The notes under the pieces were generated by a model, which had not been told where the DNA came from, did not search any database, and worked only from the letters and a program-made list of their open reading frames with translations. The translations under genes were made by a program, and so were the position numbers. DNA of 39,791 nt from Candidatus Sulfopaludibacter sp. SbA3 (GTDB lineage Bacteria; Acidobacteriota; Terriglobia; Bryobacterales; Bryobacteraceae): NCBI GenBank assembly GCA_945893365.1, contig CAMDED010000065.1:1-39791 (forward strand), written 5' to 3'. Below are positions 1-39,791 of the stretch, one piece after another (positions within the stretch are counted from its first letter, which is position 1; every line of letters starts with the position of its first letter).

Positions 1-149
1 GAGCCAGCCCCGTCGCATCGGCCTTGGGCGTCCGCTCGGGCGCGACCCCTCGCGGACCCCTTCACCTTAACACCACCCCCGCTTCCGCCTTGTCAAAATA
101 GGACATTTCTACTTGGCAGAGAATAGGACATTTCTATTTGGCGCCGACA
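1..149. mobile_element. Terminal segment of an IS21-like insertion sequence
   Basis: Two 21-bp direct repeats that differ at one base lie at 97-117 and 122-142, each with the core AATAGGACATTTCTA. They are followed by GCCGACA ending at 149. Read on the minus strand, the element would begin TGTCGGC, and two copies of the internal repeat follow. IS21-family elements start with TGT and carry several short subterminal repeats that bind the transposase, so this looks like one end of such an element, with its body to the left of the window. No transposase sequence is visible, so the family is an inference. Confidence 0.45.
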
Positions 150-214
150 GATAAGATAAGACTAACCCCTTGACTCCCGAATCCGCCTGAGGTACTTTAT
201 CACATCAGGTATCT

Positions 215-220
215 AGGAGG
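215..220 (+). promoter_or_regulatory. Ribosome binding site of the Oar-like receptor
   Basis: A perfect AGGAGG ends six bases before the ATG at 227. This fixes the start of the receptor gene and is the strongest Shine-Dalgarno site in the left part of the window. Confidence 0.8.
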
Positions 221-226
221 TTCGAA

Positions 227-3200
227 ATGCGTTTCGCTGCTTTTCTGCTCTTGGCTTCCGTAGCCTTCGCTCAAAACTACCGGGGACGGATCCAGGGGAC
301 CGTCACCGATTCTTCCGCCGCCGTCGTTGCCGGGGCAAAGGTCACCTTGCTTGACGTGAACAAGGGGATCGAGACTGTCCGGGAGACAAGCCCCAGTGGA
401 CAGTTCCTCTTCGACTTCGTCGATCCCGGCACGTACACTCTGAGCGCCGAGCTGCAAGGGTTCAACAAGTACTCCCAGCAAAACATCCTCGTCCAGGTGC
501 GCAGCGATGTTTCCGTGAACCCCGTACTCCGCCCAGGCAACATGGTTGAGACCGTCGATGTTTCCGCCCAGGCCGCCGATGTGCAATTCAATACCGGCAC
601 AATGTCTCTGACGGTCGATCGCAAAATGCTGACCGATCTCCCCGTGCTCGCCCGGAACCCGTTTACCCTCGCACTCCTCGACCCCGCCGTCGTCAACCGC
701 TATACGAGCAATCTCGCCACGCGCAATCCTTTCTATATGTGGTCGTCGAGCCAGATGGACGTCGGGGGCAACACATCCACGAAGAACGAGCTTCAGCTCG
801 ACGGCGCGCCGCTCCAACTCGGCGCCAAAGGATCCTACGCTCCTCCCATGGATGCGACGCAGGAAGTGAGCGTGCAGCAGAACGCAGTCGACGCGGAGTT
901 CGGACACAGCGCCGGCGGCGTACTGTCGCTTTCCGTGAAATCCGGAACGAATGAGTTTCACGGCACGGGCTATTACTTCGGCCGCAATCCCGTGTTCAAC
1001 GCCGTCACGAACTCCGTCGTACGCTCCCCGAACGCCGTCAAGAATCACATCTGGGGAGGCACCATCGGCAACCCGATCATAAAGAACAAGCTGTTCAACT
1101 TCTTCTCCTACGAGCAGTGGAGAACGAAGGATCCGCGGGCCGCCATCATGACGCTTCCCACCGATCTTGAGCGCGGCGGCGACTTCTCGCAATCGTTCAA
1201 TCCCGATGGCGGCCTGCGTGCGATCTTCGATCCTTTCACCACGCAGTTCAACGCCGCGGCAAATTCCGCCACGCGCACGCCCTTCCCGGGCAATCGAATA
1301 CCGCGCGCCCAGATGGACCCGCTTGCGCTCACGTTCATGCAGGATATCTGGGGTCCCAACACGCCCGGCGAAGGCATCACCCGCGTCAACAACTATAAAC
1401 AAAGTTATTTCTGGTATCTCAATAACTGGAACGTCAATAACCGTACCGACTGGAACGTCAACGACAGTTGGAAAGTTTTCGGCCGCTACTCGCGCTTCCG
1501 GACCGATCTGGCGCAGGATAACTATTCGCCGAACACCTCGCCCGCACTCACCGACGACAACGGCGGCGTGATGAATTCGCGTAATATTGCGGGCGACGCC
1601 GTCTGGACGGCTTCCTCGCGCACCGTTGTCAACTTCCGCTGGAGTTACGCCTCGCTGAACGACGACTACGAAGCGCCGAAATCGAAGATCGGCGCGGACG
1701 GCATGGCCAAGTTCTGGCCGAACGGCTGGTACAAGCCTTATCTCGAAGGTATTCCATCCGTCTACTATCCGAACCTCTCAATCTCAGGCGCGGGTACCGC
1801 CAGCTTCGGCAAGGGCGGCTATTGGTATCAGCACCCGGAGAGCCATAACTATAGCGGACGCGTCTCCCGCAACTTCGGGCGTCACTACGTGAAGTGGGGA
1901 GCGGAGGCGCGGCATTTGCGAGGGAGTTCCGTTCGCCCCAATCTGATGAATTTCACTTTCGGACCCGCGCTCACGGCCGACACGTTCCTCGCGCCCAACA
2001 CACGCCTGCGTGGCGACGGCTGGGCGACGTTCCTTCTGGGCGCGATCGACTCCAGTTCACAGGCGCAGTACATCCCCCTCCAGAAACCGCGAACCGATTT
2101 CTTCGGGGCCTACATGCATGACGATTTCAAGGTGAATCGTAATCTCACCATCAATCTCGGACTGAGATGGGAATACGAGACCGGAATCTACGACGCCGAG
2201 GACAGGTTCTCTCGCGCGCTCGATCTCACGAATCCGATTCCCGAAATGCAGGCCAACCCTCCCGCCATTCCAGCGGATATCGCCGCCCTGCGCGGCCAGC
2301 CGTATTCCTTCACCGGCGCATGGAGCTTCGTAGGCGGCGGAAACCCGCGGTCTACTTTCGACTCTCCGAAGAAGGTGTTCATGCCGCGAATCGGCGTAGC
2401 CTACCGGCTGAGCGACCGCATGAGCCTGCGCGCCGGGTACGCGCGCTACGTAATTCCAGCCGTGTTTACGACGGACTTGCTGGGCAGCGCGAGTTATCCG
2501 GGCTACAACGCGCTTTCGACCGTGGCGCCCGTGTTGCAGGGCGTGCCGCAGGCGAAGCTCAGCGATCCATTCCCGTCCGCCAATCCCCTGATTCCGCAGG
2601 TGGGGAGCAGCCTCGGGCGTTACACCAATCTGGGGCAGGCGGCGAGCTGGCAGCAGGGCAAATACCGGCCCGGCGTCAATGAGCGTTTTAATCTTTCGTT
2701 CCAGCGCCAGTTGCCGAGCCAGATTCACTTCGACATCACCTACTTCTTCAACCTTGGCCGCGATCTGCCCTACAACCTCCAGCTCAATCTGGTGGACCCG
2801 GCATTGATCTACTCCCAGAAGGCGGCGCTCGATCAGACGGTTGCGAATCCATTCTTTCAATACCTCACACCGGAAAAATTCCAAGGCCAGCTGCGCAATC
2901 AGCGAACCGTCACCCGCAGAAGTTTGCTCAGCACCTATCCGCAATATGGCGCGTTGACGCAAACGAATACGGATGGCTTTCTGAACCGGTATCACGCCAT
3001 CCAGGTGAAGGTGCAGCGGACCTTCCGCGAAGGGCTGTTCTTCCTGGTTGCGTATAATTTCAATCGCGAGCAGAATTCGTATTTCTTCAACGACATCACG
3101 GAGTTTGGAAAGCAGAAGGATATGCTCGATTCGAACAATCCGCGGCATCGCATCTCGCAGGCAGGCTCCTACGAATTGCCGTTTGGGAAAGGACGCAAGT

Positions 3201-3643
3201 GGCTGGCGAACTCGAGCCGCGCCACCAACCTGACGCTCGGCGGCTGGTCGGCGAGTTGGCTGCTGTTCTACAGCTCGGGCGCGTTCCTGCGATTCCCGGC
3301 GCAAGTGACGCCATCCGGGACGCCTCAAGCTCTGCGCGACCGCAATAAGTGGTTCGACACCGCGGGATTCGACCGCCTCGCGGCCTTCACGCCGAGGACC
3401 AATCCCTTTCAATATAACGACCTCGCCGGTCCCAGGAACTGGAATCTCGACACCACGCTGTCGAAGTTCTTCCAGTTAACCGAGCGGTTCAAACTCGAGC
3501 TGAGGTTCGAGGCCTACAATCTGACGAACAGCTTTGTACCGAACGATCCGGCGACGGCTTTTACCTCGGCGACTTTCGGCCGCACTACGAACCAGATCAA
3601 TCGCGGGCGCGAAATGCAGTACACGGCGCGTATCCACTTCTAA
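227..3643 (+). CDS. Oar-like TonB-dependent outer-membrane receptor
   Basis: An 1138-residue outer-membrane protein. Residues 1-15 form a signal peptide (MRFAAFLLLASVAFA). Residues about 18-105 are a carboxypeptidase-regulatory-like beta-sandwich (GRIQGTVTDSSAAVVAGAKV, then YTLSAELQGF). A plug region (about 105-240) and a long beta-barrel follow, ending in an aromatic C-terminal strand (QYTARIHF) suited to outer-membrane insertion. Acidobacteria carry dozens of such paralogues; they are thought to import oligosaccharides or other bulky substrates, but nothing in the sequence shows the ligand. The gene stands alone: its stop is immediately followed by an IS630 fragment, so any downstream partner has been lost or never existed. 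The start is set by AGGAGG at 215-220. Family assignment is secure; substrate is unknown. Confidence 0.93.
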   Translation: MRFAAFLLLASVAFAQNYRGRIQGTVTDSSAAVVAGAKVTLLDVNKGIETVRETSPSGQFLFDFVDPGTYTLSAELQGFNKYSQQNILVQVRSDVSVNPVLRPGNMVETVDVSAQAADVQFNTGTMSLTVDRKMLTDLPVLARNPFTLALLDPAVVNRYTSNLATRNPFYMWSSSQMDVGGNTSTKNELQLDGAPLQLGAKGSYAPPMDATQEVSVQQNAVDAEFGHSAGGVLSLSVKSGTNEFHGTGYYFGRNPVFNAVTNSVVRSPNAVKNHIWGGTIGNPIIKNKLFNFFSYEQWRTKDPRAAIMTLPTDLERGGDFSQSFNPDGGLRAIFDPFTTQFNAAANSATRTPFPGNRIPRAQMDPLALTFMQDIWGPNTPGEGITRVNNYKQSYFWYLNNWNVNNRTDWNVNDSWKVFGRYSRFRTDLAQDNYSPNTSPALTDDNGGVMNSRNIAGDAVWTASSRTVVNFRWSYASLNDDYEAPKSKIGADGMAKFWPNGWYKPYLEGIPSVYYPNLSISGAGTASFGKGGYWYQHPESHNYSGRVSRNFGRHYVKWGAEARHLRGSSVRPNLMNFTFGPALTADTFLAPNTRLRGDGWATFLLGAIDSSSQAQYIPLQKPRTDFFGAYMHDDFKVNRNLTINLGLRWEYETGIYDAEDRFSRALDLTNPIPEMQANPPAIPADIAALRGQPYSFTGAWSFVGGGNPRSTFDSPKKVFMPRIGVAYRLSDRMSLRAGYARYVIPAVFTTDLLGSASYPGYNALSTVAPVLQGVPQAKLSDPFPSANPLIPQVGSSLGRYTNLGQAASWQQGKYRPGVNERFNLSFQRQLPSQIHFDITYFFNLGRDLPYNLQLNLVDPALIYSQKAALDQTVANPFFQYLTPEKFQGQLRNQRTVTRRSLLSTYPQYGALTQTNTDGFLNRYHAIQVKVQRTFREGLFFLVAYNFNREQNSYFFNDITEFGKQKDMLDSNNPRHRISQAGSYELPFGKGRKWLANSSRATNLTLGGWSASWLLFYSSGAFLRFPAQVTPSGTPQALRDRNKWFDTAGFDRLAAFTPRTNPFQYNDLAGPRNWNLDTTLSKFFQLTERFKLELRFEAYNLTNSFVPNDPATAFTSATFGRTTNQINRGREMQYTARIHF

Positions 3644-4007
3644 ACGTGCGCGGATTCTATGCCGCTTCCACGCCGGTGAAACGATTGCCGGAATCGCGCG
3701 GGCGATGGAGATCACTCGCAAGAGCGTCCGCAAGTGGATTGACAAGGCTCTCGCCATGGAGGCCGAAGCCGCGCTGAAGGACGCATACCACCGCGCCCGA
3801 GCCCCCGTGATCACGGAAGAAGCCCGCGCGTGGGTGATCCAGCTGGCCTGTTCAAAGCCAAAAGACCTTGGCTACGCCGCCGAGTTGTGGACGCGGAGTC
3901 TGCTGGCGCGGCATGTGCGGCGGGAGGCGTTGCAGGCGGGGCATCCGGGCTTGAGCCGAGCAGCCAAAGCCACGGTGCAGCGCATCCTGACCGAACTCCC
4001 TCTTTAA
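3644..4007 (+). pseudogene. IS630-family transposase, N-terminal fragment
   Basis: From the codon after the receptor stop, one reading frame gives the helix-turn-helix half of an IS630-type transposase. It contains KRARILCRFHAGETIAGIAR, then KSVRKWIDKAL, AALKDAYHRAR, LACSKPKDLGYAAELWT and KATVQRILTELPL, after which it stops. The DDE catalytic domain that should follow (about 180 residues) is absent, and so is the normal N-terminus. It is therefore a remnant that cannot transpose. Translation could start only inside the end of the receptor gene (an in-frame ATG at 3534), which is a chance overlap. Confidence 0.7.
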
Positions 4008-4099
4008 AACATAAATAATAGTTATTGTTTCAATTGATTTTGCAAGAGGCTCCCTTGTTCTAGAAACTGGCTCCGCCGAGCGCTTTGCGGGAGCAGACT

Positions 4100-4320
4100 C
4101 CTGTATTGTCGGTATTCACGCTCCAACTGTGCACCCTTTCAGGTAGTACACCCTCCCAGCCGTCAACCGCTCGAAGCGTTCGTTTCCTCGCCGCCGCGCC
4201 CTCGTCGATGACGAATCGCCATGATGCGGTCTACAAGCCCCGGACGAGGCGCTCCTCGGACGGGTCGGCGATTCGCTTCCTCCAAAGAGAACTTTCGGTG
4301 CTACCGTTGGGAGAGTATGA
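4100..4320 (-). pseudogene. Remnant of a glycosyltransferase-family-9 gene
   Basis: The minus strand of about 4190-4285 is clearly related in DNA sequence to the intact GT9-like gene of this window (about 6460-6550). Both encode KRIADP, then EE and LVRGL, then a stretch ending VID-(K/E)-GA. In the remnant a TAG stop replaces a valine codon after LVRGL, and a one-base insertion follows at about 4213-4216. Weaker similarity extends to about 4100. It is a broken paralogue, not an expressed gene. The rest of 4008-4394 is an A/T-rich spacer without recognisable content, apart from the upstream region of the SDR gene. Confidence 0.55.
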
Positions 4321-4394
4321 CCGAATCAACCTCGGATGCGAGTCTAGCCCGTCAATTTCAAGAAGGCGCGAAATAGTCAAATATTCCATCGTCT

Positions 4395-5129
4395 ATGGCT
4401 CTGTTAACGAATAAGGTTGCAATGATCACGGGTGCGGCCGCCGGTATCGGCGAGTCCATCGCGGGGTTGTTCGCGAACGAAGGCGCGCACGTGTACCTGC
4501 TCGACATCGACGGCGCCGGAGTCGCGAGGGTCGCGTCCGAAACCGGCGGCGAAGCCTTCACGGCGGACGTGCGAAGGAGGGAGCGGATTGCCCCTGCCGT
4601 CCAAGCTGCGATCGAGCGCTTTGGGCGCATCGACATTCTCGTGAATAACGCCGGCGCGTACCCGCGCCAGAATTTTCTCGACATGACGGAGGAGCAGTGG
4701 GACGCTATTCAGGATATCAACCTGAAATCGGTCTTCCACTGCACAAAGCTGGTTCTGCCCCATATGGTGGCGGCGCGCGCGGGAAAGATCGTGAACGTAT
4801 CGTCGGTTACGTTTCTGAGCGGCTTCAAGAACCTGGCGCATTACGTAGCGGCGAAAGGCGGCATCATCGGACTCAGCCGAGCGCTTGCCCGCGAGATGGG
4901 CGAGCACAACATTCACGTGAATTGCGTGACTCCTGGATCGATTCAGGTCGAAGCCGAGAAGGCTGTTTCCACGCCCGCGCAGATCGCCGGGGCCATCGCT
5001 TCACAATGCCTGAACCGCCGCCTGCAGCCCATCGACGTGGCCCGTGTCTGCCTCTTCCTCGGTTCGGAACTGTCGGACGGCGTGACCGGCCAGATCGTCA
5101 ACGTGGATGGCGGACGCGTGATGTGGTAG
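4395..5129 (+). CDS. SDR-family oxidoreductase (FabG-like)
   Basis: A 244-residue classical short-chain dehydrogenase/reductase. The Rossmann cofactor motif TGAAAGIG is at 12-19, NNAG at 84-87, the catalytic serine in NVSS at 134-137, and the YxxxK pair at Y150 and K154. The C-terminus has the usual GQIVNVDGG. Asp37 at the end of the second strand (LLDID) would favour NAD(H) over NADP(H). The substrate cannot be read from the sequence; sugar, hydroxy-acid or 3-ketoacyl substrates are all possible. No convincing Shine-Dalgarno site precedes the ATG. It is a single intact gene between remnants. Confidence 0.9.
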   Translation: MALLTNKVAMITGAAAGIGESIAGLFANEGAHVYLLDIDGAGVARVASETGGEAFTADVRRRERIAPAVQAAIERFGRIDILVNNAGAYPRQNFLDMTEEQWDAIQDINLKSVFHCTKLVLPHMVAARAGKIVNVSSVTFLSGFKNLAHYVAAKGGIIGLSRALAREMGEHNIHVNCVTPGSIQVEAEKAVSTPAQIAGAIASQCLNRRLQPIDVARVCLFLGSELSDGVTGQIVNVDGGRVMW

Positions 5130-5139
5130 GCCCACCTAT

Positions 5140-5490
5140 TCAACAAACCATGAGTTCAACAAGCCATGAGCCGGGCAGGGAAACAGTATGCGCCGCCATG
5201 CCGGCATTCGCGTCGGCGCGCGCGCTCGGACGCCGAATTGATCGGCTGAGTCTCTGTCGTGAGTACGGCCACCGTCGGCGTGAGTCGTCCAACGCCGCTT
5301 GGGCGTCGCGGATGCTCAATCCGGGGGCGCCGAGATTGACGTGGTTGAAGAAGTTGAACATTTCAGCGCGGACCTGGGCTGGACCGAAATGGCCGGGCTT
5401 GGCCATGAGCCAATGCTGGTTGCAGGTCTCGACGAACCGGGGCCGTGGCGGTGCGTTCGATGAACTCGACGGCTTCGAGACTGAGCCGCC
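5140..5490 (-). pseudogene. C-terminal remnant of an Oar-like receptor and other debris
   Basis: On the minus strand, about 5290-5400 encodes VRAEMFNFFNHVNLGAPG and then SIRDAQAALDDS. This matches the conserved near-C-terminal strand of Oar-like TonB-dependent receptors (RAEfFNlfNhvNfg), compare RFEAYNLTNSF near the end of the intact receptor at 227-3643. The reading frame then drifts and no proper barrel end follows. Upstream in the same frame is an unrecognised segment ending in NQHWLMAKPGHFGP. A 16-bp sequence (ttcaacaaaccatgag) is tandemly duplicated with one mismatch at about 5140-5171. No intact gene is present. Confidence 0.4.
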
Positions 5491-5493
5491 AGA

Positions 5494-6078
5494 TCATCGC
5501 AAAGCCGCTGTCTCGACCACTGTCGCGTACTCTCCCTGCATGTTCGCCAGCGAGTGCGCGTGTACGTCTTCGGCGCTATGCGGCGTGCCGTCGAGAGCCT
5601 TGCGGTCGAACGTGAATGCGGCGTCTGAAACCACATACGTATCGAAGCCCAGATTTCCAGCCATCCGAACGGTGGCTTCAACCGAGTTGTTCGTAATCAC
5701 GCCCGCCACCACCACCGCCGAATGTCCACCCTCTCGCAAGCGCTGCTCGAGATCGGTGCCGATGAACGCGTTGCACACATGCTTGGTTACGACGGCCTCG
5801 TCCGGAAGAGGGATGGCGCATTCCTTGAAGTCGCACCCGGGCTGTCCCGGACGATAGGTCGAATTCGGTTCGCGCGAATGATGCCGTACGTGAATGACCG
5901 TCCTGCCGGACTTACGCCAAGCCGCGAGCAGCCTCGCGATATTCGCCTCGGCCCGCGGATTGTTGCGCCGTCCCCAGCTTGGGTGATCAATCGCTTTTTG
6001 AACGTCGATCACAACCAGCGCCGCGCTTGCGGCTGCGTATCCAACTCGTTTCCGCACCGCGTCCATCGTTTGTTTCAT
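5494..6078 (-). CDS. Isochorismatase-like hydrolase with Ser in place of the catalytic Cys
   Basis: A 194-residue isochorismatase-superfamily protein. The catalytic Asp25 lies in VVIDVQ and Lys99 in VTKHVCNAFIGT; the cis-peptide loop is GVITNN at 126-131. In the family (nicotinamidases, N-carbamoylsarcosine amidases and others) the loop continues with a nucleophilic cysteine (TNxCVE). Here the residue is Ser132 (TNNSVEATVRMAGNLGF). The remainder of the fold is intact and the length is normal. It lies 42 bp behind the GT9-like gene and may be the last gene of that operon. It could be a hydrolase with a different nucleophile, or a member of the branch that includes PhzD, which does not use cysteine. 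The substrate is unknown. Confidence 0.85.
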   Translation of the reverse strand: MKQTMDAVRKRVGYAAASAALVVIDVQKAIDHPSWGRRNNPRAEANIARLLAAWRKSGRTVIHVRHHSREPNSTYRPGQPGCDFKECAIPLPDEAVVTKHVCNAFIGTDLEQRLREGGHSAVVVAGVITNNSVEATVRMAGNLGFDTYVVSDAAFTFDRKALDGTPHSAEDVHAHSLANMQGEYATVVETAALR

Positions 6079-6120
6079 TTTAGCGCGAAGCCAAAACTGG
6101 GTCCGAGACTTCCGGCCGGA

Positions 6121-7312
6121 TCAGCCGTTTGCCTGGCGCAGCCGGTCTACCGCCGCTAGTGCGCCGTCCAACACCGCTTGCCAGGCGCAACCGGCCTCGA
6201 CGCGGACGACTTCGATGGGACCCGGCCCGCTCGGCTTCCAGCGCTCGAACATTCGCGCGGACGGAAAGCCCGCGAACACCGTCACAAGCGGCACCCCGCA
6301 CGCAGCCGCAACGTGCTGTCCGGCGGAATCGTAACCGATGTATAAGGCCGCTTGGGAGATCATAGAGGCAAACGGCGCAAATGGGCCCTGCCACGCTTGC
6401 ACGCGATTCCCTGTCAGCATGGCATCGATGCGCTCGACGCGGCCGGTTTCCTCACCCCCCGCGCCCTTGTCGATGACGATCGTCATGCCCCGGTCGACAA
6501 GGCCCCGCACGAGCTCCTCCTCGAACGGATCGGCGATTCGCTTCCCGGCGTTGTCCCCGACGCCGAGACTCATGGCCACGAAGGGCGAGCCACCAATCGC
6601 GGCCGGCTTCGGTGCGATCCATGCCGAGGCGCACTCGACTCCGAATGTCTCAGCGACCCAACGCCTCGTGAGATCCGAGAGTGTATCGGCCTCGCCGCTG
6701 CCGTAGGCGCGGCTCTCGAAGAAGAAGTAACCGTGGTCCTCGCAAACCGGCACGAGGCCCAACTGTGACAGGCGCGAATCGGGGTCGATCACGATGCTCG
6801 CGGGCTTCGTGAGCAGTTCCCGCAATCGAAGAGACGGCGCAAGTCTGTCGCGAAAAGCTCCGCCTCTCGGATACGGAACCGGCAGGTGCCCGATGCGAGG
6901 ATCCGCCTCGAAGAGCTCCCAGTTCTTGCGGCTGCCCACAAAATATACGCGAGAGTTTTGGAACCGCCGTTTTGCGGCGTCGAGGACTACGCTCGTCACC
7001 GCGACATCCGCGCCCAATGTGACCCGCGAAAGCACGAACACGTTCTCCACCGCATCGGCATCCCCTTCGAAGACGCGCGGCGCGCGAATTCGCCGGTATC
7101 GACTGACGGTTTCGGAGGCGTCGCCGCCAAGCGCTTCGGCGAACACCTCCGCATAGGCATCGCAGAGCGCCGGTTCGAAGCGATCGCTCAGGCCTTCGAC
7201 GACGGTGCGAAACAGCTCCGAAGTACACGGTTCCGCGGCAAGCGAATGAACCCACTCGCGCGGCCATGGCTGTCCCCTCAGACAACGATCGAGCAGACGC
7301 GACGCGATTTCG

Positions 7313-7335
<23 letters not shown>
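6121..7335 (-). CDS. Glycosyltransferase family 9-like protein
   Basis: A protein of about 400 residues whose C-terminal half resembles the ADP-heptose:LPS heptosyltransferase (GT9) fold. It contains [24 protein letters not shown] (shown here only in part), then a late nucleotide-sugar-binding segment [20 protein letters not shown]. The N-terminal half has a helical region and a Rossmann-like part ([19 protein letters not shown]). Its acceptor and donor are unknown. The start is uncertain: an in-frame ATG at 7395 lies deep inside mtnP, and the TTG codon at 7335-7333, which overlaps the mtnP end by 23 bases, is more plausible. It is probably co-transcribed with mtnP. A broken paralogue lies at 4100-4320. 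Confidence 0.75.
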
Positions 7336-8169
<834 letters not shown>

Positions 8170-8173
<4 letters not shown>

Positions 8174-9339
8174 TTCCAGTTCTCCTCGTCTTCAATCAGT
8201 TCCAACAGCACGCCGCCAGTCGAGGCGGGATGCACGAACACGCACATGTGGCCGCCCGCTCCCGGCTTCGGCTCTCCCAGAACGCGCGCGCCGGCCGCTC
8301 TCAAACGCTCAAGCACTCGGGCGAGCCCCGCGACGCGAATCGCGATATGGTGCAACCCAGGTCCGCGCTTCTCGATGAACTTCGCGATCGTCGATTCCGG
8401 CGCCGACGGCTCAAGCAATTCAATCCTGGGCGCGACGTCTCCGGACGCGCCGGCTGCCGCGCCAACAGGGAACATGGCGACGTGAACCTTCTCCCGGTCC
8501 ACAGTTTCGCGAAGGGTCATCCGGAGCCCAAGCTGAAGCTCGTAGAAATCGGCGGCTGCGTCGATCGAATCGACCGCGACGCCAAGATGGTCGATGGCGA
8601 ACGATTCTTTCACGCCTCGCGGCTTCTCAGAAAGCGGCAGTCCGCGAATTGCGGCCAGCAACTCCGCGATTCCCTTTCCTTCGGTGGCCACAGTCTCGAC
8701 CACCGGCGCCGCCCAACCCGCGCTGTGCAGCTCCCACTTTACGCGGTCCGCTCCCGGCTGGTCCGCCTTGTTGATCGCGAACAGATCCGCCACTTCGAGA
8801 ATACCGGCCTTGATCGCCTGGATGTCGTCGCCCATTCCAGGCGCAAGCACCACGACGGTGACATCGGCCACGCGGGCGACATCGATCTCAGACTGTCCGA
8901 CGCCGACGGTCTCAAGGAGGATCGTGTCCTTGCCGGAGACATCGAGGAGGCGAACGAGGTCCGCCGTTGTCCGCGCGAGGCCGCCTGACGCGCCGCGCGT
9001 CGCCATCGACCGAATGAAGATTCCCGGATCGGAGTGGTGCGATTGCATTCGGATGCGGTCGCCAAGAATCGCGCCGCCCGAAATCGCGCTCGATGGATCG
9101 ACCGCAAGGATGCCGGCGGTCTTCCCCTCGATGCGCAGGGTTCTTGCAATCCGATCGACGAGCGTACTCTTTCCGGCGCCGGGAGGCCCGGTGATGCCGA
9201 TCACGAGCGCGCGTTTGGGATGGGTGGAGAACTCCCGCAGCAGGGCAATGCCCGCCGCATCGCGATTCTCGATCGCCGTCGCGGCTCGCGCAAGGGCGCG
9301 GGCGTCTCCGCTCGAGATTCTTGCCGCCCAGTCGCGCAT
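8170..9339 (-). CDS. meaB: MeaB GTPase fused to methylmalonyl-CoA epimerase
   Basis: A 389-residue two-domain protein. Residues 1-235 are a MeaB/ArgK-type G3E GTPase, the chaperone that protects and reloads B12 in methylmalonyl-CoA mutase: Walker [10 protein letters not shown] (51-59), AVDPSS (79-84), the switch segment ETVGVGQSE (143-151) and base-recognition NKAD (190-193). Residues 246-389 are a VOC methylmalonyl-CoA epimerase: IDHLGVAV with His251, ELLEP (307-311), GLHHIAIRV with His331, and GVLLELIE with Glu380, fitting the metal ligands of that family. The dimerisation tail of normal MeaB (about 330 residues) is missing, and the epimerase follows directly. The ATG at 9339 overlaps the stop of the upstream acyl-CoA dehydrogenase (TAATG); an upstream in-frame start at 9408 lies inside that gene and is unlikely. 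Confidence 0.93.
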
Positions 9340-10481
9340 TAGTCCTTGAGGAGCTGGCGCGCAATCACCAGCCGCTGGATCTCGCTGGTTCCCTCGCCGA
9401 TCGTGCACAGCTTGACGTCGCGGTAGAACTTCTCAACCGGATAGTCCTTGATCAAACCGTATCCGCCGTGAATCTGCACGGCCTCGTTACAGATACTGAC
9501 GGCCGCTTCGGAGGCGAACAGCTTCGCCATTGCGGATTCGCGCGTCACCCGCTCGCCGCGGTCGAGCATCCACGCCGCGCGATAGGTGAGCAGGCGGGAG
9601 GCGTCGATCGAAGTCGCCATATCCACCAGCTTGTGTTGTATGGCCTGAAATTCCGAAATCGGACGCCCGAACTGCTTTCGCAGCTTCGAATACTTAAGCG
9701 CCGCATCGTAGGCGCCTTGCGCCATTCCTATCGCGAGAGCCGCGATCGAGATCCGTCCGCCGTCGAGCGTCTTGAGGCTGTCGATAAACCCGTGCCCCGG
9801 CTCGCCGAGCAACTGCGCCGCGTCCAGACGGCAGTCCTGAAAAATCACTTCACCGGTATCACTTGCCCGCAGGCCGAGCTTGTTCTCTTTCTTTCCCGTG
9901 CGAAAGCCGGGCGTTCCGTTCTCAATGATGAAGGCTGAAATACCATGCTGCGCCGCGGAGCGTTCCGTGACGGCCATCGCAACGCAGACGTCGGCGTAGT
10001 GCGCATTGGTCGTAAATGTCTTGGCGCCGTTGAGGACCCAGCAGGCGCCCTCGCGCACCGCCGTGGTGCGGGTTCCGGCGGCGTCGGAACCGGCCTCCGG
10101 CTCCGTCAGCGACCAGCAGCCGATCCACTCGGCCGAAGCCAGTTTCGGCACGTATCGCTCACGCTGTTCCTTCGTGCCGCATTTGAAAATGTGATTCGTA
10201 CAGAGGGAGTTGTGGGCGGCGACGATGATGCCCACCGAGCCGTCAACCCGCGAGAGCTCTTCGATGATGATCGAGTACTCGATATACCCTAGGCCGCCGC
10301 CTCCAAGATCTTCGGGAAAGATGGAGCCCATGTACCCGAGCCTGCCAAGTTTCTTGATCGCGTCGAGCGGGAAAATCTGAGCCTCATCCCACTCCATCAC
10401 GTGCGGCGCGATTTCCGCCCGCGCAAACTCGCGGACCGCTTTCCGAAGTTGAATCTGCTCTGGGGTATAGTCGAAATCCAC
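9339..10481 (-). CDS. Acyl-CoA dehydrogenase (short-chain type)
   Basis: A 380-residue FAD-dependent acyl-CoA dehydrogenase of normal length. It has the N-terminal helical domain, the flavin-binding segment [13 protein letters not shown], the arginine segment [17 protein letters not shown] and the C-terminal [17 protein letters not shown]. The catalytic base is Glu363, at the position used by butyryl-CoA and medium-chain enzymes; isovaleryl-CoA dehydrogenase has it elsewhere. The start is a GTG at 10481 without a strong Shine-Dalgarno site. The stop overlaps the MeaB-epimerase start. That context suggests a role in branched-chain or odd-chain acyl-CoA breakdown that feeds methylmalonyl-CoA; this is inference. 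Confidence 0.93.
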
Positions 10482-10516
10482 GAGAGAAAGATCCTAGCCC
10501 GGCGCTGCCGGGGTCG

Positions 10517-11716
10517 CTAGACGATCTCTTCCTTTGCCGCGTCCCAGCGCATCGTACGCTGCTGCCGGTAGCTCTCGACAGCCATGCGGCAGGCGATCGA
10601 CACGCGGAAACCAACGTCGAACGGACAATTGGTCTCCTTGCCGCCCCGGATGCAGTCGAGGAAATTCTGCATGTGCGCGTTGGGTGCGGTCTTCGCCGCG
10701 CCCACCATCTCCGTTCCATCCGGACGATTTACTTTTTGCGGGCGATAGCGGATTTGCTGACCCTTCGAAATAGTTCCATCCGTGCCGAGTACGTCTTCCG
10801 TGCTCCCAAGCTCGCTGTTGCCGAAGCCGGAATCCCACGTGAACAGAAGCTCTTCCGGATGTTCCATCGAGACGTTCATCGTGTCGGGAACTTCGCGGCC
10901 GTCCTTCCAGAGGTAGACGCCGCCAACCATGTTCACGGCCTTCGGGACCTGCAGGTTCATCGCCTTGTACCAGAACGAAAGCTGATGGCACATGTTCTCG
11001 TACACATTGCCGCCGGAATAGTCGAAAAAGAAGCGCCAGTTCGCGTAACGGTTCGCGTCGAATTCGTGCGGCGGCGCTTCGCCCAGAAAGCTCTTCCAGA
11101 TAATGTTCTCGGGCGTCATGTCCGGGTAGATGGGACGCGACCACTGCGGCTTCCCGTGCGGCGTGTTGCGGTACATGTGGGCGTGGATTGCCGTCACCTT
11201 GCCTAGAAAACCGGTTCGCAGGAAGTTCTCCGCGTCGGTAATTTGCCCCGAAGAACAGCTCTGGTGTCCAATCTGAACGGTGCGTTTCCCGGCGCGCTTG
11301 TAGGCCGCGCGCATGCGTTTCGCATGGTCCACGGTGAACGCCATTGTCTTTTCCTGATACACGTGCTTTCCGGCATCGAGAGCGGCTGTGAAATGCTCGC
11401 AATGCAGATGCTGCGGAGTGGCGATCAGCACGGCATCGACAGTCTTGTCGTCAAGCAGGTACTTGTAATCGAGGTAGGTCTTGGCGTTCGGCGCAACTTT
11501 CTTCGCGTCTTCCAGGCGCTTCGTATAGATGTCCGCGAAGCCCACGAACTCCGTGTTCGGACAGGCGATGGCCTCGCGCACAATCTGCATGCCGCGGTCG
11601 CCCGCGCCGATGATTCCGAGGCGGATTCTGTCATTCGCGCCTAAAACATTTGAAGCGGCGAGCGTTCCGGCCAGGCCGGTCGCTACTTTTCCGATGAAAT
11701 TACGACGGGAGTCCAT
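10517..11716 (-). CDS. Secreted Gfo/Idh/MocA-family oxidoreductase
   Basis: A 399-residue NAD(P)-dependent oxidoreductase-like protein. Residues 1-27 are a twin-arginine type signal (SRRNFIGK, then a hydrophobic stretch ending VLGA). The Rossmann motif GIIGAG is at 34-39. The family's catalytic EKP is EKT at 122-124 (YQEKTMAF), and the C-terminal domain contains the usual WRFFFDYSGGNVYEN. Tat export fits a protein that folds with its nucleotide in the cytoplasm. Members of this acidobacterial group are mostly uncharacterised; some relatives act as glycoside hydrolases with a bound NAD. It ends 35 bp upstream of the acyl-CoA dehydrogenase, perhaps in the same transcript, although no metabolic link is evident. 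Confidence 0.9.
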   Translation of the reverse strand: MDSRRNFIGKVATGLAGTLAASNVLGANDRIRLGIIGAGDRGMQIVREAIACPNTEFVGFADIYTKRLEDAKKVAPNAKTYLDYKYLLDDKTVDAVLIATPQHLHCEHFTAALDAGKHVYQEKTMAFTVDHAKRMRAAYKRAGKRTVQIGHQSCSSGQITDAENFLRTGFLGKVTAIHAHMYRNTPHGKPQWSRPIYPDMTPENIIWKSFLGEAPPHEFDANRYANWRFFFDYSGGNVYENMCHQLSFWYKAMNLQVPKAVNMVGGVYLWKDGREVPDTMNVSMEHPEELLFTWDSGFGNSELGSTEDVLGTDGTISKGQQIRYRPQKVNRPDGTEMVGAAKTAPNAHMQNFLDCIRGGKETNCPFDVGFRVSIACRMAVESYRQQRTMRWDAAKEEIV

Positions 11717-12230
11717 AGTGCAAGTGTTCCTCTGAATCTCCTAGTTTAGCAAGCCCCGGCGGGTCCAGGGTGTGCGCTCCCGGGCGCTTGAGCGGAGCGA
11801 TCGTTGCGAGGAGCGCCAACGTGACGACACCACCTCGCGTGGCGCGGGAATCGGTAGTCGCCTCTGCTTCTTCGCGAACGCTCGAAGGCGATCTTGCCGG
11901 CTACTTCGTTTGCTCCCGCTTTGATGGCGCCTTCTCCACATTCCAGTCTGATCACGGTCCCACTTGGAATTCATGGTTCCCAGTCCGGACGGCGGGTTCT
12001 GTGGGAGGCGCCGCGATTCGATAGGCCATTGGGCCCTCCTTCGCCGGAGCGGAGAGCATGCGAAATAGTTACATTACGCAGGGTCACAGGCTGCCGGGTA
12101 TCCCGCGCGGGGAGTCAACGACGCCCAATTATTCGCTCAAGCGCGCAGTTCCAGATCAAACAGGCCATCAGTCTCGACTTCTCCACCGCTTCGTAACAAC
12201 CTCGCCGCGCCCGCCTTTCCTATTCTGCAC
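11717..12230. other. Intergenic stretch without a recognised gene
   Basis: This holds the upstream region of the Gfo/Idh/MocA gene (minus). I see no intact reading frame with recognisable motifs, no RNA gene and no mobile-element ends. A hairpin repeat begins at 12231. Confidence 0.5.
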
Positions 12231-12320
12231 GTTTTTCATGAAGTTTCGCGGGCCGTAGGCCCTCCCCAACAGGCCACGAACGACGATGGCCTGCCCCATG
12301 GCTATCACAGTTGCATGTGC
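12231..12320 (+). repeat. Double-hairpin dispersed repeat, copy A
   Basis: This copy contains GGGCC-GTA-GGCCC at 12250-12262 and AGGCCA-(10 nt)-TGGCCT at 12271-12292. The first 44 bases (12231-12274) are identical to the reverse complement of 31181-31224, and similarity continues for about 35 more bases. It lies just downstream of the PLP-enzyme gene, where it could also act as a transcript-end structure. It resembles REP-type elements, but no associated transposase is visible. Confidence 0.7.
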
Positions 12321-12340
12321 AAATTTGGGACGGCTTAGAC

Positions 12341-13579
12341 CTACCGCTGCGCGGCTCCGCTGCGGCCCATGATCGGCCACACATCCACGATCTGGTTGCC
12401 CTTGGCAATGTAATAGCGATCGTAGCAGTTGGTGCTGGTGTCGAGGTTGGAGCAATAGATGTCCAGACGGTCGCCGACTTTGATTTCGCCGCCGCCGTCC
12501 TTCCACGTCAACCCGCCGTATTCCGCGCCCTGGTTGATCACATTGAGCCAAGGCTTTCCTTTCACCATGTCGGTGGGACGGGCCATGGCCTTGTTGCCAT
12601 AGTCGGTGGTTACGAGGCTGGGATGGAGCTTGTGATCCACCGTGACGAGGACGGTGAGGGAGTTTTCAAAATCCGTGTAGACGGCATCGTTGGTCTTGCC
12701 GCCCACACGCTGATAGGCGGAGTCCATGAAGACGTACGAACCGCATTCGAGCTCGGTGAGACCGAAATCCTTGTCCATATTGTAGGTGCCGGTGGAACCG
12801 CCGCTTACGATAGGAACCGGCAAGCCGTCCTTCCTGGCCAAGGCCACGGTTTCCTGGACGCCGGCGAGGTCCATCTCGGTCCGCTTGCGGCGCGCCGCCC
12901 AAGTCTTGGTGTGAGACGCGTCGCCCGAGTACGCCATGAAGCCTTCGAGCTGCATGTGCTTCGAAGCCAGTATCCTCTTTGCGAGATCGACGGCCGGCTT
13001 TCCGTTTTCAATACCCTGACGCTTGAGGCCGGCGAACACCGACACGGCTACGCGGCATTTCACCTTCGCGGCGGCGGCCGCTTCCTCAACCCAACCGGCG
13101 ATAGTGGGATCGTCCACGACGAACATGAAGCTGGGGTCGCGCTTTGTGAGGTTGATGGTGCGGACGATGTTGTTGTGGCTGGCAGGCTGCTTGGTCCAGA
13201 GGACGCCCTTGATACCGGCGTTCGACATCAGCTCGGATTCCGCAATGGTGGCGGTGGTGACGCCGATTGCGCCCAACGCGACCTGGCGCTTCGCGACGTC
13301 CACGCTCTTATGAACTTTGACGTGCGGGCGAAGCAGAATCGGCGCCGACTTGCCGTAATCGGCCATCGTCTTAACGTTCTTTTCGAACATGTCCAGATCG
13401 ACGACCATGGAGGGCGTGGGGAGCACGTCCTTGGTGATATCGCGGAAATCCTTGCGGGCGATTCGCTGCTCGAACTCCGCATAGGGAAAAGTCTTTGAAT
13501 TGGCGCTGGCCGCGCGGGGCAGCGCGGAGGCGAGAAGCGCACCGGCGTTAAGGACGGAAAATTGACGGCGTGACATCAT
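12341..13579 (-). CDS. Tat-exported D-threonine aldolase / D-serine dehydratase-like PLP enzyme
   Basis: A 412-residue fold-type III PLP protein (alanine racemase N-terminal domain, DSD1 family). Residues 1-26 form a twin-arginine signal (MMSRRQFSVL, hydrophobic core, ASA). The PLP lysine is in RPHVKVHK (84-91), and phosphate binding is likely at SGGSTGTY. In characterised relatives a metal-binding His lies in a late H-x-C/D motif; here the aligned sequence is NLDTSTN, so the His appears to be Asn. The ATG at 13579 has GGAGA nine bases upstream, which selects it over the in-frame region further upstream. A second paralogue without a signal is at 32158-33252. The substrate is unknown; a beta-hydroxy-D-amino acid is likely. 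Confidence 0.85.
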   Translation of the reverse strand: MMSRRQFSVLNAGALLASALPRAASANSKTFPYAEFEQRIARKDFRDITKDVLPTPSMVVDLDMFEKNVKTMADYGKSAPILLRPHVKVHKSVDVAKRQVALGAIGVTTATIAESELMSNAGIKGVLWTKQPASHNNIVRTINLTKRDPSFMFVVDDPTIAGWVEEAAAAAKVKCRVAVSVFAGLKRQGIENGKPAVDLAKRILASKHMQLEGFMAYSGDASHTKTWAARRKRTEMDLAGVQETVALARKDGLPVPIVSGGSTGTYNMDKDFGLTELECGSYVFMDSAYQRVGGKTNDAVYTDFENSLTVLVTVDHKLHPSLVTTDYGNKAMARPTDMVKGKPWLNVINQGAEYGGLTWKDGGGEIKVGDRLDIYCSNLDTSTNCYDRYYIAKGNQIVDVWPIMGRSGAAQR

Positions 13580-13818
13580 CTGAAAAGGTCTCCTTATCCA
13601 AGTCTTGCTGCGAGCGTGGCAGACGAAAAGACAACCCGCGGAATGGAGACGGCCCACGAAACGAGGGGTTCTCCAGTCGGTCCACGGCTCCCCGGTTAGG
13701 GAGATTATGGACATGATACCGCGAATGCCGGAGCGAGTGTATGCGGAATTCTGAAGGCGGCGTTGGGAGGATGCGCTGGAGCGTCTTTCCCAAGATCCGG
13801 CCGCGGCAGGGTCGAATC

Positions 13819-13911
13819 GTGATGATGCGGCAAGTCGACGCAGTGTACGAAGACGGCGTCTTGCGGCCGCTCCAGCCTCTTCACTTGAAGGAAGGTGCGA
13901 AGGTTTTGCGC
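13819..13911 (+). pseudogene. DUF104 (AF2212-like) antitoxin fragment
   Basis: From the GTG/ATG codons at 13819-13827, the plus strand encodes VDAVYEDGVLRPLQPLHL and then KEGAKV. This is the conserved core of the short AF2212/PG0164 (DUF104) antitoxins. Such antitoxins are about 65-75 residues long and precede a PIN-domain toxin. Here similarity ends after about 30 residues and no PIN-domain gene follows, so it is an orphan and probably decayed. Confidence 0.5.
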
Positions 13912-14200
13912 AGGCATCGGGAGAACCGGCTAACCGGCGTTCGGCCACGCTCGAATCGTCGGTTCGCTGCGTACGCCCGCGCCGAGGTTACGGCAATGAC
14001 AGTGGTCGCTTCGCTTGAAGATGGGCAGCAACGGGTTTCGACGATCGGCCAAACTCGATCTTCCAGGTATCGAATCCCGGCATTCTCGAAACCCAGTCGG
14101 ACTTCGCGATGAAAGTTCGGACCGGCCAAATCGTACTGACGAGCCAATTTCCAGTGGGCGCGAGCGCTGGCGGACTTGGCCGCGGGTAGTATGGATGGCG

Positions 14201-14430
14201 ATGGGAACCCGGCGGAAACGAGAGCGGCGCGATCCGCGGATCGCGCCGGCGATGGGGTCGACACCCCTGGGAATGGCTCTACGGTCCGCTGAATTTGATC
14301 CTGGACAAGCACAAGCTCGATGGAATTGCCGAGCATCCGTGCCGGAGGCTGTACGGGACGAGCCATGCGGCCGGCCGAGCACAGCGGTCGTCTGCCACGA
14401 ACTGGGCGAGGCAACGCCGGACCACCCTGG
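14201..14430 (+). pseudogene. N-terminal remnant of an IS1182/IS5-type transposase
   Basis: An ATG at 14201 opens MGTRRKRERRDPRIA, the basic N-terminus common in IS1182-type transposases. After a one-base frameshift, the next frame gives LNLILDKHKLDGIAEHPC followed by RRLYGTSHA, which fits the LN-LL-FD-E-C-FYA region; a later GRPS is back in the first frame. The catalytic part is missing. Apart from this fragment and the antitoxin fragment, 13580-14590 contains no intact gene. Confidence 0.4.
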
Positions 14431-14590
14431 AAGCCAATGCGGGAAGGCGCGCCGACTCGGACGTCGCGCGACGCTCGTCACTGCCACAAGAAGCCCCAGG
14501 AAAAGGCGCTGTGAATTGGTCTGATTTCAGAAGTTCACGCAGCCGATTCCGCTCGCGCGCACGCGGTTCCGCTTTCGCAAGCAGGCGCGC

Positions 14591-15769
14591 CTAGCCCATC
14601 TCCACCTTGCGCGCCGCCTTGTTCCATCGCATGCGGCGGCCGTGTTTCAGCGAGAGATTCGCCAATTGAACCGCCAGCGCCGCCTGGAACCCGAGCTCAA
14701 TCGGAGCGGTGGGCGTGGCGCGCGTCCGCACGCATTCAAGAAAATTCGCCACGTGTACGTCCGTCGCTTTGCCGAAACCGGTTGCCGAGGTCTTTTCGAC
14801 CATCGGCTTCTCTTCCTCGCCCTGCCCGAACACCTTGAAGTCTTCACGGCCGATGTCCATGCGGGCCTTGTCGCCGTCAAGCTGATTCAGTTGATCGTTC
14901 CGCGGCTTGTAGCGCATCGCAGCGTAGTTGATGCTGAACACGGCCAGAAAATCTTCCTCGTACTCGGCCGATACCACAACCGTTTCCGGCGTGTCGAAAC
15001 CAGGCCGGTGAATACGCCCCGCCGAAGCATTTACGGCTACCGGATGTCCGGCGCCCATCAATAAATGAACGCCGTCGAAGACGTGCGCGCCTTGATCGGC
15101 GACGATGCCGCCCGCATAATCCGCGTAATTGCGCCAGTTCAGAAAACGGTCGGACTCGAGCGCGCGATGCGGCGCCGGACCCTGCCACTGCTCCCAGTCG
15201 AGCGGCCCTTTGAGCTGGCGCGCGGATGGCGTCAGGTAGTTATTGAGCCACCAGCACCGCACCATCCGCACGTTGCCGAGCGTGCCCGCGGCGACCACTT
15301 TCCGCGCGTCGAGGTAAAGGTCGTAGCTTCTCCGCTGCATGCCGACCTGCACAACGCTTTTCGAACGCTTCGCCGCGTCGGCCAGCTCGACTCCCTGCTC
15401 GGGCGTTTGGCAGAGCGGCTTCTCCACGTAGATGTCCTTGCCCACAGCAAGGGCGTCGAGCACCATGCGATGATGCCAGTGCTCCGGCGTCGCGATGAGC
15501 ACCGCATTCACGCTCTTGTCGTCAAGGAGCGCCTTGTAGTTCCGGTACGCCTTCGCCTGGTTCCCCGCCGCCGATAATCCCGCTTCGAGATTCGGCTCGT
15601 AGACGTCGCAGACCGCGCCCACGCGAATGGATGGGTCTTTCATGAACACGGACATGACGAACCGGCCGCGTCCGCCCGCGCCGATCAGACCGAGAACCAG
15701 CTGCTTCGACGGCGGCGTCTGAGCCACGGCCACGGTTGCGCCTGCGAGAAAAAACGTGCGGCGCTCCAT
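14591..15769 (-). CDS. Secreted Gfo/Idh/MocA-family oxidoreductase
   Basis: A 392-residue protein with a short N-terminal signal that begins MERRTFFLAG (twin arginines, hydrophobic run to about residue 16). The Rossmann motif GLIGAGGRG is at 27-35 and the canonical EKP at 116-118 (YVEKPLCQTP). The C-terminal domain has WRNYADYAGGIVADQGAH. It differs from its relative at 10517-11716, which has EKT, so the two probably do not share a substrate. Its ATG overlaps the stop of the DJ-1/PfpI gene (TAATG), so they are co-translated. The pair could act on a sugar or sugar acid, but the sequence does not identify it. Confidence 0.9.
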   Translation of the reverse strand: MERRTFFLAGATVAVAQTPPSKQLVLGLIGAGGRGRFVMSVFMKDPSIRVGAVCDVYEPNLEAGLSAAGNQAKAYRNYKALLDDKSVNAVLIATPEHWHHRMVLDALAVGKDIYVEKPLCQTPEQGVELADAAKRSKSVVQVGMQRRSYDLYLDARKVVAAGTLGNVRMVRCWWLNNYLTPSARQLKGPLDWEQWQGPAPHRALESDRFLNWRNYADYAGGIVADQGAHVFDGVHLLMGAGHPVAVNASAGRIHRPGFDTPETVVVSAEYEEDFLAVFSINYAAMRYKPRNDQLNQLDGDKARMDIGREDFKVFGQGEEEKPMVEKTSATGFGKATDVHVANFLECVRTRATPTAPIELGFQAALAVQLANLSLKHGRRMRWNKAARKVEMG

Positions 15770-16416
15770 TACGCGGCCTCCTCGCGCGGCGTCCCTTCAC
15801 GCGGCATCTCCTCACGCGGAACGTCTTCACCCAACATCGCCTCATGCAACATCCGCATGAACTCCGCCATGTACAAGTGGTTGTCGTGCCAAGTCCGCCC
15901 GCTCACCATGTTGCCGTCGCGCACGCAGCCTTCGTTGACGAAAATTCCGCCGCAGACTTCGACGTCGAGCTGGCACTTGGCGACCGTCGCGATGCGCTTT
16001 CCCTTGATCACACCCGCGGCCGCGACGATCTCCGCCCCATGGCAGACGACCGCGACGGGCTTGCCCTTGCTGCGATTCCCGGTCTCGAAGAAGTGCCGGA
16101 CGATTCGGAGCAGGTCCTGGTCGTACCGCAGATACTCCGGGGCGCGGCCGCCGGTAAGGAAAATTCCGGCGTATTCCTCGGGCCGCACGTCGCGGAAGGC
16201 GATGTCCGAGGCCAGGTGGTAGCTCGGCGATTCGCGCGTAATGTCCCATCCTGGAGGAATCTCGTGCATGACGAGCGGGTAGATGCGTTTTTCGGGACCT
16301 GCGACCACCGCTTGGTAGCCATCCTCCTTCACGCGAAAAAGAGGATACATCGTGTCGAGCGCCTCGGCGGCGTCCCCGATGACGATCAGGACTTTGGACC
16401 CGGATTGTTGTGGCAT
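15769..16416 (-). CDS. DJ-1/PfpI-family protein with a repeated C-terminal tail
   Basis: A 215-residue class-I glutamine amidotransferase-like protein. The nucleophile elbow is VVCHGAEIV with Cys125-His126; GIFLTGGRAPEYL (85-97) is typical of the PfpI/YhbO branch, whose members are described as proteases, glyoxalases or deglycases. The last 18 residues (DVPREEMPREGTPREEAA) are three imperfect copies of a five-residue unit (x-P-R-E-E/G) encoded by a 15-bp tandem repeat at about 15778-15832. The tail is not part of the fold and probably arose by slippage. The gene is translationally coupled to the downstream oxidoreductase. No signal peptide is visible. Confidence 0.88.
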   Translation of the reverse strand: MPQQSGSKVLIVIGDAAEALDTMYPLFRVKEDGYQAVVAGPEKRIYPLVMHEIPPGWDITRESPSYHLASDIAFRDVRPEEYAGIFLTGGRAPEYLRYDQDLLRIVRHFFETGNRSKGKPVAVVCHGAEIVAAAGVIKGKRIATVAKCQLDVEVCGGIFVNEGCVRDGNMVSGRTWHDNHLYMAEFMRMLHEAMLGEDVPREEMPREGTPREEAA

Positions 16417-16419
16417 TTC

Positions 16420-16575
16420 CCGATATTACTACACGCGGATCGGCGAGCATTCGATTCAGAAGCTCGACGAGTTGTTGCCCCACCGCTGGGCCGCCGCGGC
16501 TCGGGAGTAGGCGAGTCTCCTCCGCGCCTCACAGTCGACCAGGCTGCCCAGTTCCGGCGTTCCTGTGACGCTTAC
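16420..16575 (+). mobile_element. IS66-family right-end remnant
   Basis: The plus strand at about 16436-16507 encodes RIGEHSIQKLDELLPHRW followed by a stop, like the extreme C-terminus of IS66 TnpC transposases (R-I-x-E-H-P-I-x-x-x-D-E-L-L-P). About 55 bp further on, GACGCTTAC at 16567-16575 matches the inverted form of the IS66 terminal sequence GTAAGCGTC. The two signals together support an old IS66 right end; the rest of the element is gone. Confidence 0.45.
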
Positions 16576-16615
16576 GCTTTTTTGGACGCTTGTGCGCCGG
16601 AATAACCGGGCGCTG

Positions 16616-17341
16616 CTACGCCCCGTCCGCCGCGGGTTTGGGTGCCTTCATAACTACGCGAGCCGGATTGCCCATGGCGACGCAATAGGGCGGAATGTCG
16701 GTCACCACGACGCTGTTGACGCCGATGATGGCGCCTTCCCCGATGGTGACACCCTTCATGATAAAAACGTTAGCCCCGATCCACGCACGGCGGCAGATAC
16801 GCACGGGTTTGACCTCGTCGGCGGGTGGAGGCATGTCGGCAATGCGAGCCGCCGCGTCCCGCGGGTGGCCGTCCGTGTCGCTGATGATGACGTTGTTGGC
16901 CACGTTTACATCCTCTTCAATCACGATTTCCTTGTTCACCGCGAATCCCACCAGGTGGCCGATGTCCACGCGGTCGTGAAGGATCACCTGGGCCCGGTCG
17001 CAGACGCCGCCGCTCGCAAAATCCACCTTGCCGAAGAAATTCACATCGTTGCCGATATGGATCTCCACGTGGCCTCTTACCCAGGGCATCCTCTCTACCC
17101 GGAAATTCCTCCCCCGCGTGGCGCAGCGGCTGCGGAACAGAGGCTCCCGGATAAAGTAGCTGAAAAGGAATGAGCTTACGCGGCGAACGCCGACGACTAA
17201 GTAGAAAAGCCCCAGCAGCACCGGATGCAGAAAGCGAGGCACCGGTAAATTGCTCGTGCGTACGTACTTGACTACTGTGCGCAACACACGAAAGAACGGC
17301 GCGTCGCTACGCCGCGCCAGCAGCAGGAACCTCAGGATCAA
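16616..17341 (-). CDS. Hexapeptide-repeat acyltransferase (WbbJ-like)
   Basis: A 241-residue left-handed beta-helix acyltransferase. Residues about 39-62 are a membrane-associated hydrophobic segment. From about 90 onward the hexapeptide pattern appears ([30 protein letters not shown]), with His159 in DTDGHP as the likely catalytic histidine, and the late [21 protein letters not shown] coil. The C-terminus AMGNPARVV is typical of O-acetyltransferases acting on sugars. It is the last gene of the FkbH cassette, 55 bp behind the VOC gene, so it may transfer the ACP-bound group made by its neighbours to a glycan or lipid; that link is inference. Confidence 0.88.
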
Positions 17342-17396
17342 TGGGTGGTTCTCCGGCCGGCAATGATTTCGAATTTAGGCAAATCCCCTCCTCGAT

Positions 17397-17804
17397 CTAG
17401 GCGCCGTGCGCCGTCCGTTCCAACAATTCGACCAGCAGCCTCTCCTTGGTCAACATCCAGGCGACGCGCCGTCCGCCAAAGGCCACCGCTGGTTTGGGAC
17501 GGCTGACGATCGCCGCCCCCAAAGCCTTCATCCCCGCCATTTCCAATTCCAGACCGTCTATTTCATAACAAACGTGGTGCAGTCCACCGCCCTTGTCTTC
17601 GAGGAAGCGCCGCAGCGGCGACCGGTCGCCATCGGGCTCGACAAGTTCGATTTGCGGCTGGCCCGGCCGCGAGGTCAGGAACGTCACCTTAGCCCCTTGT
17701 AGAGGATCCTCGTAGATGACGCCGTCCCACGCTAGACGGAGAGACCGCGCGAAGGCCCTCGCGGCCGCGGCGATGCCGCCAACCACGAATCCCACGTGAT
17801 GCAT
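17397..17804 (-). CDS. VOC-family protein, epimerase-like
   Basis: A 135-residue vicinal-oxygen-chelate protein resembling methylmalonyl-CoA epimerase. It has MHHVGFVVGG with a metal-ligand His near the N-terminus, QIELVEP, GGLHHVCYEI with a second His, and LLVELLE with the C-terminal Glu, so the full ligand set appears present. The ATG at 17804 is preceded by GGAAG and starts the domain exactly; an in-frame GTG at 17822 and longer forms that run into the ACP gene are less likely. It begins 22 bp after the ACP gene and may epimerise or otherwise act on an acyl group on that carrier. Confidence 0.82.
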   Translation of the reverse strand: MHHVGFVVGGIAAAARAFARSLRLAWDGVIYEDPLQGAKVTFLTSRPGQPQIELVEPDGDRSPLRRFLEDKGGGLHHVCYEIDGLELEMAGMKALGAAIVSRPKPAVAFGGRRVAWMLTKERLLVELLERTAHGA

Positions 17805-17826
17805 GGTACTTCCGGAATCCACGGCG

Positions 17827-18069
17827 TTACCGCGCACCAACCTGCTCAACCACGTAGTCGTGGACGCGCTCGAACGTATCCAGGTCCGCCAAGCGGTCGA
17901 AATCCATCTCAAAGCCGAACTCGTCCTCGATCACGTTGACCAGCAGAATCGAGGCAGTCGAATCCCAGGCTGCGACGGAGGCTTGCGAGGCGCTTGCGAT
18001 TTGGGCTTCGGGCAAAGTCGGAAAAACGGTCTGAAAACAGGCCGTCAGGCGGGTAGCGATGGCGCTCAT
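17827..18069 (-). CDS. Acyl carrier protein
   Basis: An 80-residue ACP. Ser37 in WDSTASI (35-41) is the predicted phosphopantetheine site; Leu is more usual in the DSL motif, here DST. The following helix (ILLVNVIEDEFGFEMDFDRL) and the acidic character fit the four-helix carrier fold. Its ATG overlaps the FkbH stop codon (ATGA), so the two are translationally coupled. It is a dedicated carrier, not the fatty-acid-synthesis ACP, judging from its divergence and neighbours. Confidence 0.87.
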   Translation of the reverse strand: MSAIATRLTACFQTVFPTLPEAQIASASQASVAAWDSTASILLVNVIEDEFGFEMDFDRLADLDTFERVHDYVVEQVGAR

Positions 18070-19829
18070 GGCGTTGAATCGGTCACTATTACATTATGAT
18101 ACAGCACCGGGCGCTTCTCTTCAAACTGAGTGCGCGTCAGCCGCAAAGGTCCTGACGCCCGGCTGCCGGTCAAGCTCTCGAAGAATTCCTGCAAGGGTCC
18201 GTTCTTGGGCGACGCCCGGAAATCGAAGACGATCTCTCGCGCGTCGTGGCGCTCAAACAGGCTCAGTAAACAACGGTGCTCGATGCGGCGCGAAAACGCG
18301 CGGCAACTCATCACCCAGACATCCACGTGGATCTCGTCTCCGCGCACCAGGCCGGCCAGCACCGCGATCTTGCCGAGCGGGCCGAACTTGTCCTGGTAGT
18401 TAACCGCGGCTAGAATGGCGTTCGGGTCCGCGAGCCGCCGCCGCCAGTCGCCTTCCGTGTAGCGCGCGCCGTTCAGGTTGAACTGGTTTGTCTTGTTGAC
18501 CAGCTCCAGCGTGCGCGGGTCCAATTGGGAAGCGCCGTAGTCGATGGTCATGGTGGCGTCCGCCAGCCGCAGAAAGGCCTCGGCGGCACTCCCGCTCTCA
18601 ACTTCGCGGAACGCCGCGCCTTGGCGGATACTCTCCAACCGCAACGCGTCTTCGCCGGCAATCCGCGGCTTTCCGAACCAGTCGCGAAGGCGCCGCAGCA
18701 AAGCGTGGCACGCGGCGGGGTCGTTTTTCGGAAAGAGCGCACACTCGATTCCAGGGTGCGCCGCCTCCACCTCGGCGAGTTCCATGGGGCTGTCGTCCAC
18801 GAAAACGACGCTGCCCGCCCCGATATTCCATGCTTGCAGAATGCGCCCGACCGATCCCGACTTGGGATTCCAATGCACCTCCAACGGATAGATCTTGCCG
18901 GGCGGCAGGAGAATGTCCGGTCGAGCCAGCGCGCCGGCGGCGGTCCGCGCGTCGTTCTTGCTTGCCACCGCGATCAGCACGCCCTCGTCGGCAAACGAAG
19001 CCAGCAGCTTCTGGTAGAGCCCATGCAAGGAATGGTGGCTGTCCAGATCCCATGCCACATTTTCGGGTCCGATCTCGCCTACCAAGCCGTGCCAGAGTGT
19101 GTCGTCCAGATCCGTCACAAGTCCCTTCTTCGGTTCCGGAGGGGCCAGAAGGAGCGCCAACGTCGCGGCCACCGCATCGGCGTGCGGAAGCGTGTACGGC
19201 AAACCGCTCGATAGTTCCGATTTCAAGTCGAACCGGGACCCCGGTGGCGAGTCTTGCGCCAAGCGCGAGGCGTCGGCGAGCGTGGCGCCCGGACGGCGGA
19301 CCACGCGAAGCGCGAAGCCGTTCAGTTCCCGGTCGAGTAACAGGCGGGCTTCCGGCGCCTGCCAGCCCGGCACGTGAAACAGCGGTGGTAGCGGCAGCGT
19401 AGGCAAGCAACAGGCGATGGGCACACCCGGATCGAGTTGTTCCACCGCGGCGCCGATCCGGTCCAGCATTCGCGTCGCGCTCGTTACGATATCCGCCACC
19501 GCCGCCGGACTCCAGGCTCCCGCTCCGCGGAATCCCAGCCGCGGATCGAGATCCTGCCACTCCAAAACCAGCGCCGCCGCATGAGGCCGCGCCCCGCGTA
19601 ACGACTCGAGCGTTCCCGCCGTGTCGCCGAAGAGTCCTTTGGCGATAACGATCCGGCGTCCACTCAGGCGCTGCTGCAATCGGGCTCCGAGCAGCGTCTC
19701 CAGATGCAGCGGAGTGAAGCCGCAGACGAGAGCCGCTTCAAATGGTTCACCGCCGCGCGGTGCGGATTGGAGGACTTTGAGCGCCTCGCTGATTTTCACA
19801 ATGGAACCGAAAGAACCTGCCCTCTTCAA
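18066..19829 (-). CDS. FkbH-like HAD-IIIC protein
   Basis: A protein of up to 587 residues. Residues 1-230 are an SGNH-like, poorly conserved N-terminal domain. A HAD domain follows with the nucleophile motif DLDDT at 240-244 (LVTDLDDTLWHG), VASKND, and VFVDDSPMELAEV. The C-terminal part, with NKTNQFNLNGARYTE and VWVMSCRAFSRRIE, is typical of FkbH. Known FkbH enzymes take D-1,3-bisphosphoglycerate and load a glyceryl group on an ACP. The adjacent ACP makes the same reaction likely here. The first codon at 19829 is TTG; GTG at 19799 is an alternative and neither has a clear Shine-Dalgarno site. It heads a four-gene minus-strand cassette. Confidence 0.9.
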   Translation of the reverse strand: MKRAGSFGSIVKISEALKVLQSAPRGGEPFEAALVCGFTPLHLETLLGARLQQRLSGRRIVIAKGLFGDTAGTLESLRGARPHAAALVLEWQDLDPRLGFRGAGAWSPAAVADIVTSATRMLDRIGAAVEQLDPGVPIACCLPTLPLPPLFHVPGWQAPEARLLLDRELNGFALRVVRRPGATLADASRLAQDSPPGSRFDLKSELSSGLPYTLPHADAVAATLALLLAPPEPKKGLVTDLDDTLWHGLVGEIGPENVAWDLDSHHSLHGLYQKLLASFADEGVLIAVASKNDARTAAGALARPDILLPPGKIYPLEVHWNPKSGSVGRILQAWNIGAGSVVFVDDSPMELAEVEAAHPGIECALFPKNDPAACHALLRRLRDWFGKPRIAGEDALRLESIRQGAAFREVESGSAAEAFLRLADATMTIDYGASQLDPRTLELVNKTNQFNLNGARYTEGDWRRRLADPNAILAAVNYQDKFGPLGKIAVLAGLVRGDEIHVDVWVMSCRAFSRRIEHRCLLSLFERHDAREIVFDFRASPKNGPLQEFFESLTGSRASGPLRLTRTQFEEKRPVLYHNVIVTDSTP

Positions 19830-20311
19830 TTCTAAATCAAGAATGTCCGTCCGGGTATTCTGGATGGCTTCCAGTGGGGCTATCGATTGCCCGATTCCCG
19901 AAGCCGCCTTTCAAGAGTCCGATCCAAACAAATCTGAAGCCCGACCTTCCGCTTTTGTCACGGTAACGAAGCATCCGCTCGCCAGACGATGAAATCACCG
20001 GTTTCATGTCATGGACCCCGCGCGGCGTGGGCTTAAAGTCGCCGGCGCGATTCGAGCCGTTCACAGCGGCGCTTTGAAGTCGTAGCGAGTCCATGTTGTC
20101 GTCCCGGCGCCGGCATGTCGGAACGCCGGGGGTGCAGAGCATTGAAACGACTCCTAAAAACGGCGGATAGCCGGTCCCGCCACGATGGCGCGCCGCTCCT
20201 GAGGATCTCGCGTTACAACGGCGCTCGGTTCCGGCCAAGCCTGCGTGGTTCCTCCTCGTTTGACGTGGCGCCGGCGCTTGTGCGCTCCGCAAAGAACCCG
20301 CGGCCCGAGCC
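19830..20311. other. Intergenic stretch upstream of the FkbH cassette
   Basis: About 480 bp between the pseudopilin stop and the FkbH start, both on the minus strand. It must contain the cassette promoter, but I see no clear -10/-35 pair, intact reading frame, RNA gene or mobile-element end. Confidence 0.4.
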
Positions 20312-21748
20312 TCAGTTTCGCGGCCTCGGCGGCGCGCCGGGCTGTGGAATCGGTTGCGGAACGGGCTGCGAGCCCGGCTGCCCCGCGGCCGGAGCCGGAG
20401 CCCCGAAGCCTCCGCCGAATCCCGAGCCGAAACCAGCCCCGAAACCGCCTCCACCCGAACCGGAGCCGGCAGGCAGCGGCGCGGCATTCTGGCCGCCCGG
20501 ACGAGGGACAAAGCCGGCTCCTGGTTGAGCTTGGCCGGGAAAGTTTCCACCCCCTCCAAACTGCTGCCCGAAGGCGCCGCTTCCGGGAAGAGGCTGAAAC
20601 CCGCCACCCACCTGACCTGGCTGAACCGGGGCTGCCGGAGTTCCAACCGGTGTAGATCCGGCCGGAACGGCTCCCGTACCCGCCCCGCCTGCGGACCCCA
20701 CCACCGCCTTGTCTTTACTGAAATCGTAAATGAACTCCCACTCGTTGTACTTGTCGCGTTCGTTGTAAATCTTGATCCCGGTCTGCTCGGACAGACTGGC
20801 GACTCCGGCGATGCCCGCGCCGATCGACGCCCCGCCGCCGAGTGGCGAACCCACTCCCGGTGGCGGTCCGCCAGGCCTGGGACTTGTGAGAAGCTGGCCT
20901 ATCATTCTCGTGGCGTCGTTCTGTCCGGGGATCGGAAACGCATTCGACCCGCCCGCCTGCCCAGGATAGGGGTTCGGCTGCGGGGAGACCCCGCCAGTTT
21001 GAGAATTTACCGGTGGAGCCGGATAGAACGACCCGAATCCTCCGCCGATCTGGGGAGACGGAGCGCCTGCGCTCTGTTGCCCTGGAATCTGTGGATATAC
21101 CTGTCCCGGATACGGCTGCTGTCCGGGTACCTGCTGATTCTGATACGGTTGACCGGGATTGAGTATCTGTCCCGGGTACTGCGGTTGCGGATTTGGCTGC
21201 TGCCCGGGTTGGCCTGGATACGGCGAACCTCCCGGCGGCAGATCAGTTCCTATAGTTGTAGAATCTGAAGGCCGAGGCTGCGGCCCGTCGCTGGCCCTCC
21301 TGGGCGGAAGAGCCGTCGCCGCGCCGGACGGCGGGGAAGCCGAGCCGAGGATCGTGGTATTTACGAGGTACGGGTTAAAGCCCTGATCCTTCTTTTCCTG
21401 ATCTTTTGGCTTGTTGGTGATGGAATCCGTGAAGACCCCGCCCGGACCCACGTGAATCAGCCGCCATTCCTTCTTGCCGGACATCGGATCGTCGTACCTC
21501 TTACGAAGGAACCGGACATTGTTGGTGTTCTCAAGGGCGTCAATCGTGGGCGGATACTGCTTAGTTTTACGAAAATAGAGTTCGATTGCCCGCATGTACT
21601 CTTCGCCCCGGTCGATCAGCAATTGTTCCTTCCGCCGCTGGGCTTCGAACAGAATTCGGGGTGTCTCAATATAGAGAGTGATCGCGACCGCCGCAGCCAG
21701 GGCGAACACCAGCAGCACCGCGAAACCGGACTCCCGGGGCGCCTTCAT
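20312..21748 (-). CDS. Pseudopilin-like protein with long Pro/Gly/Gln-rich tail
   Basis: A 478-residue protein. The N-terminus (MKAPRESGFAVLLVFALAAA) resembles a type IV prepilin leader: a short basic stretch, a Gly-Phe cleavage site at 8-9, then a hydrophobic helix to about 29. The usual Glu at position 5 of the mature helix is absent. Residues 30-130 look like a pseudopilin globular head (RGEEYMRAIELYFRKTKQYP). The remaining 350 residues are low complexity, rich in PGQ, GQQPYPGQ and, near the end, GGGFGAG repeats. One structured island (KIYNERDKYNEWEFIYDFSKDK) lies at about 326-347. It overlaps the PilP-like gene by 4 bp and closes the PilMNOP-like operon. The tail may reach through the periplasm or bind substrate; this is speculation. 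Confidence 0.78.
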   Translation of the reverse strand: MKAPRESGFAVLLVFALAAAVAITLYIETPRILFEAQRRKEQLLIDRGEEYMRAIELYFRKTKQYPPTIDALENTNNVRFLRKRYDDPMSGKKEWRLIHVGPGGVFTDSITNKPKDQEKKDQGFNPYLVNTTILGSASPPSGAATALPPRRASDGPQPRPSDSTTIGTDLPPGGSPYPGQPGQQPNPQPQYPGQILNPGQPYQNQQVPGQQPYPGQVYPQIPGQQSAGAPSPQIGGGFGSFYPAPPVNSQTGGVSPQPNPYPGQAGGSNAFPIPGQNDATRMIGQLLTSPRPGGPPPGVGSPLGGGASIGAGIAGVASLSEQTGIKIYNERDKYNEWEFIYDFSKDKAVVGSAGGAGTGAVPAGSTPVGTPAAPVQPGQVGGGFQPLPGSGAFGQQFGGGGNFPGQAQPGAGFVPRPGGQNAAPLPAGSGSGGGGFGAGFGSGFGGGFGAPAPAAGQPGSQPVPQPIPQPGAPPRPRN

Positions 21749-22515
21749 CCCGTTTCCTCCAGCATGGGCAGAGTTTGCTGCGCCTTCGAATCGACATCTT
21801 CCATCACGACGGAATTCAGTCCGATGCGGACGATCCTGTACCGTTTCTTCACGACTTCACCCTCCTCGGCGACCAGAATCTCGTCTCCGTCGAGGAAAAA
21901 CGCCCGCTTCCTGCCCTCCCGCCGCAGCGTCGAGTATCCATAGAACTTGAGATTGATTGGAGCGGCTGCGGGTTTCGCCGGTGTGGTAGCCGTTCTTGCC
22001 GCCTCTTGAATCTTCTCCTGGGCGATCTGCGCGGGAGTCTTGGGCACTATCTTCACATCGGGGAGCTTCGGGGCCGGTGGAGCGGGGGGAGCGGAGAACT
22101 GGAACAGGTTTCGTCCGCCGCCCGCGTGCTCGATCGCCTGGACTTTGGCGAGCAGGTCAAGCCGCAAAGTGGGATCTATCGTCGTCGGATCGGGCCGGTC
22201 TTCCGGGCGCTTGGGCTTGAGCGACGGACGGAACTCCTGGATTCCACCACCTCGCCGTCCGCGGGGATCGCGCTTGGCGGAGCTCGCTGGAACGCGGTCG
22301 GCCGCCGCTGGCACGGCAACGCTCGGCACGGCAGCGCTCGGCGCTGTGGACGGCGCGGCCGGAGTCGCCTTAGGAGGGATCGAGGCGGTCTTGCTCACGG
22401 GCTCGGGCATGGGCGCGCCGGGCTGCGAAAGCACGTTGGTGTAGAAAAGATACGCGCCGGCCAGCGACAAGCCCGCCAGCATCGCGACTTTTTTTGGTTC
22501 CGCCCCTAGCTTCAT
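21745..22515 (-). CDS. PilP/GspC-like inner-membrane pilus assembly protein
   Basis: A 256-residue protein with one N-terminal membrane helix (8-28), a Pro/Ala-rich linker (about 30-85), the short motif GGGRNLFQF, which in GspC/PilP-type proteins precedes the HR domain, and a C-terminal beta domain (FYGYSTLRREG, AFFLDGDEILVAEEGEVV, GLNSVVMEDV). That fits the periplasmic homology region that links the inner-membrane platform to the secretin. It overlaps its upstream (PilO-like) and downstream (pseudopilin) neighbours by 4 bp each. No secretin gene is in this window. Confidence 0.75.
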   Translation of the reverse strand: MKLGAEPKKVAMLAGLSLAGAYLFYTNVLSQPGAPMPEPVSKTASIPPKATPAAPSTAPSAAVPSVAVPAAADRVPASSAKRDPRGRRGGGIQEFRPSLKPKRPEDRPDPTTIDPTLRLDLLAKVQAIEHAGGGRNLFQFSAPPAPPAPKLPDVKIVPKTPAQIAQEKIQEAARTATTPAKPAAAPINLKFYGYSTLRREGRKRAFFLDGDEILVAEEGEVVKKRYRIVRIGLNSVVMEDVDSKAQQTLPMLEETG

Positions 22516-23123
22516 TGCGCCGCGCTCGCCTCCTCGCTGAGAAAAGTGTCCATCTTGAGACTGACGTTCAACATCTGTCCGGTTTGCTGCGGTGTCGCCT
22601 GCATGCTTTCTATGATCAGAAACTTCGGACTGCGGTCGAGCTGGTTCATGAAGCGCGTCAGATTCGCGTACGGCGCTTCGAAATCGGCCGAAATTCGCAG
22701 CGTCGTCAGCGTATCGCTTCCCTCCACCGGCTCCATCGTGTAGGTATAACCCTTTGGCTTGATTCCCGCATCAACCGCGACCCGGTCGAGTTCTCCTACA
22801 ATCGTCGAAAATGAGATCCGGCGGCTGAGGGTGTATTGCGTCAGGAACTGGTCTCCCTCTTTGCGTCCTTTCTCGATCTTCACGACCAGCGCCTGCGCCC
22901 GTTTCAGCGCGCTCTGCTGCGTGAGGCTCTGAGCCCGCAACTCTTCGAGCCGGCGCATGACGTCTTCCGCCGACCCGCCCCAAGGATGGAACGCAAACAG
23001 CGCCGCACCGAGATTCGCCACCAGAAGCAGACCCAAAACGGCGCGAACAGCCACGCGTGGGTCCCTGATGAGCCTCGGATCCACACCCTTTAGTATCGCG
23101 GAAATGTCCATGCTCTTCAGCAT
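22512..23123 (-). CDS. pilO: PilO-like pilus assembly protein
   Basis: A 203-residue bitopic protein. It has a short cytoplasmic start, one membrane helix at about 26-45, a coiled coil at about 50-90 (RRLEELRAQSLTQQSALKRA), then a ferredoxin-like domain (YTYTMEPVEGSD, TLRISADFEAPYANLTRFMNQLD). It pairs with PilN in type IV pilus and type II secretion platforms. The in-frame Met5 (MDISAILKG) is an alternative start. It is separated from the pilN-like gene by an unusual 207-bp spacer and is coupled to the PilP-like gene downstream. Confidence 0.8.
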   Translation of the reverse strand: MLKSMDISAILKGVDPRLIRDPRVAVRAVLGLLLVANLGAALFAFHPWGGSAEDVMRRLEELRAQSLTQQSALKRAQALVVKIEKGRKEGDQFLTQYTLSRRISFSTIVGELDRVAVDAGIKPKGYTYTMEPVEGSDTLTTLRISADFEAPYANLTRFMNQLDRSPKFLIIESMQATPQQTGQMLNVSLKMDTFLSEEASAAQ

Positions 23124-23257
23124 CCGAACCGTCCCTGAAACAGCGCCGCCACGGTTTCAGAGTCGCCGGACGCGCGACGGCATTGGAAAATTGCGGAAAC
23201 ACGAGACGGGAGGTCGCGGGCAGGTACGCCCCGCAGGGCCTCTGACAAAGCCGTTGA

Positions 23258-23286
23258 CTGGCCGGGAGGCCTGTCCCACCTGCCAG
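23258..23286. repeat. Imperfect palindrome in the pilN-pilO spacer
   Basis: The 29-bp sequence runs from CTGGC to GCCAG with an inner GGGA/TCCC stem around CAGGCC. It lies in the only gap (23124-23330) of an otherwise overlapping operon. It may be a small inserted repeat or an attenuator-like hairpin. Confidence 0.45.
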
Positions 23287-23330
23287 TTTGGCGCCCGGGT
23301 TGGAGAGTCAGTTCCATGGCGAGTTCATGG

Positions 23331-23897
23331 TCAGAGTTTTTGGGCATAGCTCACGCTAATCCGGAACCGGAATAAGGGTTCGGTCTGAGTCGGCGCCAAG
23401 CTGTTCTGAACCGCCGTTGCGCCAAACAGCTCCGAGCCCTCAAGCTTCCGCAGGAACTCGAGCACGGGTCCGGTCCCCTCAGCGCCCACAAACATGTCAA
23501 GAAACACGCGGTTCTGCGGGTCAAGCTGCGGGCGAATGGAGATGATTCGCACGTTGTGCGGCGTCATGCTTTCAAGATCCGCGAAGATGCGCGTCCAACT
23601 GATTCCCTTGCGGTAGATCAGCGCGTTCAGAAACAGGCTGCGGTCCAGGACTTCGGCATTTTCGGGTTTGCGCAAGATGCCACTGAGGCGGCTCTGTTCC
23701 GCGTTCAGCTTCTGCAGCTCACGTTCGATGCGAGCGGTTTCGGCGAGGCTATCCGCCATCAGCGCCCGCTCGTTGAGCGCGAGCGACGCGAGCATGACAA
23801 GTACCACGATCATCATGGCGCCCACCGCGGCCGAGGCGACCAGAATCGCTCTGTCGCGGCGGAATGGCTCACTTGCGAGGTTGACCGGAATTCGCAT
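23331..23897 (-). CDS. pilN: PilN-like pilus assembly protein
   Basis: A 188-residue bitopic protein. The cytoplasmic N-terminus MRIPVNLASEPFRR is the conserved PilN peptide that docks on PilM. A membrane helix at 18-41 and a coiled coil (ERALMADSLAETARIERELQ) follow, then a ferredoxin-like periplasmic domain with ISWTRIFADLESMTPHNVRI. It sits 10 bp downstream of the PilM-like gene. Confidence 0.82.
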   Translation of the reverse strand: MRIPVNLASEPFRRDRAILVASAAVGAMMIVVLVMLASLALNERALMADSLAETARIERELQKLNAEQSRLSGILRKPENAEVLDRSLFLNALIYRKGISWTRIFADLESMTPHNVRIISIRPQLDPQNRVFLDMFVGAEGTGPVLEFLRKLEGSELFGATAVQNSLAPTQTEPLFRFRISVSYAQKL

Positions 23898-23907
23898 TGC
23901 TTCCTGC

Positions 23908-24792
23908 CTAGTTCGATCCCGAAGAAATCGACTTCAAATACCCGTGCAGGCCGGCGTCACCCTCGCCAGGCACTCCCCGCGCCGAACGTACCGGCTCGAC
24001 TTCAACGGCGAGGTCGGCTTGAAACCGGCGTCCAGCCTCGTCCGACATAACTCCGAATCCGCACAAGAGGAGCTTTTCCGCTTTCACGCCCAAGCTGTCT
24101 TCAATGTACACGAACGTCGGGTAAAGATCCGCCGCAACATCGTCGAGCGAGATTGCCGCAATCTCGAGCGACCGGACCAGCTTCAGCCGGCCTTTCTCAA
24201 TCACCATCACGGTCAGGACGCCGCCTGTCAGCTTCGCTACTACCGTGACCGCCTGTCCTTCGACGAGTTCGAGCGCGGCGAGCGAGGAGATAGTCACAAA
24301 GCCCGGATTCAGGCCGGCGGCGCGAAACGGCGCTTCATACCGCGCCACGATCTCGACAGGCGCTACGACCACGACGACATGAATCCGTTTCCCTTCGGCG
24401 GCCTGCGGCGCGAAACTCAATGCGGCCGATTCGAGGTCGAACGGCACGCTCTTTTTCATCCGGAACCGGATCAGAGACAGCTGCTCGGCGGCGTCTTTTG
24501 GAAAACTGTCGAAATCGAGCACGGCGACGCGCGCGCAGTAATCGGGGAGTATCAACGCGGCATCGCGCCGTTTCCTGTTGCCGTTGGGCGGTATGAGTTC
24601 CCGAACCGCCGCCGCCAGATCGTCGGGTTGCAAAACATTATCGTGTACGGGAGAGATAGAGAGCACGCCAACCGGCAGGGGGCGTACGGTGAACTCCGAT
24701 GGGCCTCGGAGCCTGGCCATGGCGATTCCGCGGCTGGAGATTTCAAACGCCAGCGACGGAGGCGGATCGCGGAATACCGCGGCGAGGCGCAT
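23908..24792 (-). CDS. pilM: PilM-like actin-fold protein
   Basis: A 294-residue soluble protein of the PilM/GspL cytoplasmic type. It begins with FEISSRGIAMARLRG, contains DAALILPDYCARVAVLDFDSFP, the YxAPF segment (RYEAPFRAAGLNP), and late KAEKLLLCGFGV, which correspond to the actin-like nucleotide-binding elements, although the phosphate loops are divergent. It binds the PilN N-terminal peptide on the inner face of the membrane. It is the first gene of the operon; its promoter should lie in 24793-24860. It lacks the C-terminal membrane helix of GspL, which supports the PilM assignment. Confidence 0.8.
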   Translation of the reverse strand: MRLAAVFRDPPPSLAFEISSRGIAMARLRGPSEFTVRPLPVGVLSISPVHDNVLQPDDLAAAVRELIPPNGNRKRRDAALILPDYCARVAVLDFDSFPKDAAEQLSLIRFRMKKSVPFDLESAALSFAPQAAEGKRIHVVVVVAPVEIVARYEAPFRAAGLNPGFVTISSLAALELVEGQAVTVVAKLTGGVLTVMVIEKGRLKLVRSLEIAAISLDDVAADLYPTFVYIEDSLGVKAEKLLLCGFGVMSDEAGRRFQADLAVEVEPVRSARGVPGEGDAGLHGYLKSISSGSN

Positions 24793-24857
24793 ATAAAGGT
24801 TAGACGCGGCCCAGGCGGAAAACGTGCATTCGGGGCGTTACGCCGGTGACTGGATCA

Positions 24858-25382
24858 TCATGAGGCGACGCCGAGAATCCAGCCCTCAGTCTCTGCTTTC
24901 TTCTTCCGCTTTCCCTCTTGCAAAGGCTTCAAGAAGCCCGCGAGCGCTCCGCAGCGGTCAGCCTGCCGCATCCACGCCGCGATTGAATAGGCGTCGTGTT
25001 GATGTGAATCATCGCTCTCTCGCGGGAAACTCCGGCTCCAGAGTGCGGGATAGACTTCCGCCACAGCCGATCGTCCCGGAGGTACGCACCAGCCGTCAAA
25101 CGGCCAGAAGTGGACCCGCTCAGCCAGTTCTCGCCGGAAATGTAGCAGCCACGGCAGGCCCGCGTGAGTGGACTTCGCGACCGAGCCCGGCACGTCGAGT
25201 GGAAGACCGATTTGGCCCCGGCTCGAACCTCCGTAAGACGCGTCGGGAGGATTGTCGACGGAGAATTTTGGTTCGAGAGAGGGAGGGAGGAATGGAGGAA
25301 TTGGGCACGCGGCATAGGGTTGATGTTCTGAGAGGCGTTTCGAGGTTTGATATGCCGGACAAAACATGGTGGGCTGGGCGGA
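24858..25382 (-). pseudogene. DUF429-family gene, frameshifted and 5'-truncated
   Basis: The minus strand encodes the C-terminal half of a DUF429 (predicted RNase H-fold nuclease) protein: GSVAKSTHAGLPWL, ERVHFWPFDGW, AEVYPALWSRSFPR, QHDAYSIAAWM and the terminal EGWILGV. The preceding part (TRLTEVRAGAKSVF) is in another frame. The switch occurs at about 25199-25202, where one missing base turns an expected Phe-Gln-Leu-Asp into Phe-His. The N-terminal ~120 residues are missing, and the transposase remnant begins at 25383, so the insertion probably removed them. Confidence 0.6.
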
Positions 25383-26583
25383 TTATGGGAACATAGCGGC
25401 CGCGGGCAAGTCTTTATAGATTTCGGCGGCCATCAGCCTCGACCGGAATTCTTTGGAAGTGCTTTGACGAAGTTGTGGTTTGACGTTGAGATACAGAAAG
25501 GCGTGGAAAAGAATAAGCGTGAGAAACGCCATCGGAAGGAAGCCCTCGATGGCGGCGGCGTCATGCTTGAACACGTGATCGGCATGCCGACCGTTTACCA
25601 ACTCGTTGAAGCCATGATTTTCGATGTCCCACCGCTGATGCCCAAAAGCCACGCCGCGCTCCACGGGAACTTGCGTCGGCGGTAGCGTCGTTACCCAGAC
25701 CCAATCACTGGTTTGGATCTCGTCCTTTTTGTCGAGCTGGCGCGCCTTACGGAACTGGTTTCCAAGGAACGAATAACTTGTATGGGAGCTTTCACCTCCG
25801 GCCTGGAGGCCAAATCGGGAAAGTCCCACCGGAGGCAATCGCGCGATCGGAAGGTTCTCTTTAGGGGCGGCACGGAATCGAACAGCCCGCCGACATCTTG
25901 ATAGTGATTCCGGCGTTCATCCTTGAGGACGGCCAAGACGTGTTTGCGGTGCTTCAGTAAAAGGTTGAAGAAGGGAGCACGGGCGTAGAGCGTCGGCCAG
26001 CACCAAGTCAAAAGCGCGTGGATAACGGGCCGGCACGCGCTCCAGCAAACGCGTGGCGGTGGCGACTTCATCCTCGCCGCGGCGTTGCGCTTCATGATCC
26101 AACGGCATCCGCAGCGGTTGGCGTCCGGGAGGCGTGCCCGTCACCAGCAGCAGCGTCACCTGCCGGTGGTAATACTGAATGCGGCTTCCGTGTTCGGAGG
26201 ATTCGTTCTAAAACACTCTGAGCAATGGCGGCGATAGCCGGCATGGCTTTCGTGGCCGTCAACAATAGCCAGGCTGATGCCCCTATTGTCCGGCAAAGCC
26301 TTACCGCGTTTCAGACATCGGTAGACTTGATGAATCGCTTCTCGCAACGTGTCCGCATCCATCTTGGAGTGTACGGCTCCCCTGTTGGGTGGCGGTTGAC
26401 CGGGGGGCGATGGTGCTGGATCCAAAAAGACACGGAGACCCTGCTCTTGTGCGAAATTCGCTGTTTCAAGCACCCATACTACCTTCCTGACTCGCTGGTA
26501 GTGGAAGAATTATCGCCGCTCTGGAGATATTACAGGGCAAGGTCATCGGCGAATGTCATGAGAGACACCGGCATCGGGAGTTC
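25383..26583 (-). pseudogene. DDE transposase remnant with multiple frameshifts
   Basis: Successive minus-strand frames give one transposase. The N-terminal part (26473-26160) has GISLAIVDGHESHAGYR, the middle (26159-25990) LERVPARYPRAFDLVLADAL, the next frame LYARAPFFNLLLKHRKHV and YQDVGGLFDS, and the last (25760-25383) WVWVTTLPPTQ, QRWDIENHGFNELVNG, HADHVFKH and LFHAFLYLNVKPQ. The Asp in LADAL and the Glu in RWDIENHGFNEL are likely catalytic residues of an IS4-like DDE fold. At least three frameshifts make it inactive. It separates a broken DUF429 gene from a truncated membrane-protein gene. Confidence 0.65.
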
Positions 26584-26783
26584 TTGAGCCTGAGCGCATC
26601 CAGCGACGAGACGAGGTTGACGGTCAACCCATCTTCGCCAAACAAATTCCCGACCGAGCGCCACAGAAAACTGCCGACCCAAGATAGCAGAAGCGTGGTG
26701 GCGACCGTGAACAAAAATCCAGGCACCAAACTCCCAAGGAAATCGACGAAGAATTCGCGAATGTATGTTCGATCAGGCGCCAT
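26556..26783 (-). pseudogene. N-terminal fragment of a membrane protein
   Basis: The minus strand encodes 75 residues: MAPDRTYIREFFVDFLGSLV, a hydrophobic helix (PGFLFTVATTLLLSWVGSFLW), and then a polar stretch that stops inside the transposase remnant. The combination of an N-terminal D-FLGSLVPGFLF segment and a single helix recurs in several uncharacterised bacterial membrane proteins, but I cannot name the family. The native C-terminus seems to have been replaced by the IS insertion near 26585. Confidence 0.4.
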
Positions 26784-26972
26784 CTCCCCTCCTAGATGGG
26801 CAGCGTATCGGAGTCGATGGTATGTCAGGCTGTTCTTGAATGCAAGCAGGCTTGATGCGCCACTTCAGGACTTCGCCTATGTATTCTCAGGCGGCGAGGG
26901 ACTAATCTACCCAAAAGCATTCACCGGGAGTGCGGCGGGAGCGCCGTGGATATGGACAGGGAGATCCCAGGA

Positions 26973-28319
26973 TCATCGCAGCAGCTCGCGCATGGCGTCC
27001 ATGAGCACGTCTTCCACTCCCGGTTTGACGCGCGAGACGATTCCCGTTTCGTAGCCGCCCTGCGAATAGGCGATGTCCGTTCCGATGTAACCTGGACCGA
27101 AGTCGCCGTAAGCAGCCATGGCGACGGGCTTTACGGGACGCATCCGCTGCGCGGCAAGTTGGTACTCGACAAAAAGCTCGCCCGCCATGTGGAGCACGCG
27201 CGCATCGCCGATACGAAGACAGTTGAGGTGGACTTGCCCGCCGGCGGCGTGACGCCGGGTCCAGGAGAGGTCGCGGGCGGCGCGGAGCCGTTCGCGAGCC
27301 GGCAATGCCGCGTCGTTGAGCGTGGCGCGCAAGGAAGCGTCGTCAAAGCGTTCGCCAAGTGGAAGCGAAACGCTTTTCGAACGCCATTCGACCCCGTCCG
27401 CGGCGATCGGCGTCTTCGCGGCCGCGTCCCAGGCGGCCCGCATCCCGGCGGCTAGCCGTGCGGCGAGAATCGCGCGGTTCTCATGCGCGCCGTCGTTGTA
27501 CTTGCCGGCCGCCACGTTGCCTCCGGCGCCATTGAAATGGACGTGAAAAACACCGGGCAACGCGGATTCGCGAAGGCCGCGGGCCGCTCCGACGAAATCG
27601 GCGCTGATGCCGCCCTTTCCGTAGTAGCTCTGCGGATGAGTCGCATAATAGCTCAGAGAAACCAGCGGCCGCTCCGCGTTCCAGAGACTCAGCAGGCGCA
27701 CGTAGGGATCGACGGTTCCCTCGGGCTGGGCCCGCGCCTCGGCGCTGCGCGTGGTACTCATGCGGCCATACTTCACGGCGCCGTCCGGACCGAGTACGCG
27801 CCGGTTCGACGCCACTCTTTCGACCTTCCCGCGGCCGATCCCGAGATGAGTGACCGTCAGCGGTTTTGCGACGGCTTTCGAAACCGCCGCGGCGGTCCGC
27901 CGTAAGGCTTCGGCGGCAAACTTCGGATCGAACAACTCGCCCGTGAGTCCCTGTGCCGTGGCAATCTTTTCCGCGACAGGGTCGTAGCCGGGCGCGTCGT
28001 GCTGATGCAGCGTGTGAACCGAGACGCGGTCCGCCGTGGACCCGGCCGCTTTCGCGAGCGCGTTCCGCCATTCGTCGTGACCTTCGTTCGAGATTCCGAT
28101 CCAATCGACCGCGCAGAGAACGATGGGCGCTCGGGGCGCGAACAGAACGATGCCGCGGGCGCTCAGCGGATCGTCAAGGGTGGCGGCGCGGTCGACCGTT
28201 CCGAGCCCAAGCGGGCTGCCGATGGGCGGCGTGACGTCCGCCTGAAAAGTAGCGATCAAGAGCGGGTGGCCGGGGGCTGCCGCAAGTAAGGGGAGTGAAA
28301 GAAAGTCGCGGCGGTTCAT
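26973..28319 (-). CDS. Neutral/alkaline ceramidase-like secreted hydrolase
   Basis: A 448-residue protein with a twin-arginine type signal at 1-15 (MNRRDFLSLPLLAAAPG). It resembles the N-terminal catalytic domain of neutral ceramidase: FQADVTPPIGSPLG at the start, GIVLFAPRAPIVLCAVDW, the metal/catalytic HQHDAPGYDP at 105-114, SLSYYATHPQSYYG, and NGAGGNVAAGKYND. Full ceramidases are about 650-700 residues and have a C-terminal Ig-like domain, which is missing here; acidobacteria have many such short homologues of unknown substrate. Its ATG overlaps the stop of the PIG-L gene upstream (ATGA), so the two are co-translated. Confidence 0.83.
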   Translation of the reverse strand: MNRRDFLSLPLLAAAPGHPLLIATFQADVTPPIGSPLGLGTVDRAATLDDPLSARGIVLFAPRAPIVLCAVDWIGISNEGHDEWRNALAKAAGSTADRVSVHTLHQHDAPGYDPVAEKIATAQGLTGELFDPKFAAEALRRTAAAVSKAVAKPLTVTHLGIGRGKVERVASNRRVLGPDGAVKYGRMSTTRSAEARAQPEGTVDPYVRLLSLWNAERPLVSLSYYATHPQSYYGKGGISADFVGAARGLRESALPGVFHVHFNGAGGNVAAGKYNDGAHENRAILAARLAAGMRAAWDAAAKTPIAADGVEWRSKSVSLPLGERFDDASLRATLNDAALPARERLRAARDLSWTRRHAAGGQVHLNCLRIGDARVLHMAGELFVEYQLAAQRMRPVKPVAMAAYGDFGPGYIGTDIAYSQGGYETGIVSRVKPGVEDVLMDAMRELLR

Positions 28320-29206
28320 GGGATGGGTCTTGCCTTCTCACGCACGTGAGCGGGAATCGGGTTGCCCCGGCCGTGGTAGTTGAATTCTTCCCCGTAGTGG
28401 AAGCCGTGCTTCGCGCCAATGGTCTCGCCGAGTTCCTCCGCGTAGGCGCGCACCAGGGCGCGGACGCTCGCTTCGTCGATCCGCTGGAGGAGCGGCGACG
28501 GCTTACCCGCGGCTTCGAGTCGCTGCTTTACATGCGCCGCATAGCGGCGATTCGCGGTTCTCAGAGCCTGGATCGCGGCGGCCTTCCGATTGAAAGTGCC
28601 TGTGATATCGATGGGCATGAACTTCGCGCCCTGATGCCCTCCCTCGCCGGGCCGGTAAGGGCGGTTGGCCGCGTAATAGTAGGTCTCCGGGACGCCGAAA
28701 CCGGGGAATCCCATGCGTGTCAGTTCCGGCAGGAAATAGCTGCTCGAACCATAAGACGACTCCTCCGCGGCGCGCGCAACCCAGAACTGATCCCAATCGG
28801 GTTCATAGTGAATCCACGGATCGGGATGAAAGATGATTCCCGGCTTATAGAAGCGGATCAAAGCGAAGATCTGATTGCGCATCTCGTTGGCCGATACCTG
28901 ATTCAGCTCGCCGCTCTTGTGGTCGAGCCTCACGGTCTCCTTCACGCCAAGCATGCGCGAGGCCTGCTCCGCCTCCTCGTTGTTGGCGAGACGGGTCCCG
29001 GCCGGGCTGAGGCCGATGGAATTTTTCTCGCCGTTGGCGTACTGCAGCACGTAGACGGAAGACCCTTGGTTGATCAACTTCGCCAGAGTGCCGCCCGTGG
29101 CCATAAGATAGTCGCCCGCGCCGGCGGTGACCACAAGAACGTTCTTCGGCGTCTGCGCGGGGAGCGCAAGGCGCATGGTCAACAGGAGCACCGCCATCCT
29201 CAACAC
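28316..29206 (-). CDS. Secreted PIG-L-family protein with a degenerate metal site
   Basis: A 296-residue PIG-L/LmbE-like protein with an N-terminal signal (MRLALPAQ region). PIG-L deacetylases bind zinc through HPDD(E) and a later His. Here the equivalent of PHPDDETLGAGGT is AGAGDYLMATGGT (28-40): His and the first Asp are replaced by Gly, and only one Asp remains. The later HPDH is EPDWDQFW. The fold is otherwise recognisable (YVLQYANGEKNS, EAEQASRMLGVKE, PGIIFHPDPW). It is therefore unlikely to act as a standard zinc deacetylase. The GTG at 29206 or ATG at 29197 is the start. It is coupled to the ceramidase-like gene downstream. Confidence 0.8.
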   Translation of the reverse strand: MLRMAVLLLTMRLALPAQTPKNVLVVTAGAGDYLMATGGTLAKLINQGSSVYVLQYANGEKNSIGLSPAGTRLANNEEAEQASRMLGVKETVRLDHKSGELNQVSANEMRNQIFALIRFYKPGIIFHPDPWIHYEPDWDQFWVARAAEESSYGSSSYFLPELTRMGFPGFGVPETYYYAANRPYRPGEGGHQGAKFMPIDITGTFNRKAAAIQALRTANRRYAAHVKQRLEAAGKPSPLLQRIDEASVRALVRAYAEELGETIGAKHGFHYGEEFNYHGRGNPIPAHVREKARPIP

Positions 29207-29215
29207 GGCATTCTC

Positions 29216-29230
29216 ATCACACTACGTGAT
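29216..29230. promoter_or_regulatory. Inverted repeat in a divergent promoter region
   Basis: ATCAC-ACTAC-GTGAT is a perfect 5-bp-arm palindrome in the 52-bp gap between divergent PIG-L genes. It is placed where a regulator controlling both gene pairs could bind. The short arms mean chance cannot be ruled out. Confidence 0.35.
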
Positions 29231-29258
29231 ACCATACTCCCCGGTGCGGGCGGCAATC

Positions 29259-30176
29259 ATGTATACGGTTATTCTTCTTGTCTCGTGCGTGGCTGCTTTC
29301 GGCGCGGACGCCTTGCCTCTGGGAAAACTTCCGAAAGGCAAAGTGGTAATGGCGCTGCAGCCGCATCATGACGACCATACGACCGACTACGGCATGGGCG
29401 GATTGATCGCGCGCTTCGTCGACGAGGGATACGAAGCCTACTACGTGCGCGCCTCGAACGACGAGAAAGACGGTTCGCACGGATACGCCCGCAACGACAT
29501 GATCAATCTGCGCGAGGCCGAAGAGGCCACGCGAATCCTCGGGATGAAGAAAGTGATCAGCCTCAACTGGCGCAACGACTACATGGGCCCCGTCCCTTTG
29601 GACGAGTTGCGCGCGCAGTTGATCCTGCTGATCCGCAAGTACAGGCCGGATGTGATCCTGGGGCACAATCCGTGGGAGCACTACCAGAAGAATCCGGACC
29701 ATCGGAACGTGGCGCGCGCCATGGCCGAGGCATGGTGGATGGCCGGTTACGAGAACGTGCACCCCGAGCACGTGAAGATCGGCTTGCAGCCCCACCAGGC
29801 GTCCTACCTGTATTTGAAGGCGCGGCTCGACTGGGGCCTGGGGCACACGCCGAACATCGCCATCGAATTGAATGAGAGCCAGGTTCGAAGGAAGCAGCAG
29901 GCGTACCAGACGCACCGGAACGTTTATGCGAACCCGGCGTCGGCGCGCGGCGTAAAGGCGGCGCTCGCGCGGGAGAGTCTGATGGTTCCGGAGTTTGAGG
30001 GCCTCGACGATCAGGAGGCGGCGGTGCGCATGGAGGAGTGGCACATGGATTGGATCTCGCGCGTGCGCGGGAAGCAGGCCGGCGTGACGTTCGCCGAGGA
30101 CTACTTCTTCGTGGATGAGTTCGACCACCTGCCGGGACTCAAAGCCTATTTAAAGGAAAACGTGAGCGCGAAATGA
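29259..30176 (+). CDS. Secreted PIG-L-family deacetylase, intact metal site
   Basis: A 305-residue protein with signal peptide MYTVILLVSCVAAFGADA. The metal-binding motif PHHDDH is at 35-40 and NPDHRNVARA, with His148, supplies the second ligand region. The conserved ASNDEKDGSHG segment follows the second strand, as in PIG-L enzymes that deacetylate N-acetyl sugars (MshB, BshB, LmbE). Of the three PIG-L proteins here it is the only one with the full site, so it is the probable catalyst of the set. Longer in-frame starts upstream run into the divergent gene; the ATG at 29259 begins the signal peptide. The stop overlaps the next start (ATGA). Confidence 0.88.
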   Translation: MYTVILLVSCVAAFGADALPLGKLPKGKVVMALQPHHDDHTTDYGMGGLIARFVDEGYEAYYVRASNDEKDGSHGYARNDMINLREAEEATRILGMKKVISLNWRNDYMGPVPLDELRAQLILLIRKYRPDVILGHNPWEHYQKNPDHRNVARAMAEAWWMAGYENVHPEHVKIGLQPHQASYLYLKARLDWGLGHTPNIAIELNESQVRRKQQAYQTHRNVYANPASARGVKAALARESLMVPEFEGLDDQEAAVRMEEWHMDWISRVRGKQAGVTFAEDYFFVDEFDHLPGLKAYLKENVSAK

Positions 30177-31072
30177 GGGAGCGGGTTGCTTACGCGCGCG
30201 GTTCCGCCGGGCTTCCCCGCGCGTGCGCCCTGCTCGTGTGCGGGTTGTTCATGTACACAACGCCCGCCTACGCCGCGCCGCCGTTGGTGCTGGTGGTTGC
30301 GGCCGATGCATCGGACTTTGTGCTGGCCGCCGGGGGAACCATCGCCAAGATGGCCGAAGCCGGTTCGGCAGTCTATGTGATCCGGGTTACGAACGACGAA
30401 AAGGACTCATGGGGATTGCCGCCTGAGGAGACTGCGCTTCGCGCCCGCGCCGAGGCCGATTCGGCGGCCCGCGCGCTGGGCGTCAAAGAAGCGATCTCCC
30501 TGGGATACCGTGCCGCGGAGCTTGCGGACGTGTCGTTCAGCGGCATTCGCGACCGGCTGATTTTCTACATCCGCCACTATAAACCAAGCGTCATGTTCAT
30601 TCCGAATCCGTATAGCGAGTATGACCGGGTTCTCGACCGCTACTACACAGGCGCGGCGGCGGAGGACGCGTTCCGTGTGGCCGCTCTGGAGAATTTTCAA
30701 TTGCCGCACGGCGACGTTGGGCTCGCGCCGCATCTGACGCCTGAACTCTACTATTACGCGCAACCGCTTGACCCCAGGCGGAAGGAGCCGGAGAGCACGG
30801 CGACGTTTGTGCCGCGGCCGAAGAGTGTCGACATCGCCTCGACGCTTCCGAAGAAACTTGCCGCGGCGGCCGCGCTGAAGACATCCAACGAGAGCACGGC
30901 GCGGCGCCTCAAGGCCCGGCTCGACGCCACGGGACGGAGGCTTCCCATTCTCGACACGGTCGACGAATCGAGCATCAAGCGCCTGGCGGAGATCAATGTC
31001 AGAGGCCTTGGGACCACGGAGGAGTTTCGTTACGCCGGCGTCGAGTTCCGGATTCCCCGGAAGTACCGATGA
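30173..31072 (+). CDS. Secreted PIG-L-family protein with a degenerate metal site
   Basis: A 299-residue PIG-L-like protein with a signal peptide ending near TPAYA (residue 34). The metal motif is AADASDFVLAAGGT (43-56) instead of PHPDDETLGAGGT: His becomes Asp and the first Asp becomes Ser. The later HPDH is SEYDRVLDRYYT. Conserved non-catalytic segments (VIRVTNDEKDSWG, ADSAARALGVKEAISLGY, HYKPSVMFIPNP) remain, so the gene is under selection but probably not for zinc-dependent deacetylation. It is translationally coupled to the intact PIG-L gene and may form a heteromer with it, which is inference. Confidence 0.82.
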   Translation: MRERVAYARGSAGLPRACALLVCGLFMYTTPAYAAPPLVLVVAADASDFVLAAGGTIAKMAEAGSAVYVIRVTNDEKDSWGLPPEETALRARAEADSAARALGVKEAISLGYRAAELADVSFSGIRDRLIFYIRHYKPSVMFIPNPYSEYDRVLDRYYTGAAAEDAFRVAALENFQLPHGDVGLAPHLTPELYYYAQPLDPRRKEPESTATFVPRPKSVDIASTLPKKLAAAAALKTSNESTARRLKARLDATGRRLPILDTVDESSIKRLAEINVRGLGTTEEFRYAGVEFRIPRKYR

Positions 31073-31144
31073 ATGCGCCGCTCGTTCCGGTGCGCGGCCT
31101 TTTCGAAGCGCGTCTGAGGACTTGGAATGAAACAACCGTTGCAA

Positions 31145-31224
31145 TTGGCAGCCGGTGGGGCAGGCGATCGTCTTTCATCGCCTGTTGGGGAGGGCCTACG
31201 GCCCGCGAAACTTCATGAAAAACC
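31145..31224 (-). repeat. Double-hairpin dispersed repeat, copy B
   Basis: This is the reverse complement of copy A, identical over the 44 bases 31181-31224. Hairpins are AGGCGAT-(8 nt)-ATCGCCT at 31162-31183 and GGGCC-TAC-GGCCC at 31192-31204. The first stem has G/C where copies A and C have C/G, so the pair is changed on both sides. Confidence 0.7.
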
Positions 31225-31327
31225 AAAGGCGGCAAATGCAGGCTTGGCCCGAGCTTCGCTTTTTTGGGCTCTCGTGTTTTCATGGGGTTAGGTTGGTTTT
31301 TCGACCCTGCCTTTTGCCGCGCCGGTA

Positions 31328-31395
31328 GCAGGCCACAAACGACGATGGCCTGCTCCACCGCTAGTGTAGATCCATCGGCAAATTTGAAACAGGTA
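31328..31395 (+). repeat. Double-hairpin dispersed repeat, copy C (partial)
   Basis: Contains AGGCCA-(10 nt)-TGGCCT at 31330-31351 and shared flanks with copy A (GCAAATTTG). It lies in inverted orientation to copy B, 100 bp away. Between them, GCGGCAAA (31230-31237) and TTTGCCGC (31311-31319) can also pair, so 31145-31395 forms a nested inverted repeat of about 250 bp, like a MITE. Confidence 0.6.
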
Positions 31396-31462
31396 TTTCC
31401 TGATGGGCACTTAGCTTGGCGGCCGTGGAAAGACCATGCTGGGCGTCTGACAAGCCGGTGCG

Positions 31463-31750
31463 ATGCCCTTGAGGATGAGCCTCCACGTGGCTTTCGACGC
31501 GGCTCTGGCGGACGTTCTCGCCGCTCCGTCCATCCTGCGCGCGGCCGGTATCGTTCCGCTCGGCCTCTCGGGAAATCCCGCGGATGAGCCGGTTGTGCTG
31601 GGCTGGATGCCGGCGGCGGCGATCTATTTTCAAGACCCCGACGGCAACCTGCTTGAGTACATCGCGATGTTGGATGGGCCTTCAAAGGCCGAACCGGGCG
31701 TCGTGCCATGGAGCCGGCGGAGACCCGGGAGCCGGGTTGACAAGGCATGA
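31463..31750 (+). pseudogene. N-terminally truncated VOC/glyoxalase-like fragment
   Basis: The plus strand encodes LHVAFDAALADVLAAPSILR and ends with AAAIYFQDPDGNLLEYIAML, the C-terminal half of a glyoxalase/bleomycin-resistance type VOC protein (metal ligand Glu in LLEYI). The N-terminal half is missing, where the hairpin repeat now lies. After LEYIAML, about 25 residues run on without similarity. An expressed 95-residue protein is possible but unlikely. Confidence 0.5.
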
Positions 31751-31816
31751 CAAGGCGCGCGCCGCTTGCGTACCTGAATCCCCCTGCGCTATAGTCGGCT
31801 TGTTCGAACACCTTTT

Positions 31817-31823
31817 GAGGAGG
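31817..31823 (+). promoter_or_regulatory. Ribosome binding site selecting a TTG start
   Basis: GAGGAGG ends six bases upstream of the TTG at 31830, which decides that start. Two upstream in-frame options would give a long N-terminus without similarity. Confidence 0.75.
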
Positions 31824-31829
31824 CTTGCC

Positions 31830-32129
31830 TTGAAGAAACTCGTGGTTGTATTTGTTGTTGTTTGCGCCCTGTTCGCGATGTCCGCACCTGCGGCGGAGTG
31901 GAAGGGTTGGATCGTCGATGCCAAGTGCGGCGCGAAGGGCGCCAAGGCTGAGCATGCGGCTTGCGCCGAGAAGTGCGCCAAGGGCGGCGCGGCCTTGGTT
32001 TTCGTCAGCGACGGTAAAGTGCTGAAGGTTTCCGATCAGGCCAAAATCCAGGGCCATGTCGGCCACGAAGTCACCATCACCGGGAAGCTCGATGGCGACA
32101 CTATATCGGTCGACAGCGTCAAGATGTAA
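31830..32129 (+). CDS. Small secreted cysteine-containing protein
   Basis: A 99-residue protein with signal peptide MKKLVVVFVVVCALFAMSAP. The mature part begins AEWKGWIVDAKCG, has CAEKC, and finishes with a beta-rich stretch (HVGHEVTITGKLDGDTISVDSVKM) that resembles an OB-like fold. Three cysteines (WIVDAKCG and CAEKC) could bind a metal or form a disulfide. Similar small proteins are common in Acidobacteria, with no known function. It is preceded by a strong GAGGAGG and starts with TTG. It appears to be a single-gene unit. Confidence 0.82.
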   Translation: MKKLVVVFVVVCALFAMSAPAAEWKGWIVDAKCGAKGAKAEHAACAEKCAKGGAALVFVSDGKVLKVSDQAKIQGHVGHEVTITGKLDGDTISVDSVKM

Positions 32130-32157
32130 GCTTGCTATCTCCGGAAGGAAGAGGCCG

Positions 32158-33252
32158 CTATTGCAGCTTGCCTCTTCCTTCCACTTTCCAAACCCGCTCT
32201 ACTTCCCCGTTTCGAACCCCGTAAACGTTCTCATGCAGGTTAACCGCCACACACACGTGATTCGGGATGACGTTCACCCTGTCGCCGATCTGAAACTCCC
32301 GCTGCGCCTTGCGAATATCCACGTAGCCATGCTCCTCATTCATCTTCGTGAACGACGCCTCGGGCGCTTCCTTCAGACGGCCGAACGTGACTTCGGACGA
32401 CAAATTCAGACGGTCTGAGGAAAACGTCTTCGACCCGCCGTCGATGATCATCTGGCCGCCCTTGGCGGTCGAAACCACCGTCGCCATGATCGAGGCCGCG
32501 CAGTCTCCGAGCCCGCACCCTCCGCTCATCACGGTGTTCATGTCGTTGTAGACGTACGTTCCGGGCCGGATCTCGTTCACACCCTCTACCTCGTGCGAAT
32601 GGAACAGCGCGGGCGTGGACCCGCCGCTCACGATCTTCAGCTCGATTCCGGCGCGCTTGAAATCGGCGAGAATCGACTGCACGAGCGCGCTTAGCGCCTT
32701 GATCTCTCGCTCGCCCTGTTCGTCGTTCGACTTGATATGACCGGGGTAAAACGCAATGCCTTCGAGTGTGAGGCGGGGCAGGCGATCGATGCTAATGGCA
32801 AGCTGGACGAGATGTTCGCCGGGCTCGACGCCAACGCGGCCGAGACCAACGTCGACCTCCGCGAGAACGCCTACGTCCACACGCGCGCGCCGGGCCGCTT
32901 CGGCAAGTTGCTGCGCGCAGAAAAGGTTATCGAGCGCAACGGTGAGCTTCGTCTTTCTTGCGACCTCCATCAGGCGGTCAAGCTTGCCGCGGCCGATGAC
33001 GGGGTACGCTACCAAAAGCTCGGGCGGTTCCGCGCCGATCATCACTTCGGCTTCGCCCACTTTTGCGACAGTCAGCCCCGCCGCGCCCGCGGCGAGCTGC
33101 AACCTTCCCACGGCCGTCGACTTGTGCGTCTTCGTGTGCGGCCTCAGGCGAAGATCGTGGTCCCGCGCATAATCGGCCACGCGTCCGAGGTTCGCTTCCA
33201 TTACGTTCAGGTCGATTAAAAGGGCGGGTGTTTCGAGTTCGGATACGAGCAT
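32158..33252 (-). CDS. D-threonine aldolase / D-serine dehydratase-like PLP enzyme
   Basis: A 364-residue cytoplasmic fold-type III PLP enzyme. The PLP lysine is in RPHTKTHK (37-44), the catalytic and phosphate-binding SGGSTPALF is near 215, and the metal pair H-x-C in PNHVCVAVN is present near the C-terminus. That metal-site difference separates it from its exported paralogue at 12341-13579. Characterised relatives cleave D-threonine or dehydrate D-serine. The start is ATG at 33252; a longer form to 33285 would overlap gatB. It is divergent from gatB, with 20 bp between start codons. Confidence 0.87.
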   Translation of the reverse strand: MLVSELETPALLIDLNVMEANLGRVADYARDHDLRLRPHTKTHKSTAVGRLQLAAGAAGLTVAKVGEAEVMIGAEPPELLVAYPVIGRGKLDRLMEVARKTKLTVALDNLFCAQQLAEAARRARVDVGVLAEVDVGLGRVGVEPGEHLVQLAISIDRLPRLTLEGIAFYPGHIKSNDEQGEREIKALSALVQSILADFKRAGIELKIVSGGSTPALFHSHEVEGVNEIRPGTYVYNDMNTVMSGGCGLGDCAASIMATVVSTAKGGQMIIDGGSKTFSSDRLNLSSEVTFGRLKEAPEASFTKMNEEHGYVDIRKAQREFQIGDRVNVIPNHVCVAVNLHENVYGVRNGEVERVWKVEGRGKLQ

Positions 33253-33260
33253 GTCTCTTC

Positions 33261-33267
33261 TATAATA
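33261..33267. promoter_or_regulatory. Overlapping -10 elements on both strands
   Basis: TATAAT at 33261-33266 reads toward gatB, with its ATG at 33273, about seven bases downstream. On the minus strand, TATTAT at 33267-33262 (5 of 6 to consensus) reads toward the PLP-enzyme ATG at 33252. Both would give transcripts with almost no leader. The -35 candidates are weak (TTCGGA at 33238-33243 for gatB). Confidence 0.5.
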
Positions 33268-33272
33268 GTGTG

Positions 33273-34751
33273 ATGTCCTCCACATTTGCGGAGTTGGCTC
33301 CGCCGGAAATCGTAGCCAGGTACGAACCCGTCATCGGGCTGGAGGTCCACGCGCAGCTGGCGACGGCGACGAAGATTTTCTGCAGTTGCCCGACGAGCTT
33401 TGGAGCGCCGCCGAATACCAATGTTTGTCCGGTATGTCTCGGCCTGCCTGGCGCGCTCCCGGTACTGAGCCGGCAGGCGGTGGAGCACGCTGTGGCGGCC
33501 GCTCTCGCGCTAAATTGCACAATTCGCAGCCGATCCCAATTTGCGCGCAAGAATTATTTCTACCCGGACCTTCCCAAGGGCTACCAGATCTCGCAGTACG
33601 ACCAGCCGTTCTCCGAACACGGATGGCTCGATATTTCCGTGGACGGCGCGACGAAACGCATCGGCGTGACGCGGGTTCATATGGAGGACGACGCGGGCAA
33701 GAGCGTGCACGACGGCTTCAAGGATTCGGATGAATACACCTACGTCGATCTGAACCGCTGCGGTACGCCGCTCATCGAAATCGTCAGCGAGCCCGACATG
33801 CGCAGCTCCGACGAAGCCGTGGCGTACATGACGGAAGTGAAGCAGGTCCTGCAGTTCGTCGAAGCTTCCACCTGCGACATGGAGAAGGGGCACCTGCGCT
33901 GCGACGCCAACGTTTCCGTGCGGCTCAAGGGTACGGAGAAATTGGGCACGCGCGCCGAGGTGAAGAACTTGAATTCGTTCCGCTTCGTGAAGGCGGCAAT
34001 CGAGTACGAGATTGCACGCCAGGTCGCGATCCTCGAAGGCGGGGGCAAGATCCATCAGGAAACGCGGCTCTACAATGTGGCGAGCGGGGTCACGGTGGGG
34101 ATGCGGAGCAAAGAGGACGCGCACGACTACCGTTATTTCCCCGAACCGGATCTGGTCCCGCTGCGAATCGGCGACGCGTGGCGGGAACGGGTGCGGGCGC
34201 GGATGCCCGAGCTTCCTTCGGCCAAGCGGGCGCGGTTCGCCGGGAGCTACGGATTGCGCGAGTATGACGCGCAGGCGTTGACGGCCACACGCGCGATGAG
34301 CGATTACTTTGAAAAGGCGGCTGCCGTTTCGGGCGACCCGCGGGCGGCGGCTAACTGGGTGATGGGCGATCTGCTGGGGGCTTTGAACGCCGCCGGTAAA
34401 GACATCGCGGAATCGCCCGTGAGCGCGGAACGCCTGGGCGAGCTGGTCGCGCTGGTCCGCACGGGCGCGCTTTCGGGCAAGCTGGCGAAGGATATTTTTC
34501 CCAGGATGATCGAGACCGGTGAAGCGGCATCGGCGATCATGGATCGCGAGGGGTTGCGTCAGATCAGCGACTCGGGCGCGCTCGACAAGATTCTCGACGA
34601 TGTGCTGGCCGCGAATCCGAAGCAGGTGGAGCAGTACCGGAGCGGCAAGACGGCCGTGCTTGGATTCCTGGTGGGACAGGTGATGAAAGCCTCGCGCGGC
34701 CAGGCGAACCCCGGATCCGTGAATGACATGCTCAAGGAGAAGCTGGGATGA
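33273..34751 (+). CDS. gatB: Aspartyl/glutamyl-tRNA amidotransferase subunit B
   Basis: A 492-residue GatB, the kinase/tRNA-binding subunit of the GatCAB amidotransferase, which converts Glu-tRNA-Gln to Gln-tRNA-Gln and Asp-tRNA-Asn to Asn-tRNA-Asn. The N-terminal catalytic cradle is clear: YEPVIGLEVHAQL, FCSCPTSFGAPPNTNVCPVC (zinc-binding cysteines), GLPGALPVLS, RKNYFYPDLPKGYQISQYDQP and IGVTRVHMEDDAGKS. The helical and YqeY tail domains follow, with QVMKASRGQANP near the end. The length is normal. gatA and gatC are not adjacent. The mRNA is probably leaderless. The stop overlaps the bcp start (ATGA). Confidence 0.97.
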   Translation: MSSTFAELAPPEIVARYEPVIGLEVHAQLATATKIFCSCPTSFGAPPNTNVCPVCLGLPGALPVLSRQAVEHAVAAALALNCTIRSRSQFARKNYFYPDLPKGYQISQYDQPFSEHGWLDISVDGATKRIGVTRVHMEDDAGKSVHDGFKDSDEYTYVDLNRCGTPLIEIVSEPDMRSSDEAVAYMTEVKQVLQFVEASTCDMEKGHLRCDANVSVRLKGTEKLGTRAEVKNLNSFRFVKAAIEYEIARQVAILEGGGKIHQETRLYNVASGVTVGMRSKEDAHDYRYFPEPDLVPLRIGDAWRERVRARMPELPSAKRARFAGSYGLREYDAQALTATRAMSDYFEKAAAVSGDPRAAANWVMGDLLGALNAAGKDIAESPVSAERLGELVALVRTGALSGKLAKDIFPRMIETGEAASAIMDREGLRQISDSGALDKILDDVLAANPKQVEQYRSGKTAVLGFLVGQVMKASRGQANPGSVNDMLKEKLG

Positions 34752-35206
34752 ATGTGGTAACAGCAGGCGATCTCGCGCCGGATATCGAGCTCCAGACGGA
34801 CGCAAACATCCCGCTCAAGCTATCGAGCTTGCGCGGCACCAAAGTGGTGCTTTACTTCTACCCGAAAGCGGACACTCCCGGATGCACGGTCGAAGCATGC
34901 GAATTCCGCGACACCGCCAAGGCGTTTGCCGGACGCAACGCCGTGGTGGTTGGAATATCTCCGGATGGCACGGCCTCGCAGGCGAAGTTCAAGATGAAGT
35001 ATGCTCTGCCCTTCACACTCCTGGCCGATGTGAACAGAGCCGCCGCCGAAGCCTACGGCGTTTATAAGGAGAAGAACATGTATGGCAGAAAGGTGATGGG
35101 CATCGAGCGCACCACTTTCGTCATCGGCGAAGACGGAAAGGTGACTAAGGTCTTCGGGAAGGTGAAGGCGAAGGGCCACGCGGAGCAGGTTCTCGCGGCG
35201 CTGTAG
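34748..35206 (+). CDS. bcp: Thioredoxin-dependent peroxiredoxin (Bcp/PrxQ)
   Basis: A 152-residue peroxiredoxin of the atypical two-cysteine PrxQ type. The peroxidatic Cys46 lies in TPGCTVEAC and Cys51, five residues later, is the usual resolving cysteine. YFYPKADTPGCT (37-48) and GIERTTFVIGEDG are standard. It reduces hydrogen peroxide and organic peroxides at the expense of thioredoxin in the cytoplasm. It is translationally coupled to gatB, an arrangement without an obvious functional link. Confidence 0.95.
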   Translation: MNVVTAGDLAPDIELQTDANIPLKLSSLRGTKVVLYFYPKADTPGCTVEACEFRDTAKAFAGRNAVVVGISPDGTASQAKFKMKYALPFTLLADVNRAAAEAYGVYKEKNMYGRKVMGIERTTFVIGEDGKVTKVFGKVKAKGHAEQVLAAL

Positions 35207-35286
35207 GGGAGCGCCGAACAGCCTACCGCGGATCGACGCTGGAGCGGTGCTTAGGCCGTCTCAGCCACGCTCCCGCCGGCGGGCAC

Positions 35287-35475
35287 TCACGTCCCTTCCT
35301 TCAGGGCTCCGCGCAAAGCGCGAATGAGTTCATCGGTAGCGGCGAGCGAGTCCTGACACTCCTCGCAAACCAGCAGATGCTCCTCTATCGGCCCGGTTTC
35401 CAAATCCCCGATTCGACCCATGGCGTACATCTCGAGGTCGTCTTCCGAAATGTGTTCGCCCGCTGACACCCGCAT
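35287..35475 (-). CDS. Small zinc-finger protein, anti-sigma-like
   Basis: A 62-residue protein. The segment EEHLLVCEECQDSL has the His33-x3-Cys37-x2-Cys40 pattern of zf-HC2/ZAS anti-sigma factors, and EDDLEMYAMGRI matches the preceding helix. A membrane anchor or sensor domain is missing. The start is taken at the ATG at 35475, which begins the domain; there is no strong Shine-Dalgarno site. A sigma-factor partner is not adjacent, so its target is unknown. Confidence 0.65.
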   Translation of the reverse strand: MRVSAGEHISEDDLEMYAMGRIGDLETGPIEEHLLVCEECQDSLAATDELIRALRGALKEGT

Positions 35476-35561
35476 CCACGAATAGTATCGCAATCGGACC
35501 GCGTCCGCCAGCCTATTCTCCCGTCGTCGATGGCGATTGTCCGGGCCGCGGCGCGCCCGGC

Positions 35562-36149
35562 CTACAGCGGGATTCCGATCGACCACAACAAGTAGCCCAC
35601 CGACTGCCGCACGTAGAGCCACCACTCTCTGAAGTCGCTGCGGGGAGCCGTGGGACGCGGCGAGCCGAAAACCGTCAGTCCCCGGAACTCCAGCATCTTC
35701 TTGACGCGGTAAATATGGTAGCCGTCGCTCACGATAATGCACGATTTCAGACCCATGCGCCGCATGATCTCGGCCACCGCCGCCGTACTGTAAGCTGTGG
35801 TGCTGCCGACCGGCTCGACGATGATCGCCTCGGATGGAACGTTCTTCCGCACCAGATAGGTGCGCCCCACCGATGCCTCGGTGTGAACAGGGTCGCCACC
35901 AGCGCCGCCCGTCGTGAGGATGCGCGGCGCAAGCCTTCTCTCGTAGAGTTCGAGCGCATGGTCGAGGCGGGCTTTGAACACCGGCGAGGGCCGCGGTCCA
36001 TACTTCGCCGCGCCCAGCACCACAATCACGTCCGAGAGTTGCGCTTCTTCGATTGCGGACTGCCGGCCGATCTCCGCCGACACGTAACCCAGCTTGGCCG
36101 CAATCACGCCCAGTCCCACCGCCAACGTAAGAAAAATCGCCCGTCTCAT
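35562..36149 (-). CDS. YdcF/SanA-family (DUF218) envelope protein
   Basis: A 195-residue protein with an N-terminal membrane helix (about 3-20). The DUF218 core is VIVVLGAAKYGPRPSPVFKA, then RLAPRILTTGGAG, SEAIIVEPVGSTTAYSTA and CIIVSDGYHIYRVKKML. Relatives (SanA, ElyC, YdcF) affect envelope integrity and may bind nucleotides. The gene is divergent from the SpoU methyltransferase gene, with 28 bp between start codons. Confidence 0.88.
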   Translation of the reverse strand: MRRAIFLTLAVGLGVIAAKLGYVSAEIGRQSAIEEAQLSDVIVVLGAAKYGPRPSPVFKARLDHALELYERRLAPRILTTGGAGGDPVHTEASVGRTYLVRKNVPSEAIIVEPVGSTTAYSTAAVAEIMRRMGLKSCIIVSDGYHIYRVKKMLEFRGLTVFGSPRPTAPRSDFREWWLYVRQSVGYLLWSIGIPL

Positions 36150-36177
36150 CCGAGGTATTCTGACATCATACTAATCC

Positions 36178-36975
36178 ATGGCGAGAGCCGAAGTCATATC
36201 GAGTCCCGCAAACCCCCTTCTCAAGAGCATTCGGCGGGCGCTCGCGCGTGGGACGCCGACCGATGAAGGCCTCTGGGCGGCGGAGACCTTTCATCTTCTG
36301 GAGGAGGCTCTGCGGAGCGAGCGTGAGGTTAGGGCCGTGCTCGCGGCGGAGTCCGTGCAGGCAACCGTCGACAGGCACGTCAAAGGACTCGGCGTGCGGG
36401 TGACCATCGTGGCCGACGCGCTTTTCGCAAGCCTCGCGCAAACCGAATCGAGCCAGGGCGTGATCGCGCTCGTCGAGCCCCCGGAGTGGACGGTCGAGCA
36501 ACTGTTTCGCGGGCACACTCTGACCGTCGTGCTCGACGGAGTCCAGGATCCCGGCAACGCGGGCGCCATCGTCCGCGCGGCGGACGCGTTCGGAGCGACG
36601 GGCGTGCTGTTTCTAAAGGGAACGGTCGCGCCCCATAATCCTAAACTGCTGCGCGCGTCGGCGGGATCGATGTTCCGCATGCCGTTCGTGCATGGATTGG
36701 ACGCTACGCTCGCCCGCGCGGCGCTCAAGCAGGCTAATCTCGACGTCTATGCCGCGGTGACGCCGCGGAAGGGCTCCACCCGGCTGCGGGATGCGGATCT
36801 GACGCGCAAGTGCGCCTTTATCATTGGCAGCGAAGCGCGCGGAGTCAGCCCGGAGCTGCGGCGTGAAGCTCTCGATCTGAGTATCCCGACCGTTCGCGTG
36901 GAGTCCCTTAACGCCGCCGCCGCGGCTGCGATACTTCTGTACGAAGCCGCGCGCCAGAGGTCGCCGCGGCAATGA
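36178..36975 (+). CDS. SpoU/TrmH-family RNA 2'-O-methyltransferase
   Basis: A 265-residue SPOUT methyltransferase. Residues 1-100 form an SpoU substrate-binding (L30e-like) domain, and the catalytic domain has the three knot motifs: VVLDGVQDPGNAGAIVRAA with Asn127 and Arg133, CAFIIGSEARGVSPEL, and VESLNAAAAAAILLYEA (slightly unusual for SLNVSVAAGILLYE). This gives 2'-O-ribose methylation with S-adenosylmethionine, on 23S rRNA or tRNA; which one is not decided by sequence. Its stop overlaps the rarA start (ATGA). Confidence 0.93.
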   Translation: MARAEVISSPANPLLKSIRRALARGTPTDEGLWAAETFHLLEEALRSEREVRAVLAAESVQATVDRHVKGLGVRVTIVADALFASLAQTESSQGVIALVEPPEWTVEQLFRGHTLTVVLDGVQDPGNAGAIVRAADAFGATGVLFLKGTVAPHNPKLLRASAGSMFRMPFVHGLDATLARAALKQANLDVYAAVTPRKGSTRLRDADLTRKCAFIIGSEARGVSPELRREALDLSIPTVRVESLNAAAAAAILLYEAARQRSPRQ

Positions 36976-38297
36976 GCCTGTTCGATTCGAGTCCGCTCCC
37001 TCAACCCGATCCGAGCCCTCACAAGCGGCCGCTCGCCGACCGGATGCGTCCCCGGACGCTTGAAGACTACGCGGGCCAGGAACATATTCTGGGACCGGGA
37101 CGTCCGCTGCGAACGCAGATTGAGCGCGACGCCATTTCGTCGATGATCCTTTGGGGCCCGCCGGGTGTAGGGAAGACAACGCTTGCAAGCCTCATCGCCC
37201 GTCTCACCAAGTGCGATTTCGTGCCGTTCAGCGCCGTGATGGGCGGAATCAAGGAGATCAAGGCCGTAATGGCCGATGCTGAGCGGTCGCGGCGGCTCGG
37301 ACGGCGGACGATCGTCTTCGTCGATGAAATACATCGCTTTAACAAAGCCCAGCAGGACGCCTTTCTGCCCTACGTCGAAAAGGGCGATATCATCCTGATC
37401 GGCGCGACTACGGAGAATCCGTCGTTCGAGGTGATTTCGGCTCTGCTTTCGCGGTCGAAAGTGTACGCTCTGCGCGCATTGACCGTTCCCCAGATCGTGG
37501 GGCTGTTGAACCGGGGACTGGCCGACCTCGACGCGGAGGCTTCCGAACAACTGCTCGAACAGATCGCGATCCACGCGGGAGGCGACGGCCGTACCGCGCT
37601 CAATACCCTCGAATCGGCCGCGGCGGCGCTGCCTGTAGGCTCCCGCGGTCTGACGCAGCAGGCGGTGGAGGACGCTCTTGGCCGGCGGGTGCTGCTCTAC
37701 GACAAATCCGGCGAAGAGCACTTCAACCTGGTTTCGGCGCTCCACAAGTCGGTGCGGTCGAGCGACGCGGACGCCGCGCTCTACTGGCTCTCGCGAATGC
37801 TCGAAGCGGGAGAGGACCGGATGTACATTGCCCGCCGGCTGGTAAGGATGGCGATCGAAGACATCAGTCTCGCGGACCCGAGGGCGCTCGAGCAAGCGAT
37901 CGCCGCCATGCAGGCGGTGCACTTCCTGGGAATTCCCGAGGGCGACCTGGCGTTGGCGCAGGTGGCGATCTACCTGGCGGTGGCGCCCAAGTCGGATGCC
38001 GCCTGCCGCGCGCTCGCGGCGGCTGGGGAGGATGTGGAAAAGACGGTCACCGAGCCCGTACCCATGCATCTGCGCAACGCTCCGACGAAGCTCATGAAGG
38101 ACTTTGGATACGCGGAGGGCTACCAGCATGCGCACCAGTTCCAGGGCGGCGTCAGCGGGATGGAGTGTCTGCCGCCCTCGCTTGCGGGCGCGCGTTACTA
38201 TACGCCCACGGACCGCGGCGTCGAGAAACGGATCGGCGAGCGGATGGATGAGATCCGCCGGACGCGCGAGCGGGCGAGGGAAAAGGGACACTCGTAG
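36972..38297 (+). CDS. rarA: Replication-associated recombination protein A
   Basis: A 441-residue AAA+ ATPase (RarA/MgsA, Mgs1/WRNIP1 family), which acts at stalled replication forks. Walker A GPPGVGKTT is at 62-70, Walker B IVFVDEIH at 114-121, sensor ATTENPSFEV, and the C-terminal tetramerisation domain with LVSALHKSVRSSDADAALYW and GYQHAHQF. Length and architecture are normal. It overlaps the methyltransferase by 4 bp and abuts the FRG-domain gene. Confidence 0.95.
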   Translation: MSLFDSSPLPQPDPSPHKRPLADRMRPRTLEDYAGQEHILGPGRPLRTQIERDAISSMILWGPPGVGKTTLASLIARLTKCDFVPFSAVMGGIKEIKAVMADAERSRRLGRRTIVFVDEIHRFNKAQQDAFLPYVEKGDIILIGATTENPSFEVISALLSRSKVYALRALTVPQIVGLLNRGLADLDAEASEQLLEQIAIHAGGDGRTALNTLESAAAALPVGSRGLTQQAVEDALGRRVLLYDKSGEEHFNLVSALHKSVRSSDADAALYWLSRMLEAGEDRMYIARRLVRMAIEDISLADPRALEQAIAAMQAVHFLGIPEGDLALAQVAIYLAVAPKSDAACRALAAAGEDVEKTVTEPVPMHLRNAPTKLMKDFGYAEGYQHAHQFQGGVSGMECLPPSLAGARYYTPTDRGVEKRIGERMDEIRRTRERAREKGHS

Positions 38298-39113
38298 ATG
38301 GAGAATTATTCCATCGAGCGGGTGGACTCGTGGGAAGAGTACCTTCGGCTGATTACCGACACGCCCTACGCGAACTGGGCTTTCCGCGGACAGGCGGACG
38401 CGCGCTGGCCTCTGTTGAGCGCGCTATCCCGGCAATTCCTGAATTTCCAGATCAGTCCCGCCGAGTGGCTCGATCAGGAAGAACGCATCCTGCGTATTTT
38501 CAAGCGCAAGGCGCATCATTTTCTGGACCATCCGCCGGCGGAGGGCGCCGAGTTCGAATGGCTCGCGATGATGCAGCACCACGGGGCTCCGACGCGGCTT
38601 CTCGATTTCACCTGGTCTCCCTACGTCGCCGCGTTCTTCGCGCTCGAACGGGCCACGGTGGATGCGGCGGTCTGGGCCGTGAATCCGGCTGAGATCCGCT
38701 ATGTGGAGAAGCAGACTATACCTGGCGGCAACGTCATCCACCCGCTCGAAATGGATCCGCGGCGGGAAGGCAACTACCGCAAGCACTTCATCCAGGCGAA
38801 GACTCCGTTCGTCTGGGTGGGCGAACCGGAGGCGATGAACAGGCGTCTCATCGCGCAGTCGGGAACGTTCGTCGTGCCGGGCACCGTGGACCGGCCGGTC
38901 GAGGACATACTCAGCGGCTATCCGAACCCGAAGCAGGCGCTCGTCAAGTTCGTCCTGCCTCGGGCGGCGGTCCGTGACAAGGGTGTGCGAGAGTTGTATC
39001 GGATGAACGTCACCTACGCGACGCTGTTTCCGGATCTGGATGGTCTTGGGCGATCGCTTGCGCTCGAACTGGAATTCAACTGGGCGCGGATGTGGAATCG
39101 CGGCCAGGCTTAA
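38298..39113 (+). CDS. FRG-domain protein
   Basis: A 271-residue protein of the FRG-domain family, named after Phe29-Arg30-Gly31 in WAFRGQAD. Other conserved parts are LLSALSRQF, EFEWLAMMQHHGAPTRLLDF, and SPYVAAFFAL. Its biochemical role is not known to me, although the domain is found in proteins near mobile and defence genes in many bacteria. The ATG follows the rarA stop without any gap, so it is likely expressed from the rarA transcript. No signal or membrane segment is visible. Confidence 0.87.
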   Translation: MENYSIERVDSWEEYLRLITDTPYANWAFRGQADARWPLLSALSRQFLNFQISPAEWLDQEERILRIFKRKAHHFLDHPPAEGAEFEWLAMMQHHGAPTRLLDFTWSPYVAAFFALERATVDAAVWAVNPAEIRYVEKQTIPGGNVIHPLEMDPRREGNYRKHFIQAKTPFVWVGEPEAMNRRLIAQSGTFVVPGTVDRPVEDILSGYPNPKQALVKFVLPRAAVRDKGVRELYRMNVTYATLFPDLDGLGRSLALELEFNWARMWNRGQA

Positions 39114-39309
39114 GGCCAAATGGTCCTCACAGCCGCTCTCCGTAATCCTTCATCGCAACTGCGACGGCCGCATCAAGCCACTTCGCGAACGAGTTGGCGA
39201 TGTCTCCGGCCTTGGTCCGAACGGCTCAAGCGAACACGGGAAGAAGTTGTCGGACACGGATTGCCGGTCTTCCGCCTCCTCGAACGGCTCGATCCTTGAA
39301 ATGATCGAT

Positions 39310-39580
39310 ATGGCGTATCTAAGAACCCACCCGGACGAAGCCGGTATCAGACAGTTGAGGTCCTGCATTCCTGTCGCCGCCGACGATACGAAAGCGTGGG
39401 TGTCGACGCCTGCCTTTGAGGTCCCGACAACAATATCGTGGGCATTGAGCCCATTCGCAATAGAAGGTCCCTCTTCGAGGGTTACCAGATTGTCAGTAGT
39501 AGTACCATCGCAAAAAAAAACGCGGTTTGCCCTCCGGTAAAGTTGGTCGTATTTGTTTGACGGGTGGCGCGACCCTGTAT
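39310..39580 (-). pseudogene. HAF-repeat protein remnant
   Basis: On the minus strand about 80 residues resemble HAF repeats of secreted proteins: VFFCDGTTTDNLVTL, SIANGLNAHDIVVGTS, THAFVSSAATGMQDL and PASSGWVLRYAISI. Start, signal peptide and further repeats are missing. In 39114-39310 the minus strand also has a short open stretch ending FAKWLDAAVAVAMKDYGERL that I do not recognise. Confidence 0.4.
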
Positions 39581-39616
39581 TACTAATCCCGAAAATCTTG
39601 TTCGTCTGCGAAGAAT

Positions 39617-39791
39617 TCATGCGGCGAAAGAGCTGAGTTGAGCGAGTGTAGCTTGTCGCGCGGTCAGGAGTGCGGTGATGGCCTTGCGCGCGGAAGTGGT
39701 GACCTGGTAGCGGTGAGTGCGGGAGACCTTTTGCAGCAAGCCGTGCGCTCGAAGGAGCCGCAGTTTGCGGCTGATGGCGGCGGATCGCCGC
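39617..39791 (-). CDS. C-terminal end of a winged-helix-like protein (cut by window edge)
   Basis: Only the last 57 codons are inside the window. They read RRSAAISRKLRLLRAHGLLQ, then KVSRTHRYQVTTSARKAITA, and end LSSFAA. The pattern LRLLRAHGLLQKV-(R/P)-RTHRYQVT is a winged-helix recognition helix plus wing, seen at the C-terminus of several uncharacterised acidobacterial proteins. The rest of the gene lies to the right. Confidence 0.5.
   Translation of the reverse strand, partial: RRSAAISRKLRLLRAHGLLQKVSRTHRYQVTTSARKAITALLTARQATLAQLSSFAA

Follow-up and report, generated by a model that had tools for sequence, protein, structure and literature searches.

A MeaB-type GTPase without its dimerisation arms is fused to a methylmalonyl-CoA epimerase in Bryobacteraceae and other genomes

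The chaperone GTPases MeaB and MMAA carry C-terminal dimerisation arms. In the window analysed here, the whole stretch of 39,791 nucleotides from contig CAMDED010000065.1 of Candidatus Sulfopaludibacter sp. SbA3 (GCA_945893365.1), one gene encodes a GTPase of this type without arms and with a methylmalonyl-CoA epimerase (MCE) attached instead. The locus raises the question of what this chain is and how its GTPase would pair once the arms are gone. Defects of human MMAA, the chaperone, or of the human mutase lead to methylmalonic aciduria, and structures published in 2023 revealed how the chaperone pairs up to open its mutase (PMC9974510, PMC10481361, PMC10356863).

The reading frame translates to a single chain of 389 residues with zero internal stops and matches both profiles, in agreement with the initial annotation of a MeaB GTPase joined to a VOC epimerase; its features are collected in Table 1. 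Pfam PF03308 (MeaB) aligns with residues 16-232 over profile positions 1-232 of 273 at 260 bits, and TIGR00750 scores 274 bits, above its cut-off of 240.75. TIGR03081 (metmalonyl_epim) aligns with residues 249-383 at 113 bits in hmmscan, under its cut-off of 114.95, and at 115.8 bits, over it, in the six-frame search; a fused homologue scores up to 144.6 bits. The MCE part of the window protein contains a 9-residue insertion that is absent from the other eight fusions of alignment A1.

Table 1. Features of the fusion gene and its two neighbours in the window
Feature	Position	Strand	Basis or remark
Acyl-CoA dehydrogenase, upstream member of the conserved cluster	9339..10481	(-)	profile matches; same neighbour in L007, L039
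MeaB-MCE fusion gene	8170..9339	(-)	389 aa + stop; ATG at 9339
MeaB-type GTPase core, residues 1-232, without C-terminal dimerisation arms	8644..9339	(-)	PF03308 and MeaB alignment
P-loop GPPGAGKST (Walker A), residues 51-59	9163..9189	(-)	translation, motif tally
Switch III equivalent, about residues 166-177	8809..8844	(-)	D171, Q174, K177 = MeaB D182, Q185, K188 (MeaB numbering of PMC9974510)
Base-specificity motif NKAD, residues 190-193	8761..8772	(-)	translation
Linker, about residues 233-248	8596..8643	(-)	domain bounds; residues 239-245 with pLDDT <50
VOC methylmalonyl-CoA epimerase domain, residues 249-389	8173..8595	(-)	ligand positions H251, E307, H331, E380
mtnP-like S-methyl-5'-thioadenosine phosphorylase	7313..8173	(-)	TTG start; TIGR01694 324.7 bits, cut-off 274.85

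The two nucleotide-binding motifs and the metal ligands His251, His331 and Glu380 lie where they had first been placed. Alignment to solved MCEs adds Glu307 as the fourth ligand position, and the ligands His, Gln/Glu, His and Glu are all present in the fused MCE. The VOC fold and the metal ligands are common to the fusion and to known MCEs (1jc4/1jc5, 6wf6, 6bu2, 6qh4, 3oa4). The fusion differs from these in being joined to a GTPase and in having Val287 at the position of S. coelicolor MCE Glu43, which we take to be the acid/base Glu. Since the Bacillus structure 3oa4 likewise has no Glu at this position, the feature may not define the whole MCE family.

The C-terminal arms are missing, as first noted. 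The PF03308 match stops at position 232 of 273, a local alignment reaches no further than residue 253-254 of the 329-aa M. extorquens MeaB, and the arms HMM finds no match in the fusion. B12 and mutase domains are absent from the chain; the IcmF model aligns with its G-domain and nothing else. The AlphaFold2 model, built with 11 sequences, has a mean pLDDT of 78.4 and a pTM of 0.63 (the other four models reach 63.9-73.6), with low confidence at residues 82-93, 114-119, 239-245 in the linker and 296-299. Foldseek matches this model to MeaB chains and to MCE chains as two separate units, with TMt values of 0.72-0.88 for the MCE structures.

These features argue that the protein is likely bifunctional and belongs to the methylmalonyl-CoA branch, its N-terminal half being a predicted MeaB-type chaperone of an AdoCbl-dependent mutase and its C-terminal half a predicted epimerase. 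It shares with MeaB and MMAA the GTPase core, the P-loop, switch III, NKxD and the equivalents of seven contacts of the active dimer. Like IcmF, it holds a MeaB-type G-domain within a larger chain; the IcmF chain includes mutase and B12 domains, whereas the partner in the fusion is an epimerase and the mutase is separate. Open-access literature searches, covering titles and abstract openings, found nothing describing a MeaB-MCE fusion. It is a new domain fusion built of known parts.

The assembly (G000; 7.88 Mb, 299 contigs, 96.65% complete) contains one PF03308 match and one TIGR03081 match above cut-off, and both are the fusion. No second meaB or mce above cut-off, and hence no full-length pair, was found in this 96.65% complete genome. 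PF01642 has no match on the window's own contig, as had been noted for the mutase, and two matches on others, C107 and C16. The C107 large subunit has Phe/Gln and is ICM-like, with a B12-binding subunit directly after it, while the C16 large subunit has Tyr/Arg at the human MCM positions in an alignment to solved mutases and is MCM-like; we assume here that Tyr/Arg versus Phe/Gln is the signature of MCM versus ICM. A carboxyltransferase akin to the alpha subunit of methylmalonyl-CoA decarboxylase scores 818 bits, under its cut-off of 998.8. Together with the mutase genes, it makes a route from propionyl-CoA to succinyl-CoA plausible in this genome.

Two further observations concern the same genome. 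The stretch L037, with the C16 large subunit at 9178-10665, gives no B12-binding match, and the ORF upstream of it is presumably IscU-like. A VOC-fold protein at 17397-17912 (-) of the window scores 54 bits with TIGR03081, well under cut-off, and matched no other NCBIfam model at E 0.001.

The same architecture recurs in other genomes. A match spanning both halves is present in at least 61 of 200 genomes of the window's family and in 38 of 250 genomes of its class: 18 in the window's family f1, 17 in genus g5 and one in genus g297 of family f2, and two in genus g259 of family f86. Those of the f2 group that have a name are Edaphobacter lichenicola (L087) and Acidobacteriaceae KBS 89 (L073); other f2 genomes have a separate armed MeaB (L016-L023). 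Among 132 family loci, classified at one per genome, 67 are tail-less and fused, 52 armed and separate, four tail-less and separate, four tail-less and in frame with mtnP, two armed and fused, and two unclear. A MeaB was called armed if it had an arms-HMM score >15 or was separate with a tail of 50-80 residues; L235 is armed by length alone, and L240, miscalled by the same rule, was moved by hand from armed separate (53 to 52) to tail-less with a vestigial MCE. The 132 loci leave aside the MeaB-matching genomes G363, G425, G466, G349, G342, G384, G321, G301 and G311, second copies at G413:C47, G387:C45 and G445:C291, and G390. Fusions that keep their arms also occur in f18, another family of the phylum (L046, L047). 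The Clostridia locus L083 is scored tail-less, but its gap of 82 residues may contain divergent arms.

Three versions occur within the single genus g2: separate genes with an armed MeaB (G413), separate genes with a tail-less MeaB (G187) and the tail-less fusion (G289). In genus g171, four tail-less fusions (L185, L186, L190, L192) evolve fast and form a long branch, of length 2 in the MeaB-core tree; they retain the P-loop, switch III and NKxD.

Two trees, both quick and with SH-aLRT support only, describe how often these states changed; their counts cannot separate gain from loss. In the tree of four concatenated proteins (1031 columns and 82 of 114 eligible rows, the 32 dropped being tail-less fusions of a large clade), the tail-less fused state against all others requires 10 changes, of which six are forced by supported branches, and shuffled states require a mean of 25.8. 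Taken separately on this tree, the arm state changes nine times and fusion 10 times. In the tree of 189 MeaB cores, made without L030 (the same gene as L046), L180, L184 and L187, 11 changes, three of them forced, account for the distribution of the tail-less fused and armed separate states. A single origin of the tail-less fusion is disfavoured by the best trees; MeaB cores alone, with their three forced changes, are compatible with it.

The fusion lies in a tight cluster of the order acyl-CoA dehydrogenase, meaB-mce, mtnP. Its ATG shares one base with the end of the acyl-CoA dehydrogenase ORF, and its own end overlaps the mtnP-like ORF by four bases. The gene order is identical in G289, of the same family; G187, from the genus of G289, also keeps this order, but there mce is a gene of its own, overlapped at its start by the end of a tail-less meaB. 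Four named Acidobacteriota contigs, L049, L050 and L051 from Bryobacterales or Bryobacteraceae and L054 from Terriglobia, have the same order on one strand, but here meaB and mce are two genes and MeaB is armed.

Several loci depart from this order. In G445, G452, G358 and G453 the frame of a tail-less MeaB continues into mtnP and the intervening mce is gone (L191, L193, L205 and L209), giving in L191 an ORF of 542 aa. A gp4 Acidobacteria MAG has a single 690-aa ORF of acyl-CoA dehydrogenase and armed MeaB (L078:2881-4953). In L048:3779-6314, acyl-CoA dehydrogenase, mce and mtnP are consecutive and no meaB was found between them.

Such a cluster suggests that the fusion may be a by-product, in which the arms are dispensable and in-frame deletions in a tight, deletion-prone region join neighbours without functional gain. 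This explanation is credible, if a little short of an even chance. It is favoured by the other joins in the cluster, of acyl-CoA dehydrogenase to MeaB in L078 and of tail-less MeaB to mtnP in L191, L193, L205 and L209, and by the tail-less MeaBs that stand next to a separate mce in L039, L210 and L243. L039 and L210 are sister to the armed separate L212 and L216 (SH-aLRT 98, quick four-gene tree), and this grouping makes arm loss without fusion the simplest reading there; L243 is a second such case. Against a by-product stand the abundance of the tail-less fused form, at 67 of 132 loci with 10 changes and six forced, and the rarity of tail-less unfused forms, four of 132 in addition to the four in frame with mtnP. 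Selection argues against it as well: dN/dS within the genus is 0.057-0.091 for MeaB and 0.082-0.090 for MCE, which indicates that both halves of the fusion are under purifying selection. Outside the genus the MCE value is 0.103-0.264 in three pairs, and the highest of these, 0.264 in L147/L188, weakens the case for a bifunctional protein somewhat.

The residues of the active dimer bear on how a GTPase without arms would work. PMC9974510 gives seven MeaB residues that make trans contacts in the active GTPase dimer: D92, R108, E154, Q160, D182, Q185 and K188. Their equivalents in the fusion are D81, R97, E143, Q149, D171, Q174 and K177, and all seven are present in 87 of 88 tail-less cores, the one miss being a gap, and in 104 of 104 armed cores, a tally that still counts L240 as armed. 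This retention suggests that the tail-less chaperone would still use the paired active state. IcmF G-domains, according to PMC10481361, are monomeric when inactive and form the same interface through GTP-driven oligomerisation. With the arms gone and the interface residues of the GTP state kept, the G-domains of the fusion would probably pair, like those of IcmF, in the presence of GTP and mutase and not otherwise. With pairing arms removed, active-dimer contacts kept and three natural versions in genus g2, the need for arms is directly testable with natural proteins.

The fusion itself probably arose when the stretch encoding the arms was deleted from a pair of neighbouring genes that overlapped. 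The epimerase might contribute to the pairing of the G-domains: known MCEs are dimers, and an epimerase dimer could keep two G-domains close together. In its strongest form this explanation, which we then consider doubtful, makes the MCE homodimer a constitutive dimeriser of the G-domains in place of the arms, tying the chaperone to the epimerase. Arm loss and fusion do co-occur, with 67 tail-less fused and 52 armed separate loci against two armed fused and four tail-less separate, kinship not removed. Independent pairs on supported branches agree in 3.9 of six cases and oppose in 0.0 on average, a link that is not significant (median p 0.125). Against a strict rule that the epimerase takes over from the arms, however, stand the unfused tail-less MeaBs of L039, L210 and L243 and the fused MeaBs that keep their arms in L214, L252, L046 and L047; the linkers of tail-less fusions with an MCE also range from 11 to 58 residues. 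The related proposal that mutase quality control is obligately coupled to substrate supply is weakened by the occurrence of each half without the other. Arm replacement by the epimerase together with a coupling of substrate supply to mutase quality control is a possible reading. A tentative version, which we hold to be rather improbable, is that the epimerase dimer replaced the arms as a scaffold for the G-domains, giving a loose, GTP-gated chaperone that is co-delivered to the mutase with the enzyme that supplies its substrate. If true, it would be a second natural solution, besides IcmF, for an armless trans switch III active site. A frameshift or assembly artefact joining two genes is refuted beyond reasonable doubt by the dN/dS values and by the recurrence of the fusion: two assemblies of the same genus carry it with 87-88% identity, and many further ones have it too, among them G217 and G621, each a single contig.

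The state of the fused epimerase gives further insight into the predicted bifunctional protein. The MCE is complete, with all four ligands, in 61 of the 67 tail-less fusions, truncated in four, by a stop, a frameshift or the end of a contig, and vestigial in two; L204 and L230 are counted as fusions despite a vestigial MCE, and the MCE of L150, L183, L187 and L189 is incomplete. Among 114 MCEs checked, any ligand is lacking only in six cut or vestigial copies. Eight tail-less MeaBs have an MCE that is missing or vestigial (L191, L193, L205, L209, L204, L230, L240, L256). Another MCE of at least 90.7 bits appears, among the matches listed, in seven of these eight genomes versus three of the other 65 fusion genomes (G424, G469, G348), with a Fisher p of 6e-7 uncorrected for kinship; the exception is G357, with no other MCE among the matches listed. 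This difference suggests that the epimerase half is prone to decay in genomes that have another MCE available. In G358 and G453 the second MCE adjoins a long mutase and a second MeaB. A sizeable second MeaB match is present in seven of the eight genomes, in two pieces in G452; the one in G397 covers just 50 residues at 25.9 bits.

The epimerase also persists by itself. G061, G112 and G249, with no mutase and no MeaB match, retain an unfused MCE over cut-off (L266, L267, L268). Each directly adjoins a gene that we take to be tsaB-like and that flanks the fusion in relatives. The three group with fused MCEs (16 rows, 98). An orphan MCE at the place of the fusion indicates that the two halves can separate, and its retention in three genomes without a mutase means that the epimerase may have another substrate.

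The chaperone, in turn, occurs together with the mutase. Among 34 f2 and f86 genomes, chosen for the fusion (20), for a partial match (three) or for a weak match or none (11), all 23 with MeaB have a mutase and all 11 without MeaB have none. The three with partial matches (G195, G036, G593) are also fused (L263-L265); that all 23 are fused reflects the selection, in which most were picked as fused. The fused MCE is the sole MCE over cut-off in each of the 23. In the window's family a mutase is found in 182 of 200 genomes, and among the 67 genomes with a tail-less fusion G460 alone, 79% complete, is without one. One genome combines both kinds of G-domain chain, with an IcmF-like frame of 1150 aa (L273, G511:C27) beside a MeaB-MCE fusion.
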